This document shows positions 1 through 38,508 of a stretch of DNA of 38,508 nucleotides, in pieces (position 1 is the stretch's first letter; the number at the start of each line of letters is the position of its first letter). Source of the stretch: a virus. The notes beneath the pieces are model-generated. The model saw only the letters and a list, made by a program, of their open reading frames with translations, made no database searches and was not told where the DNA came from. Where the stretch lies: positions 1-38,508 of IMG/VR virus record IMGVR_UViG_3300042914_002812; one strand, 5' to 3'. The position numbers and the translations under genes were made by a program.

Positions 1-239
1 GTGGGCTCGCACTGAAGCACGGGCTACAGGTCGCCTTCGGCACGATCGACAGCGACTATCGAGGCGAGGTGGGCGTGATCGTCTACAACGTCGGCGACCG
101 CATCACGCTTCGGCCCGGCGACCGCATCGCGCAGATGGTGTTCGCTCGCGTGCCTCGCGTGCGGCTGCTCGAGGTGGCAGAGCTCACGAGCACCACCAAC
201 CGCGGCGTCGGAGGCTTTGGCTCCACGGGGCAGTCATGA
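1..239 (+). CDS. dut: dUTPase (dUTP pyrophosphatase), C-terminal part
   Basis: The first full codon is at base 3 and the stop is at 237-239; the 5' part lies outside the window. The enzyme hydrolyses dUTP to dUMP and pyrophosphate, keeping uracil out of DNA and feeding thymidylate synthesis. The visible 78 residues hold trimeric-dUTPase motif 3 ([17 protein letters not shown], including the Asp and Tyr that contact deoxyribose), motif 4 (RIAQMVFA) and the flexible glycine-rich motif 5 ([10 protein letters not shown]) that closes over the triphosphate. The stop overlaps the next start in ATGA, so the two genes are probably translationally coupled. thyX, which uses the product dUMP, lies two genes downstream. 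Identification is firm. Confidence 0.95.
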
Positions 240-451
240 CGCACAGCGCATGTCGTTGCCACGCATGCGAATACCACGCTCGCAAGTCGCACGACGATGA
301 GATGGCCCGCGAGCGGCAGTGCAAGCACGAGCGCATCGTCGAGGCATTGCAGCGCGTGCGTCAGCTCGACGCCGACCTCACAGCCGCGCGCGACGACAAC
401 AAGCGGCTCGTGGCCGAGCTGCGCGAGCTGCGCGAAAGGCTGTCGCGATGA
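236..451 (+). CDS. Small Cys/His-rich coiled-coil protein, unknown function
   Basis: A 71-residue protein sits between dut and thyX and overlaps both by ATGA (236-239 and 448-451), so it is part of the same operon. The N-terminus has a Cys-x-Cys-His-x-x-Cys cluster (residues 6-10) followed by a His and another Cys near residue 29, which could bind a metal. The C-terminal half, from about residue 33, is strongly charged and heptad-like ([20 protein letters not shown]), as in a short coiled coil. I do not recognise a family. Its position suggests a role tied to nucleotide metabolism, but this is only context. Confidence 0.75.
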
Positions 452-1263
452 GTTACGCCGCACGCATTCTCGCCGACAGCCTCGCGCCGAGTGGCGTGCG
501 GCTCACGACGTTCGAGGTCACGTTCCCGCGCTTCATCCTGGCCGAGTGGAACACGCACCGCATGCTCTCGCGCAACGCTGCGAGCTCGCGCGCGATCCCC
601 GTGCGCAAGCTGCTCGAGCAGGTCGAGACCGAGCCATTCGTGCCCGAGTACTGGGGAGCCAACAGGCCAGGCATGCAGGCCACCGAGGAGCTACCCGAGC
701 GCGACGCAGCAGACGCCCGCGCCACGTGGCTACAGGCCCGCGACGCAGCGTGCGACCACGCGCGCGTGCTCATGAGCCTGGGCGCGCACAAGCAGCTCGC
801 CAACAGGCTGCTCGAGCCGTTCACGTGGTGCACCGTCATCGTGTCGTCGACCACGTGGGACAACCTCTTCGCGCTGCGATGCCACGCCGACGCGCAGCCA
901 GAGTTCCGGCGCATCGCCTGCATGATGCGCGACGAGCTAGGCATCTCGACGCCACGAGCGCTCGCCATCGGCGACTGGCACTTGCCGCTCGCGCCAGACG
1001 TCGACGAGCTGCAGGCCGAGGGCTACACCATCGACGAGCGCGCGCGCATCAGCGCCGCCAGGTGCGCTCGCGTGAGCTACCTCACCCACGACGGAAAGCG
1101 CGTGCCTGCCACCGACCTAGAGCTCGCACGCAGGCTTCTCGAGGCTGGCCACATGAGCCCGTTCGAGCACGTCGCGCAGCCCAGCAGCCAAGAGCACACG
1201 CGCAGCGGCAACTTCCACGGCTGGTACCAGTACCGAAAGCGCCTGGAAAACCGCGCTCTGTAA
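448..1263 (+). CDS. thyX: Flavin-dependent thymidylate synthase (phage-type ThyX)
   Basis: A 271-residue protein starts at the ATG overlapping the previous stop. ThyX methylates dUMP to dTMP using methylenetetrahydrofolate, FAD and NADPH. Visible motifs are HRMLSRNAASSR at residues 37-48, the variant ThyX signature (canonical RHRxxSxNxxSxR), KQLANRLLEPF at 115-125, CARVSYL at 206-212 and HMSPFEH at 235-241. The last two resemble the ARVSF and HxTPFEH elements that come before the signature in classical bacterial ThyX, so the motif order is rearranged here. I know the same arrangement from other phage proteins annotated as ThyX. With dut upstream it gives a dUTP to dTMP route. A trailing segment (GNFHGWYQYRK) is also typical of the phage family. 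Confidence 0.9.
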   Translation: MSYAARILADSLAPSGVRLTTFEVTFPRFILAEWNTHRMLSRNAASSRAIPVRKLLEQVETEPFVPEYWGANRPGMQATEELPERDAADARATWLQARDAACDHARVLMSLGAHKQLANRLLEPFTWCTVIVSSTTWDNLFALRCHADAQPEFRRIACMMRDELGISTPRALAIGDWHLPLAPDVDELQAEGYTIDERARISAARCARVSYLTHDGKRVPATDLELARRLLEAGHMSPFEHVAQPSSQEHTRSGNFHGWYQYRKRLENRAL

Positions 1264-1291
1264 CAATCGACACCCGGCGTGTAAAAAAGAC

Positions 1292-1319
1292 TTGCGCGCT
1301 CGGCTGGCTGCGCTATTGT
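1292..1319 (+). promoter_or_regulatory. sigma70-like promoter P1
   Basis: A -35 box TTGCGC (1292-1297), a 16-base spacer and a -10 box TATTGT (1314-1319) lie just after thyX. The 21 bases from 1309 to 1329 are identical to those at 3736-3756 in promoter P5. Transcription would start near 1326, placing leader L1 at the very 5' end of the RNA. Confidence 0.7.
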
Positions 1320-1326
1320 CTCTCTT

Positions 1327-1349
1327 GTCGACACCCCGAGCGGGACGAC
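1327..1349 (+). promoter_or_regulatory. Structured leader L1 (repeat RNA motif)
   Basis: GTCG (1327-1330) pairs with CGAC (1346-1349). Between them are an ACA / A internal loop (1331-1333 and 1345) and a CCC/GGG inner stem closed by about four bases. The Shine-Dalgarno AAGGAG follows and the ATG is at 1368. This is one of six copies whose outer stems differ but still pair. Confidence 0.75.
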
Positions 1350-1367
1350 ACAACAAGGAGAGACATC

Positions 1368-1499
1368 ATGAAGCGCGGCGATAAGATTGTGGTCTGCGGC
1401 GTCAGCGGTCGATATGTGGGCACCAGGGCCGGAGTGCAGTGGATCTGCTACGATGGCCAAGACTACGAGGCAATGTGCGCTGCGTTTGACGCGCGCTAG
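1368..1499 (+). CDS. Small phage protein of 43 residues, unknown
   Basis: The start is supported by AAGGAG seven bases upstream and by its own promoter and leader. The product is 43 residues, begins MKRGDKIVVCGVSGRYVG and ends CAAFDAR, with three cysteines and a predicted short beta-rich fold (my reading of the alternating hydrophobics). No family is recognised. It is likely a small early protein, possibly a host-takeover factor like many phage proteins of this size; that role is a guess. The next gene has the leader motif but no promoter, so the two probably share a transcript. Confidence 0.7.
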   Translation: MKRGDKIVVCGVSGRYVGTRAGVQWICYDGQDYEAMCAAFDAR

Positions 1500-1506
1500 G
1501 CCGAAA

Positions 1507-1537
1507 CCCCGCAAGGGGTCGCACCGTCAAGCGGTGC
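1507..1537 (+). other. Two tandem intercistronic hairpins
   Basis: CCCC-GCAA-GGGG (1507-1518, a GNRA-type loop) is followed after two bases by GCACCG-TCAAG-CGGTGC (1521-1537). Neither has a T-run, so they are not classic terminators. They lie between the 43-residue gene and leader L2 and could be RNA-stability or processing elements, or weak attenuators. Confidence 0.6.
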
Positions 1538-1550
1538 CTGACGAGGCCAA

Positions 1551-1572
1551 CCGACACCCCACTGCGGGACGG
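1551..1572 (+). promoter_or_regulatory. Structured leader L2 (repeat RNA motif)
   Basis: CCG (1551-1553) pairs with CGG (1570-1572) around the conserved ACA / A internal loop and the CCC/GGG inner stem. AAGGAGA follows at about 1578, and the GTG start is at 1590. This copy has no promoter of its own, so the motif travels with the ribosome-binding site rather than with transcription start. Confidence 0.7.
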
Positions 1573-1589
1573 CAACAAGGAGAAAACCA

Positions 1590-1772
1590 GTGACCACGCG
1601 ACAGAACTACATCGATTTCTGCCAAGAACATGGAACCGATCCGGTGGAGCACGAAAACCAAGTGCTGTCGATCGGCAGCGAATACTTGCCCGCATATGCG
1701 CGCCGTGTCCGTGACGGCAAGAAAGCCACCGCCGCCTACTGGCGTTGGCTGACAGAACAGCTCCTTGCTTGA
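1590..1772 (+). CDS. Small phage protein of 60 residues, unknown
   Basis: The GTG start at 1590 is chosen because AAGGAGA lies about seven bases upstream. The product is 60 residues (begins MTTRQNYIDFCQEHG), amphipathic and probably helical, rich in Tyr, Trp and charged residues, with a basic segment YARRVRDGKKATAAYWRW. No family is recognised. The stop TGA (1770-1772) lies inside the -35 box of the next promoter. Confidence 0.7.
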   Translation: MTTRQNYIDFCQEHGTDPVEHENQVLSIGSEYLPAYARRVRDGKKATAAYWRWLTEQLLA

Positions 1773-1797
1773 CACGATTCCTCGCGAGCGATAAGTC
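1769..1797 (+). promoter_or_regulatory. sigma70-like promoter P3 with inverted repeat
   Basis: A consensus -35 TTGACA (1769-1774) contains the stop codon of the gene before it. The -10 is less clear: GATAAG (1790-1795) or TAAGTC (1792-1797). The 27 bases 1767-1793 match 2400-2426 at all but one position and include an inverted repeat TCGC-GA-GCGA (1782-1791) that could be an operator. Confidence 0.6.
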
Positions 1798-1804
1798 ACG
1801 ACCA

Positions 1805-1826
1805 CGGACACCCCACAGCGGGACCG
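1805..1826 (+). promoter_or_regulatory. Structured leader L3 (repeat RNA motif)
   Basis: CGG (1805-1807) pairs with CCG (1824-1826), the reverse polarity of the pairs in L2, around ACA / A and the CCCC...GGG inner stem. The Shine-Dalgarno AGGAG follows almost at once (1829-1833). Confidence 0.72.
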
Positions 1827-1836
1827 ACAGGAGACC

Positions 1837-2028
1837 ATGACCATGATCATCAGCGTCCAAGCAAATGCCCTGCGAGTCGGCGACAAGCTCGTCGCCATCG
1901 AGTACGTGTATAACGAGAAGATCACCAAGCTCACCACGCTGCCCAACGGCAGCGTCGAGATCACCATGGGCCGCGGGCGTCGCGTGCGCACCGTCGCCCC
2001 CACCACCGAGTGCGAGGTGTCGCGATGA
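1837..2028 (+). CDS. Small beta-rich phage protein, unknown
   Basis: A 63-residue product. Two starts are possible: ATG 1837 (three bases from the Shine-Dalgarno) and ATG 1843 (nine bases, better spacing), which would remove Met-Thr. The sequence (ALRVGDKLVAIEYVYNEKITKL, then a hydrophilic tail with repeated Arg) has the look of small SH3-like beta proteins common in phage early regions. This is resemblance, not a family assignment. The stop overlaps the next ATG (ATGA, 2025-2028), so the pair should be translationally coupled. Confidence 0.7.
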   Translation: MTMIISVQANALRVGDKLVAIEYVYNEKITKLTTLPNGSVEITMGRGRRVRTVAPTTECEVSR

Positions 2029-2405
2029 GCGCCGGCGCACTGCAACCGAGCGACCAGCTGTGGGCCGAGATGCGTCGCGCCGGTCAGCTGTTCTTCAGCG
2101 TCGGCTACCCATACCACAGCGCTCACCTCGCGCAGCCCGAGCGCGCGGGTTTCATGCTGTGGCGCAACGAGTGGGGCCAGGTGCTCATGAGCATCACCGG
2201 GCCCTGCAAGGGCAAGCGGCAGTGGCAAAAGACGGTGGTCGAGGGCTGGCGTCAGGCCCTCGAGGTCATCCCCGCCGACCTGTTCGCCTGGACCCCACTC
2301 TTGCGCGACTTTGGCGACTACGGCACCACCTATGCGCTCCACAAGCTCGGGCGCATCAGCGCGTGCGACACGCGAGTGGCCATCGCGGAGATGACGCGGG
2401 CTTGA
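2025..2405 (+). CDS. Hypothetical phage protein, 126 residues
   Basis: It starts at the ATG overlapping the previous stop and has no promoter or leader of its own. It begins MSAGALQPSDQLWAEMRRAG, is rich in Trp and Tyr, and carries a basic stretch GPCKGKRQWQKTV around residues 60-75. No signal peptide or membrane segment is visible. The family is not recognised. The stop TGA (2403-2405) is embedded in the -35 TTGACA of the next promoter, the second case of this arrangement. Confidence 0.75.
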   Translation: MSAGALQPSDQLWAEMRRAGQLFFSVGYPYHSAHLAQPERAGFMLWRNEWGQVLMSITGPCKGKRQWQKTVVEGWRQALEVIPADLFAWTPLLRDFGDYGTTYALHKLGRISACDTRVAIAEMTRA

Positions 2406-2430
2406 CACGATTCATCGCGAGCGATACAAC
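2402..2430 (+). promoter_or_regulatory. sigma70-like promoter P4 with inverted repeat
   Basis: A -35 TTGACA (2402-2407), a 17-base spacer and a -10 TACAAC (2425-2430). It is nearly identical to P3 across 27 bases. The inverted repeat ATCGC-GA-GCGAT (2414-2425) runs up to the -10, a plausible repressor site. Confidence 0.65.
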
Positions 2431-2441
2431 ACGATTGCCAC

Positions 2442-2464
2442 GCCGACACCCCACGAGGGACGGC
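2442..2464 (+). promoter_or_regulatory. Structured leader L4 (repeat RNA motif)
   Basis: GCCG (2442-2445) pairs with CGGC (2461-2464), enclosing ACA / A and CCCC-ACGA-GGG. ACAACGGAGA follows and the ATG is at 2480. Confidence 0.75.
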
Positions 2465-2479
2465 AACAACGGAGACACC

Positions 2480-3103
2480 ATGATCATCAACTGGTACCAA
2501 ACAGGACTCAGCAAAAAAGCATGGGAGGGGAGCCCCAACGACGTGGCCTTCGCGGGCCATGTCGACGCCGACCCGCAGCTTGTGTTCTGGCCCACGTGGC
2601 CAGAGCGCATTCGCGAGCTGGGCGCGGTGCGCATCATCGACTGCGAGCGCATGCACGCAATCGCCCGCAACTGGACGGCAGTGGCGCAACCCTCAGTCCG
2701 ACCGATGTCGGACGACCAGTGCAGCCGCTACCACTTCGACGGATGGGCGCTGTCTCGCCTGATCGCGTCCGAGCTCTGCGCCATCGAGGCCATCGAGAGG
2801 CGCGATGGCGAAGAGGCAGAGCTGCTCATCGAGGCGGCTCAAGCCTCGTCCATGACCATCGAGCCCAACTCATGGGCTTACCAGTCGGCGCACACGGCGA
2901 TGGCATGGCAGTACGATGGGCCTCACGAATGCGTGAAGCTCATGCTGGCGCGCCGCGGCTACAGGGTGTGCTCGGCCAGCGAGCACTCGGTCGAATACCC
3001 CGACAGGCGAGGCCAGACTTGGCTCGAGTCACGCCAGCCGCCACGAACGGACTGGCTCGCGGAGGCCAAGTCGTTTTGGTCGGCGCGGCGAGGTGCGCTG
3101 TGA
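2480..3103 (+). CDS. Hypothetical phage protein, 207 residues
   Basis: The ATG follows CGGAG by five bases and directly follows promoter P4 and leader L4. The protein starts MIINWYQTGLSKKAWEG and is mixed alpha/beta in appearance, with an acidic helical middle (AIEAIERRDGEEAELLIEAA) and several Trp residues. It has no membrane segment and no motif I can name. The stop overlaps the next GTG (GTGA, 3100-3103), giving a three-gene coupled unit to 3656. Confidence 0.8.
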   Translation: MIINWYQTGLSKKAWEGSPNDVAFAGHVDADPQLVFWPTWPERIRELGAVRIIDCERMHAIARNWTAVAQPSVRPMSDDQCSRYHFDGWALSRLIASELCAIEAIERRDGEEAELLIEAAQASSMTIEPNSWAYQSAHTAMAWQYDGPHECVKLMLARRGYRVCSASEHSVEYPDRRGQTWLESRQPPRTDWLAEAKSFWSARRGAL

Positions 3104-3384
3104 CCATCTCACGCAAAGCACTCGCATCCATCCGAGCAGCGCTGCGCCAGATCGGCGCTGCCATCCGAGACGAGGTGCAGCGGGAGCGCTCCACTCTCAT
3201 CGGCGCCGAGTACGTGCGTGGCGGCTGCGATGGCGTATGGCGCGTCGCGCTCGACACTGGCAACACCGTGCAGCTGAGGTGCGGCGAGCGCTACGCGTTC
3301 GTGGCGCGCTCCGAGCTCGACGGCCCGCTGTGGACTCGCCTCGACCGCGTCTACGGCACCACGCCCACGCAGGGAGACGCGTGA
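3100..3384 (+). CDS. Hypothetical phage protein, 94 residues
   Basis: The GTG start overlaps the previous stop by GTGA, an arrangement used repeatedly in this genome. The N-terminal 30 residues form a likely helix (RKALASIRAALRQIGAAIRDEV). The rest looks beta-rich, with a G-x-W-R-V-A-L-D-T-G-N segment resembling a short hairpin. No family is recognised. Confidence 0.72.
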   Translation: MTISRKALASIRAALRQIGAAIRDEVQRERSTLIGAEYVRGGCDGVWRVALDTGNTVQLRCGERYAFVARSELDGPLWTRLDRVYGTTPTQGDA

Positions 3385-3656
3385 CCACCGACTTCGACGT
3401 GCGGCTGCTCGAGCTGGTCGAGCAGCTGCGCGAGGGAGAAACCACCATGCGACGAGAGTACAACCACAGCCCGCTCGGCCTGCTACCGAGCACGGGCAAG
3501 CAAACGATCAACATCCGCTACAGCCTACCCGTGGAGCTCGTAAACTGGGTGCGCTCGGAGTCGCAGGCGCTAGGCATCAGCGCGAGCGAGTTCGTCGAGG
3601 CCCAGCTCGACACCGCGCGCGACAACTGGGACGACATCCACAGCGACGACGACTAG
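3381..3656 (+). CDS. Ribbon-helix-helix-like small DNA-binding protein
   Basis: 91 residues from GTG 3381 (GTGA overlap), or 69 residues from ATG 3447, which has AGGGAGA upstream. Residues about 42-78 (INIRYSLPVELVNWVRSESQ followed by LGISASEFVEAQL) match the pattern of ribbon-helix-helix/CopG-type proteins: a beta strand of alternating residues, then two helices separated by a short turn (GISAS). Such proteins dimerise and bind operators through the strand, so it could regulate promoters such as P3 and P4 nearby; that link is inference. The tail is acidic (SDDD). It is the last gene before a strong terminator. Confidence 0.65.
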   Translation: MTTDFDVRLLELVEQLREGETTMRREYNHSPLGLLPSTGKQTINIRYSLPVELVNWVRSESQALGISASEFVEAQLDTARDNWDDIHSDDD

Positions 3657-3677
3657 TCAAGCGCAAAGCGACGTCGC

Positions 3678-3716
3678 AAAAAAAACGCACTCACTTGCCA
3701 TGGGTGCGTTTTTTTT
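3678..3716. terminator. Bidirectional rho-independent terminator
   Basis: Eight A (3678-3685), stem CGCACTC (3686-3692) pairing with GGGTGCG (3702-3708) with one G-T pair, then eight T (3709-3716). The A and T runs make it work from both strands. It ends the unit 2480-3656 and directly abuts promoter P5. Confidence 0.9.
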
Positions 3717-3718
3717 AC

Positions 3719-3746
3719 TTGCGCATCCCAGCCGATGCGCTATTGT
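3719..3746 (+). promoter_or_regulatory. sigma70-like promoter P5
   Basis: A -35 TTGCGC (3719-3724), a 16-base spacer and a -10 TATTGT (3741-3746). It has the same boxes and spacing as P1, including a 21-base identity covering the -10 and start region (3736-3756). Confidence 0.72.
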
Positions 3747-3760
3747 CTCTCTTGTCAACA

Positions 3761-3783
3761 GCGGACACCCCCAGCGGGACCGC
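3761..3783 (+). promoter_or_regulatory. Structured leader L5 (repeat RNA motif)
   Basis: GCGG (3761-3764) pairs with CCGC (3780-3783) around ACA / A and the inner stem CCC...GGG with loop AGC. AAGGAG follows and the ATG is at 3805. Confidence 0.77.
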
Positions 3784-3804
3784 GACAACCAAGGAGCCGA
3801 CACC

Positions 3805-4014
3805 ATGAAGAATGCATCCGCCATCGCCATCGCCCGCAAGATGCTCAAGATCGACATCGACGCCTGGAAGCGTGAGGGATTCCACGGCAAGATGAGCACC
3901 GACTGCGAGTGGGCCGATCGAACCATCTGCGAGCTCGTGGGCCGCAAGATGCGCGAGCAGAGCCTGAGCGACGTGCGTCGCGCATACGAGAGCATCATGC
4001 GCTCGATGGCTTGA
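3805..4014 (+). CDS. Small phage protein of 69 residues, unknown
   Basis: The ATG lies eight bases after AAGGAG. The product is helical and charged (starts MKNASAIAIARKMLKIDIDAW), with two cysteines (around residues 34 and 42). No family is recognised. The stop TGA (4012-4014) is again inside the next promoter's TTGACA. Confidence 0.75.
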   Translation: MKNASAIAIARKMLKIDIDAWKREGFHGKMSTDCEWADRTICELVGRKMREQSLSDVRRAYESIMRSMA

Positions 4015-4038
4015 CACGAGCAGCTACTCAGCTACTAT
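4011..4038 (+). promoter_or_regulatory. sigma70-like promoter P6
   Basis: A -35 TTGACA (4011-4016), a 16-base spacer and a -10 TACTAT (4033-4038). It shares GCTTGACACGA with P3 and P4 but not their inverted repeat, so it may escape the same regulator. Confidence 0.72.
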
Positions 4039-4046
4039 CTCACCAA

Positions 4047-4067
4047 CGGACACCCCCAGCGGGACCG
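4047..4067 (+). promoter_or_regulatory. Structured leader L6 (repeat RNA motif)
   Basis: CGG (4047-4049) pairs with CCG (4065-4067) around ACA / A and the CCC-GGG inner stem. Loop and inner stem are identical to L5, while the outer stem is one pair shorter. ACAACCAGGAGA follows and the ATG is at 4088. Confidence 0.75.
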
Positions 4068-4087
4068 CTACAACCAGGAGACCGACC

Positions 4088-4501
4088 ATGGACATCGACA
4101 AGCTGAGCATTCGCAACCACATTTACGTTGACGGCTACGCTTACGGTGTGCGCCCGCACATCACGGGCGTGACGCCCTGGGAGCAGCGCCTCGCGCCCAA
4201 CACTGGCAGCGCGTACCAGCCCGAGCCGCGCGACGCGGTGATGTCCACGGTCGTGACGATCGACAACCCCGTCACCGGCTACGGGGTCGACTACGAGGTG
4301 CTCGTGTGCGCCGACTACGAGCCCGCCCAGCGTGGCGGCTGGGATGATCCCTCATGGGAGGCCCACTGGCACTCGCCCGAGGCCTGGTACTACCGCGAGG
4401 GGCGCGGCTGGAAGCGCCTCGAGCTGACCGAGCGCGCGGAGGCGCAGCTCATCGCCGAGCTCGACCGCGAGGCCGAGTACCGCCGCAACTACCGCGACTG
4501 A
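4088..4501 (+). CDS. Hypothetical phage protein, 137 residues
   Basis: The last plus-strand gene. It starts seven bases after AGGAG behind promoter P6 and leader L6. The protein begins MDIDKLSIRNHIYVDGYAYG. The middle (residues about 85-115) is rich in Trp, Tyr and His, and the C-terminus is an acidic/basic helix (ERAEAQLIAELDREAEYRR). No recognised domain. It stops just before the convergent terminator. Confidence 0.78.
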   Translation: MDIDKLSIRNHIYVDGYAYGVRPHITGVTPWEQRLAPNTGSAYQPEPRDAVMSTVVTIDNPVTGYGVDYEVLVCADYEPAQRGGWDDPSWEAHWHSPEAWYYREGRGWKRLELTERAEAQLIAELDREAEYRRNYRD

Positions 4502-4511
4502 GCCCTCCCCC

Positions 4512-4557
4512 GCAAAAGCACGAAGCGCCCAGGTCATGCCTGGGCGTTGTCGTTTTG
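4512..4557. terminator. Bidirectional terminator between convergent units
   Basis: CGCCCAGG (4526-4533) pairs perfectly with CCTGGGCG (4539-4546) around a five-base loop. AAAA (4514-4517) and TTTT (4553-4556) flank it, so it can stop the left-arm transcript on one strand and the long late transcript on the other. Confidence 0.85.
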
Positions 4558-4590
4558 TGGGCAACGTGTGAGCTTAGCTTACAAGTTGGG

Positions 4591-4869
4591 TCAACTCCAT
4601 TTTTCGCGGTCGCTCCAGTAGGCCGCGCTCAGCTTGCCCTTGGCGATGTTCTTGGCGTGCCGAGCCTTGAACGACTTGCGCCGCGCCTTGGCTGCCTCGC
4701 TCTCCCCCTCTCGAGGTGGCGAGCCCTTGGTGCCCTGCTCGCCAAAGCGAATGAGCTTGATCACGTCGCCCTCTTTCGCGAGCACAGCGTGACTCTTGGT
4801 CGGGTGATTGGGCGTGCGCTTGGGCTTGTTGTAGCCCTCGAACCTCTCGCCTCGATACTCAAGAGCCAT
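4591..4869 (-). CDS. Conserved phage protein, DUF6321-like
   Basis: A 92-residue basic protein. The segments YNKPKRTPNHPTKSHAVLAK, VIKLIRFGEQG and SFKARHAKNIAKGKLSAAYW match a small family I recall from many unrelated phages (usually annotated DUF6321); its function is unknown. The C-terminal KARHAKNI...SAAYW part is the most conserved. It is the last gene of the late transcript, just before the convergent terminator. Confidence 0.8.
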   Translation of the reverse strand: MALEYRGERFEGYNKPKRTPNHPTKSHAVLAKEGDVIKLIRFGEQGTKGSPPREGESEAAKARRKSFKARHAKNIAKGKLSAAYWSDREKWS

Positions 4870-4878
4870 GATGCCTCC

Positions 4879-5421
4879 TCACTTTGCCTTGACGAGCACG
4901 ACGGTCATGCTGTAGTCGACGTGCGCCGCGTTGTGCTTGGTGGTGCCGCCGCGCTGCACAATCGAGCCAGGGTCGCGCGAGCGCAGGTAAAAGCCAAAGA
5001 TGGCCGTGCGGCCCACGGGCGCCTGCACCCAGTGCTTGCCGATGGTCCACGGCATCTGCCCCGCCTCGAGCTGCGCGAGCTTCAGCGCGACGCACGCGTC
5101 GTGGCGCCGCGCCCACTCAGGGCTCGACATGCGGTGGTCGGGCGGCTGCGCGCACATGCTGACGATGCGCACCTGCGGGTCGCGCGCGATGGCCTCGCAC
5201 TCAGCCGCCGTGGGCAGCCTAGCGCCGAGCTCCACCGCCACCTCACGCGCACGGCGCTCGCTCGCACGCGCCCACACGATGCCCTGCTCGGCCTCATGCC
5301 CGGTGATGCGTAGCGGCTCGCGCGTTACGAGCAGCCCAGGTAGCGCCGCCAGCTCGACCCATTCAGGCGCGCCGAAGTGCTCCAGCGCCGTCTCGTAGCG
5401 GCCTACGTTGGGCAGGCTCAC
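4879..5421 (-). CDS. Hypothetical phage protein, 180 residues
   Basis: The GTG start overlaps the stop of the gene upstream (GTGA). Residues 62-80 (AVELGARLPTAAECEAIAR) look like the GARLPTEAEWE motif of the formylglycine-generating-enzyme/C-type-lectin fold. The C-terminus has a Gly-Gly-Thr-Thr-Lys-His-x-x-x-His-x-Asp-Tyr-Ser pattern (159-171) typical of a group of phage hypotheticals. I cannot assign a function. A lectin-like tail-tip role or a host-surface function would fit its place next to the tip genes, but that is inference. Confidence 0.7.
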   Translation of the reverse strand: MSLPNVGRYETALEHFGAPEWVELAALPGLLVTREPLRITGHEAEQGIVWARASERRAREVAVELGARLPTAAECEAIARDPQVRIVSMCAQPPDHRMSSPEWARRHDACVALKLAQLEAGQMPWTIGKHWVQAPVGRTAIFGFYLRSRDPGSIVQRGGTTKHNAAHVDYSMTVVLVKAK

Positions 5422-5621
5422 GACAGCCTCAACGCGCCGTCAACCGTCACGGCGATGGGCACCAGCTGCCCAGTGCTTGTCCGGCCATACACGAGCACGC
5501 CAGGGCCCTTGGCAAGCGTCACGCTAGGCGTGCCTGCGTCGGCGATGGATAGCTCGCCAGTAGCCGTCACGCGAAGCGCGACTTGTGGACCGGTAGAGGT
5601 GCGACCGAAGGATGGGAGCAT
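5418..5621 (-). CDS. Short tail-tip/fibre-associated protein with two repeats
   Basis: A 67-residue protein made of two copies of a module Gly-Arg-x-Ser/Thr-x-Gly-x-x-Val-x-x-x-Val-x-x-x-Gly (starting at residues 6 and 46). The same module starts the larger protein just upstream (YGRDASGNQVPLLVDGSG), so the two probably share a fold or a docking partner on the tail tip. Gly-, Thr- and Val-rich composition suggests a beta structure. No catalytic residues are evident. Confidence 0.72.
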   Translation of the reverse strand: MLPSFGRTSTGPQVALRVTATGELSIADAGTPSVTLAKGPGVLVYGRTSTGQLVPIAVTVDGALRLS

Positions 5622-5624
5622 GGT

Positions 5625-6551
5625 TTAGCCCAACGTCTGCACGATCAGATTGGTGATTGTGAGCGTTTTTGCCGTAGAGGCAGTCTCTCGGAAGATATAC
5701 CATCCCAATGCGCATGTCGAAAGATTCGTGAAACTGGGAGTTCCCCAGACCGCATCGGATGCGCTAGCTCCCAAAAATGCATATGCCATGTTTGCCGTTG
5801 GATTCGCATTCCATCCAGACGATGGTCCTTGATAAAGCTCGTAAGACCTTCCGTTAATTTCCAAAGCAAACATGTTGTTAGCCGCATTATTTGGTTGTGT
5901 TACGCCTGCTGTTCGTTGAGTATGTGAGACTGCTCCGATTGGTTGAAATAGGGCATATCTGCCAGAGCTGTTTTCTGTGAAACCGCTTGAGACTCTATTT
6001 GCAGTTGTGATTGGCAATCCATCATACTGCAAAAACAGTTCCATCCGAGAATAAGAAGCCGTGGAATCCGTATTGCTTGCAAGATTCATTCTTGCAATTG
6101 CTCTAAACTGTTTTGGAACAGTTGTAATCAATGATGACAATGGGATGATAAGCCAGCAATTGCCAGAATTGGCAGCAGGAGCAAACTGCAAACCCGTGCC
6201 TTGAGTTAGTGATGCTCCTAGGTTTGTGCCACCATTTATTACGCTCCATGTTTTGCCATCAATAGATCGAGTCGTCGTTGTGGATACTGTGCCCCACGGT
6301 CCGGCATCCGTGGGAAGCGATGTAAAATCAACAGAATAGGCAGTCGTCCAACCTCCTGGAGCGGTCAACGTACCAGCCACCAGCGACAGCCCCGAGCCGA
6401 CGTTGACCGCCGTGCCATCGCCTGCGGTCAGCTGCGAGCTGGTACCAGGCCACGATGCGCCGCCACCGCCGCTCGTCTGCACGATGCCGCTGCCATCCAC
6501 GAGGAGCGGCACCTGGTTTCCACTTGCGTCTCTGCCATAGAGTAGAGTCAT
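5625..6551 (-). CDS. Tail fibre / receptor-binding candidate with AT-rich C-terminal domain
   Basis: A 308-residue protein. Residues 1-22 carry the GR-x-x-x-G module shared with the neighbouring small protein. Residues about 28-66 are Gly/Ser/Thr-rich, as in fibre shafts. From about residue 67 (6353 downward) the DNA changes abruptly to AT-rich: bases 6061-6120 contain 23 G/C of 60, against 45 of 60 at 5221-5280. This part is beta-rich with aromatic and Asn residues (WSVINGG, YELYQGPSSGW, LGWYIFRETAS), resembling a jelly-roll or lectin-like domain. A conserved N-terminal anchor joined to a foreign-looking C-terminus is typical of phage receptor-binding proteins; the role is inferred from this and from position. 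Confidence 0.7.
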   Translation of the reverse strand: MTLLYGRDASGNQVPLLVDGSGIVQTSGGGGASWPGTSSQLTAGDGTAVNVGSGLSLVAGTLTAPGGWTTAYSVDFTSLPTDAGPWGTVSTTTTRSIDGKTWSVINGGTNLGASLTQGTGLQFAPAANSGNCWLIIPLSSLITTVPKQFRAIARMNLASNTDSTASYSRMELFLQYDGLPITTANRVSSGFTENSSGRYALFQPIGAVSHTQRTAGVTQPNNAANNMFALEINGRSYELYQGPSSGWNANPTANMAYAFLGASASDAVWGTPSFTNLSTCALGWYIFRETASTAKTLTITNLIVQTLG

Positions 6552-6563
6552 GGTCTTAGCTCC

Positions 6564-6740
6564 TCAGTCGTTGTAGGTCTCGCGCTTCGACAGGTCGTCA
6601 TCGTCGCCCACGAAGCGCATGCGCGGGCGCTCGTGGGGCTCAGGTTGTGCAAGCATGGTGCGCACCCAGTCGAGCAGCGGCTCTACGCCACGCGCAAGCG
6701 CAGCGGCACGCAGCTCGGACTGCGCAGCCCGCGAGAGCAT
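6564..6740 (-). CDS. Small phage protein of 58 residues, unknown
   Basis: It starts at ATG 6740 in a TGATG overlap with the transglycosylase stop and ends TGA 6564. The protein begins MLSRAAQSELRAAALARGVE and ends in an acidic stretch DDDDLSKRETYND; an Ala-rich helix fills the first half. No family is recognised. It fills the space between the lysis cassette and the fibre gene. Confidence 0.7.
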   Translation of the reverse strand: MLSRAAQSELRAAALARGVEPLLDWVRTMLAQPEPHERPRMRFVGDDDDLSKRETYND

Positions 6741-7480
6741 CACTTGCCGCCGCTCAGCGCATCGTTGCGCGCGTCGTGCATGGCCCTGCTCGCATCGGGT
6801 GCGGCCACCTTGCGTAGCTCCAGCTGCTGGCTCTGCAGCGCGGCCACGATGGCCTCGACCGCGACGCCCAAGGCCTTCGCAAACGCTTCGATCAACGATG
6901 CATCCATCTCTTGCTCCTCTTCGATCTCGACCCAGCCAGCAGCCTCGCTTATGCGAAGGATGCTCAGCACGCGCGCTCGCACATCGCCAGCGGTGATGCG
7001 CCCGTCTCGGTTGCCGTCGAGCCCACTGTTTTGCGCGTAGACTCGCCCTCGCGTGAACTTGGCGTTGGGCACGAGCTCGGTGGAGTCCTTCTGGCCGATA
7101 AGAAACGAGTCAGGCTTGCCTACGCCGGACGGCCAAAAGACTTGCAGATAGGCATCACCAGGCATGCGCCACTTGGGCATGCGCGCGAGGTACGCCTTGA
7201 CGTAGTCCAGCTGCTGCACGGCGCTCATGGCTGCGAGTTGATCGGTGGTGGTGCCAAGCATCTTGGCCGTGCTGGGCATGAACTGAATCAAGCCAGTAGC
7301 GCCGCCGCTCGGATTGCGCACGCTGGGCGACCACGTCCACGACGACTCGAACCCCATGAGCGACGCGAGCTCGCCCGGTGGGATGCCCACGTCGATCGCG
7401 ACCTGATAGAGCTTGCGTCGAAACTCTGGCGTAGTGCGCTCGACGAGGTTTTTTACCTTGGGAAGCCTCCGAGCAGTCAC
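6740..7480 (-). CDS. SLT-type lytic transglycosylase (endolysin candidate) with EF-hand-like loop
   Basis: GTG 7480 overlaps the upstream stop (GTGA), giving 246 residues. The SLT/lysozyme fold spans about residues 20-130: catalytic Glu45 in GFESSW, then GGATGLIQFMPSTA (59-72), the usual substrate-binding motif, and FWPSGVGKPDSF. It cleaves the MurNAc-GlcNAc bond of peptidoglycan. Residues 155-166 (DGNRDGRITAGD) form a canonical calcium-binding EF-hand/dockerin loop. A C-terminal helix (about 190-246) is Ala-rich. No signal peptide is visible, so export would need the holin-like proteins encoded upstream. A virion-associated role is possible, but the position in the lysis cluster favours an endolysin. 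Confidence 0.85.
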   Translation of the reverse strand: MTARRLPKVKNLVERTTPEFRRKLYQVAIDVGIPPGELASLMGFESSWTWSPSVRNPSGGATGLIQFMPSTAKMLGTTTDQLAAMSAVQQLDYVKAYLARMPKWRMPGDAYLQVFWPSGVGKPDSFLIGQKDSTELVPNAKFTRGRVYAQNSGLDGNRDGRITAGDVRARVLSILRISEAAGWVEIEEEQEMDASLIEAFAKALGVAVEAIVAALQSQQLELRKVAAPDASRAMHDARNDALSGGK

Positions 7481-7758
7481 TGCACCACCTCCTCGCGTCG
7501 AATCACCGTGCCGCATGCGATGCACAGCGTGACGCCGTCGCCGATCTCGAGCGTCTGCGCATGGTACACCTTGCGCGCGTCCCATGTCTCGCGGAACGCA
7601 TCGCCCACGATGCAGATGGCCTCGTCGCTCGACGTGGCACCACGAGGCGCGTGCAGCACGTGGAGCCTGTACGGCAAGCCAACGTGGTCGTAGTAGGACA
7701 CGTTCGCGCCGACGTTGATCACGGTTTCTTCGGGCTCCACGCTTCGACGGTGTGCCAT
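7477..7758 (-). CDS. Hypothetical phage protein, 93 residues, lysis cluster
   Basis: The start is uncertain: ATG 7758 (overlapping the lysozyme-like gene by 40 bases) or GTG 7740. The protein is beta-rich (TVINVGANVSYYDHVGLPYR), followed by a single CIACG pair near the C-terminus, perhaps a degenerate metal site. It looks like a small beta-barrel of unknown role. The stop overlaps the transglycosylase GTG, so the two are translationally coupled. Confidence 0.65.
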   Translation of the reverse strand: MAHRRSVEPEETVINVGANVSYYDHVGLPYRLHVLHAPRGATSSDEAICIVGDAFRETWDARKVYHAQTLEIGDGVTLCIACGTVIRREEVVQ

Positions 7759-8288
7759 CTGTCCCAGCGTGCGGCGGCGCCGCGGAGCCCTGTAGCGCAT
7801 GTCCCTCGCATGTACGCGCTGAGCCTGTCGCGCGTCTCTAGTTTGCGGCACATCGAAAGAGAGCCCACGGCCAGCGCCAACGCCTTGCGCGCTGCGAGCT
7901 TGCGATCGGCCTGGAGCATGGCACCCGTTACGCGCGAGCCATCGGCCTTGGTGTACGCCTTGAGCTGCCACACGCTGTAGCTGGTGCCACCATCGCAGCG
8001 CGACCACCACCCACCGCCTGGCTTGCCTCGGTAGCAGGGCCCCACGTCCACATCCTGTGAGAGCGCGCTCTCCTCGAGCGCCAGCGCAAGCAGCAGCGCG
8101 GCTTCGCTCTTGTCGCTGAGCCCAGTGCCGCTCGCGTCAAGTGCCGCCGCTTCGATCGCCTCCGCGATGGCTTGATACCTCACGCGAGCCTCTGCCTCGG
8201 TCTCGCTCCAGCCAGGGAACTTTCGCGCTCCAGACGGTGGCGCAAACGCCATCATCGCAGCCACGAGCCACGTCACCAGCGCGCTCAC
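7719..8288 (-). CDS. Lysozyme-like protein with N-terminal signal-like segment
   Basis: GTG 8288 overlaps the previous stop (GTGA), giving 189 residues. Residues 1-18 (SALVTWLVAAMMAFAPP) form a hydrophobic signal peptide or signal-anchor. The remainder looks like the lysozyme superfamily: LALALEESALS (67-77, candidate catalytic Glu72 or Glu73), a conserved-looking SYSVWQL (103-109) and RLSAYMRGTC (155-164). Four cysteines (residues 85, 98, 147 and 164) would suit a protein exported through the inner membrane. It could be a second muralytic enzyme acting with the SLT protein. The family assignment is by pattern only. Confidence 0.6.
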   Translation of the reverse strand: MSALVTWLVAAMMAFAPPSGARKFPGWSETEAEARVRYQAIAEAIEAAALDASGTGLSDKSEAALLLALALEESALSQDVDVGPCYRGKPGGGWWSRCDGGTSYSVWQLKAYTKADGSRVTGAMLQADRKLAARKALALAVGSLSMCRKLETRDRLSAYMRGTCATGLRGAAARWDRWHTVEAWSPKKP

Positions 8289-8728
8289 TTGCGCCCCTGC
8301 ATGGCCTTGACGCTCTCCGCCAAGCTCTCGCCCGCCTTGGCTGCCTGCACGCCGATGCCGAGCAGCGTGGCCGCGTCGGGAGCCTTGCCCTTCTCTGCAG
8401 CCTGCGCCGCGATGATGGCCGCAATCGCCGCGATGTGCGCCGCTCTCGCGCTGTCGTACGCCGTGGCGAGCGGTAGGCACAGCTCGTCGAGCTTGGTCAC
8501 CGCTGCAAGCCGCTTGGCATCGTCCATCGTCGCCGCGTGGTCAGCGATGGCGCGATAGGGCCGCGTGCATCGCTCATCGACGATGGGCGCCGTGGCGTCT
8601 AGCATGTCGCCGAGACCGTTGCTGCTCGCGATGGCTACGTTGAGCGCGCTCACGCAGCCCGAGCACCACGTCGAGATGATGAGCAGGACCAAGGCCGCGA
8701 TGGTGAAGGTCCGTTCGGGGTGTCTCAT
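8285..8728 (-). CDS. Putative lipoprotein of the lysis cluster (spanin-like candidate)
   Basis: 147 residues starting in an ATGA overlap. Residues 8-21 are hydrophobic, followed by a possible lipobox ending at Cys25 (CSGC). After it comes a long Ala-rich helical region with heptad character (AAHIAAIAAIIAAQAAEKG). A signal-anchored, helical, lipid-modified protein beside muralytic enzymes is what an outer-membrane spanin subunit looks like, but it is longer than typical Rz1 proteins and no partner Rz is obvious. Treat the spanin role as a hypothesis. Confidence 0.55.
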   Translation of the reverse strand: MRHPERTFTIAALVLLIISTWCSGCVSALNVAIASSNGLGDMLDATAPIVDERCTRPYRAIADHAATMDDAKRLAAVTKLDELCLPLATAYDSARAAHIAAIAAIIAAQAAEKGKAPDAATLLGIGVQAAKAGESLAESVKAMQGRK

Positions 8729-8943
8729 GGCGTCTGTCCCTTCTTCGTCTTGCGCATGCGCTCAAGCGCCGCGGGCGCATCCGTCGTAAGTAGAGCTCGC
8801 AGCGCACCGACTAGCTTTGCCTCACGCTTGTAGCCGCGCTTCTCTAGCATGCCCTCCAGCTGGTGCAGCAACACCGAGAGCAGCGACAAGCCCGCGACGA
8901 TCGCCACCACGAGAAGCACGTCGGGCAGCTCGGAAAGACTCAC
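8725..8943 (-). CDS. Small membrane protein, holin candidate
   Basis: 72 residues from GTG 8943 (GTGA overlap). Residues about 5-22 (ELPDVLLVVAIVAGLSLL) form one transmembrane helix. The remainder is a basic cytoplasmic-type tail (LEKRGYKREAKL, RMRKTKKG). Single-span small membrane proteins with a charged tail next to endolysins are often holins or pinholins. Confidence 0.6.
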   Translation of the reverse strand: MSLSELPDVLLVVAIVAGLSLLSVLLHQLEGMLEKRGYKREAKLVGALRALLTTDAPAALERMRKTKKGQTP

Positions 8944-9320
8944 CGCCGCGGCCCTTTCATGGCGGCAACGATGCCCACTACCATGGTGGCGATAACCACG
9001 CCGACCTCGCGCGCCATGGGCGATAGGTCGGTCATGCTGCCGAGCAGCGACTGAGCCAAGAGAAACGTGCCGCTCGAGCTCGTCACGATCCAAGTGCGAT
9101 CGACCGTTGGGAGCTTGCTCTTGATCTCGGCGATGTCTGCCTCGATGCGCGCAAACCTGTCCTTGTTGCCGCGGCTCTCCTCGATGAGCCTGCGCAAGGC
9201 CGCGGCCGAGGCGATGGGGTCGCTCGAGATGACGTCGGCGTCGTCGTCAGCCGGTGGCGATGGCGGGACCGAAAGCGTGGGCGTGGATGCGCTAGCGCCG
9301 TTCATATTGGAAGCTCCCAT
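8940..9320 (-). CDS. Coiled-coil membrane protein, holin-like
   Basis: 126 residues from ATG 9320 (ATG 9305 also has a good Shine-Dalgarno). Residues 10-30 are Ser/Pro-rich, and 37-72 form a charged heptad helix (LRRLIEESRGNKDRFARIEA). Then come a moderately hydrophobic stretch (77-96) and a clear transmembrane segment (106-121, VGVVIATMVVGIVAAM). The soluble coiled coil followed by membrane helices at the C-terminus recalls XhlA-like lysis proteins and some holins. It opens the lysis cluster just after the fibre gene. Confidence 0.6.
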   Translation of the reverse strand: MGASNMNGASASTPTLSVPPSPPADDDADVISSDPIASAAALRRLIEESRGNKDRFARIEADIAEIKSKLPTVDRTWIVTSSSGTFLLAQSLLGSMTDLSPMAREVGVVIATMVVGIVAAMKGPRR

Positions 9321-9322
9321 GG

Positions 9323-11131
9323 TCAGATGGCTCCGATGTTGCCCACGATCTGGGCATCCCACTCGTAGGTTTGTCCTGCGACTCCAAGCACCTCGAGGAT
9401 GATGTCGTTCCCGCTCACAGACCAACGCCAGTTGGTGGACGGATCGTCCTCGTAGCTAAAGTCGGTTTGCGTGCTCGCTACGACCGGCGCCGCGCTGCCC
9501 GTTCGCTTGATGGCTGCGTAGGTGTAGACCGATGTTACGTTTCCCTCCACATCCGTTCGCTTGCCAACCAGGTAGGCCGTCAGCATGGCCACCGACGACG
9601 CCGGGATCGTGATGGTCGCCACAGTGGTGAACGTTGCGTTCGTGGTCTGCACTCGTCCATGCTGATGGTGGTAGTGCTTCGTGGTCAGACCACCCGACAC
9701 GCCGATCGGCGAGATGTCAGTGGTGACGCCGTTGGGCGATCGCGCTGCGAGCGCATGGCCTCCTGCGTAGAGCAGCTGCCCGCTGACCGGATTGGCCGTG
9801 GGTGCCGTCGCATAGTCGGCGATGTACAGCACGCGGTCACCGGTGCCAGCAGGGAGTTCCGTCGCTGTCACAGCGGCACCGAGGCCGAGCACGACCGCTC
9901 TGCGCCCCGTGGCGACCTCCGCGACCTCGACCATGGGCTCTGCGCTGGTCTCGTCGAGCGAGAGCCGCACGCCGCCCTTGAGGCCCGTGCCGTGCGGCGA
10001 GCCGCCAGCCAGCGCGAGAGTGCCGCCGTTGCCGTTGCCTCCCAGCGAAGTCTGCGCCGCTATGGTCAGCGTTTCGCCGTTGCCAGTGGTCTTGTCCTCC
10101 TGGTTGATAAGCGGAGTTGCTAACGTTTCGGCAATAGCGATCGTGCCGCCGCTGGTCGGGCCTTGGATATAAACATATGGACCGCCGCTAAGCCCAAGGC
10201 TCACGAAGTTTGTGCTATCAAGCACCAGATCGGCACCCGATGTAATCGTGATATTACTCGATGCCGTAACGGCGACAGTGTCGCCGTTCACTGCGGTCGG
10301 ATAGCTCGACGTGCCAAGCTCCACCACGTCTTGAGTCGCAGCGCCGAACGCGAGCACCGTTGCATCTGCCGCGTCGGCAAAGTCTCGCGCCTGCACAGTA
10401 AACGCCTGCGGCAAACGCACCTCGCCAGCTGCAGCGATGGGATTGCCGCCTTGCGTGACTGCCAGATATGACCGAGCCGTCGCGCTGTTGAGTTGCGTGC
10501 CAGAAACGTCGCCCGTCGTGCTGAGCACGCCCGATCCGTTGGTGATTACCACGCGGTCAGCCGTGAGCGAGCTCGGCAGGATGGCGTCGACCTTGGCCTT
10601 GTCTGCCGCCGACATGCTGCCAGCAGCCACGGAGCTTGCCGCGGTGATGGCGATGTTTGGCGATGCGCCGCCGCTTGACGTAATGGGCGCGCTAGCAGTC
10701 ACCGCAGACAAGCCGCCAGAGGCCACGTTGCGCACGGCGCTGTTGACTATGCCGGTCCAACCGAACGCCGCCGAGCTCTCCGCGTTCTCGCCCACGCACG
10801 CCACCTCAAGGCCGGTGCCAGTGGCAGGCACCCACCACTTTCGCGTGGTGCTGTAGCTCGTGTCGAGCTGCCCGAGGCCGTTGATGCCACCGTTGATGGT
10901 GCACCGCAAAATCGCAGCCGTGCCAGCCGCGCCCGCCGTGATGGTCGCGACGCTGCCAAGCGTGCCGCTCGTGGCGATGGTGTATGTGCCGCTCGTCTCG
11001 TCCGTGCCGACGATGCTCCACGAGACCGACGAAACGCCCGTCAGCGATGTGAGCGTCGCGACGACAGAGCCCCCCGCGGTGGCCTGGTACTTGTTGACGT
11101 TGCCCGTAAACGTAAAGGCAGGTGACGGCAT
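9323..11131 (-). CDS. Large tail fibre protein
   Basis: 602 residues, Ser/Thr/Gly/Ala-rich and low in charge, as usual for fibres. Residues 1-80 look like an Ig-like/beta-sandwich domain (SWSIVG, YTIATSG, AAILRCTI). The middle contains phage-fibre repeats with MSAADKAKVDAI (about residues 173-184), the motif seen in many tail fibre shafts. The C-terminal 110 residues form another beta-sandwich ending in IVGNIGAI. It lies between the tail-appendage paralogs and the lysis genes. A good Shine-Dalgarno (GAGG, seven bases) supports the ATG. Confidence 0.75.
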   Translation of the reverse strand: MPSPAFTFTGNVNKYQATAGGSVVATLTSLTGVSSVSWSIVGTDETSGTYTIATSGTLGSVATITAGAAGTAAILRCTINGGINGLGQLDTSYSTTRKWWVPATGTGLEVACVGENAESSAAFGWTGIVNSAVRNVASGGLSAVTASAPITSSGGASPNIAITAASSVAAGSMSAADKAKVDAILPSSLTADRVVITNGSGVLSTTGDVSGTQLNSATARSYLAVTQGGNPIAAAGEVRLPQAFTVQARDFADAADATVLAFGAATQDVVELGTSSYPTAVNGDTVAVTASSNITITSGADLVLDSTNFVSLGLSGGPYVYIQGPTSGGTIAIAETLATPLINQEDKTTGNGETLTIAAQTSLGGNGNGGTLALAGGSPHGTGLKGGVRLSLDETSAEPMVEVAEVATGRRAVVLGLGAAVTATELPAGTGDRVLYIADYATAPTANPVSGQLLYAGGHALAARSPNGVTTDISPIGVSGGLTTKHYHHQHGRVQTTNATFTTVATITIPASSVAMLTAYLVGKRTDVEGNVTSVYTYAAIKRTGSAAPVVASTQTDFSYEDDPSTNWRWSVSGNDIILEVLGVAGQTYEWDAQIVGNIGAI

Positions 11132-11140
11132 GGTGTTACC

Positions 11141-11767
11141 TCAGGCCCAGGAGTCCTCGATCGCCGCGAGCACCTGCAAGGTGGTCGGGCTCCACGTGAT
11201 GGGCAGCCATTGCGACCCATTCCACATGAGGTGCAGATATGCCCACTTTTCGCCTCGAAACACCAACGCCGTGCCGCCGAAGCTCAGCGTGCACGTGTGA
11301 TTGCTTGGCGCGGTGTTGGCCATGTTGACGCTTGCCCGGACGATGCGCAGCACGTGTCCGGTCTTTGGCACGGGCGACGTGCCGAGGATGGTGTAGGCGC
11401 GATTGCCGGTCAGTGTGACAGGGATCATAAGCACGTCACGCGTCGCTCCCTGCACGGTCTGGTCGGCATCGTTGAGCGTAAGCAATCGAAGGCCGATGCC
11501 AGCGTTGTTGCCGCTGAGTACGACCTGGCCAGTGACCGTCTCCGTGCCGCTGACGTCTAACGCGCCCGCGACTGTAAGAGTGTTAGATGCGCCGATGGTG
11601 ACGCCAGCGCTGCCACCAAAGGTCAGCGATGCGCTCGGAGTGTACGTGCCGCCCGCGTTACCATCGATGGCGCGCGATTGATTGAGATCAATCTGGTTGA
11701 TCTGTGCAGCCGTGATGGTGTCGACGTTGTCGGTCCACCCGGTTGGCTTTGCTCTTGAGAACGTCAT
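11141..11767 (-). CDS. Tail appendage protein, copy 2 of a tandem pair
   Basis: 208 residues, the same length as its neighbour and clearly its paralog. Both start MTF-S/T-RA-x-P-x-GW and share an NQID...SRA-I/L-DG-x-AGG segment, GNRxYT(I/V)LxTSPVP-x-TGH and a final IEDSW. The fold looks like a fibre tip with beta hairpins and NGSQWLP near the end (surface binding?). The gene lies between the I-like baseplate protein and the large fibre, so it is probably a fibre adaptor or short fibre. Confidence 0.72.
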   Translation of the reverse strand: MTFSRAKPTGWTDNVDTITAAQINQIDLNQSRAIDGNAGGTYTPSASLTFGGSAGVTIGASNTLTVAGALDVSGTETVTGQVVLSGNNAGIGLRLLTLNDADQTVQGATRDVLMIPVTLTGNRAYTILGTSPVPKTGHVLRIVRASVNMANTAPSNHTCTLSFGGTALVFRGEKWAYLHLMWNGSQWLPITWSPTTLQVLAAIEDSWA

Positions 11768-11776
11768 GGCATCACC

Positions 11777-12403
11777 TCACGACCACGAATCTTCAATCGC
11801 CAGCGCCAGGTCAACGTTGGTCGGCGACCACTCGACTGGATACCACGCCGAGCCGTCCCAAATGATGGTCCAGAAGGCGAACTTGCTCTCTAGGAAGTCC
11901 GTGTTGACTGCTCCGCCAAAGTCGATTGTGGCCCTGTTCGGAGTCGCTTGCTCACTGGCCAAGTTGCGCAAGGTTCTCACGATCTTGAGCATGTGCCCTG
12001 TAACTGGCACGGGCGAGGTTGCCAGCACGGTGTAAGTTCGATTGCCTGAAAGAGTACCAGGGATCGTGAACACGTCCACGCGACCACCCTGAAACGCAAG
12101 GTCAGAGTCTGGAGCCATCAAGATGCGCTGTGATAGCTGACCGTTGCCGGACAGGATAAGCCCGCCAGTTTGCGTCTGCGTGCCAGACATGGCCAGGGAC
12201 CCTACGACGGTCAGCCTGCTCGACGTGGTCACGTTGACGCCAGCCGATCCGTCGAGCGTAATCCCTACGTTGGGCAGGTACGACCCACCAGCCGAGCCAT
12301 CGAGCGCGCGGGAGATGTTCACGTCGATCTGGTTGAGCTGCGGCGCCGTGATGGCGTCCACACCATCGGCCCAGCCAGCAGGCAATGCGCGTGTGAACGT
12401 CAT
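11777..12403 (-). CDS. Tail appendage protein, copy 1 of a tandem pair
   Basis: 208 residues from ATG 12403, whose ATGA overlaps the upstream stop. It is a paralog of the next gene (shared ends and internal GNRTYTVLATSPVP), diverged in the middle, indicating an old duplication rather than a recent one. The C-terminal pair WDGSAWYPVEWSPTN is the aromatic segment seen in many fibre tips. It directly follows the I-like baseplate gene, where P2 and Mu encode the fibre connector. Confidence 0.72.
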   Translation of the reverse strand: MTFTRALPAGWADGVDAITAPQLNQIDVNISRALDGSAGGSYLPNVGITLDGSAGVNVTTSSRLTVVGSLAMSGTQTQTGGLILSGNGQLSQRILMAPDSDLAFQGGRVDVFTIPGTLSGNRTYTVLATSPVPVTGHMLKIVRTLRNLASEQATPNRATIDFGGAVNTDFLESKFAFWTIIWDGSAWYPVEWSPTNVDLALAIEDSWS

Positions 12404-13053
12404 ACGAATGTGCTCCCAACGATTCCGACGCCAGCGATAAACGAAGAGCCCACGCCGATGCGGTAGGACATCCAAGCGGGGATCATGCCGTCGATGAGCT
12501 CCGCGGCTCTTGCTTTTTGCTGCAAGAACTCGGTGTCAGTGAGTGCGCCCTGTTGCACCTGCACGCCTACGATGGCGCGGTTGCTCGTCCACTCGAACCC
12601 AGGTGGGCCTGGATTGACGCCTGGCCAGTACACGACCTCGCCAGCCACTGGCACAAACACCAGCTGCACGAAGCTCGCGCCTAGCAGCTCCTCAAGCGCG
12701 GCGCTCATATCGCCCACGGTCACGCCGATAAGCCCACGCAGCCTCGACGCCACGCGAGCCCTGCGCACCTGCACGCCATCGCTCGAGCTAGGACGGGTGC
12801 GACACGCCGTCTCCCACGACGTCAGCGTCTCGAGCATGCGCGCTGGGATGAGCGAGCACCGCGCGCGCCCAGCTGCCACCCACGCCACAGTCACGCCAAG
12901 CGCCTGCGCCAGCGCCTCGGGGTAGACCTCGGAGTCGGTGGTCACGTCGAGATACGGCGTGAGCGCGTCGAGCAGCGCCTCGTGCTCGAGCTCGACGGTG
13001 TGTTTCTGCCCGCCCCAACGACGAGGAAACGGAGAGCGGCCCCACCTAGCCAT
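12400..13053 (-). CDS. Baseplate/tail protein, YmfQ (DUF2313)-like, gpI position
   Basis: 217 residues. The pattern LLDALTPYL ... LETLTSWETACRTRPSSSDGVQVRRARVASRLRG resembles the DUF2313/YmfQ family, whose members follow baseplate J in Mu-like phages (Mu gp48) and connect fibres to the wedge. The C-terminus (PAWMSYRIGVGSS) is hydrophobic and may sit against the fibre. The gene lies after J and one small gene, the right place for this role. It has a weak Shine-Dalgarno, so it is likely coupled to the gene before it. Confidence 0.6.
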   Translation of the reverse strand: MARWGRSPFPRRWGGQKHTVELEHEALLDALTPYLDVTTDSEVYPEALAQALGVTVAWVAAGRARCSLIPARMLETLTSWETACRTRPSSSDGVQVRRARVASRLRGLIGVTVGDMSAALEELLGASFVQLVFVPVAGEVVYWPGVNPGPPGFEWTSNRAIVGVQVQQGALTDTEFLQQKARAAELIDGMIPAWMSYRIGVGSSFIAGVGIVGSTFV

Positions 13054-13056
13054 GCG

Positions 13057-13539
13057 TCACCAGGCCACCACGCCGACCTTGGTGCCAGCGGTGTAGTCTA
13101 CCAGGGTGCCTGCCATGTCGAACGTGTAGACCGTCGCCACGGCGCCGGAAACGGTGCATTGCACCACGCCTGGCACCGTGCCGCTCTCGACAGTGCCCAG
13201 CGCCTTGAACAGCGAGAACGTTTCCGTCGTGTTGAGCCCGTCAAGGTAGCTCGTCGCAAACGTCGCCGTGTAGGTGCCAGTGCCGGTGCGCACCACGACC
13301 GGTTTCGTGCTCGCTCCGAGTCCGTACTGCTGGCGACAGTTGACGTTGGCCGCCGAGACCGTGCCCGAGGCCACGCACAGAAAGTCAAACACGGCCTTGG
13401 GGCTCGTGCGCGTGCCCTGCGCGGTGTCCTCCGCGTGCCGGTTGTAGTCGTCGGCAGGCTGCTCGTTGACAGGGTTTTCAACGGGCAGCGCGTCTTGGTA
13501 TGGCGCGCCGTACGTGGTGAGGTCTCGCGGTAGCGTCAT
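13057..13539 (-). CDS. Structural protein, 160 residues, unknown
   Basis: Inserted between the J-like and I-like baseplate genes. It starts MTLPRDLTTYGAPYQDALPVE, is Thr/Val/Ala-rich and reads as alternating beta strands after residue 45. It probably forms part of the baseplate or a fibre base. No family is recognised. Its start has no Shine-Dalgarno, consistent with reinitiation after the J gene. Confidence 0.68.
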   Translation of the reverse strand: MTLPRDLTTYGAPYQDALPVENPVNEQPADDYNRHAEDTAQGTRTSPKAVFDFLCVASGTVSAANVNCRQQYGLGASTKPVVVRTGTGTYTATFATSYLDGLNTTETFSLFKALGTVESGTVPGVVQCTVSGAVATVYTFDMAGTLVDYTAGTKVGVVAW

Positions 13540-13543
13540 GGCG

Positions 13544-15073
13544 TCACGTCGTGGGCCGCAGCGCGGCGTGGGCTAGGGTGATGATCTCTGGTGGCTGACT
13601 CGTCGTCGCTGGCACCACGGGGCTCGTGCGCGGCGTGCTGGTACCCTCATCTACTCGAGCCAACCACGACACGTCCTCGATCTCGTCGAAGTTGCCGTCG
13701 AGGTCGCTGAGCACCTGCGAGCTCAGGTTGGCAGGGTTAGCCACGTCGATTGCCGGCTGCCTGCGACCACGAGGCAGGATGTCGGTGCTCGTCGTTTTCT
13801 CGCCCGGTCCCAACGCTCGGATGCTCTGCGCGATGCGTAGGCCGTAGTCGAGGATTCGCGTTGCATCGGGCGAAACGTAGCTGTTGAGCGGCGAGACGGT
13901 GAACCCGCCGTTCACCTGGATCTGCCACGCCGATGCGCTGCCGGCCACGTTGGTGACGACGTACTGACGGAAGCCACCGAACGCGCCTGTGATGCCGTTG
14001 ATCGTGACCACCTTGGCCGGGTCCCAGATCGCAATGTGCTGGCCCACCACTGGAGCAATCACGGTGCGCACGTAGGCCGTCGAGCCGATGAGACCGATGA
14101 CCTTGCCGTCGTCACCACCCATGATGAACGTGCCTCGAGGCCACGGCGAAGCGTCGAGCCAGCCTCCACCACTGCCACCTGCCGTGATGGCGTATGGAAG
14201 GCTGATGCCGATGAGAACGTCGACACGACGAGGCGTGACCGTCGTCACGTTGACCGACTCGTGCCCAGGCAGCTGCGAGGTGATGTAGCTCGCAACGCTC
14301 GAGACGTATTGCGCGTCGACGGTGCGGTTTGCTGCCGTACTCGTGAGCGCCACGTCCACGCTAGCGGGACCTCGAACGGCAGCGTACACGTACGCCTTTT
14401 CGACGGCTGCCGTGGTGGTCTCGGCCCAGGCCTTGACCTGCGCGACGTTGCCGCCGCCCTGCGGAAACGACAGCCGATCAAAGAGGCGCTGACGTAGCAC
14501 CTCCTCGGAGTCCGCATCGCTGCCGCCAGTCAGCCCACCGCTCACCGTGCACGTGGGTAGCAAGAACCCGATCGACGCGCTGTCCCACGTACACGCCACG
14601 CCCGCACCAAGGTTGCTCGAGGCGCCACCCTCTTGCGCGATGACAGGCACGAGCGCGCCGTTGGCCACCGCCACGCTGGTGCCGGTGGTCTGGTACTTGA
14701 TGCCGCTCGGGCTCGTTAGCACGTAGCCCGCGGGGATGGTCACAGTGCCCGACGACACTTGGATCGCCACGTTACCCGCCGCGGGGCTCGCCTCGCGCCT
14801 GGTGACGCCGTACACGCTCGCCAGGTCCTCGAGATACTGACCAGTGGCCTCGGTCGGCGAGAGCTGCGCGATGGTCGCCTGCAAGTTGGCAAACGCGATG
14901 CTTGCTCGCTTGGCGAGGGCATCGTGGCGGATGTAGTGGTCGCTTCCAGGCAGCACGTTGGCCGAGATGCCACGGCGCGCAAAGCCCAGCACCACGGTGC
15001 GCAAGAGCGCCGCGCGCAGCTCGGACGGTGTCGGGTAGTTTGCTTGATCGACCTCGGGAAGCGCCATGGTCAC
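13544..15073 (-). CDS. Baseplate J/gp47-like protein
   Basis: 509 residues from GTG 15073 (GTGA overlap); ATG 15067 is an alternative. It has the hallmarks of baseplate protein J: a helical N-terminus with a loading region (SPTEATGQYLEDLASVYGVTR, residues about 70-90), a beta domain with TIPAGYVLTSPSGIKYQT, a GGSDADSEEVLRQRLFDR segment (the standard J motif with an acidic-Arg turn, about 188-205) and GPASVDVALTSTAAN. J forms the wedge that surrounds the hub. The order W-J-(x)-I found here matches P2 and Mu. Confidence 0.85.
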   Translation of the reverse strand: MTMALPEVDQANYPTPSELRAALLRTVVLGFARRGISANVLPGSDHYIRHDALAKRASIAFANLQATIAQLSPTEATGQYLEDLASVYGVTRREASPAAGNVAIQVSSGTVTIPAGYVLTSPSGIKYQTTGTSVAVANGALVPVIAQEGGASSNLGAGVACTWDSASIGFLLPTCTVSGGLTGGSDADSEEVLRQRLFDRLSFPQGGGNVAQVKAWAETTTAAVEKAYVYAAVRGPASVDVALTSTAANRTVDAQYVSSVASYITSQLPGHESVNVTTVTPRRVDVLIGISLPYAITAGGSGGGWLDASPWPRGTFIMGGDDGKVIGLIGSTAYVRTVIAPVVGQHIAIWDPAKVVTINGITGAFGGFRQYVVTNVAGSASAWQIQVNGGFTVSPLNSYVSPDATRILDYGLRIAQSIRALGPGEKTTSTDILPRGRRQPAIDVANPANLSSQVLSDLDGNFDEIEDVSWLARVDEGTSTPRTSPVVPATTSQPPEIITLAHAALRPTT

Positions 15074-15498
15074 TCACTCAGGGCCGCAAGGGCCGTCTGT
15101 TTCGTGCGGGTCTTGAGGTTGGTGAATGTCACGCGCGCCGCAAGCTGTCCAGCGCGCTCGGACACCACGTCGACCTGGTCAAGGGTGATGGAGCGCTCGA
15201 CGTTGATCATATCGCTGAGCGCCGCGATGACGGCCTCTCGAATGCTCGCTATGGCCCGCGGCGTGATCTTCGGCGGCACTCGCACGGCGCCGCTCACGAG
15301 CAGCACCACGCGCTGACCTGTGTCGTCCATGCCCTCGAATCCGCCCTGCGCGTTGCCCACGTAGCGCTGCGTCACGAAGTCGATGCGCCTCGAGCTGGTC
15401 AGCGTCGTCGGCGGCTTTGCGTTGGCCGCTTCGGGCACCGCGTACCCTGCCGTGACCACGCCGAACGGGCCCACGCCCATGGCTGAGTAGATGCTCAT
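15070..15498 (-). CDS. Baseplate wedge protein, gp25/GPW-like
   Basis: 142 residues. By gene order (V-like, then this, then J-like) and by its segment RAIASIREAVIAALSDMINVERSITL (a helix rich in Ile/Ala/Arg, then DQVDVVSER) it matches the W/gp25 wedge protein that primes J assembly. The N-terminus carries YVGNAQGGFEGMDDTGQR, a loop rich in Gly. The similarity is not strong enough to name without a profile search. Confidence 0.6.
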   Translation of the reverse strand: MSIYSAMGVGPFGVVTAGYAVPEAANAKPPTTLTSSRRIDFVTQRYVGNAQGGFEGMDDTGQRVVLLVSGAVRVPPKITPRAIASIREAVIAALSDMINVERSITLDQVDVVSERAGQLAARVTFTNLKTRTKQTALAALSE

Positions 15499-16184
15499 GG
15501 CAGCGCGTACACCCTCGTCGATGGCACCGTACCAGGCCCCGACTGGATAGCGACAGGCAGCAGCGCGCCAGATGGTGCACCCGCCGTCACCTCAAACACA
15601 GGCACCCCGCCAAACGTCACGGTGACGTTGCCGCTAGGTGCGATGGTTAGCTCGGTGGCGCCCACGGCTGCAGTGATACCAGAGCTCGCGCTCACTGTCG
15701 CGGTCGAGCTGCCTGCTGTTACCGTCGTCGAGTCGCCGCTGATGCTCACGCTCGTTGCCTGAGCGTTCTCGAGCAAGATGGTGTCGTTTGGCCCGTCGAG
15801 CACGACCTGTACGGGGTTGCCCGCGTTCTCGGTGTAGAGCTCGACCACCTCGCTCTGCTTGACGATGCGGATGCGCGGCGCTCCATCGGTCACGATAGCT
15901 CGGTCGCCTGGAGCTAGCGCGCCAGCCTTGCTCGCGATGCGATTGTCCCGGCACGCGAACACGCGCTTCATGTTGCCGTCGACCAGGTACAGCGCGCGGC
16001 ATGCCGAGCCCTGCGACGCCGCGTTGGGCACGGCGATGTACCCATCGGGGCCCCACATCGCTGCATCTGCGCCCCAGCCGTCCCCATCGATGCTATCGCC
16101 GATCGTGACGTAGACCTCGCCGGACGATACCTGCGAGCCGAGCACATCCGAGATGTCGGTGAGGTAGTCTGCGTTGCGCGGCAT
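15495..16184 (-). CDS. Baseplate spike protein V (Mu gp45-like)
   Basis: 229 residues from ATG 16184. It is positioned between the hub-like gene set and the W-like gene, where the spike is encoded. Residues 1-60 contain an OB-like start (DYLTDISDVLGSQVSSGEVYVTIG); a central region has GDRAIVTDGAPRIRIVKQSE; the C-terminal half is a Thr/Ser/Ala-rich repeat with SVSISGDSTTVTAGSS, typical of the beta-helical spike of membrane-piercing proteins. The spike would be tail-tip located and act in penetration. Confidence 0.7.
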   Translation of the reverse strand: MPRNADYLTDISDVLGSQVSSGEVYVTIGDSIDGDGWGADAAMWGPDGYIAVPNAASQGSACRALYLVDGNMKRVFACRDNRIASKAGALAPGDRAIVTDGAPRIRIVKQSEVVELYTENAGNPVQVVLDGPNDTILLENAQATSVSISGDSTTVTAGSSTATVSASSGITAAVGATELTIAPSGNVTVTFGGVPVFEVTAGAPSGALLPVAIQSGPGTVPSTRVYALP

Positions 16185-16185
16185 G

Positions 16186-16671
16186 TTAGGCCCCCACCTG
16201 GAGTGCCGACCAGAGGTCGATCCACTGGATGGCGAAGTCGGAAGGTCGCTGAATGTAGAAGTGCAGGTATTTACACACCGTGTCGAGCTTGGCCTGGCTG
16301 TCAATCGGGTCTTGCCCGGATGGCCCCACGATGCTCCCAAACTGGGCGATGCCCGCGGCGCTGACCGAGATCTCCCACCCCCCGATGCTGGCGGGATCTT
16401 CGATGAGCGTAAACAGCGGCGACGAGCTCTCGCGACGCTGCGACAGATAGGCTCGATACGCAGGTGGTCCCGCCACGTTGCCCGAGATATAAAACACCAG
16501 CGGAAACGAGAACGGCACGGTCGGCGCGCGCGTGGGCAGGTTGGTGAATCCTGCATCGAAACCGTTGGCTCGCACGAGACTCGACGGATAGACCTCATAC
16601 CCATCGTTGCCGATGGCCTTGCTCTGCGAGAACGCGTAGCGGAAGTCGCTGTAGCTGCTCAGGATCGTCAT
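16186..16671 (-). CDS. Virion protein of the baseplate hub region, unknown
   Basis: 161 residues between the P-like hub and the V-like spike, an extra gene compared with P2 and Mu. It starts MTILSSYSDFRYAFSQSKAIG, has a hydrophobic core (FSFPLVFYISG, residues 54-64) and ends in YIQRPSDFAIQWIDLWSALQ. Probably a hub or spike accessory. It has a Shine-Dalgarno GAGG five bases upstream. Family unknown. Confidence 0.68.
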   Translation of the reverse strand: MTILSSYSDFRYAFSQSKAIGNDGYEVYPSSLVRANGFDAGFTNLPTRAPTVPFSFPLVFYISGNVAGPPAYRAYLSQRRESSSPLFTLIEDPASIGGWEISVSAAGIAQFGSIVGPSGQDPIDSQAKLDTVCKYLHFYIQRPSDFAIQWIDLWSALQVGA

Positions 16672-16678
16672 GGCTGCC

Positions 16679-17866
16679 TCACTGCGGGAGCTCTCCTAGC
16701 ACGAGCGCTCCGATAGGGATGAGCTTGAGGCGCGTTCGCTGACCAGCTGTGCGATCCTGCGACAGCTCGCGCTCAAGAATCCACATCGGTTCGTTGATGC
16801 CAAACGCGTCGCACACTACCTGCGCCACCGTATCGACCTGCCAAACAGCGCCAGTCGCAGACACGACGCCAGGCACCTCGCACATGAACTGATAGGCGTT
16901 GATGGCCGGCAAACTAAGCGCAAGCGTCGCAAGGTTCTTGCTGCGCTGAAGGTCGCGCGCGGTCTTGTCCTTGATGATGCGAGGCTTGTACAGTTGCTGC
17001 GTGGACGAGTACGCGCTGCGAGCTGGAAGGACGCTCGCAGGCACGGTGACGTCGGGCTCTGCGACAGTCTGCACGGCCTGTTGCTCTGCTCGAGTGCCGC
17101 GCACGCGCACCTCGGAGAACTGACCGTCATTCGTTGAGTTGTCGCTGCACGTGAGCATCACGTCCGCATCGGTCGGATACCGCCCGTTGAAGCTTTGCGC
17201 GACCGTGTAGAGCGGAGCTTGCGCGTAGTCAGGCGCGCAAACGAGAAGCTTTGCGTCGTAGCTCTGCCGCAGCACCACGCCGAGCCGGTTGACGATGCGC
17301 GCGCAAAACGCATAGGCCGTTTCGCCCTCTTGCGCTTGGCAATCTTGATGCTTGAGCGCAGCGACTGGCACGCCAGTGCCTCGACCGGAAACAGGTTTTC
17401 CGCTGGCAGCATACACGCTCGCGCTGTTGTCGCCGATGACCGTGCTGAAGCCGAACGGAGCCATCACCTGGAGAATCAGATCGGCGACAGGCACATCGGT
17501 TTTTGCGCTAAAGGTCAAGCGCGGATTCACGCTTGCCTCATACGCGGCATGCAGTAGCGTCTTGGCAGTGCATGCGAACACGGCTCCGTTTTGCCTCGTC
17601 AACGTGCGCCGCACGCCAGAGATGATGTACACGCCTTGAATGGCGCCATTGACGTAGATCAGCACCAGCTGACCCTTCACGAGAAGCTGGTTGATGCGAG
17701 GCAACGTGTCTCGCGTCGGGATTGTCTCGAACACCAGATCGCCCACTGGATCGGTGAACGTCTCGCGCATGGAAAACGACGTCCACGAATCGATAACGAT
17801 CTGCTGATCCTCAAACGCGCGCATCTCGACGACAACGCGCTGCCCGCTGTAGGTTTGCGTGGCCAT
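16679..17866 (-). CDS. Baseplate hub protein, Mu gpP (gp44)-like
   Basis: 395 residues. The N-terminus has a strand-rich start (TYSGQRVVVEMRAFEDQQIVIDSW), then the hub-like segment FTDPVGDLVFET, a GVYIISGVRRTL hairpin, and a lower domain with AYAFCARIVNRLGVVLRQ (about residues 183-200), the region that recalls late-control/hub proteins gpD and gpP. It closes the tail tube and joins the spike. Order N-P-V matches phage Mu. TGATG overlap with the N-like gene. Confidence 0.75.
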   Translation of the reverse strand: MATQTYSGQRVVVEMRAFEDQQIVIDSWTSFSMRETFTDPVGDLVFETIPTRDTLPRINQLLVKGQLVLIYVNGAIQGVYIISGVRRTLTRQNGAVFACTAKTLLHAAYEASVNPRLTFSAKTDVPVADLILQVMAPFGFSTVIGDNSASVYAASGKPVSGRGTGVPVAALKHQDCQAQEGETAYAFCARIVNRLGVVLRQSYDAKLLVCAPDYAQAPLYTVAQSFNGRYPTDADVMLTCSDNSTNDGQFSEVRVRGTRAEQQAVQTVAEPDVTVPASVLPARSAYSSTQQLYKPRIIKDKTARDLQRSKNLATLALSLPAINAYQFMCEVPGVVSATGAVWQVDTVAQVVCDAFGINEPMWILERELSQDRTAGQRTRLKLIPIGALVLGELPQ

Positions 17867-18747
17867 CAGCCGTAGAACGCGAGCGACGTGCCCGCCTTGA
17901 TGATGGGTCCAGTCACCAGACCCGAGTTGAGGCCAAGCGCATCCTCAAACGTGTTGCCGTAGAGCTTCGCGAACGCGTCAAGCGAGATGTCGTTGGGCAA
18001 GGTGATTTGCTGCACGTTGCGGTAGTTTTGCGACGCGCCCGTGGCAGCCTGTGCGCGCAGACCCATCGTCAGGCACTCTGACAGCCACTCGACCGGCACG
18101 TCGCGCAAAACATCCCGCAGAGCCACATTGACCGAGACCGTGTCGGCGTAGCCAGCGATGCGCTCGGCCTCGCGCGTATAGTCAAGGCTCTGCGTTGGCA
18201 GCGTGCCTAGGTTGTTGACCGCAAGCTCGAACGACTCGAACCCGAGGCCTTCTGGCACCTCATAGCCCGTGAGCTGCATGGCCTGGTCGAGTGCCTTGCC
18301 GTAGACCTTGGGCGAGAGCTCGGAGCCTGGCAGTCGCACCGTCAGCTCGGTCGGGTCAAAGAAGCTCTCGGCCCATGTGACTTGGAGCGTGATGCCTCCG
18401 CGGTCCTTCGACGGGTCCACGGTGGCCGACCAGGTCATGACGCGGGCGAAGATGTTGCCCAGCACCGGATGCGATAGGCCGTCAATCTTGCCGTTCTCGA
18501 GCGCGTCTAGCCACTTCTCCAGCCTTGCTGGGAGCAGGTCAGACGCGATGGTGTTATTGAACACCAGCGTCGCGCGGATGCTGTACGGCGTGCGGCCAGT
18601 GTTGTCGTGCGCGGCGCCATCGACGTATGGATACTTGCGCTCGGCCTGGTCGTGCCCGCCGTCGAATGACGTCTCAATGCACGGTGCCGTAAGCGCGCCC
18701 CACGTAATCTCTTGGAGATTGCCGATCCAGTCGTATGCGCCGGACAT
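17866..18747 (-). CDS. DNA circularisation / tail protein, Mu gpN-like
   Basis: 293 residues. ATG 18747 is chosen over an upstream TTG because GGAGG lies nine bases away. Residues about 30-70 carry ERKYPYVDGAAHDNTGRTP, which fits the HEYPYRD...GR signature of the DNA circularisation N-terminal family (Mu gpN), and AESFFDPTELTV around 125-140. In Mu this protein is a tail component at the tube/baseplate interface. It lies between the tape measure and the P-like hub, as in Mu. Confidence 0.8.
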   Translation of the reverse strand: MSGAYDWIGNLQEITWGALTAPCIETSFDGGHDQAERKYPYVDGAAHDNTGRTPYSIRATLVFNNTIASDLLPARLEKWLDALENGKIDGLSHPVLGNIFARVMTWSATVDPSKDRGGITLQVTWAESFFDPTELTVRLPGSELSPKVYGKALDQAMQLTGYEVPEGLGFESFELAVNNLGTLPTQSLDYTREAERIAGYADTVSVNVALRDVLRDVPVEWLSECLTMGLRAQAATGASQNYRNVQQITLPNDISLDAFAKLYGNTFEDALGLNSGLVTGPIIKAGTSLAFYG

Positions 18748-18749
18748 GG

Positions 18750-21281
18750 TCAAACGCCTCCAGGCGTGCCGGTCACGTTGGCCTTGCCAGCTGCGCCTAC
18801 GGTGTTGAGCGCGGTAGCTGCGCCGTTGGCGGCTGCCACCAACTGCTCGAATGCCTGCGAGTATTCGGCGCCTTTGCCTCCGACTGATTCGGCCATCGGC
18901 TTGTCGCCTTGCCTAAACTGCTTGAGGTAATCCTCGCCTGTTTTGGGCTTGTAGCTTTGCAAGAAGTACGTCTCTTCGCCGAGACGATTGATCAAGTCTT
19001 GCTGTGCAGAAGATTGAAACATCCTAGCGAATGAGTTTTGATAAGCAGCGGAGTCTTGTCGGATGACATCATACGTCAATCCAGCTTCGCCAGCGTCTTT
19101 GCCTGTCTTGACCATTTCCTCAATGAAGCTTTTCCGCGTCATGTACCGCTCTTTGGTCTTGACGCCGCCTTGCTCCGAAACTGGCTTAAACATCTCGCCT
19201 TTGATGCGGTCGACCTCCTGCTTTGCGGCCATGTGTTCGGCTGCAATGCGTTGGCCTTGCTCGGATGACATGCGCGTTTCTGGGTCGAGTTCCGCAAATT
19301 GCTTTTCCAGCTTCGACTTCTTTGCCTCGGCTGTTTCAAGTTGCTTCTGCAGGCTTGGTTTTTTCTTCTCAAAACCAAGCTTTTCCGCAATATCGGCAAT
19401 GGCTCCCATGTTTTCCGAGATAACGTCGGCGGCAAACTCCAGCGCATCTGTGACTGCGTCAATAGCGCCGCTTTTTTCCAGCCTGTTGAACATGTCAAAC
19501 AGGGCTGGAAGAATCTTCGCGGTCACCTTGCCTGTGGCATTTTCCCACGCCGCGCTTATTCGTGCAGAGGTGCTTTGCTGAGCTGCCGCTGCAGCCTCTT
19601 CGATTGTTGTGCGAGCGCTTGTCACCCTTGCCGCATCTTCGAGCTCTTTGCGCACTGCCTCAGCAGCCTTGTTCAAGTCCTTGCTGCGCATCATTTCTTC
19701 GTCGAACTTTGCCGACAGAATATTGATGATGGGATCGGCTTGCGCGCCGAACATCTTGCCGAGCTTGGTCTTGTCGCCCTCTGTTTTCTTGAACGATTCG
19801 ACGAGCACGTCGTTCGTGTTCCGAAGCTGACGGTTTTTCGTGCCTGCAACGAATACATCAACACCAGACTTCTTGAACACGTCGGCATGTGAGGTCATGG
19901 CGCGGAACACGTTTTCTATCGCTGTCGTTGCTTGCTCAGAGGTGCCTCCACCTTTGCGAGCAATCTGTGCGAGCGCACCGACCTGAGCCACGCCCTTGAC
20001 GCTCTTGTCTACGTTGGCGCCTGCAGCGGCTGCGCTGATGCGGCCCATGAGCGACGCCATGTCCTTGAGCTCAAACTGACCTTGTGCGCCTTGAATGGCC
20101 AGCACCGAAAGCGCGTCGGCCATGTCCTCCGCGCCCTTGATGTCCATGTTATTCGACAGCGCAGCCGCAGCCTCGGCCACGTCTTGAATGTTGGCGCCAG
20201 CGCCGCTTGCTACCGTCGCAAGGCTCTTGAGTGTGCTCACGTCGAGCACCTGCCCAGTGGCGCCCTGGAAAGCCAACGTCGCCTGCGCCAAGCCGGCCGC
20301 CGTCTGGCCTGGCATCTCGCCCGCGGCCTCGTACATGTTCTGCCTGACTGTGCGAGCGTCGAGCATCTTGCCACCAGCTAGCCGCGAGTTGATTGCCACG
20401 CGGCGCGCCATCTCGTCGACCTCCATGCTCTGCGCGGTCATGCCGCCAATGATGCCAACGGTGCCCATGATACCAGCACCAGCCATGCCGAGTGCCGCCA
20501 TGCCTACCTCGCCAGCAAACTGCTTGCGAGCCTGCGACTTAGCCTTGCGACGGGCAGCGGCTTCTTGCTCTCGGTCAAACTGCAGCTCGCGATCCAAGTC
20601 CATCATGGCTTGGTGCTCTGCAGGCGTCATGGGCCCAGCGCCACGCTCTGCGATCTTGCGCTGAAGCAATGCTTTTCGCTTTGCTGCATCGCTACCTTCG
20701 CCACCTCCGCCAGCACCAGCACCGCCACCGCCGCCGCCGCCACGGCCGCCGCCACCTCCGCCACCACGGCCACCGCCACCACCACCCGCACCGCCGCCAC
20801 CGGCTCCACCCCGAGCTCCGCGACCGCCACCAGCGCCGCCACCGTCAGCACCACCGCCACCAGCTCCACCACCGGCCTCGCCTGTGATGCGTGCGATAGC
20901 TCGCGAGGTCGCTGCGGCACGTTCTCGAGCTGTAACCTCGCGAGCGCGCTGCTCGGAAAGGATGACGCGCGTCTTTTCTTTTTCGGCGCGTCGAACCTGC
21001 AGGATCTCTTCGTCGGAGCGCCGCTTCACCTGCTTGATTGACTCGCGCGTCATGTTTGCTTGAGCGCGCAAGTCGTTGTCGGCTCTGATCTCTTCGACGC
21101 TCTTGCCCACTCGCACGCGTTTTTGCGCGCGGTCCATGTGCTGCACCTGAGCGTTGGCCATGCGTTTCGCCGACTGCTCGGCCTTGACGGCGGCTTGCTC
21201 CGCTGCCGTGGTGATCTTCTTGTACGCCTTGATCACCTCATCAGCGCCCGAGGCGACGAACTGGTACCGAATGACGGCCAT
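18750..21281 (-). CDS. Tail tape measure protein
   Basis: 843 residues. Features: an N-terminal coiled-coil region (10-130), a 63-residue Gly/Ala/Arg-rich linker (134-196, bases 20694-20882), then a hydrophobic membrane-like segment (EVGMAALGMAGAGIMGTVGIIGGM), and a TP901-type tape measure core with ISAAAAGANVDKSVKGVAQVG and GTSEQATTAIENVFRAM. The C-terminal third is charged, with long helices (LETAEAKKSKLEKQFAEL). It sets tail length and is injected with DNA. The Gly-rich stretch is unusually long for this family. Confidence 0.9.
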   Translation of the reverse strand: MAVIRYQFVASGADEVIKAYKKITTAAEQAAVKAEQSAKRMANAQVQHMDRAQKRVRVGKSVEEIRADNDLRAQANMTRESIKQVKRRSDEEILQVRRAEKEKTRVILSEQRAREVTARERAAATSRAIARITGEAGGGAGGGGADGGGAGGGRGARGGAGGGGAGGGGGGRGGGGGGGRGGGGGGGAGAGGGGEGSDAAKRKALLQRKIAERGAGPMTPAEHQAMMDLDRELQFDREQEAAARRKAKSQARKQFAGEVGMAALGMAGAGIMGTVGIIGGMTAQSMEVDEMARRVAINSRLAGGKMLDARTVRQNMYEAAGEMPGQTAAGLAQATLAFQGATGQVLDVSTLKSLATVASGAGANIQDVAEAAAALSNNMDIKGAEDMADALSVLAIQGAQGQFELKDMASLMGRISAAAAGANVDKSVKGVAQVGALAQIARKGGGTSEQATTAIENVFRAMTSHADVFKKSGVDVFVAGTKNRQLRNTNDVLVESFKKTEGDKTKLGKMFGAQADPIINILSAKFDEEMMRSKDLNKAAEAVRKELEDAARVTSARTTIEEAAAAAQQSTSARISAAWENATGKVTAKILPALFDMFNRLEKSGAIDAVTDALEFAADVISENMGAIADIAEKLGFEKKKPSLQKQLETAEAKKSKLEKQFAELDPETRMSSEQGQRIAAEHMAAKQEVDRIKGEMFKPVSEQGGVKTKERYMTRKSFIEEMVKTGKDAGEAGLTYDVIRQDSAAYQNSFARMFQSSAQQDLINRLGEETYFLQSYKPKTGEDYLKQFRQGDKPMAESVGGKGAEYSQAFEQLVAAANGAATALNTVGAAGKANVTGTPGGV
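20694..20882 (-). repeat. Low-complexity glycine codon tract inside the tape measure gene
   Basis: On the plus strand these bases read as irregular runs of ccgccacc and related triplets; on the coding strand they give Gly, Ala and Arg. Slippage-prone, so its length could vary between related phages. Confidence 0.85.
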
Positions 21282-21282
21282 G

Positions 21283-21642
21283 TCACTTCACCAAGCCTTC
21301 TAGCGCCACGACCACGGCGCCCGTGGCTTGTGTGGCGAGCTGGTCAATCTGCATGAGGCCTCGGTTATTCACAAAGCTCGCGTAGGCCATGCTGCCCTTT
21401 GGGTTAGGCGCAAACGGCCCAGCAACGAACTCGACAGCGGGATCGGAGATGTCCCACGCCTTGACCACGGTGCTCGCCTCGAGGTAGCCCGTGCGGTTTT
21501 GATACGCGTGCGAGCGTCGCTCCTGCTCGGCAAACGGAGCCACGGCGTTGAACATCGCACGCTCGACGTTGCCGTGCGACAACGCCTTGATAGCTGCCGC
21601 CGAGCTCGCCTGCAGGCTCGATAGGTCGATGGTCACGCGCAC
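21283..21642 (-). CDS. HK97 gp10-like tail component
   Basis: 119 residues from GTG 21642 (GTG 21636 is an alternative). The motif HAYQNRTGYLEAST around residues 45-58 matches the HPYxNRTGxLExS signature of HK97 gp10-like tail completion proteins. The C-terminus is hydrophobic (ATGAVVVALEGLV). Its place between the chaperone-position genes and the tape measure is unusual, since such proteins are normally found near the neck genes. No strong Shine-Dalgarno is evident. Confidence 0.65.
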   Translation of the reverse strand: MRVTIDLSSLQASSAAAIKALSHGNVERAMFNAVAPFAEQERRSHAYQNRTGYLEASTVVKAWDISDPAVEFVAGPFAPNPKGSMAYASFVNNRGLMQIDQLATQATGAVVVALEGLVK

Positions 21643-21651
21643 AGTCCTACC

Positions 21652-22398
21652 CTACTCGCCCGATGGCGTGTTGTCGCGCTCTGGCGCGCTGTCCTGAGGC
21701 GCTGCGCTGGCTGCCGCCGCAGCTGCCTCGTCGTGGATGCTCGACGCCGCACGGGCAGCCACGAGGCGCGTAGCGAGCACCACGACCAGGTGCGACAATG
21801 CCTCTCGCTGGAAGCGCGACAAGGCCACTTGCGCCGACTGCAGATCGCTTTGGGAGATGACCTCCACGAGCGCATCGACCTCATCTGGCGTGAGCACGCG
21901 CACACCACCGGCCTCGCTCGATCGGACTTCGTTGACCAACGAGAGCAGGCTCGCGATCTGATCTGCCGTCAGCTTTTCGATGATCCACCGCACGCTCGGA
22001 AACGCTGGGTGCATGCCCTCAACGCCGGGATCGTTGCCTCGCACGGCTGCATGCAGAATCGACGCAGCTTTGGCATCCTGCACGAGGTCGTTGTCGTTCT
22101 TCAGCTGCTCGCCACCCTCGCCAGTAGCAATGCGCGCAACGTACTCGTGAGCGCGCTTGAGCGCTAGATCCTGCTCTCCCTTCGTGGGCACTCGGATCCA
22201 CACCTTTGAACCAGGCGTGCCGAGCAGCTCGGACACGTCGAACTCGACCTTGCGCCGGTTGCCAGCGCGCTCGCGAAGCGCCTTGGCGAGCTGGCTTTCA
22301 TATTCGCCAGGCATCACGTCTGGCGAAGCGTTTGCGCCGCCTGGCCTCGCGTTCATCTGACTCAACCGCTGCGAGATGTTCCCCTGCTGGAATGTCAT
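21652..22398 (-). CDS. Tail assembly chaperone-like protein
   Basis: 248 residues from ATG 22398, preceded by AAGGGG (a usable Shine-Dalgarno). Residues about 55-85 (VEFDVSELLGTPGSKVWIRV, then TKGEQDLALKRAHEY) have the look of gpG-type tail assembly chaperones. The C-terminus is Ala/Ser-rich and acidic. It lies upstream of the tape measure, the expected site. The same reading frame is open back to 22473 inside the previous gene, so a -2 or +1 frameshift fusion is possible; see findings. Confidence 0.6.
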   Translation of the reverse strand: MTFQQGNISQRLSQMNARPGGANASPDVMPGEYESQLAKALRERAGNRRKVEFDVSELLGTPGSKVWIRVPTKGEQDLALKRAHEYVARIATGEGGEQLKNDNDLVQDAKAASILHAAVRGNDPGVEGMHPAFPSVRWIIEKLTADQIASLLSLVNEVRSSEAGGVRVLTPDEVDALVEVISQSDLQSAQVALSRFQREALSHLVVVLATRLVAARAASSIHDEAAAAAASAAPQDSAPERDNTPSGE

Positions 22399-22399
22399 G

Positions 22400-22966
22400 T
22401 TACCCCTTCGTGCTCCATGCTGCGTCGAAGGCCAACCACTGGCCATCGGTGATGTATCCCATCGGCATGCCAAAAAACCGATCCGGCTGCGGCTGAAAGT
22501 GCGCTGTCATCGACAGGTGCGTCGCGCTTTCGATCACGGCTCGCCGCAGCGCGTAGTTGCTCGGATGCAACGCGCCCTCTCGTAGCACACCATGCCACGC
22601 CTTGAGGTCCGAGCGCCCGTAGATGGGCGCAACGATGCACAGCGCGCGAAAGACCTCGTTGCTGATGGCGAGCGCGTCCTCATAGGGCGCGCACCCGAAC
22701 TGCGACAAGCTTGAGAACGCGGGCGAGTCGTCGAGGTTGCGCAGGCATCGCACGACGAGCTCGTCGAGCACCACGTCCTGTCGCTGCTCGTCCATGTGCT
22801 CGCCGATCGGGATGATCTCTTCGATCTCGTGCCCGGCGAGCCCTTCGACCACCAGGTCTGGCAAGCCGAGGCTCACAAGCGAAACACGCCACCGAGGGCG
22901 CCTTGCAACCGAGCACAGCGTGCGGAACAGCTGTGCCGGCGAGACATCCTTCGGTGGCGTGCGCAT
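22400..22966 (-). CDS. Tail region protein, chaperone position
   Basis: 188 residues starting MRTPPKDVSPAQLFRTLCSV. It lies directly after the tail tube gene, where Mu and P2 encode the first of two chaperone products. Alpha-helical, with an ILDNGV-free hydrophobic middle (EVFRALCIVAPIYGRSDLKAW) and an aromatic C-terminus (FFGMPMGYITDGQWLAFDAAW). I cannot assign a family. The stop TAA lies at 22402-22400, immediately before the next gene. Confidence 0.62.
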   Translation of the reverse strand: MRTPPKDVSPAQLFRTLCSVARRPRWRVSLVSLGLPDLVVEGLAGHEIEEIIPIGEHMDEQRQDVVLDELVVRCLRNLDDSPAFSSLSQFGCAPYEDALAISNEVFRALCIVAPIYGRSDLKAWHGVLREGALHPSNYALRRAVIESATHLSMTAHFQPQPDRFFGMPMGYITDGQWLAFDAAWSTKG

Positions 22967-22992
22967 GAGGCCTGCCTACCAGGTCGCTAGCG

Positions 22993-23361
22993 TCAGGAGA
23001 AGGGCGAAGCCTGTACCGTCATGCTCACGTCGAGGCGGCTCGGGTCAGCGGGCGAGCTCGAGAGCGCGGGCCCGTTGATCATGCCTTGGGCGATCATGGT
23101 CTCGCCGCTGTCGGTGCTGACCTTGACCGACACGATCGAGTTGGCGAGGAAGTAGCCGACGTAGTCCACGCGGTCGCCGCTCGCGGGGATGAAGCCCTTG
23201 ATGCTCACGGTGGCGTTTTTCGGCGGGATGTAGAAGCCGGCGAGATCCTGCACCAGTGTGCTGATCGGCATGGGGTCGCCGTTGTACTTGACGTCGACGC
23301 TCTCGGCCTCTCCGTCAAGTTTTCCCTCGATGCTCACGTAGTAGCGTGCGTAGAATCGCAT
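22993..23361 (-). CDS. Tail tube protein
   Basis: 122 residues directly downstream of the sheath gene, the conserved place for the tube protein. It is beta-rich (YYVSIEGKLDGEAESVDVKY, STLVQDLAGFYIPPKNATVSIKG) and starts on MRFYAR. Six-fold stacked rings of this protein would form the inner tail tube. The assignment rests on context plus composition. GGAG lies twelve bases before the ATG. Confidence 0.7.
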   Translation of the reverse strand: MRFYARYYVSIEGKLDGEAESVDVKYNGDPMPISTLVQDLAGFYIPPKNATVSIKGFIPASGDRVDYVGYFLANSIVSVKVSTDSGETMIAQGMINGPALSSSPADPSRLDVSMTVQASPFS

Positions 23362-23379
23362 GGTGGTTCTTGGCTCCTA

Positions 23380-24933
23380 TCAGTAGGCGGGAGAGGCCTC
23401 GCGGAGCGTGAACTCCGAGAAGAGATTGTGTTGCACGGCGTACAGGTTGAAGCTCGCCGCGAGACCACCGGGCCGACGCGTGACCAGGATGCTGTCGAGC
23501 GAGCTCGCGAGCACCGAGGGCGACGGGTCGAGCAGCGGCGAACCGTACAGCCCGAACGGCGCTGGGCCCGAAGCATCGACGAACACGTTGCGGATGAGTG
23601 CTCCGAGCGTCTGCGGCGTATCCACACCCGGCACGGGCTTTGCGCCAGGCAACGGATCGTCGGCCACCTTGCCCTGCTTCTGCTCGCGATAGCGCGTGCC
23701 GATGACGTCCCAGATGGTGAACATCACGGACGTGATGTGCCCCTCGCTCGCGCGGTAGTCTTTGGTGCCTTGATCGTTCAGCGACCTCGAGGTGATGTGA
23801 CGCACGAGGTATGCCTGGCCGGTGGCGCGAGCGCCGATGGGGCACACGCCGTCCTTGAGCAGCTGTTCGATCTCGGTGGGCGTCCACCAGTCCGATTTGC
23901 TGTACGGCACCGGGCAGTTGAACTTGGTGGTGCTCGTGTTGCTGTAGCCGGCCAAGTTGGCCGCGGGGTCCACCATCTGCTGCGAGCGCATCACGCCGCA
24001 GAGATGCGCCGCGATCATGCCTGGCGTCCAGTCGCTGTTTTTTGAGGCGAAGAAGAACGCGTAGACGCTGTTTGCGTCGCTGTCCGTTGCGACGGTGGAG
24101 CTCTGCGCTTGCGTGCCCACCAGGCCGAACACCACCATCTGGCTCTTGCCGTTGATCGGCAAGGCCTGATCGCGAATCATCGCAATGTGCTCGCCGACGC
24201 CGTTGTCGGTTGCGGTCGGAGCCGACGTCGAGAATTTGGGCGAGATCTGGTAGGTGTACTCGCCGAGCGCCGCGGTCGTAATGGCAGTCGAAAAGTCATC
24301 CTCGTTGGTGCCGTTGGTCAAAGCTCCAACGCTCACGGTCGTGGTCACGATGGACGTGGGCGCGACGATGTAGGCGCGCACGCGAGCAAGCACGTAGTCC
24401 TGTCGCACGCCGAGGTTGGCCGTGGTCAGCGTGACGACGCCAGTCGATGCGCTTGCCGTCAGTGGGAGCGAGCCGTCGTCGAACGCGTTGATCGCATCGC
24501 GGCAGGCTTCGCCGATCTGCGTGGCAGTCTGCGCGTTCGTGATGGGAAACGTGATGTCCTGTCCCAGGATGGTCACCACGCCCGTCGTCGCAGCCGTCGA
24601 GGTGTTCGTGAACGTGATGTCGATCGTCGCCGCCGTGCCGCTGCCGCTCTCTGGTGGAGCGATGATGTACACGCGCGCATCTGGATTGATGGCGACGAAC
24701 TGCCGATACAGCAGGCGCGCCTCGCTCTTGCGCCCGAAGCGCAACACGCAATCCTCGTCGCTCGCGATGGGAGCGCCGATGGTGTTGGTGGTCTCGCTGC
24801 CTGCGCTCGTCTTGTTGCCGAAGATGAGCACGGGCCGGTCGCTCGAGACACCGGACGAGATACCGGCGCCGAACACGAACTCGCGCACGATGCCGGGCGT
24901 GCGTCGAGTGGGGGAGAGTCCAGTGAGTGCCAT
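23380..24933 (-). CDS. Contractile tail sheath protein (Mu gpL-like)
   Basis: 517 residues from ATG 24933 (GGAG nine bases upstream); a TTG six bases earlier is less likely. It begins MALTGLSPTRRTPGIVREFVFGAG, as sheath proteins do with the conserved strand that links to the neighbouring subunit, and contains a beta-rich insertion rich in Thr (about residues 110-150). The C-terminal domain (DDPLPGAKPVPGVDTPQTLG, then ASLDSILVTRRPGGLAASF) carries the sheath C-terminal core. Identifies the tail as contractile. Confidence 0.85.
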   Translation of the reverse strand: MALTGLSPTRRTPGIVREFVFGAGISSGVSSDRPVLIFGNKTSAGSETTNTIGAPIASDEDCVLRFGRKSEARLLYRQFVAINPDARVYIIAPPESGSGTAATIDITFTNTSTAATTGVVTILGQDITFPITNAQTATQIGEACRDAINAFDDGSLPLTASASTGVVTLTTANLGVRQDYVLARVRAYIVAPTSIVTTTVSVGALTNGTNEDDFSTAITTAALGEYTYQISPKFSTSAPTATDNGVGEHIAMIRDQALPINGKSQMVVFGLVGTQAQSSTVATDSDANSVYAFFFASKNSDWTPGMIAAHLCGVMRSQQMVDPAANLAGYSNTSTTKFNCPVPYSKSDWWTPTEIEQLLKDGVCPIGARATGQAYLVRHITSRSLNDQGTKDYRASEGHITSVMFTIWDVIGTRYREQKQGKVADDPLPGAKPVPGVDTPQTLGALIRNVFVDASGPAPFGLYGSPLLDPSPSVLASSLDSILVTRRPGGLAASFNLYAVQHNLFSEFTLREASPAY

Positions 24934-24935
24934 CG

Positions 24936-25292
24936 TCAATCGCTCCTATTGCGTGAGTCGTTTTTGCGTGTGGAACCAGGCTGCGCCACGGGCGCAAGCT
25001 TCGCTTCTGCGAGCGCACGCGTCGGAGCGTCGCACTCGCCGAGTAATCGGATCTCCCCGTCGGCTGCTGCGCGTCGGATGCGCAAGTGCTCCGAGCGCTT
25101 CACCTCCACGAGCTCGCGCACCACGTCGAACGCCTCGATGGCCTTGCGCGTGTCTCGCGTGCCTTGCTGGTCAGCTGGGCGCGCTACGAACTTGAGGCCG
25201 ATGTACCGCGGCGGCTGCCCCTCCGACGCAGCCCCATCGGGATGCGCCACGAGCGAGCCCTTGATCCCCTCGACATGTACCCAGAGCGGCAT
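24936..25292 (-). CDS. Hypothetical phage tail-region protein, 118 residues
   Basis: ATG 25292, preceded by AGGAGGGAGCGC (strong Shine-Dalgarno, six bases spacing). It begins MPLWVHVEGIKGSLVAHPDG; the middle is basic (KFVARPADQQGTRDTRKAIEA), the C-terminus is Ala/Lys-rich. It fills the place just before the sheath, where Mu has small genes such as gp38. No family is recognised. Confidence 0.7.
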   Translation of the reverse strand: MPLWVHVEGIKGSLVAHPDGAASEGQPPRYIGLKFVARPADQQGTRDTRKAIEAFDVVRELVEVKRSEHLRIRRAAADGEIRLLGECDAPTRALAEAKLAPVAQPGSTRKNDSRNRSD

Positions 25293-25302
25293 GCGCTCCC
25301 TC

Positions 25303-25812
25303 CTACCAGGTTGAGACGCTGCGGAGCAGCCAGTTGGTGCCGTCGAAACACGCGCGCACGTTTGCCGCGCTCGAGACTGGCATCGTGTAGAGCGTGCCGC
25401 CACCGATGCCACCGTTTACGACGGCAACCGTGTAGGCGTTTGTGTCGGTGCGCGTGAGCTCGAGTACGTCACCCGCGGCGGCGTTGGTGGTGCTCAGGGT
25501 GATGGTGCGGTTGACCGAGAGCGGGCCAACAACGCGTCGCCACGCGCCTTGCCCCACGGTGATGGTGGGCGACGCGTCGGCGATGTCTGCGCCCTTGTCG
25601 TCGTTGCGACAGAGCAGCCAGCGCCCTTCGTAGCCGCTTGTGCCAGCGATGACCGTGCGACCATCCGCCGTGCTCTGGTCGTTGGGCACCCAGCGAAAGA
25701 GCTGCCCGCCGCTGTCGAGCGTGTGCCCGTATCGATAGAACGGCACGCCGTAGACACCAGCAAGCAGAGCGCGCGACTGGTAGACATTCGGCTTGTCATC
25801 TTGCGTGGTCAT
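25303..25812 (-). CDS. Head/tail structural protein, 169 residues
   Basis: ATG 25812 (ATGA overlap). The N-terminal 40 residues are hydrophilic; a beta-rich core follows (RTITLSTTNAAAGDVLELTRTDTN) and the C-terminus is CFDGTNWLLRSVSTW, the FDGTNWLL-type ending common to phage virion beta-sandwiches and fibre tips. It may be a decoration or neck protein. No certain family. Confidence 0.65.
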   Translation of the reverse strand: MTTQDDKPNVYQSRALLAGVYGVPFYRYGHTLDSGGQLFRWVPNDQSTADGRTVIAGTSGYEGRWLLCRNDDKGADIADASPTITVGQGAWRRVVGPLSVNRTITLSTTNAAAGDVLELTRTDTNAYTVAVVNGGIGGGTLYTMPVSSAANVRACFDGTNWLLRSVSTW

Positions 25813-26579
25813 GGCAGGTAGCCCTCTTTCACAAGCACCACGTCGCCTGCGTCTGCGACCTCGGTGTTGGTGTAGATCCCAGCGTCGACGAATGCGTTTT
25901 CGTCGGCTGGCAGCGAGAACGTGTCGAGCCCGATTCGCTCCCAGATCGTGAGCTTGCACAGGAGCCCGAGGAACACGCGCTGCACGCGTCCGTCTGCGTC
26001 CATGCCGCGGCCACCAGCACCACCTGGAATCGCTGCCAAAAGCTGCGGCTCTCCGCCGCCGTATTCAACGGAAAAGTCCTCAATCTTGCCCGTGAGCATG
26101 CCGCGGATGTTCTCGCCAGCCGGGTAGCCGTTGAAACCGAAGGTCGGGTGCGCGAAGCGGTCAAACGCGCGGGCGAGCACGGCGTCGACGTCTTGCATAA
26201 GACCCGCGCGCATCGTCATCGCGCTCGGCATGTGCATCTCGGCGAAGATGTAATAGAGCGACAACGGCCTGGTGCGATACGAATAGACCAGCGTCCGATC
26301 CACGAAGGACGTGGGCCCGCTCTGCCATACGAAGAGCGCAGGCTTGCCGATCTCTTCGCGCAACCACACTTGCTCAGGATTCCACGAGTACACGTTTGCC
26401 GCTGGGCATGCGTCCGCACTCGTGGGCGTCTGCACCGCAAGGCGAGCGTCGAGCATGGCCTTGAGCCAGTGACGCGCGTACGCCGCGATCAAGTCCACTG
26501 CAAGGTCGCTGCTGGCATCTGCGATGGTACCAGCTGCAAGCGGTAGGGTTACGCCGCCAACCGTGCTTTCGATGGCCAT
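25809..26579 (-). CDS. Neck / tail-terminator-position protein
   Basis: 256 residues, helix-rich at the start (SSDLAVDLIAAYARHWLKAM) with a mixed alpha/beta core (VWQSGPTSFVDRTLVYSYRT). Located between connector-like genes and the sheath, the usual site of the tail terminator or neck protein (Mu gp37 position). TGATG or ATGA junctions couple it on both sides. Position is the main evidence; no signature is obvious. Confidence 0.6.
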   Translation of the reverse strand: MAIESTVGGVTLPLAAGTIADASSDLAVDLIAAYARHWLKAMLDARLAVQTPTSADACPAANVYSWNPEQVWLREEIGKPALFVWQSGPTSFVDRTLVYSYRTRPLSLYYIFAEMHMPSAMTMRAGLMQDVDAVLARAFDRFAHPTFGFNGYPAGENIRGMLTGKIEDFSVEYGGGEPQLLAAIPGGAGGRGMDADGRVQRVFLGLLCKLTIWERIGLDTFSLPADENAFVDAGIYTNTEVADAGDVVLVKEGYLP

Positions 26580-26989
26580 CAGAAGGGCCTCGTGCGCTCG
26601 AGCGTGCGCAGCATCAGGTGCATGCGAAAGGGTCGGCTCGTGTCGATGTCCACAAGCTCGTAACGGCGTGTGCCGTTGTTGCCGATGACCAAGAAGAACA
26701 GCTCCTGATTGCTGTTCATCGTCGGCCGGACGTCAGCGTACGTGTAACCCACGCCGAGCATGTTTGGCGTGATGGGCCCCACGTCTACTTCGTTGCCAGA
26801 CATCATCTCGCGAGCCTTTGGCAACGGATGAAACTCAAGCACGTCGTCGGTGTACGTGCCGAGGTTGACGCCTGGTCCTGTCCACGTGCGAACCACACGT
26901 TGCACGATGTTCGTTCGCACGCCGAGCTGTTCGGGGATAGCTCGGATGCCGTCGATCTCTGGGATGAGACCATCGCGCAGCGTGGTCAT
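26579..26989 (-). CDS. Head-tail joining protein candidate
   Basis: 136 residues: RDGLIPEIDGIRAIPEQLGVRTNIVQRVVRTWTG forms a likely amphipathic N-terminal helix and strand, followed by TPNMLGVGYTYADVRPTMNS and a strand-rich C-terminus. The start MTTLRDGLIPEIDG resembles neck proteins I have seen in Mu-like phages. It overlaps the gene upstream by TGATG. The call rests on position plus a general resemblance. Confidence 0.58.
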   Translation of the reverse strand: MTTLRDGLIPEIDGIRAIPEQLGVRTNIVQRVVRTWTGPGVNLGTYTDDVLEFHPLPKAREMMSGNEVDVGPITPNMLGVGYTYADVRPTMNSNQELFFLVIGNNGTRRYELVDIDTSRPFRMHLMLRTLERTRPF

Positions 26990-27600
26990 CAGTAGATGCT
27001 CACAGTGGCGGCGCTATCGCTTACGCGACGCCAGTAGTTCGGCACGCTCAGCGCGCTGCACAGCTCGTCGCGAATGCGCATCTGCGCTTCGTAGAGCATG
27101 CGAATGCGCGAGCCTCCGGTCGGGTAGCTGTTGCCGTAGAACTCGACCTCGTCGACCTTCTTGATTCCGGCGGACTGGTAGCCAGTGGCAATGGCCGCTT
27201 GCACCTGGTCAAGCCGTCGCAAGAGCGAACGCACGATGCCCTCGCCGCCGTCCACCGTCACCGGATAGGTGCCGCTGTGCGGGTGTTGCAGCTGCACCGT
27301 GATGACGCTGCCAGCGATGCTCTGCACCGTAGCTGCCTCTTGCCTCGTGTCGACGTCGACCCACACGCGCTGACCCGCGGCAAAGCCGGTCGCGCTAGCA
27401 AGCGTCAACGCAACGGGCGTCGGCACGGTGGCATCTGTCACCGCCGTTGAGCTCGTCGTCGTTGCGCCTGCCTGCATGTAGGTGGCGATGACCTGGTTGA
27501 AGATGGCCACCACGGACACGTACGGCTCAGCGCCTGCGTTGAGCAGGTTGTACCCGCACTCGAAGCGCAGCCGGATGATCTCGGACTCTAGGAGCGCCAT
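26989..27600 (-). CDS. Head-tail connector-position protein
   Basis: 203 residues. The N-terminus is helical (LLESEIIRLRFECGYNLLNAG); the middle holds an SH3/OB-like stretch (VALTLASATGFAAGQRVWVDV, residues 62-82) followed by VQLQHPHSG; the C-terminus has an amphipathic helix (EAQMRIRDELCSALSV). It directly follows the capsid-side genes, so it probably caps the portal. ATG at 27600. Confidence 0.58.
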   Translation of the reverse strand: MALLESEIIRLRFECGYNLLNAGAEPYVSVVAIFNQVIATYMQAGATTTSSTAVTDATVPTPVALTLASATGFAAGQRVWVDVDTRQEAATVQSIAGSVITVQLQHPHSGTYPVTVDGGEGIVRSLLRRLDQVQAAIATGYQSAGIKKVDEVEFYGNSYPTGGSRIRMLYEAQMRIRDELCSALSVPNYWRRVSDSAATVSIY

Positions 27601-27634
27601 GCGTGCCTCGTGGTGGTCATCGCGTCGTCAGCGG

Positions 27635-28060
27635 TCAGGCGCCGCGGACGTACTTGTACTGGATCGAGTAGGTGTCCGTCGCGCCGCCCGTTGCCACGCC
27701 GTTCACCACGACGAGACGAGCGAATGACCAGGAGTACGCCGCCGACGGCGCAGGAAGCACCTTGGTCACAGCCGCGTCAGCGCCAGCCGTACCGGTGGCG
27801 AGCACCACGTTGGCCGGGTTGTTTGCAGCACCAGCGACGTCGTACCAGGTCGAGCCATCTTCGCTCACCTGCCAGTAGGCCGACAGGGTGAGCGTGTTGG
27901 TCTCGGCGTCGACGATGACGAGCGCAGCGAGCGTGCCGTTGACCACGCCGCCAGCGGGACCCCAGATGCTGACGCTTGCGCCAGGCTTGACGGTGCCTGC
28001 GACGTCGGTGTCAAAGTTGCCCGACGTGGCGGGCGTGAGCGGAATGCGTTTGCCGTCCAT
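27635..28060 (-). CDS. Head decoration/beta-sandwich protein
   Basis: 141 residues, Ala/Val/Gly/Thr-rich, starting behind AGGAGGAGGA (strong Shine-Dalgarno). The central segment SAYWQVSEDGSTWYDVAGA matches the TSYDGGTTWYDYAHF segment of the protein at 33635-34075, indicating that both share a beta-sandwich with a DG-x-TWYD edge. Likely a surface or minor head protein made in high amount, given the ribosome-binding site. Confidence 0.65.
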   Translation of the reverse strand: MDGKRIPLTPATSGNFDTDVAGTVKPGASVSIWGPAGGVVNGTLAALVIVDAETNTLTLSAYWQVSEDGSTWYDVAGAANNPANVVLATGTAGADAAVTKVLPAPSAAYSWSFARLVVVNGVATGGATDTYSIQYKYVRGA

Positions 28061-28083
28061 GGTCTAGTCCTCCTCCTGTTGGC

Positions 28084-29166
28084 TCAGGCCGAGCGGACCG
28101 AGACCACGAAGCGGTTATCGGCGAGACCGAAGGCGGCGTACATGAGCCACACCACCAGCACCTGCTCGCCGTAGTTGTCGTTCGTGTTGGGCATCACGCG
28201 CGGCAGGTCGCCGATCGCCGAGAGCAACACGCCAGGCCCGAACGCGTGGCCGTACTGCACCGGCACGCTCGAGGTGTTGAGCGTCGTGGAGAGCGTCTGG
28301 CTCTTGTAGATGCTCAGACGACCGATCGACTTGTAGTAGCTCTTGGCGAGCAACGGGTTGGCCGGGGGCTCGAACACCGCGAGACGCTGCGCCGATGGAT
28401 CCACCATGAGCTGCTGGATCTGGAGCGGCGTGAGCACGCAGATGTACTTGCCATCGCCGAAGGTCGGGATCTTCGCGTCCTCGAGCGTGCGCTCCACGCG
28501 GGTGAGCTGCTCGAAGTCGAGCGGGAACGAGTTGGCGGCGAGCGCATCGTTGGGCGCGCTCATGCCGGTGGGGTACACGGCGGACGAGGCTTGGTCGAGC
28601 AGAGCCACGAGCCACGAGTCGATCGACTTGTCGAAGTCGCGCTTGAGGTAGTGGCCGACGAGCTCGGACACGTTGTGGATCGCGCGGGTCGCATCGAAGC
28701 GATCCACGCCGTAGGGCTGCACGCTTGAGGCGCCGTAGGGGCCAGCGTAACGCTGGATGGTGAGCGGCACCTGCTCCATCGAGATGTTGAGCGGCGTCGT
28801 CGAGATGGTCGCACCGGCCGCGATGGTGCGGCTCGTGAGGGTGTACGTCGAGTCGGTGTAGAACGGGCGGTTGATGCGCACCGTGTGGCCGACGCCGGCG
28901 CCGAGCTCGGGCACGACCTTGATGGTCTGCGAGCTGACGGCATCGTCGAGCACGAGGCGCATGGACTCGATCGGAGGCACAGCCGCGCCGGTCTGGAGCA
29001 GCTGACGACCGGGGAGGCCGAGGCCCGCGGGCTGCGGGAGAGCGGCGCCGAGCGCGCTCTTCCACATCTGGGCGTACATGTACTGAGGCTCGGGCTGGAT
29101 GAGGAGCATCGCCGACGTGATGTCGAAGAACTCCTCGGGAAGAGACGCGCGAGAGATGACGGGCAT
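28084..29166 (-). CDS. Major capsid protein (HK97-fold candidate)
   Basis: 360 residues, immediately after the scaffold gene, with GGAGGA seven bases before the ATG. N-terminal segment MPVISRASLPEEFFDITSAM. The pattern of a long helix and extended loop (LVGHYLKRDFDKSIDSWLVALLDQ, residues about 170-195), the strand-rich axial region (FGDGKYICVLTPLQIQQLMV) and the C-terminal FVVSVRSA fit an HK97-fold capsid. No protease gene is evident near it, so the scaffold may not be cleaved. The capsid identity rests largely on length, position and composition. Confidence 0.75.
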   Translation of the reverse strand: MPVISRASLPEEFFDITSAMLLIQPEPQYMYAQMWKSALGAALPQPAGLGLPGRQLLQTGAAVPPIESMRLVLDDAVSSQTIKVVPELGAGVGHTVRINRPFYTDSTYTLTSRTIAAGATISTTPLNISMEQVPLTIQRYAGPYGASSVQPYGVDRFDATRAIHNVSELVGHYLKRDFDKSIDSWLVALLDQASSAVYPTGMSAPNDALAANSFPLDFEQLTRVERTLEDAKIPTFGDGKYICVLTPLQIQQLMVDPSAQRLAVFEPPANPLLAKSYYKSIGRLSIYKSQTLSTTLNTSSVPVQYGHAFGPGVLLSAIGDLPRVMPNTNDNYGEQVLVVWLMYAAFGLADNRFVVSVRSA

Positions 29167-29212
29167 GGTTCAGTCCTCCACAGCCCGAGCGACAGTGCCG
29201 GGCATGATCTGG

Positions 29213-29884
29213 CTACTTCTGCGGATAGATCTCGGTGCGGTACGCCGCGAGATAGTGCGCGGCGAACACCGGGTTTTGCGCTCGGAGTCGATCGTACTCC
29301 GCGCGATGGTCCACGAGCTGTGCCGCCGTCGTTGACGCTGGCTGGCTCGTGGCGGCGCTGGTGGACGCAGGGGCGACTCGCGGTGCCGCTGCGGGCGTTG
29401 GCGCTGCTGTGGGCGCCGTAGGGGCCGCTGCAGCCGCTGCCGCTGCCGCTGCTTGCCACGTGGGCCGCAGGGCAGTGATGGCGCGTAGCTGCGCGGCCTT
29501 GTCGTCACCGGCGAGCGACGTTACCGCCGCGCGCTGGGCATCGGTGAGCGTCGAGAGCTCGACCTCGGCGCGTTGCGAAAGCACGCCCTCGAGCTGCTCT
29601 GCACGCTTGGCTGCGGCCTCGAGAGCGACGGTGCGCTCGGTGAGCCGCTGCAGTTCGGTCTTGCGCTCGTCCTCCAGCTTGCGTGCCGCCTCGAGCTGGG
29701 CCTTGGCCTTGTCGAAGTTTTCCACGCCGAGCATGCGCGCGATGTCGTTCATCGCTGCGGCCTTGGCGCGCTCGAGGCGCGCGTTGAGCCACGACGGGTC
29801 TGGCTGCTCGGCTGCGACGGGCGCATCGGGCACGACCTTGACGTCGGCTGGGTTGACGAGTTCTTCCGTGTCGGGCGTTTCCAT
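29213..29884 (-). CDS. Scaffold protein candidate
   Basis: 223 residues, highly charged coiled coil (38-105), then an Ala-rich tail with ten Ala in a row (145-154) and a Pro/Ala/Thr linker (155-188). The acidic start (ETPDTEELVNPADV), Gln/Lys-rich helix and place just before the major capsid gene are what internal scaffolding proteins look like. Ten consecutive Ala codons mark an unusually plain low-complexity run. GGAG seven bases upstream of the ATG. Confidence 0.72.
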   Translation of the reverse strand: METPDTEELVNPADVKVVPDAPVAAEQPDPSWLNARLERAKAAAMNDIARMLGVENFDKAKAQLEAARKLEDERKTELQRLTERTVALEAAAKRAEQLEGVLSQRAEVELSTLTDAQRAAVTSLAGDDKAAQLRAITALRPTWQAAAAAAAAAAPTAPTAAPTPAAAPRVAPASTSAATSQPASTTAAQLVDHRAEYDRLRAQNPVFAAHYLAAYRTEIYPQK

Positions 29885-29954
29885 TCGCTATCTCCTGCCG
29901 TGATTGCCGCTCACGTGGGCGTTGATTGTGGAGATGCGACCGAGCCTCCTAGAA

Positions 29955-30386
29955 TCAGGAGAGCGAGATCGCGACGATGAGCTGGAAGGGCCGATCCTCG
30001 ACGCCCGAGGCCGCGTTGACCTCGGTGCCGCTGCTGTTGGCCACGTTAAACGTGAGGTTCCCGCTGGAGATGGCGAAGTTGCCAGCGAAGAACTCGGTGG
30101 ACCCCTGAAGGCCCGACTGCACCATCATCGCGGCGTTGACGTTGGTGGCCGCGGGCAGGCCGAGGGTCACGGTCTTGCCGTCGCGGCGAGCCGCCTGGAT
30201 GAGCTGAGCGAGCGTGCTCGTCGTGCTCACGCCGTTGTTGCTGCCGCCGCCTCCGAGCTGGCCGTTGTCGCTGGCGGCGGTGTACGCGCCGAGCGTGAAC
30301 GAGACCAGAGCAGCGCCCTGCGAGCCGCCGGAGACGGGCTCTTGGATGACTTTGATACCGCGAATCGCACCGTAGATCGTTGCCAT
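29955..30386 (-). CDS. Head decoration/stabiliser-like protein
   Basis: 143 residues, Ser/Gly/Asn/Val-rich: LGGGGSNNGVSTTSTLAQLIQAARRDG; beta strands at both ends (GAALVSFTLGAY, FQLIVAISLS). It is the gene transcribed just before scaffold and capsid, a place often taken by decoration or head-stabilising proteins. GGAG nine bases before the ATG. No family is recognised. Confidence 0.62.
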   Translation of the reverse strand: MATIYGAIRGIKVIQEPVSGGSQGAALVSFTLGAYTAASDNGQLGGGGSNNGVSTTSTLAQLIQAARRDGKTVTLGLPAATNVNAAMMVQSGLQGSTEFFAGNFAISSGNLTFNVANSSGTEVNAASGVEDRPFQLIVAISLS

Positions 30387-30422
30387 GTGTCGTGGCTCCT
30401 AGTGAGAGAGTGAACGAGACGA

Positions 30423-30608
30423 CTAGAGACGCCGACGACGGCGCTCGGGGACGGGGGCAGGCGCGGGAGCTTCCTCGACGGGCTCAGGCGCGATCGCGAC
30501 AGGCGCAGGCTTTGGCTCTGCCATCGGCTCCCACGATGCCTCGCCGCACTTGGGGCACGCAGCCGCGTTGCCGCTTTCGATGTGTTTGCAGATCTTGCAA
30601 CGCTTCAT
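30423..30608 (-). CDS. Small zinc-ribbon protein
   Basis: 61 residues from ATG 30608 (eight bases from GGAG), or one more from GTG 30611. Two CxxC pairs (KRCKICKH and AACPKCGE) spaced like a zinc ribbon. A Pro/Ala linker and a basic RRRRRL tail follow. The fold resembles rubredoxin/zinc-ribbon modules used to bind nucleic acid or protein. It lies among head genes, but nothing shows it is a virion protein; a phage regulatory or host-interaction factor is equally possible. Confidence 0.75.
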   Translation of the reverse strand: MKRCKICKHIESGNAAACPKCGEASWEPMAEPKPAPVAIAPEPVEEAPAPAPVPERRRRRL

Positions 30609-30961
30609 CACTTCCGCTCCTGTGCCGCGCGCACCATTCGGCGCAACATTGTGCGCTCGCGCTTGAGTTGCGCGAACCGCTGTAGCTCGGTCTCGACCTG
30701 TGCCAAGCGAGTGCGCGCCTGTTCGGCCAGATCCATGGCTGAGCTGCTAGCCGATGGATGCGCTACGACCTTCGCAGGCTGACTAGGCGCTTGCGCCGCT
30801 GGCTTTGCCTGTGCCTGCTCACCAGGCATCGTGTCGATAGAGCGCTGCGTCTTGTACGCTTTGCCACACTTGGTGCAACAGTCGAGGATCTTGATTGCGC
30901 CGCCCTCTTGCACCATCGCCGCCCCTGCGATGGTGTCGAGGTCGCAGTATTCACAGTGCAT
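30608..30961 (-). CDS. Zinc-binding protein with coiled coil
   Basis: 117 residues. The start ATG 30961 has GAGGGA upstream. N-terminal CEYC ... CCTKCGK (residues 3-28) with four to five cysteines, likely a treble-clef or ribbon zinc site. A Pro/Ala/Gln linker and a basic heptad helix follow (LAEQARTRLAQVETELQRFA). It resembles the next protein, suggesting a pair made from a duplicated module. Confidence 0.72.
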   Translation of the reverse strand: MHCEYCDLDTIAGAAMVQEGGAIKILDCCTKCGKAYKTQRSIDTMPGEQAQAKPAAQAPSQPAKVVAHPSASSSAMDLAEQARTRLAQVETELQRFAQLKRERTMLRRMVRAAQERK

Positions 30962-30972
30962 GTCGTCCCTCG

Positions 30973-31788
30973 CTAGCGAGTGCCTGCGCCGTACGTGAGG
31001 ATGACCATGCATCTGCAATACGGGTGCACAGGCGGCTCAATGTCGAAGTCTTGATCTGCCGGAATGCGCTTGCCGTCAAGGGCTCGGCACACGGGACACG
31101 TTCGCATGTCGAGCTTTGCGACCCACTCGCGCACGGCCTCTGGCGCGACCACCGAGGCCACAGCTTGTGCGCGTCGCATCTCCGCGTTTGCCTGGTCCCA
31201 CGTCTCCACCGTGACGATTCGAGTGACGCCGCCTTGGGTAGCCTCGCGAGCTCGTTGGAGTGCGCCTGCCATGTCTGGCTTTGCCACTGCACCAGGCGGG
31301 GGAACTGGTCGGAACGGCGCAATCGGTCGAAACGGTGTGCCAGGTGATGGCATCGGTCGAGATGGTGTAATGACCATCCGAGACGGCTCGACGCGGGTCA
31401 GCGCCACGCGGCGGAAGCGGTCAGTCACCGATGCAACCGCGCGACGTAGCAGCGTCTCAGGCCTGGCCGTGGGCACCATGCGCACGCGAGTTAGGATGCC
31501 TCCCACGACGGCGCTGGCGAGGCCGATGCCGGTGAGGTTGCGCTGCGCTGCATCGATGCCAGCTCTGCTCGAGCTGCGCCGACGAAGTAGCAGATACGCA
31601 AGCAATGCAACCGCTGCGACTTTGGCCGCGCGGTCAATCTTGGCCTTTGCGGTCTCGGGCGTGTCGCGCCGAGTCACCTCGTACTGTTTGACGATCGCTG
31701 CGAGCTCTTGCTCGGCGCCCTGAAGCGTTTCTTCCTCAGCGGCGAGAATCGGTTGCGCTATTCGCGCTGCCTCGCGATCGGAGATCAT
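30973..31788 (-). CDS. Minor head protein, phage Mu gpF / SPP1 gp7 (MuF) family
   Basis: 271 residues. The C-terminal domain carries the MuF signature: TCPVCRALDGK (residues 230-240) and PPVHPYCRC (252-260), the Cys/His cluster that sits on the portal-capsid interior. The N-terminus is helical (AIVKQYEVTRRDTPETAKAKI), with a hydrophobic stretch (AAKVAAVALLAYLLLRRR, 54-71) that could cross a membrane or pack in the head, and a Pro-rich linker (FRPIAPFRPVPPPG). It overlaps the portal stop by ATGA, the normal portal-MuF order. Confidence 0.85.
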   Translation of the reverse strand: MISDREAARIAQPILAAEEETLQGAEQELAAIVKQYEVTRRDTPETAKAKIDRAAKVAAVALLAYLLLRRRSSSRAGIDAAQRNLTGIGLASAVVGGILTRVRMVPTARPETLLRRAVASVTDRFRRVALTRVEPSRMVITPSRPMPSPGTPFRPIAPFRPVPPPGAVAKPDMAGALQRAREATQGGVTRIVTVETWDQANAEMRRAQAVASVVAPEAVREWVAKLDMRTCPVCRALDGKRIPADQDFDIEPPVHPYCRCMVILTYGAGTR

Positions 31789-33635
31789 CGCGCACGACGG
31801 CGCTTGCTGCCCAGCGTCTCGGGCCGTTGCGTGCTCGGGATGGGCTCGTCGTCATCCTCGCCAGGCTTGCTCGACGGCGGTGCACCTGGCTCGCTTGGCG
31901 GCGCACCAGGCACGCTCGACGGAGGCCCACTCGGCGGCTCGCTATCGGGTGCCTCATCATCCGCACCCGCCTCGAGCGCCTTGGCGTTTTGCTTGGCCAC
32001 CACGGCGGCCTCGTGCATGGCCTCCTCGGTGAGCTCGTGCTCCATCTCCTCGGACAGCTTCTCGCTGTCGTCGTGCGGATAGATGTTCTGCAGCTTCTCG
32101 AGCGCGAGGCGCAGCGGAATGACCTGTGCGTTGTAGGCGTCGACGGTCATGCGCACGACCTCGGCCTCGTCTTGTGAGGTGAGCCCAAAATAGTGGCCCC
32201 AACGTGCGCGGAGCCGCGGCGGCATCCACATGGGCACGCCTGCGATGTCGACCGTAAACGTGTCGAGGATGGGCATCACGCGCCGCACCCCATGCACGTA
32301 GACCGAGCCTGGCGTGCGCTTCTCCTGCGTGTGCACGACGCGGTTGAGCAGGTTGATGACCGGGCACATCCAACCGTGCCAAAAGTCTTGCCGCAGGCCG
32401 TCCACGAAGCTCGTGGTGCGATGGTAGAGAAACGCAAGCGCCTTGCCGCTGATGGCGCCCTTGACGGTCTCGGGGCTCGCCTTCGTGTAGCCAAGCACTT
32501 CGCCGATCTTGTCGCAGATGTCGGCGACGTGGTCGCTGATGCTGTTGAGCGCATCACCTGGGAGCGACAGCAGGCCGACCTTGGCCTCTGGGTTTTCGTA
32601 GCTCCACACCGTGCCCGCGCCTTTTTTGCGCGCTGGCCTTCCACCCGTGGTCGAGCCGAACACGTAGCCGCTACCATCCTTTGCGGGGACGATCGCCGCG
32701 CGACCCATGCCACCAGCCGGTGGCGCTTGCGGGTCTACGCCCGTCTCGTATGCCTGCGGGTCGCCGCTGTAGATGGCCGCTCGCCCACGCTGCGAAAGCG
32801 AGTAGTTCAGCGCGTCGAGCTCGTCGAGCTGCGTGCCGTGAATCGGATAGCCGTCGAGGTCGCTCGCGTGCTCGTAGCTCGAGCGCAGCTTGTACCAAAC
32901 CACGGGGCAGAACCCGAGGTTGTGCGTCACGCTCTTGGCCGCGTCCTCTTGCCAGTCAATCTGGCCGAGGCCCATCTGCATCATGTCGATGGGCTTGTAG
33001 ACCACGTCGCGCGTCTCATCGATGCGACGCCGATAGAGCTTCGCATAGACCATCCACTGGCCTTGGTCGCTCTTCTCATACGAGAAGAACGGGTATTGCA
33101 CCTCAAGGGCTTTGATGGTCGAGCCGCTGTCGTCGAACTCTGGCTGACACCACTTGGCTCGCAGCGTGTGAATCGCAGGGCAGCCGTTGACGAGCGCCAC
33201 CACGGAAACCGCCGTGCCGCACGCCTCAGCGTTGGCTAGCGCATCCACGCACGCCTCGGGGAAGCAGGCGTGCCGCATGAGCAGCCGCAACCATGCCTCG
33301 TAGAGCTGCGCCATCTCGTCGGGCATACCCTCGCCGAGTAGCCGCTCGTCATCGTCTGCGGCGGCGCTGATGCCAGGGAATCGACCTTCGCCAAGCGCGA
33401 AGTCGCAGTGCTGCCGAATCGCTGCCTCCACGATGGAGTGCACGATATTCGGCGCGCGCTCCATGAGCGGCACGTCTTGCTTCGGGTTGAAGAAGTCGGG
33501 GAGGCCTTCGTACTGCTCGCCAACGACGTAGCGCTCGAGCCTGTCGAGCTTGCGATACCGCGGCGAGAGCCATTGTTGCGCAAGTCGCTCGGCTTGCGTA
33601 AAGCCCGCGATGTTGGTGGCGTAGAGGCCGTGCAT
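31785..33635 (-). CDS. Portal protein
   Basis: 616 residues, 12-mer ring through which DNA enters. Recognisable portal features: N-terminal SPRYRKLDRLERYVVGEQYE, HTLRAKWCQPEFDDSG, DELDALNYSLSQRGRAA (helix with the crown-to-stem region, residues about 270-290) and AVVKASPETVKGAISGKALAF-like tail helices (TKASPETVKGAISGKALAF). The C-terminal 100 residues are Pro/Ser/Glu-rich (DDEAPDSEPPSGPPSS), typical of portal tails. Position between the terminase set and MuF confirms it. Confidence 0.85.
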   Translation of the reverse strand: MHGLYATNIAGFTQAERLAQQWLSPRYRKLDRLERYVVGEQYEGLPDFFNPKQDVPLMERAPNIVHSIVEAAIRQHCDFALGEGRFPGISAAADDDERLLGEGMPDEMAQLYEAWLRLLMRHACFPEACVDALANAEACGTAVSVVALVNGCPAIHTLRAKWCQPEFDDSGSTIKALEVQYPFFSYEKSDQGQWMVYAKLYRRRIDETRDVVYKPIDMMQMGLGQIDWQEDAAKSVTHNLGFCPVVWYKLRSSYEHASDLDGYPIHGTQLDELDALNYSLSQRGRAAIYSGDPQAYETGVDPQAPPAGGMGRAAIVPAKDGSGYVFGSTTGGRPARKKGAGTVWSYENPEAKVGLLSLPGDALNSISDHVADICDKIGEVLGYTKASPETVKGAISGKALAFLYHRTTSFVDGLRQDFWHGWMCPVINLLNRVVHTQEKRTPGSVYVHGVRRVMPILDTFTVDIAGVPMWMPPRLRARWGHYFGLTSQDEAEVVRMTVDAYNAQVIPLRLALEKLQNIYPHDDSEKLSEEMEHELTEEAMHEAAVVAKQNAKALEAGADDEAPDSEPPSGPPSSVPGAPPSEPGAPPSSKPGEDDDEPIPSTQRPETLGSKRRRAR

Positions 33636-34075
33636 CAGCGCGTGATGGCCTGGCCGATGATCGTGACGGACTGCGCAGCGCCGGCGCTCGTCCCAGCTCC
33701 ACCGTCGAACAGCAGGCGCATCATGTCACCCCACGCACCACCGAGGATGGTGTCAACCGGGAGCGCAGCGTTGAGGCCAGAGCCGATCGTGGTGGCAGCG
33801 GTCACAGCCGTGGTGCGGTTGACCTGATACGCACGAAGCGATGCGGCAGCGCCCGCGCTCAGCTGCGGGAAGTGCGCGTAATCATACCAGGTCGTGCCGC
33901 CGTCGTACGAGGTTTGCAGGTACACGTCGAGCGTGCCACCGGTGCCGCCTTGCAGGTTGCCGATGATGGTCAGCGCATCGAAGCCGGAAAGACCGCCGAC
34001 GATGCCAGTGCTGGGCTCGTTCGGGCTTGCGGCGCTTGGGCTCGTGGCCGTGATGGTGACAATCTTCGGGCGCAT
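33635..34075 (-). CDS. Virion protein with beta-sandwich, terminase-portal interval
   Basis: 146 residues: Gly/Ser/Thr-rich beta-sandwich with YLQTSYDGGTTWYDYAHF, the same DG-x-TWYD segment as the protein at 27635-28060. Position between the terminase and the portal is unusual for a decoration protein. TGATG overlap with the portal. The shared edge segment suggests a related fold; whether it is structural or a fused accessory is unclear. Confidence 0.62.
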   Translation of the reverse strand: MRPKIVTITATSPSAASPNEPSTGIVGGLSGFDALTIIGNLQGGTGGTLDVYLQTSYDGGTTWYDYAHFPQLSAGAAASLRAYQVNRTTAVTAATTIGSGLNAALPVDTILGGAWGDMMRLLFDGGAGTSAGAAQSVTIIGQAITR

Positions 34076-34078
34076 GGT

Positions 34079-35431
34079 TCATCCCCAGTCAAACGAGCCA
34101 TCCGAGAAGCCGGTGGCGCGGTAGGCCTTGGTGTGTAGTGCGTCGAACGCTGCAACGAACGCGTCGACCTGGTCATCGTGTCGGTCTTTGATGCCTGTGA
34201 AGCTACAGACCTCGTCGACGAAGTCTCGCAACCACGGCGCCTCACGCGGCACGTGCACGCGTTGGCTTGACCACGCCGCCGCGGTCGAGGTCGCTCGTGA
34301 GAGCTTGTCCATCTTGGCCGGATCTGGCCGAAACGGGATGCCCTCGCGGCGCAGAAAGTCGACCGTGCCCTTCTCGGTGCCGCCGATGTAGCCATACAGC
34401 TTGGCACCTGGGAAGCGCTCGGTGAGCTCGCGCAGCGTCGCGGCAAACTCGGTTGCCTTGGCCTGCATGCGTCGCACGTCGAGCACGTACCAGGCGTCGA
34501 GCTGTGCGTTGTGCGCCATGACTACCGCGACGCTGTAGTCGGCGTAGCTGCTCTCGCTGTACGCGAGGTCGATGCCGATGCTCACGCGATATGTCTCGGG
34601 GAGCTTGTCGTAGAAGGACACGCCCGAGAACAGCTGCCCGCCTCGAGGTCGCGGGCTACCCATGTAGAGCGCCCACCAGTCGTGCTCGCCGACATCACGG
34701 CGCACGCGCTCGAGAAACTTAGGCGGTCGCTTGTACCAGAGGCTCTTGCCCTCGTCGTCGAGCGCCGGAAGGTTGATGACCTCCCATGCTTGCCCCTCTT
34801 GTCGAGCGAGCTCGCCGATGAGGTCGTCGGGATGCCACCTCGTGTGGCATACGATGATGCTTGCGCCTGGGTGCACGCGCGTGAGAGCGGCGCTTGTCCA
34901 CCAGTCGCGAATCTTGCCGCGCACGAGCGCGCTGTCGGCCTCCTCGCGGTTCTTGTACGGGTCGTCGACGACCAGCACGCCCGAGATGCCGTGGCCTGTT
35001 AGCGGGCCGCCTACGCCGGTAGCGAGCAGTCCACCACCTGCGTCGGTGCGCCACTCTGCCATGGCTGAGGAGTCGCCGCGGAGCTTGACCCCTGCGGCGC
35101 GAGCGTAGTCACGGCAGAGCCGCGAGCGGCTGTGCGCGTAGTCTGCGCCGTACGAGGTAAAGGCGTTGGTCTTGTCGGGCTTGGCTGCGATGAGCTGCGC
35201 AAGCCCGTGCAAGATACAGAACGTCTTGCCGTGCTGCGGAGGCACCGACACGAGTAGCCGCACCTCTTCGCCGTTGCGGATGCGGTCGAAAGCGCGACAC
35301 AGGGCGCCGAGGTGCCGAGGCTCCTCGAGCAGCGGCGACACGCGAGGCACGAACTCCGCGAGCGGCAGGCGCCACAACGGCCTATTCGCCGCGCGCTGCA
35401 CTGCCCAGGCTTGGAGTAGGGGCGTCGTCAT
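34079..35431 (-). CDS. terL: Terminase large subunit (TerL)
   Basis: 450 residues; the packaging motor ATPase and nuclease. Walker A-type VPPQHGKT (63-70), Walker B VLVVDD (152-157), coupling/motif III segment SIIVCHTRWHPDDL (191-204). Nuclease domain with GIDLA (286-290), ADYS (297-300) and RHDDQVDAF (417-425); acidic residues Asp288, Asp298, Asp419/420 and Asp423 fit an RNase H-like metal site. The full-length protein looks intact. No small terminase was recognised next to it. Confidence 0.93.
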   Translation of the reverse strand: MTTPLLQAWAVQRAANRPLWRLPLAEFVPRVSPLLEEPRHLGALCRAFDRIRNGEEVRLLVSVPPQHGKTFCILHGLAQLIAAKPDKTNAFTSYGADYAHSRSRLCRDYARAAGVKLRGDSSAMAEWRTDAGGGLLATGVGGPLTGHGISGVLVVDDPYKNREEADSALVRGKIRDWWTSAALTRVHPGASIIVCHTRWHPDDLIGELARQEGQAWEVINLPALDDEGKSLWYKRPPKFLERVRRDVGEHDWWALYMGSPRPRGGQLFSGVSFYDKLPETYRVSIGIDLAYSESSYADYSVAVVMAHNAQLDAWYVLDVRRMQAKATEFAATLRELTERFPGAKLYGYIGGTEKGTVDFLRREGIPFRPDPAKMDKLSRATSTAAAWSSQRVHVPREAPWLRDFVDEVCSFTGIKDRHDDQVDAFVAAFDALHTKAYRATGFSDGSFDWG

Positions 35432-35530
35432 GGCGCCGAGAGTAGGAGGGCGCGCACGCGGAGGGGAAACACGGCGCGCCCAGCTGACGAGGGACCGACG
35501 CCAGCACCACGCCCAACGAGGGAGACACGT

Positions 35531-35929
35531 CTAGCTGTGGCGAGCAAGAGCATATGCGATGCGCGAATCACTGTCAACCGCGTCGAGTGTAGGGCTCGAC
35601 TCTGAGCTATCTACCACGCCTGCGAACATCCGCGCTAGTGCAGCGTGGCGAGCGTAGGCATTCCGCTCGACCCCATGCGCTCTGCCCATGCACACGCACC
35701 GGCAGATGTTGCACGCTGCGGTCTTGCAGCGCTTGCCGCATGCATGAGGCGAAGCCACGGGCGACACATACACCACGCGCAGCCATCGCAAACACCTCGG
35801 GCACGTGCGCCCAAAGCCAGGGAGCGGCAGCTGCATGCCGTCGCATGGCGTGGCGTCGTCGAGCTCGGTCACCACGAGCTGGCACGCGTCGCAGTGACCA
35901 ACGAGCTTCAATCCTCCACCATCTCCCAT
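35531..35929 (-). CDS. Cysteine-rich zinc-binding protein, unknown
   Basis: About 132 residues from ATG 35929 (GTG 35941 also possible). Cysteine clusters: CDAC near the N-terminus, CPRC around residue 45, and a dense HACGKRCKTAACNICRCVCMG (about residues 66-85). The last cluster is unusually Cys-rich and could bind two zinc ions or an Fe-S cluster. It overlaps the ParB-like gene and lies between it and terL. Unknown family; the cluster could suit a redox or nucleic-acid role with the PAPS-reductase gene upstream, but that is inference. Confidence 0.7.
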   Translation of the reverse strand: MGDGGGLKLVGHCDACQLVVTELDDATPCDGMQLPLPGFGRTCPRCLRWLRVVYVSPVASPHACGKRCKTAACNICRCVCMGRAHGVERNAYARHAALARMFAGVVDSSESSPTLDAVDSDSRIAYALARHS

Positions 35930-36498
35930 GCCATGGACCACTCGGCCTTGGCGCCGATGACCTCGGCAATCCCGGCCACCTGTCTGTACCGGAACACCGT
36001 GTCAACGTCGATGCCGAGCTTCTCGGCGATCTGCTCGTCGGTGAGGTCCTGCCCCGCGAGCCTTCGGATGAGGTCCGCGTCGAGGTCGACCTGGTGGACG
36101 CCGCGAGCCTTGTTGAACTGCCACGTCGCGGCGAGCCGCTTTGACATGCCGTGCGACAGTACCACGAGCGGGATGTAGTCGCAGTCGAGCCAGTCCGAGC
36201 CATGGATCATGCGTCTGTGCGCGCCGTCGATGACCACGAACCGCTGCTGTTCGTCGTCCCAGATCGTCACCACGGGGAAGCACACCCCATTGTCGAGGAT
36301 GCTCTGCTGGAGCAGAGCCATCTTGTCGGGCGACACGCTGTTCGGGTTGTACAGGTTCTCGAGGACAAGCTCGACGCGCACGAGCATCGTGTTCATGCAC
36401 GGCACTTCGACCCTGCCGTGCGTCCGGCTCGTGATGTAGACGGGCTGCATTGCCGCACGCGCCTCGTGGAACTGCTCGATCGTGTCAATGCTACGCAT
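35908..36498 (-). CDS. ParB/Srx-fold protein with HTH (IbrB-like)
   Basis: 196 residues from ATG 36498 (TGATG overlap with the PAPS-reductase gene). Residues 40-105 have the ParB N-terminal pattern: LENLYNPNSVSPDKMALLQQ, then VVIDGAHRR (88-96), the DG-x-HR motif found in ParB, sulfiredoxin-fold proteins and DndB-type proteins that bind a nucleotide. Residues 150-176 (DLTDEQIAEKLGIDVDTVFR) are a helix-turn-helix. It may bind DNA and hydrolyse or bind a nucleotide. Pairing with a PAPS-reductase protein matches E. coli IbrB-IbrA. Confidence 0.8.
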   Translation of the reverse strand: MRSIDTIEQFHEARAAMQPVYITSRTHGRVEVPCMNTMLVRVELVLENLYNPNSVSPDKMALLQQSILDNGVCFPVVTIWDDEQQRFVVIDGAHRRMIHGSDWLDCDYIPLVVLSHGMSKRLAATWQFNKARGVHQVDLDADLIRRLAGQDLTDEQIAEKLGIDVDTVFRYRQVAGIAEVIGAKAEWSMAWEMVED

Positions 36499-37640
36499 CA
36501 CAGGGTCTCCTCGTAGTAGGCGATGAGTTCGTCGCGAGGGTCGGGCTTGTTGTTGACGGCGAGGTTGTTTTCGTAGTCGTTGCAGACGAGCTGTCGGCAC
36601 TGCTGCCTGGCCACGTATTCGTTGTCCAGATGCCGCGCAAACCGATCGCGGAAGATGGCCTGCGCCTTCGGATCGGGGTGCGTCGCGAGCAGGTTGTCGC
36701 GGTAGGACCGCCACGACTTCCACTGCCGCGGGAGCTTGCGGCAAGCAAACAATTTGGCGCTCTTTGCGGTCTCCTGCGCGAGCGCGATCCCCTTGATCCG
36801 CTTCTGGAGGCGGGCGTAGGTCTTTGGCTCAAACTCAGGCAGGTCGGCGATCGACTTGAAAGAGCGCTCGTGGATGAGCGAGGACACGCGCATCTCGGTG
36901 AGCGGGTAGCCCTTTTTGTGCTGGAAGTCGTAGATCTTCGAGTACCGGAGCTTTTGCTCCCAGAGGTACTTCCAGACGTCGTGAAAGTTCCAGTCAAAGA
37001 TTGGGTAAAGGGACCAGTTCTCCTCCTTCCGCGTGCCCCAGAACACGCGCTGCCCACCGATCTGAATTGGGTTCTTGGCGACAGCGCGCCAGCGGTTCGG
37101 GCTCTCCCCGGCGGCACGTAGGCCCACGAGGAACGCCGTCCGCTCGAAGCACCGCGCGAAGGCGTCGATCGCGTCGTAGAAGCCAAAGCCCTTGGCCTTG
37201 TCGCGCACGGTCTCCTGCTCGGGCCTCCACGGGCGCGCCTTGATGGCGTCGTCGCGCTTTGACCGCATCCAGATCTTGTGCTGCCCCGGCTCCCAGCACA
37301 CGAGCTGCCCCTCCGTGAGCGAGGTCGCGTTCGTGAGGCGGAACGGCACCTGCGCCCACATCTTCTTCGTGGCCTCGGGGATGAGGTGCATCAGGTATTC
37401 GACCGTCTCGACGCTGCTCTGGTACATGACCTCCTCGTCAAGCAGGTGGATCCCGATGCGGATGCCGCGCCGGTGCGCCTCGACGAGCGCGAGGTGGGCG
37501 AGCACCTCGCTATCTTTGCCGCCCGAGATCGAGACGATGATGTCCGCGATGTCGCCTGCCTCCAGGCGGTCGAACACCCACGACACCCGGCGCCGAGCGG
37601 CCTCGAGGACCGTCTCACCCGTGTAGCGTTGCCGCAGCAT
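36498..37640 (-). CDS. PAPS-reductase family ATP-pyrophosphatase with DUF3440 (IbrA-like)
   Basis: 380 residues. PP-loop SISGGKDS (37-44) for ATP, LLDEEVMYQSSVETVEYL (66-83), LVGLRAAGES (171-180), then YPIFDWNFHDVWKYL (212-226): the order and motifs of the PAPS reductase/DndC superfamily. The rest, about 230-380, fits the DUF3440 extension of IbrA-type proteins. Members activate or transfer through adenylation; the substrate here is unknown. Two Cys pairs expected of Fe-S sulfotransferases are not obvious, so it is not a simple sulfate-assimilation enzyme. It overlaps the upstream gene by 26 bases and the ParB-like gene by one. Confidence 0.85.
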   Translation of the reverse strand: MLRQRYTGETVLEAARRRVSWVFDRLEAGDIADIIVSISGGKDSEVLAHLALVEAHRRGIRIGIHLLDEEVMYQSSVETVEYLMHLIPEATKKMWAQVPFRLTNATSLTEGQLVCWEPGQHKIWMRSKRDDAIKARPWRPEQETVRDKAKGFGFYDAIDAFARCFERTAFLVGLRAAGESPNRWRAVAKNPIQIGGQRVFWGTRKEENWSLYPIFDWNFHDVWKYLWEQKLRYSKIYDFQHKKGYPLTEMRVSSLIHERSFKSIADLPEFEPKTYARLQKRIKGIALAQETAKSAKLFACRKLPRQWKSWRSYRDNLLATHPDPKAQAIFRDRFARHLDNEYVARQQCRQLVCNDYENNLAVNNKPDPRDELIAYYEETL

Positions 37641-38508
37641 CGTTCACCCTCTGAATCCAGTGTTGAAAGCGACTGAGGTACCAGTCCTCGGCCTTCGTGT
37701 CGGCCACGAGCGCCTCGATCCGGTGCTGCCGCGACACCGTGAGCAGGTCGGCCATGTCGATGAAGTTGTGCGGTAGCTCCAGCGCCACCCGCTCGCCGTG
37801 TCCCGCTGCGTCCCGGTAGGTCTCCAGGTTCGGGAGTTTGAAGCGGTTGTTGCGGCCCACGTAACGTCGGCCCCGGTCGACGTGGGGGAGCTTCGCCTTT
37901 CCGCTCACGAGGAGCAGGTTCCGAGGGATCTGGTGCGGGTCCTTGTCGGGGTCGCTCCGCATATCGGCTAGGAGGGCGGCTTTCTCCTTCGCGTACGCGG
38001 CGCTGGTCTTGTCGTTCACCGGCACCCGGACGGGCTCGATCGACAGAGACGCGTGCGCGACGTGGATCTTCGCCTCGCCGAGCAAGTCCTGGCGAAACGC
38101 CTCTCGCTTCCAGCGGCTCTGCGTCGCGAAGTCGAACAGCACCATGAGGTCCTCGATCGTGTCGATGATTGGGAGGTACTGGAACACGAGGACGTGCGGC
38201 GTCTGGTTCAGGTAGTTCCTGACGCAGTTGTACGTGAGGTCGTGGCGGTTCTGGGTGCGAAGGCACTCGTTCACCACGACGAGCGTGGAGCGGTCGATCT
38301 CCTGCAATAGCTTGTAGTAGTAGCGGTATTCGATTAGGTTCGGCCAGTCGACATAGAGTCCCCCGCGCCCGTCTCCCTGCGTCGCCGGATCGGTCATGTG
38401 CTCGGCTGCCCATGACGGCGCGAAGCGCGCCGGCGAGAGGACGTAGACCTTCTTGATCTCGTGCTCCTCGCGGTAGCGCGTGACAATCTCGCCCTTCGCG
38501 GTGTCGTC
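37615..38508 (-). CDS. Unrecognised protein of the PAPS-reductase cassette, 5' end beyond the window
   Basis: At least 297 residues. An in-frame ATG exists at 38397, but the frame stays open to the right edge and the extra 37 codons read as protein (EIVTRYREEHEIKKVYVLS), so the true start is probably outside the window. Features: a possible Walker-B-like strand STLVVVNECL, a conserved-looking LRTQNRHDLTYNCVRNYL, FQYLPIIDTIEDLMVLFDF and a basic C-terminal region. No family is recognised. It overlaps the IbrA-like gene by 26 bases, so the two are co-translated. Confidence 0.75.
   Translation of the reverse strand, partial: DDTAKGEIVTRYREEHEIKKVYVLSPARFAPSWAAEHMTDPATQGDGRGGLYVDWPNLIEYRYYYKLLQEIDRSTLVVVNECLRTQNRHDLTYNCVRNYLNQTPHVLVFQYLPIIDTIEDLMVLFDFATQSRWKREAFRQDLLGEAKIHVAHASLSIEPVRVPVNDKTSAAYAKEKAALLADMRSDPDKDPHQIPRNLLLVSGKAKLPHVDRGRRYVGRNNRFKLPNLETYRDAAGHGERVALELPHNFIDMADLLTVSRQHRIEALVADTKAEDWYLSRFQHWIQRVNDAAATLHG

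Follow-up and report, generated by a model that had tools for sequence, protein, structure and literature searches.

Six hairpin leaders with a fixed internal loop and covarying outer stems precede short genes of a contractile-tailed phage

The window analysed here, i.e. the whole stretch of 38,508 bases, is a virus contig with 64% G+C. Its tail sheath, baseplate, terminase and portal genes identify the source as a contractile-tailed phage. The structural genes lie on the - strand, and a block of small genes occupies the + strand (236-4501) after a gene that we take from its sequence to be thyX. From gene size and place we infer that the small + strand genes are early. Six of them each stand behind a short hairpin leader (Table 1). 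The window also encodes a 91-aa protein (3381-3656), the C-terminal half of which resembles a ribbon-helix-helix regulator by eye, and a phosphoadenosine-phosphosulfate-reductase-like gene close to the terminase (36498-37640; phrog_2302, E 6e-70). Searches for a host were uninformative: among phage records the tail sheath protein had relatives at 24-26% only, and the best match of the terminase among bacterial and archaeal genomes was 34% identical over the protein.

Table 1. Leader hairpins, genes and predicted elements of the small-gene block (window positions)
Feature	Position	Strand	Description
Promoter of leader 1 (predicted; consensus match)	1292-1319	+	TTGCGC-16-TATTGT, 6 nt before hairpin; conserved in relatives
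Leader hairpin 1	1326-1350	+	TGTCG-ACA-CCC-CGAGC-GGG-A-CGACA
Gene 1	1368-1499	+	43 aa, behind leader 1
Candidate type II hammerhead	1499-1548	+	Separates gene 1 from leader 2; predicted to cleave after C1520
Leader hairpin 2	1551-1572	+	CCG-ACA-CCC-CACTGC-GGG-A-CGG; no promoter directly upstream
Gene 2	1590-1772	+	60 aa, GTG start, behind leader 2
Weak promoter of leader 3 (predicted; consensus match)	1769-1795	+	TTGACA-15-GATAAG, 9 nt before hairpin
Leader hairpin 3	1805-1826	+	CGG-ACA-CCC-CACAGC-GGG-A-CCG
Gene 3	1837-2028	+	63 aa, behind leader 3
Weak promoter of leader 4 (predicted)	2402-2428	+	TTGACA-15-GATACA, 13 nt before hairpin
Leader hairpin 4	2442-2464	+	GCCG-ACA-CCC-CACGA-GGG-A-CGGC
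Gene 4	2480-3103	+	207 aa, behind leader 4
Promoter of leader 5 (predicted)	3719-3746	+	TTGCGC-16-TATTGT, 14 nt before core, 5 nt before outer helix
Leader hairpin 5	3752-3788 (core 3761-3783)	+	Core GCGG..CCGC; extra outer helix UUGUC:GACAA across AACA bulge
Gene 5	3805-4014	+	69 aa, behind leader 5
Promoter of leader 6 (predicted)	4011-4038	+	TTGACA-16-TACTAT, 8 nt before hairpin
Leader hairpin 6	4047-4067	+	CGG-ACA-CCC-CCAGC-GGG-A-CCG
Gene 6	4088-4501	+	137 aa, behind leader 6
Terminator-like hairpin	4524-4548		After gene 6

The leaders share one architecture: a fixed internal loop, with ACA in the 5' arm and a single A in the 3' arm, separates an outer stem of 3-5 bp from a CCC/GGG inner stem, which is closed by a variable terminal loop of 5-6 bases. 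The motif GACACCCC-N(4-5)-GGGAC occurs in six exact copies in the window, all on the + strand, where 0.06 would be expected by chance. The looser pattern ACACCCC-N2-8-GGGA likewise has six matches, all on the + strand and all within 1331-4064; none of 100 shuffled sequences reached six, and the reversed pattern had no match in the window. A sequence-only reading of this DNA had listed six copies just before a Shine-Dalgarno (SD) sequence. Every copy and every outer pair that it named is present, and GGAG follows each hairpin at 3-9 nt across an ACAAC-like linker; the start codon lies a further 3-8 nt downstream in the window and 12 nt in one relative. Two details need amendment. The stem of copy 1 is longer than had been described (5 bp, 1326-1350), and copy 5 can add its UUGUC:GACAA helix. 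Of the proposed CCCC/GGG element, CCC:GGG is borne out as the inner stem; the fourth C lies outside the structure, since it is replaced by A in a divergent relative.

The element is also present in four close-relative contigs, i.e. G001 (58,478 bases, four copies), G002 (58,059 bases, five), G003 (46,175 bases, four) and G004 (32,082 bases, four), with terminases 99-100% identical to that of the window where matched (G001, G002 and G004). A divergent relative reached via a ThyX search (G056; 17,561 bases, ThyX 67% identical) has two copies. The window, G001, G002, G004 and G056 together yield 21 copies with 13 distinct sequences; G003 was left out of the count because it repeats G001 at these sites. 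In both G056 copies CCCAACACGGG replaces CCCC..GGG and pairing is kept; one stem is GCCG/CGGC and the other has a new sequence, CGGCG/CGCCG. The G056 copy with GCCG/CGGC (L232, 9293) precedes a homologue of gene 3 (49% identical), whereas the leader of the window ortholog has CGG/CCG, which reads as a compensated change at an orthologous site. The gene 5 leader similarly has GTCG/CGAC in G002 versus GCGG/CCGC in the window. Whole leader-gene units, either gene 1 with the hammerhead or gene 2, have been lost at about 8000-8340 of L135, 7850-8110 of L138 and 100-430 of L144, as if leader copies had recombined with each other.

Beyond these contigs no clear copy was recovered. In searches with a model of the element, true copies score at least 32.6 bits and the next match 19.5 bits. 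The exact pattern with an SD was found in 19 stretches of IMG/VR, with real copies in this clade only; the rest are one-offs with unrelated flanks and, by look, mostly inside coding sequence. Among 37 additional viral records linked by their terminases, model R1 gave one weak match (E 0.04); a near-DNA search with the first 20 kb found no match in 50,697 phage records, and protein searches with genes 4, 5 and 6 and a gene 3 alignment returned the same contigs only.

Variation that is informative about pairing is found in two adjacent outer pairs and in one or two outermost positions that are paired in some copies only. Column pair 3-24 is C-G, U-A or G-C and column pair 4-23 is C-G or G-C, with none broken in the 13 distinct copies. 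The G before ACA and the C after GGGA form an invariant outer pair; this pair and the three inner pairs are uninformative because they never vary. The covariation score is 0.263, compared with 0.083 +/- 0.026 in shuffles (0/500 as high) and at most 0.034 when slid, although relatedness can also raise such a score. The covariation claimed in the sequence-only reading is real, but it is more thinly supported than was stated, as it comes from two columns and four stem classes, mostly in paralogues. With just two covarying columns and many paralogous copies, the independent events are few (three to four), so this evidence is good but not of R-scape grade. The refuting case envisaged in that reading, in which the sequence is kept and outer pairing lost, does not occur in the copies available from the databases: all 21 keep both variable pairs, with four stem sequences. 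Its statement that ACA/A and CCC/GGG stay fixed is confirmed, and the invariance of the anchors is a stronger sign of constraint than the covariation: the 12 anchor bases (GACACCC and GGGAC) are 100% identical in 21 copies, amid identities of 29-32% at 5-45 nt upstream and 32% in coding sequence. That paired columns vary while pairing is kept supports the leader as a structured RNA element.

These data also bear on whether the leaders are simply recently copied promoter-leader cassettes, with a functionless hairpin, likeness due to common descent and pairing due to chance. Leaders 1 and 5 do have a common promoter sequence, relatives do differ by loss of leader-gene units, and exchange between copies could keep the cores alike. 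However, the flanks have diverged to about 30% identity around the invariant anchors, also at 67% ThyX identity, and the four distinct stem dinucleotides are all complementary to their partners (chance about 9e-5, for independent draws and uncorrected for column choice). We regard such cassettes as a quite improbable explanation.

The case for the hairpin is comparative, not thermodynamic, because the stability of the single hairpins is unremarkable given their composition: their folding energies in the window range from -5.4 to -8.8 kcal/mol, with z from -2.6 to +0.4. Hairpins with 3+3 bp reach only -5.4 kcal/mol, which is weak; the pairing probability is about 0.5 for one copy from a relative, and copy 6 and its counterpart take a different minimum-energy fold in some contexts. 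In the minimum-energy folds the SD is unpaired with the hairpin strands in all copies, bar weak alternatives in copy 6. The leader is therefore not a simple switch, as the hairpin does not stably hide the SD, and riboswitch-like SD sequestration was rejected. The leader itself as a ribozyme was also rejected, as it has neither a catalytic core nor CUGANGA.

Most leaders lie close behind a predicted promoter, a feature absent from the sequence-only reading, as is the hammerhead described below. Among the 19 copies with a recognisable one, the distance from the -10 hexamer to the hairpin start is 6-9 nt in 12 and 10-14 nt in the rest. The predicted promoters of leaders 3 and 4 match the consensus poorly in the -10 hexamer; for leader 4 the best-scoring alternative (TTGACA-17-TACAAC, 11 nt before the hairpin) gives a second possible -10 hexamer. 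In copy 5, where the core lies 14 nt after the -10, the extra helix starts nearer to it. Both G056 leaders follow near-consensus promoters (TTGACT-16-TATTAT and TTGACA-16-TAATAT), and two copies are promoterless, one in the window (copy 2) and one in G002 (at 8085). As predicted from consensus sequences, the mRNA 5' end probably coincides with the hairpin or lies near it in most copies, because the hairpin follows a -10-like hexamer closely in these. Directly before the leader 5 promoter, an A-rich/CGCAC...GTGCG/T-rich inverted repeat (3677-3718) is likely a two-way terminator.

A position immediately downstream of a promoter is also a common place for repressor operators, and the half-sites GACACCC and GGGAC are partly inverted, as might be expected if the element acted at the DNA level, with a repressor or RNA polymerase reading it as an operator or as initially transcribed sequence. 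We consider this improbable: the arms differ by a 3-versus-1 asymmetry, the spacer varies by one base, the outer positions vary freely provided that pairing holds, and in the window copy 2 lacks a promoter directly before it. A nut/put-like antitermination site, recognised either by an antiterminator or directly by RNA polymerase, would fit a hairpin at the transcript start with terminator-like hairpins downstream. However, most units are short, of only one to three genes, with a predicted promoter of their own, inspection by eye revealed no boxA-like companion, and the element lies against the SD instead of far from it, all of which makes antitermination very improbable.

Both promoterless leaders are preceded by the same 50-base element. 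In the window it reads GGCC-GAAA-CCCC(GCAA)GGGG-UC^GCACCG(UCAAG)CGGUGC-CUGACGA-GGCC and has the features of a type II hammerhead (CUGANGA, GAAA, U-H17 and three stems with stem II open). The full three-stem fold is its minimum-energy fold, and none of 60 random windows matched the core and three stems. The Rfam model RF02276 scores 22.6 bits, below its gathering score of 37 (E 0.0044 over the 67 bases searched). By its core and stems the element is a candidate type II hammerhead, with self-cleavage predicted. The G002 hammerhead (L138, 8024-8073) precedes the gene 3 leader because gene 2 is absent there, and its core C3 is replaced by A (AUGACGA), a change that should abolish cleavage. G001 and G004 lack both gene 1 and the hammerhead, and their leader 2 stands directly behind a predicted promoter. 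The association of ribozyme and leader, at this one locus, is suggestive.

How might the leaders act? The sequence-only reading offered three candidate roles: a 5'-end stabiliser, a protein-binding translational operator and a site for escape of early mRNAs from host shut-off. We propose that most of the short genes have their own sigma-70-type promoter, predicted to place the mRNA start only a few bases from the hairpin. The message would then open with a hairpin bearing the fixed ACA/A loop; the ACAAC-like linker and the SD would come next. The internal loop may be read by a protein of phage or host origin. Once bound, this protein could either (i) shield the 5' end from decay or (ii) lie against the upstream edge of the 30S subunit during initiation and set the translation of all six mRNAs together; its location at the upstream edge of the ribosome site is the reason why it could control initiation. 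Transcription starts at the leaders, formation of the hairpin and reading of its loop by a protein are all inferred from sequence. We give a probability of about one half to the reading that the leader is a cis-acting 5'-terminal RNA hairpin, read by a putative protein that sets the decay or translation of these mRNAs. Were the reader a phage protein, it would form a compact orthogonal RNA-protein pair with the leader.

The main competitor needs no dedicated protein: a plain 5'-end stabiliser, in which the hairpin would slow pyrophosphate removal and 5'-end-dependent RNase E-type decay. The predicted site at or near +1 in most copies, the longer outer helix of copy 5 and the candidate hammerhead, which on cleavage before copy 2 would leave another 5'-terminal hairpin (stem I), are all consistent with it. 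Many stems are, however, weak for this purpose (-5.4 to -5.7 kcal/mol), the invariant ACA/A loop and CCC/GGG would be needless for pure stabilisation, and copy 2 retains the element though it would lie away from the 5' end. A fixed internal loop in hairpins of modest stability points to protein recognition more than to pure stabilisation, which we hold to be unlikely but worth keeping in view. Within the protein-read hairpin model, given the weakness of the hairpins and the strict conservation of the loop, we lean slightly towards coordinated translational control rather than 5'-end protection.

A more ambitious and rather doubtful extension is a regulon in which one protein would read a 22-25-nt ACA/A tag at mRNA 5' ends, with hammerhead cleavage supplying the 5' end to a promoterless gene. 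If true, such a tag regulon would represent a new RNA family and a new logic of early phage expression.

Comparison with known systems agrees with the earlier remark that the leader is not a described family: Rfam 15 gave no match to the leader at gathering score across the window and 134 kb from relatives, and only one unrelated weak match in window positions 1-4700 at E up to 10. Coat-protein operators of RNA phages (MS2, PP7 type) are short hairpins with an unpaired purine in the stem that are read by a protein near a start codon. The leader shares the short hairpin, the unpaired purine in the stem and the place near a start codon, with a putative protein reader, but there is no sequence match, its internal loop is 3 by 1 where theirs is a single bulged A, and its terminal loop is not conserved.

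Type II hammerheads (RF02276) are already known in bacteria and phage regions (PMC3088659); the leader lacks CUGANGA, yet its GA[C/A]ACCCC strand resembles hammerhead stem III. As with the T4 RegA operators, many early phage mRNAs could be controlled near their starts by a single trans-acting protein, but the RegA sites are unstructured AU-rich stretches that overlap the AUG or lie against it (PMC3014915), in contrast to the GC-rich hairpins upstream of the SD.

Our search of the open-access literature on early-phage leaders found nothing closer than the SAS and ESAS of cluster K mycobacteriophages, which thus appear to be the nearest reported analogue. SAS is a 13-base sequence, GGGATAGGAGCCC, that includes the SD; ESAS are 17-bp imperfect inverted repeats with little support for RNA pairing and were judged likelier to be DNA sites (PMC3203893). 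The function of both is unknown, and a role in translation initiation was proposed (PMC3203893). Like them, the leader is a short repeat in one orientation upstream of many non-structural phage gene starts and is limited to a phage cluster. Unlike SAS, its conserved part is GACACCC/GGGAC and the SD lies outside it; unlike ESAS, its arms are about 8-12 nt long and changes compensate at the two variable pairs in 13/13 distinct copies. Compared with SAS/ESAS, the evidence for RNA pairing, the adjacent predicted starts and the very small motif open the question of a tag reader to pull-down and reporter assays.
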